A stretch of 6,225 nucleotides of DNA, taken from Bacteroidota bacterium (GTDB lineage: Bacteria > Bacteroidota > Bacteroidia > Cytophagales > Cyclobacteriaceae). Position 1 is the first letter of the stretch. Each line of letters opens with the position of its first letter. Of the stretch, positions 1 to 6,225 are shown one piece after another. The stretch lies in assembly GCA_027297025.1 (NCBI GenBank), contig JAPUIM010000533.1, positions 1-6,225 on the forward strand, given 5' to 3'. The notes beneath the pieces are model-generated. The model was given only the letters and a program-made list of their open reading frames with translations, did not search any database and was not told the origin of the DNA. The translations under genes were made by a program, and so were the position numbers.

Positions 1-566
1 ATTATTTTATCATAACCGCACCGGGAAGATTATGGATTGCCCGAACCTTGCTGGTAGTGTTTAAAAGGCTGTTTTTGTTCAATTCCCATAAATTCTTTTG
101 TGTTAATTATTTTATAGATACTCAGCACAATGAAATTGAGGAGCAAAACCTATTTACCGCCACCGAGTTGGCCACACTAATTCCAACGGTGGGTAAGGAA
201 CCATACCAGAAGTTGATGGACAATAATTCCTGGTACACCAAATATTACCCACAGATGAACGGAAATGGTGTGGACCATATCAAACCGGAACCGCGGGGGA
301 TAATTAAAAAGGGTTTGGAATTTGTTTTGAATAATTTTTGGGGAGATCGTTTGGATCAACAGTTTATGAGGATAACCTTGAAATTCTGGCAAAACAATTA
401 CCATGAACTCCACCAGGGAAAAGATTTTGAGATCGCTTTTAAAACCCGGCGGTATGTTTCCAAAAACCATCCCAAACATTACCAGAAAAAAATAATAGAA
501 TTACACCACACACGTATCAAAGCTTTCGAACTCGCTCATAATTTGGAGGTCAGCAACCATGAGTAA
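1..566 (+). CDS. Nucleotidyltransferase-like protein, C-terminal part (5'-truncated by the window edge)
   Basis: The reading frame is open from the first complete codon at position 3 to TAA at 564-566, giving 187 visible residues with no upstream stop. The TTG at 48 is therefore very unlikely to be the true start, because the frame upstream of it (YFIITAPGRLWIARTLL) looks like continuous protein. The visible part has a hydrophobic/basic stretch (roughly visible residues 1-38), then a segment reading EIEEQNLFTATELATLIP (about 46-63), then a Tyr/Trp-rich region with NNSWYTKYYPQ and a helical, basic C-terminus. From memory, this order (C-x-NY, then NLFTA-E-A-L-P, then an N-x-W-x(3)-Y-P block) resembles the C-terminal half of uncharacterised nucleotidyltransferase-fold proteins found beside sugar and radical SAM genes. 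The catalytic N-terminal part lies outside the window, so the activity cannot be verified. It overlaps the next gene by 8 bases, consistent with translational coupling. The coding status is firm and the family name is tentative. Confidence 0.72.
   Translation, partial: YFIITAPGRLWIARTLLVVFKRLFLFNSHKFFCVNYFIDTQHNEIEEQNLFTATELATLIPTVGKEPYQKLMDNNSWYTKYYPQMNGNGVDHIKPEPRGIIKKGLEFVLNNFWGDRLDQQFMRITLKFWQNNYHELHQGKDFEIAFKTRRYVSKNHPKHYQKKIIELHHTRIKAFELAHNLEVSNHE
545..549 (+). promoter_or_regulatory. Strong Shine-Dalgarno site for the first radical SAM gene
   Basis: GGAGG lies 9 bases before the ATG at 559, inside the 3' end of the preceding gene. It is the only well-spaced, near-consensus ribosome binding site in the window, and it fixes the start of the downstream gene at 559. 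The other genes have weak or displaced sites and appear to depend on translational coupling. Confidence 0.7.
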
Positions 567-2028
567 GATATTATTCACCCACTCCTATTTCTATAAGCTG
601 GACTCCAAACAATGGAGGTTCAAGCAGCCTTATCCTCCTTTGGGAACCATTTTTGCTGCCTCCCTGATGCGGACTCATGGAATGGAAGTGGCACTTTTCG
701 ACACTAATTTAAAAGACAGTCCATCTGAAATAAAACCCTATTTAGAACGAGATAAGCCCGATTACCTGGTCATATATGATGATGGCTTTAATTATCTCAC
801 CAAAATGTGCCTCACCAATATGCGGGAAGCGGCTTGGGAATTGGCCCGCTTAGGAAAAGAATCAGGATGTACTATAATTGTTTGTAGTTCTGATTCTTCT
901 GACCATTTTGATGAATATCTGGATCATCAGGCAGATTATATAATTATCGGTGAAGGAGAGTTCACTTTATTGGAACTTATTAACCTATTGGAATCGGGTA
1001 ATACTGATGCTAAAAACATCCAAGGGCTGGCTTTTAGAAAAGATGGAGAAACCAAATTGACCGAAAAAAGGGCGGTCATCAGCCAACTGGATGAATTACC
1101 GTTGCCGGCATGGGATTTAATTGATATTGAGACCTACCGGGACATTTGGCAAAAACATCATGGCTACTTTTCTTTGAATATTGCCACTACCCGGGGATGC
1201 CCTTTTAAATGCAACTGGTGCGCCAAACCCATCTATGGTAATCGTTATAATACAAGATCACCCCAAAATGTACTTGAAGAAATCACCAATTTGTTGCAAA
1301 CTTATCAGCCGGATCACTTTTGGATGTGTGATGATATTTTTGGACTAAAACCGGGATGGGTTCAGGAATTCAGGGATTTGGTTAAGGAGCGATCTCTACA
1401 ATTTAAATACAAGATCCAATCCAGAGTTGATCTTTTACTGCAGGAGGATACCATTGATGCCCTGGCTCAATCCGGATTGGAAACGGTGTGGGTAGGGGCC
1501 GAATCTGGATCTCAAAAGATACTTGATGCCATGGACAAAGGAACCAAGGTTGAGCAGATTTATCAGGCCACCAAGCTGTTACAGGAAAAAGGAATAAGAG
1601 TGGCCTTTTTTCTGCAATTTGGTTATCTGGGGGAAGAGAGGGAAGATATTGATAGTACCATTCAGATGGTATTGGATTTGATGCCCGACGAAATCGGCAT
1701 ATCCGTTTCCTATCCATTGCCTGGCACTAAGTTTTACGAAAAAGTTAAAACGCAACTTCGGGAAAAAGCCAATTGGTCTGACTCCGATGATCTGGATATG
1801 ATGTTTAACGGGACTTTTCAGCCGGCCTATTATAAGAAATTGCATCGCTTTGTGCACAGCCTTTATCAAAAGCAAAAAGGTTATCAAAGCTGGCAAACTT
1901 TGTTGAGCAATCCTCTGCAAGTTGATCGCAAACATGTAAAATCGGTATTGGCCACGGGGTATTACATTCCCGCCTCGATTATTCAGGGATATCAACTTAA
2001 AAGGTTACAAACTACTACTCCAAGCTAG
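559..2028 (+). CDS. B12-binding-domain radical SAM enzyme (BchE-like architecture)
   Basis: This 489-residue protein has the two-domain layout of cobalamin-dependent radical SAM enzymes. Residues about 1-140 form a Rossmann-like B12-binding domain: PYPPLGTIFAASL at 24-36, a strand ending in D48, and the linking GEGE motif at 131-134. The radical SAM barrel follows, with the iron-sulfur cluster motif CX3CX2C at C214, C218 and C221 (RGCPFKCNWC). Further barrel signatures are CDDIFG, GAESGS around E315, GYLGEE at 355-360 and YPLPGT at 385-390. A helical C-terminal extension of about 90 residues contains NWSDSDDLDMMF. Family knowledge says such proteins use a 4Fe-4S cluster to cleave SAM and often transfer methyl groups through cobalamin to unactivated carbon or phosphorus, although some catalyse ring formation instead. 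The classical DxHxxG cobalamin motif is not visible, as in many relatives. The substrate is unknown. The start is set by GGAGG 9 bases upstream, and the gene overlaps the previous one by 8 bases. Confidence 0.92.
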   Translation: MSKILFTHSYFYKLDSKQWRFKQPYPPLGTIFAASLMRTHGMEVALFDTNLKDSPSEIKPYLERDKPDYLVIYDDGFNYLTKMCLTNMREAAWELARLGKESGCTIIVCSSDSSDHFDEYLDHQADYIIIGEGEFTLLELINLLESGNTDAKNIQGLAFRKDGETKLTEKRAVISQLDELPLPAWDLIDIETYRDIWQKHHGYFSLNIATTRGCPFKCNWCAKPIYGNRYNTRSPQNVLEEITNLLQTYQPDHFWMCDDIFGLKPGWVQEFRDLVKERSLQFKYKIQSRVDLLLQEDTIDALAQSGLETVWVGAESGSQKILDAMDKGTKVEQIYQATKLLQEKGIRVAFFLQFGYLGEEREDIDSTIQMVLDLMPDEIGISVSYPLPGTKFYEKVKTQLREKANWSDSDDLDMMFNGTFQPAYYKKLHRFVHSLYQKQKGYQSWQTLLSNPLQVDRKHVKSVLATGYYIPASIIQGYQLKRLQTTTPS

Positions 2029-2038
2029 GTGCTCAGGT

Positions 2039-2863
2039 ATGTTGAAGGAAGAAAATACAGCAACTCACCAACAAATTAAGGTCAATAGGGCCTTTACCAG
2101 GCAATCTGTGCATTACGATGAAGATGATAAAAAAAATCTGATATTGGCTGATATGCGCCGCCAAGTAAGGGAGCATGTAGAAAGTTTTCTCAAACCCGAT
2201 GACCGCATTTTAGAACTCAACGCAGGCACTGGTCTGGATGCCGTTTACTTTGCCGGAAAAGGGCATAGGGTCCATGCCACAGATTTATCGGATGGTATGA
2301 TCGAGGTCATCAAAAGAAAAGTAAATGATCTCCAGCTTTACTCTCGACTCACTTATCAGCAATGCTCCTATGATCAATTGGACGAGTTAAATTTAGGGCG
2401 GTTTGATTACTTGTTTTCAAATTTCGGGGGGCTGAATTGTATCCGGGATCTGGATATGGTGACTTGTCATTTCCCTTCGATATTGAAAAAAAACGGGTAT
2501 GCGACTATAGTTGTCATGCCAAGGGTCAGCCTTTGGGAATTATTATCTGTGTTTAAAGGTAACACCAGGGCTTTTAGACGATTTAACAAAAACGGAACCA
2601 TAAGCCACCTGGAAGGGGAATATTTTATAACTTATTACCATACGCTTTCCACCATCATCAAAGCTTTCGGACCTGATTTCCAATTGGTGAAAGTTGAAGG
2701 GTTGAGCGCCCTAATCCCCCCTCCCCATAAAGCTGCCTTTCCCCAGCAACGACCGGGTTTATATCGATTTCTAAAGAAATTGGACAAAAAGGTTAGGGGA
2801 CATTTCCCTTTCAATAGATGGGCTGACCACATTATTACCACTTTCCAGTTTGTGCCTCAATAG
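2039..2863 (+). CDS. Class I SAM-dependent methyltransferase (SNFGGLNC type)
   Basis: This 274-residue cytosolic-looking protein has a Rossmann-fold methyltransferase domain. The SAM-binding motif I is LELNAGTGLDA at 58-68, and the acidic residue expected to contact the ribose is D82, in ATDLSDGM. SNFGGLNC at 127-134 occupies the motif IV region, and a proline-rich loop PPPHKAAF at 227-234 and a WADHIITTF segment near the C-terminus follow. These are recalled as features of a widespread methyltransferase group common in biosynthetic clusters. The acceptor (O, N or C) cannot be told from sequence. It starts 10 bases after the first radical SAM gene with only a weak AGG upstream, so translation probably depends on ribosomes arriving from upstream. 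Two A8 runs (2129-2136 and 2486-2493) lie inside the gene, and the frame is intact through both. There are no signal peptide or membrane segments. Confidence 0.9.
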   Translation: MLKEENTATHQQIKVNRAFTRQSVHYDEDDKKNLILADMRRQVREHVESFLKPDDRILELNAGTGLDAVYFAGKGHRVHATDLSDGMIEVIKRKVNDLQLYSRLTYQQCSYDQLDELNLGRFDYLFSNFGGLNCIRDLDMVTCHFPSILKKNGYATIVVMPRVSLWELLSVFKGNTRAFRRFNKNGTISHLEGEYFITYYHTLSTIIKAFGPDFQLVKVEGLSALIPPPHKAAFPQQRPGLYRFLKKLDKKVRGHFPFNRWADHIITTFQFVPQ

Positions 2864-2885
2864 ATTCAAAGGAATGCAAGTGGAG

Positions 2886-3632
2886 ATGAACCAAACCGAT
2901 ATTAGCCAGCAAAGAAAGTCCTTTGAAAATTTATATATAAAAGTCCGGGAGTTGGAAGGGAGGATATTTAGTGATAACGAGGTAAAAGAACTCCCTCATG
3001 TTTCCAGGAACAATCCCCACTACCGAGAGTGGTACCTCAGGGCACAAACCAGCGAAAGAATATTGGCTTACCTGAAAACTCTAAAAATGCCTTTGAAAAT
3101 CCTCGATCTGGGCTGTGGCAATGGTTGGTTTACCGCCAAACTGGCTAATTTGGACCAAGTGGAGGTATTGGGATTGGATATTAACTCCAGAGAATTAGAA
3201 CAAGCAAACCGGGTTTTTCAGCTACCCAATTTACGATTTGATTATGGTGATATTTTCAAAGACATTTTTCCTGAGCAGTCCTTTAATATATGCACAATAA
3301 ACAGTGCAATGCAGTATTTCCCAGACCTGAATAAATTGCTCAACCGGTTAAATTATTTTCTTGCGGAGAAGGGAGAAATCCATATATTGGATAGTCTCGT
3401 TTACCTGCCCTATCAAGTGCAATCAACTAAGGAAAGGTCACGTTTTTATTACCGCGAGTTGGGAGTTGAGGAAATGGCCGACCATTATTTTTACCACAGT
3501 TTTGACGACTTTAGAAAATATTCTTATGACTTATTTTATAATCCCCTTAGTCTAAAGAATAACTTGAAAAAATTGATAGGACTAAAGGTCTCCCCTTTTC
3601 CATGGATCAAGATCACAAAATCTGAGTTATGA
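2886..3632 (+). CDS. Class I SAM-dependent methyltransferase (second, unrelated type)
   Basis: This protein has 248 residues from the ATG at 2886. The N-terminal helical region (ENLYIKVRELEGRIFSDNEV, 14-33, then HYREWYLRAQTSERI) precedes the methyltransferase core. SAM-binding motif I is ILDLGCGNGWF at 72-82, followed by the acidic residue of LGLDINSREL and an NSAMQYF motif IV region. The C-terminal part ends in SPFPWIKI at 236-243. It is clearly different from the methyltransferase just upstream, so this is not a tandem duplication. The substrate is unknown. The start is uncertain: the frame is open back to a TTG at 2850, which would overlap the upstream gene, and ATG also occurs at 2874. 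The ATG at 2886 is preferred because AAGGA at 2869-2873 precedes it, although at a longish spacing of 12 bases. The stop TGA at 3630-3632 overlaps the next start as ATGA. The methyltransferase call is firm; the exact start is not. Confidence 0.88.
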   Translation: MNQTDISQQRKSFENLYIKVRELEGRIFSDNEVKELPHVSRNNPHYREWYLRAQTSERILAYLKTLKMPLKILDLGCGNGWFTAKLANLDQVEVLGLDINSRELEQANRVFQLPNLRFDYGDIFKDIFPEQSFNICTINSAMQYFPDLNKLLNRLNYFLAEKGEIHILDSLVYLPYQVQSTKERSRFYYRELGVEEMADHYFYHSFDDFRKYSYDLFYNPLSLKNNLKKLIGLKVSPFPWIKITKSEL

Positions 3633-4828
3633 TAGCCCCTAAACACTTGGTCCGCATCGACCGGCTATTCAAAATTCCCTATTATCTGGTTTGGGAGGTT
3701 TATATAGGCCTGAGGGGGCTTTTTCCATTAAAAGAGAGGAGTCAAAATGTGGTGGTTTTAAAGTTGTTGGGGATGGGTAGTATTATTAAACTGGCATCTC
3801 TTTACCAAAAGTTTCAGGTAGATAAATCCAGGGTAACAATCTGCACATTCGAACAAAACCAGGCATTATGCGACTTACTAGGGTTTGATAACCGTATTTT
3901 CATCCGCACCAACAACCTGACGGTATTTTTCCTGGATAACATCAAAGCCTTCTTAAAAGTACAAAAGATCAAGCCTCGATATATAATCGACCTGGAGCGC
4001 TGTTCCAATGCGGTGGGTTTGCTCCGGGCTTTTCTTGGAGTGGCCGGTGGCAGCAAAACCATTTCATTCATCAAGAATCGTCATGACAGGCTGTTTCGTC
4101 ACGACAAAATGTTGTCAATGTGGAGCTGCACTCATGAACAGTTACTGGTTAAAACTATAGATCTTTTGCCCAAAAAGGAAATGGGTTCGGAGCTTAGTCA
4201 TGTTAACGTGCAACCAACCAAAATCCTGTTCAATATTAATGCCAGCGACTACGTTATTGCCAGGCGTTATTCCCGGGATTATTGTGGTGAGTTAATAGAG
4301 TCCTTGCACCAATGGAATCCCCATCTTGTTTTTTATTTGACTGGTTCAGAAAGTGAACAAAATTATGTGGATGTATTGGCAAGGAAATGGGCGAATGGTG
4401 ACATAGCAGTACACAATATGGCGGGCAAATGGAATCTGGACCAATTGACCAATCATCTGGCAGATTGTTTATTCTTCATTACCAACGATTCCGGTCCTAT
4501 GCACCTGGCAGCCTATATGGGCGTTCCCACCATAGCCATCTGGGGACCAACTCATTACCGGCACTTTGGTTATGAAAAGAACGCCAATGTATTCAATATC
4601 TCACTGGAATTACCTTGCTCGCCATGTTTTACCGATCCCACCTCCAAGGCAGCAGCTTTTTGTCAGGGAAAGATCAATTGTATGAGTGAGCTTTCACCTG
4701 CGATCATTGAAGAAAAAATTAAACACTTTGTCAATCAAGTGCCATCCTCCCGAAAAATATTGTTCCCGGAAGGCAAAACCATAGAATTAAAAGAGCCGGA
4801 GATGGCCCAAAAAGTAAAGTATGGCTGA
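3629..4828 (+). CDS. Glycosyltransferase family 9 (heptosyltransferase-like) protein
   Basis: This 399-residue protein has the GT-B double-Rossmann layout. The first domain begins with VVVLKLLGMGSIIKLAS (41-57), the GT9 N-terminal strand-loop. The second carries the hallmark nucleotide-sugar region TNDSGPMHLAAYMGVPTIAI starting at T285, with H292, followed by WGPTHYRHFGY. A cysteine pattern C330, C333, C345 and C351 (PCSPCF, then CQGKINCM) matches the family's usual C-terminal signature. GT9 enzymes transfer heptose or related sugars from ADP- or other nucleotide-activated donors to lipid A core or other glycan acceptors at the inner face of the cytoplasmic membrane. Two oddities stand out: an N-terminal lead of about 40 residues with a hydrophobic/aromatic patch (16-34) that might help membrane association, and Ser51 where heptosyltransferases such as WaaC usually have the catalytic Asp (G-D). 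The donor and acceptor are unknown. Start and stop overlap both neighbours (ATGA at 3629-3632; 8 bases at 4821-4828). Confidence 0.9.
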   Translation: MIAPKHLVRIDRLFKIPYYLVWEVYIGLRGLFPLKERSQNVVVLKLLGMGSIIKLASLYQKFQVDKSRVTICTFEQNQALCDLLGFDNRIFIRTNNLTVFFLDNIKAFLKVQKIKPRYIIDLERCSNAVGLLRAFLGVAGGSKTISFIKNRHDRLFRHDKMLSMWSCTHEQLLVKTIDLLPKKEMGSELSHVNVQPTKILFNINASDYVIARRYSRDYCGELIESLHQWNPHLVFYLTGSESEQNYVDVLARKWANGDIAVHNMAGKWNLDQLTNHLADCLFFITNDSGPMHLAAYMGVPTIAIWGPTHYRHFGYEKNANVFNISLELPCSPCFTDPTSKAAAFCQGKINCMSELSPAIIEEKIKHFVNQVPSSRKILFPEGKTIELKEPEMAQKVKYG

Positions 4829-6209
4829 AAAAGTACTTTTCCTAAATCCACCTGGCGCTAAAATTTACATTAGGGACTACTATTGCTCCAAAGTATCAAA
4901 AGCCTATTATTTACCTCAGCCGGTTGATCTGCTAATGCAGACTGGTTTTTTTGCCCAAAAAGGTTACCAGTTGAAGGTAGTGGATGCCATAGCCGAGAAA
5001 TTAACGGTGAAAGCCACCAATGCCCAAATAAAGGAATTTCAACCCGATCTGATCATCACTTTATGCGGGTCGGTATCTTTTGGTGAAGATGAGGCCTTTT
5101 TCCAACAATTGAAAAATGAAATTCCCCAAACTAAAATCTTATCTTCTGGAGACCTGTTTCTGGAAGATCCTGAATATTTCCTGAAATGCCATCCCTGGCT
5201 AGACGGAATTATCACCGATTTTTTTAGCGATTGTGGCTTGAAATATTTGGAGGGGAGCACCCACTTTATTAATGGATTGGTAACTAGAGAAAATGGAAAG
5301 CCCGCAACCAGTAATGGAAAGCAAAAATGGATAGACATTCCCCGACCCAGTCATGAATTGTTTAAGAACCATCTCTACCGCATGCCTTTTGCCAACCAAT
5401 ATCCCATGGCTACCGTGCTCACCAACTACGCCTGCCCTTATCCCTGTACGTTTTGTATCATGTCCACTTTGGAATTCAAAAGCAGAGAGCCTAACCAGGT
5501 TATGGAAGAGCTACTATTTTTGAAAGAAAACGGCATACGTTATCTTTATTTTTCCGACCAGACCTTTTACCTGCACCGGGAAGCCACCGAAAAGATCCTC
5601 GATTTCATGATAGAAGAGGAATTGGGATTTAGTTGGGTTTGCTTTTCCCGAGTAGATGTGTTGGATGAAGATAAAATGAGGAAAATGAAAGCAGCCGGCT
5701 GTAATGTGATAATGTTTGGCGTGGAATGGGCAGAAGATGAATATTGTCAAAAATACAAAAAACAATATACCTTGGCGCAGGTGAAAAATACTTTCGAACT
5801 TGCAAAAAAAGTGGGGATAAAAAGGATGGGTACTTTTTTAATTGGGGTACCGGGGCAAAGCGCTCAGTCCATTAAAAACACAGTAAATTTTGCCATCCAA
5901 ATCAACGCCGATTATGCCTCATTCAACGTGGCCGTCCCACGAGCCAATACCTCTTTCAGGTCTGAGGCCATTGAACAGGGATTGATTTCGCCCGATGAAC
6001 GGGTGATGGACCAATCGGGTAGTTTTATTACTATGGGAACCGGATTGGTTTCACCTGAAGAGATCATGTCTCTTAAAAAGGAAGCATACCGCAGGTTTTA
6101 CTTCCGGCCTACCTACCTGGCAAAAAGATTGCTCGAAATCGAAAATTATCAGGAGCTCAAGACCCATCTGCGGGAGGGATATCACATTTTGAAAAGTCTC
6201 ATTGGTTAA
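4821..6209 (+). CDS. Second B12-binding-domain radical SAM enzyme (RDYYCSK type)
   Basis: This 462-residue protein begins with KVLFLNPPG and then RDYYCSKVSKAYY at 18-30. A Rossmann-like B12-binding region follows, with VVDAIAEKLT around D55 and QPDLIITLCG. The radical SAM cluster motif is CX3CX2C at C205, C209 and C212 (YACPYPCTFC), followed by YLYFSDQTF, a modified GVEWAED segment at 300-306, and IGVPGQS at 341-347. It differs from the first radical SAM enzyme in lacking a GEGE linker, in having GVEW rather than GAESG, and in having AVPRANTSF at 371-379 where YPLPGTKF is found in the first, so the two are not recent duplicates. The N-terminal RDYYCSK signature is recalled from uncharacterised B12 radical SAM proteins in several phyla. 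The reaction is unknown; cobalamin-dependent methylation or carbon-carbon bond chemistry is the usual expectation. No good ribosome binding site precedes the ATG; an 8-base overlap with the glycosyltransferase gene implies coupling. Confidence 0.91.
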   Translation: MAEKVLFLNPPGAKIYIRDYYCSKVSKAYYLPQPVDLLMQTGFFAQKGYQLKVVDAIAEKLTVKATNAQIKEFQPDLIITLCGSVSFGEDEAFFQQLKNEIPQTKILSSGDLFLEDPEYFLKCHPWLDGIITDFFSDCGLKYLEGSTHFINGLVTRENGKPATSNGKQKWIDIPRPSHELFKNHLYRMPFANQYPMATVLTNYACPYPCTFCIMSTLEFKSREPNQVMEELLFLKENGIRYLYFSDQTFYLHREATEKILDFMIEEELGFSWVCFSRVDVLDEDKMRKMKAAGCNVIMFGVEWAEDEYCQKYKKQYTLAQVKNTFELAKKVGIKRMGTFLIGVPGQSAQSIKNTVNFAIQINADYASFNVAVPRANTSFRSEAIEQGLISPDERVMDQSGSFITMGTGLVSPEEIMSLKKEAYRRFYFRPTYLAKRLLEIENYQELKTHLREGYHILKSLIG

Positions 6210-6225
6210 TGCTGCCTTGGAAACC
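6209..6225 (+). CDS. Probable start of a further operon gene (cut by window edge)
   Basis: The TAA stop of the second radical SAM gene (6207-6209) is immediately overlapped by ATG at 6209-6211, forming TAATG. The frame then reads M-L-P-W-K before the window ends. The preceding gene junctions also use start-stop overlaps, so this is plausibly the next gene of the operon. Only five codons are visible, so no function can be given. A chance ATG is possible, and no clear ribosome binding site is seen just upstream. Confidence 0.4.

Follow-up and report, generated by a model that had tools for sequence, protein, structure and literature searches.

What product is made by a gene set that joins two radical SAM enzymes with two methyltransferases, a GT9 glycosyltransferase and a nucleotidyltransferase-like protein is the question raised by the 6,225-nt stretch of Bacteroidota DNA analysed here (hereafter the window). 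The window is the entire contig C483 of an assembly of 560 contigs that is 82% complete, so further extension of the sequence is impossible. The six co-directional genes described in an earlier note were all present and fill the window (Table 1), and the recomputed coordinates gave the same spacings of −8, +10, +22, −4 and −8, as well as the same TAATG overlap of the rSAM-B stop with the next ATG. The radical SAM, class I methyltransferase and GT9 labels were likewise borne out by Pfam. In the other loci carrying rSAM-B, the gene following it is of the PMT_2 type in three of four (L185 by Pfam; L040 and L190 by similarity to L185) and a GT87 relative in L189. Beyond the contig, the predicted arrangement is a complete NT on the upstream side and genes of the PMT_2, GT2 and GT87 kinds on the downstream side. 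Promoter and terminator counts were at the level of shuffled sequence (16 versus 15.6 and 6 versus 7.0, respectively), and therefore neither element is claimed for the window.

Table 1. Genes of the window, with coordinates in nucleotides from its first base
Gene	Position	Strand	Remarks
NT (ORF1)	3–566	+	Core gene; open at the 5′ end, C-terminal 187 residues only
rSAM-A (DSDDL type)	559–2028	+	Core gene; radical SAM enzyme with CxxxCxxC (residues 214–221)
MT (NFGGLNC class I methyltransferase)	2039–2863	+	Core gene; Pfam, alignment, fusions
M2 (second class I methyltransferase)	2886–3632	+	Accessory; Pfam; alternative TTG start at 2850
GT9 (heptosyltransferase-like glycosyltransferase)	3629–4828	+	Accessory; Pfam Glyco_transf_9
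rSAM-B (RDYYCSK type)	4821–6209	+	Accessory, rare; radical SAM enzyme encoded next to GT9, on its 3′ side; Pfam Radical_SAM
Likely seventh gene, start only	6209–6225	+	TAATG overlap at 6209; predicted PMT_2-type glycosyltransferase

The six genes do not form one conserved unit; all six together were found in none of 106 other loci. A strict core of NT, rSAM-A and MT recurs in a minority of Bacteroidota genomes, with M2, GT9 and rSAM-B as accessories outside it. Across a phylum set of 395 genomes, rSAM-A and NT matched the identical 27 genomes, and MT matched 35, namely all of those 27 and eight others; in two genomes (L094 and L156) rSAM-A is even fused to MT. The MT of L158 fell below the locus threshold yet was detected in the 395-genome MT search, and the rSAM-A of L083, split over two ORFs, was left out of the counts; some genomes may be shared between the searched sets, and likewise between the named loci and the phylum draw. 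The co-occurrence of the DSDDL-type, NFGGLNC and RDYYCSK-type proteins, proposed in the note as a test, held strictly for the first two, together with NT, but failed for rSAM-B, which was initially expected to be a core member and was ruled out as such by its presence in only one of the 395 phylum genomes, the window's own, and in one of 49 named rSAM-A genomes searched (49 of 80 loci). Conversely, rSAM-A is present in all five genomes with a located rSAM-B. M2 is carried by 12 of 80 related loci in one set and by 7 of 26 in another. Cultured environmental hosts of the core include Ohtaekwangia koreensis (L022) and Chryseolinea sp. H1M3-3 (L026), and a near relative of rSAM-B (P0061, 57% identity) bears the name Spongiimicrobium salis. 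A distribution over many phyla was not supported either: among the 80 rSAM-A relatives listed of 127, 79 are titled with Bacteroidota names, and the remaining one, titled Bifidobacterium breve, is probably a misnamed bin. Searches of the window's own genome for RC, a second core radical enzyme, did not find it, the best match being rSAM-A itself (33%) followed by weaker paralogues; the neighbouring genes on contigs C452, C444 and C553 are unrelated. A plasmid origin was also rejected by tblastn against plasmids, in which all 197 records were below 60% identity and the ten listed were at 24–28%.

The NT of the window begins just after the GS...DxD motif, which lies upstream of the contig end, so the nucleotidyltransferase call rests on full-length relatives, of which the six best (310–337 residues) are 46–52% identical to it. 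Alignments were built from sequences picked for diversity (36 rSAM-A, 33 NT, 23 MT and 24 rSAM-B), and S112, G113, D125 and D127 of this motif were invariant in all 33 full-length NT relatives, which also carry an N-terminal winged helix. The NTP_transf_2 and Polbeta models were each matched by 26 of the 33 at E ≤ 0.1 (best 4.6e-06), and some relatives bear these domains in precomputed annotation; the L021 relative scored 20.3 bits with Polbeta (cut-off 26.9) and 17.5 bits with NTP_transf_2 (cut-off 21). Fold comparison of NT gave no reliable match.

Both rSAM-A and rSAM-B belong to the radical SAM superfamily, scoring 69.5 and 83.3 bits with Radical_SAM of Pfam (cut-off 29.5) and having CxxxCxxC in 105 of 105 and 24 of 24 family sequences, respectively. 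That they are two B12 enzymes, as the earlier note had it, was not established, both being below the B12-binding cut-off at the sequence level (rSAM-A 18.5 bits versus 32.1; rSAM-B without a listed match). A Gly-Gly pair at residues 86–135, which we take to contact cobalamin, is missing from both window enzymes; it was found in one of 105 rSAM-A and none of 24 rSAM-B sequences, versus 56 of 56 RC and 38 of 38 R4 sequences, both paralogues. The B12-binding cut-off is passed at the L189 locus by RC and one further radical SAM enzyme (42.2 and 64.1 bits), while R4 stays below it (24.4 bits). A precomputed B12-binding domain is nevertheless present in four of 120 listed rSAM-B relatives (of 823; P0007, P0114, P0116 and P0119), which counts against a loss of B12 across the rSAM-B family.

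By structure, the closest solved folds to rSAM-A were AprD4 and then OxsB, both acting on sugars; the rSAM-A fold can be aligned over its length with OxsB, TsrM and CysS, but also with AprD4, which is in addition the best PDB match of rSAM-B (119.6 bits by profile). AprD4, the radical SAM diol dehydratase in the apramycin pathway, removes a sugar hydroxyl, and HpnJ rearranges a sugar head group; apart from hopanoid head groups, such sugar-changing radical SAM enzymes are known from a small number of antibiotics. No NCBIfam radical SAM equivalog reached its cut-off among the best 25 of 40 models for rSAM-A and 25 of 29 for rSAM-B; the AprD4 equivalog, with a cut-off of 500, gave 62.7 and 94.4 bits for the two window enzymes, and an AprD3-type reductase is absent among the window genes. 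OxsB, which performs a cobalamin-dependent ring contraction for oxetanocin A, was matched by fold over 427 residues, but it is 17% identical to rSAM-A, longer (727–744 residues) and binds cobalamin, and an OxsA-type HD protein is absent among the window genes.

The window GT9 is a member of glycosyltransferase family 9 (Glyco_transf_9, 76.3 bits versus a cut-off of 22), and its nearest PDB entry is the ADP-heptose:LPS heptosyltransferase II WaaF (1psw, 33.6 bits), of the same family. It differs from WaaF in missing the cut-off of the LPS heptosyltransferase II model TIGR02195 (55.2 versus 134.6 bits) and in sitting in a radical SAM locus. GT9 lies directly 5′ of rSAM-B in all five loci (the window, L040, L185, L189 and L190), and in three of them (L185, L189 and L190) it is preceded by a four-gene ADP-heptose set, which narrows the product. 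One GT9–rSAM-B locus holds six radical SAM genes within 20 kb.

Neighbouring genes, scanned for 120 of 259 and 120 of 204 genes with ORFs of at least 150 residues (locus maps display ORFs of at least 60 residues), contained glycosyltransferases more commonly than controls did. Several core loci stand among surface-glycan-type genes for O-antigen ligase, GT87, PMT_2 and GT2, and some loci hold Wzy_C ligase, flippase-like and several glycosyltransferase genes. No flanking gene ties the locus to a named pathway. Of the lipid, glycan or small molecule originally suggested as product, the glycan best fits these neighbourhoods, and the proposed role is partly supported. We favour, with moderate confidence, that the core together with the accessory GT9/rSAM-B pair builds a lipid-linked surface glycan whose sugars are predicted to undergo radical rewriting. 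The cassette is likely a radical sugar tailoring system of a heptose-containing glycan, with a predicted product and predicted reactions.

That the cassette modifies the head group or the chain of a membrane lipid, in the manner of the hopanoid cyclitol ether formed by HpnJ, with the glycosyltransferases merely decorating the lipid, seems unlikely. rSAM-B does align with most of the HpnJ model (residues 51–458, 158 bits), both enzymes stand with a glycosyltransferase, and rSAM-A matches models of BchE, the anaerobic Mg-protoporphyrin ester cyclase (152.6 bits, its top-scoring NCBIfam model), HpnJ (130.5 bits) and a ladderane-type enzyme (114.2 bits); yet all these scores are far under the curated cut-offs (577.6 for HpnJ and 481.35 for BchE), no lipid cyclase appears among the 25 of 137 neighbour families shown, and the ligase, flippase-like and glycosyltransferase genes of some loci speak against this reading. 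The window genes also include neither HpnI, HpnK or other hopanoid genes nor chlorophyll genes. A secondary-metabolite cluster whose product is a small glycoside, as in the pathways of aminoglycoside or nucleoside antibiotics, is less probable still: AprD4 and OxsB come from such pathways and the patchy distribution (27 of 395 genomes) would fit, but the several core loci lying amid surface-glycan genes argue otherwise, and the weak resemblance of the NT model to aminoglycoside nucleotidyltransferases is about background. Modification of proteins, peptides or nucleic acids, or phage defence, is highly improbable. MgmA and TsrM are among the close folds, NT has a winged helix and, among its weak matches, MNT antitoxins and a Hailong HalB structure, and both methyltransferases partly match the MADS protein mad2 model (48.1 and 54.8 bits); but the PADLOC matches are partial and extend no further than generic methyltransferase and radical SAM domains (28.9 and 27.1 bits for the latter), and a defence role was rejected.

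For the glycan pathway, GT9 would add heptose or a similar sugar onto a lipid-linked glycan, and rSAM-B may then activate this sugar via a 5′-deoxyadenosyl radical in the fashion of AprD4 or HpnJ. A related C–H activation on a core sugar could be performed by rSAM-A, with MT, its fusion partner, presumably acting on the same intermediate, which NT likely activates or marks with a nucleotide. A broader reading is that, in some Bacteroidota, as many as six radical SAM enzymes from one locus take part in making a surface glycan that contains heptose, editing the sugar carbon skeleton or oxygen pattern in a lipid-linked polysaccharide, rSAM-A and rSAM-B being two new AprD4-like sugar enzyme families that have lost cobalamin; this remains tentative and somewhat doubtful, its probability being lowered by the rSAM-B relatives that bear a B12-binding domain. 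Among the openly licensed papers listed, none describes the locus, as judged from titles and abstract openings. If the conserved cassette does bring radical chemistry to surface glycans, it would point to undescribed sugars; it is a compact, testable gene set whose core has named cultured hosts, and with rSAM-A and rSAM-B one can test directly when the B12-like radical SAM fold carries B12.

The six co-directional ORFs across the 6225 bases, with the spacings read in the earlier note, were confirmed from the sequence of the window, which is the complete contig C483 of a 2.66 Mb assembly (560 contigs, 82% complete). ORF1 opens at a codon right behind the GS...DxD motif, invariant in an alignment of 33 full-length relatives, and is read as the C-terminal portion of a nucleotidyltransferase (NT); it is followed by a DSDDL-type radical SAM enzyme (rSAM-A), an NFGGLNC class I methyltransferase (MT), a second class I methyltransferase (M2), a heptosyltransferase-like glycosyltransferase (GT9) and an RDYYCSK-type radical SAM enzyme (rSAM-B). 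A search of openly licensed literature found no paper whose title or opening abstract lines describe this locus.

Strong evidence that NT, rSAM-A and MT share one function came from their co-occurrence, their adjacency and rSAM-A–MT fusions. The search of named genomes yielded 127 relatives of rSAM-A, of which the best 80 (55–70% identity) were retained; 79 of these 80 have names from Bacteroidota, and the remaining record, L050, carries the title Bifidobacterium breve but is probably a misnamed bin, its neighbours matching those of the flavobacterial loci L045, L055 and L057. Among the 50 loci with at least 6 kb of flank on both sides, NT was found in 46 and MT in 49. In a separate draw of 395 phylum genomes, rSAM-A was matched in 27, the window's own included, an independent NT search returned the identical 27, and MT was matched in 35, including all 27; the other 26 loci carried NT in every case and MT in 25 at threshold, the remaining MT being seen in a separate MT search. 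Where sequence sufficed, NT lay directly 5′ of rSAM-A on the same strand in 61/75 named and 19/25 phylum-draw loci, and MT directly 3′ of rSAM-A or fused to it in 67/74 and 15/26, with the fusions found in L094 and L156. An MT-like gene was also present in eight of the 395 genomes (G076, G113, G169, G180, G185, G306, G322 and G439) that had no rSAM-A or NT match at the thresholds used, so MT relatives may work elsewhere too.

Coordinates of individual features in the window and in related loci (RC, rSAM-A paralogue; R4, another radical SAM enzyme; M5, small methyltransferase)
Locus	Coordinates	Feature
Window	6209	Likely start of a seventh gene
L083	7394-8851	rSAM-A broken into two ORFs (240 and 244 residues), beside NT, MT and RC
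L145	10743-12731	NT inside a 662-residue ORF, possibly a further fusion
L161	10250-11953	MT inside a 567-residue ORF, possibly a further fusion
L185	854-3048	R4 and M5
L189	17786-19900	R4 and M5
L189	4713-5825	Lipoprotein-like protein (~370 residues) adjoining RC
L190	16324-17406	Lipoprotein-like protein (~370 residues) adjoining RC

M2, GT9 and rSAM-B are variable accessories, present in nine, four and one of the 50 well-flanked named loci, respectively, and rSAM-B is rare, being detected in 1/49 named rSAM-A genomes searched, 1/52 genomes sharing a genus with L069 (an Aquimarina by title) and 2/214 in that family. Thus, of the three proteins whose co-occurrence the earlier note had raised, the DSDDL and NFGGLNC types do travel together but the RDYYCSK type does not, occurring in 1/395 phylum genomes, the window's own. 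The wider rSAM-B family comprises 823 relatives at E ≤ 1e-40, and named ones among the 120 listed are mostly Bacteroidota, with one from Hydrogenedentota and one archaeal, P0119, a radical SAM protein assigned by name to Woesearchaeota that has 45% identity to rSAM-B across 99% of its length. rSAM-A was present in all five genomes where rSAM-B was located (on another contig in G536), and GT9 immediately preceded rSAM-B in all five loci (the window, L040, L185, L189 and L190).

GmhB, HldD, HldE and GmhA lie directly ahead of GT9 in L185, L189 and L190, which makes GT9 a likely heptosyltransferase or close relative of one; the nearest PDB entry to the window GT9 is heptosyltransferase II (33.6 bits). 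In L185, HldD, GmhB and both HldE domains exceeded the curated cut-offs and GmhA fell slightly below, and the genes of L189 and L190 were named via similarity to those of L185 (62–88% identity); no heptose genes occur within the stretch of L040. As HldE-like genes are widespread (31/35 genomes), only the position of the heptose genes is informative. Downstream of rSAM-B, L040, L185 and L190 carry glycosyltransferase genes of the PMT_2, GT2 and GT87 kinds together with a further radical SAM gene; GT87 and the radical SAM gene follow it in L189, where six radical SAM genes (rSAM-A, RC, rSAM-B, a B12-type enzyme, a SPASM enzyme and R4) fall in 19.9 kb. R4 (26/80 named and 13/26 phylum-draw loci) and M5 (20/80 and 5/26) form a second recurrent pair near the core at many loci.

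Scanning 120 of 259 neighbouring genes gave Glycos_transf_1 in 8, GT9 in 5, GT2 in 3 and GT87 in 3, versus Glycos_transf_1 in 3 and at most one each of the others, which fell outside the 25 families listed, among 120 of 204 control genes from 20 regions of rSAM-A-bearing genomes. This enrichment (Fisher p 0.0005, or 0.01 with the control counted as 6) presumes that the four families match different genes, and they were picked after table inspection. A Wzy_C O-antigen ligase lies near the core in L046 (ligase cluster of five members), as do GT2 and flippase-like genes in some loci, the latter labelled from sequence appearance, one tested being without a Pfam match.

The core occurs in two flavours. 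RC, roughly 35% identical to rSAM-A, was present in 35/50 well-flanked named loci; by MT type, it accompanied 46/51 c2-only, 0/16 c6-only and 0/4 loci with both types among the 80 named loci, and one of the nine with neither called. In the second set, RC occurred in 2/2 c2-only and 3/22 c6-only loci. The window MT is of type c6, and RC was absent from the window and not found elsewhere in its incomplete assembly. The lipoprotein-like protein adjoining RC recurs in L032, whose copy has a CxxCH motif, and in other loci; the L189 copy matched no Pfam family.

The earlier reading of a product-building gene set is supported in part and can be sharpened: of the products it offered, a glycan suits the gene neighbourhoods best, and the six genes do not form a single conserved set, none of the 106 other labelled loci containing all six. 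We propose that the core would make or mark an unusual sugar, with NT transferring a nucleotide, rSAM-A activating a C–H bond and MT methylating. Nucleotide transfer is the weakest step of this order, the NT structure model (pLDDT 93.6) giving weak matches only, the best by Foldseek being aminoglycoside nucleotidyltransferases. GT9 would then attach a heptose-like sugar, which rSAM-B may modify, and lipid-carrier glycosyltransferases with a flippase-like protein would finish and export the glycan.
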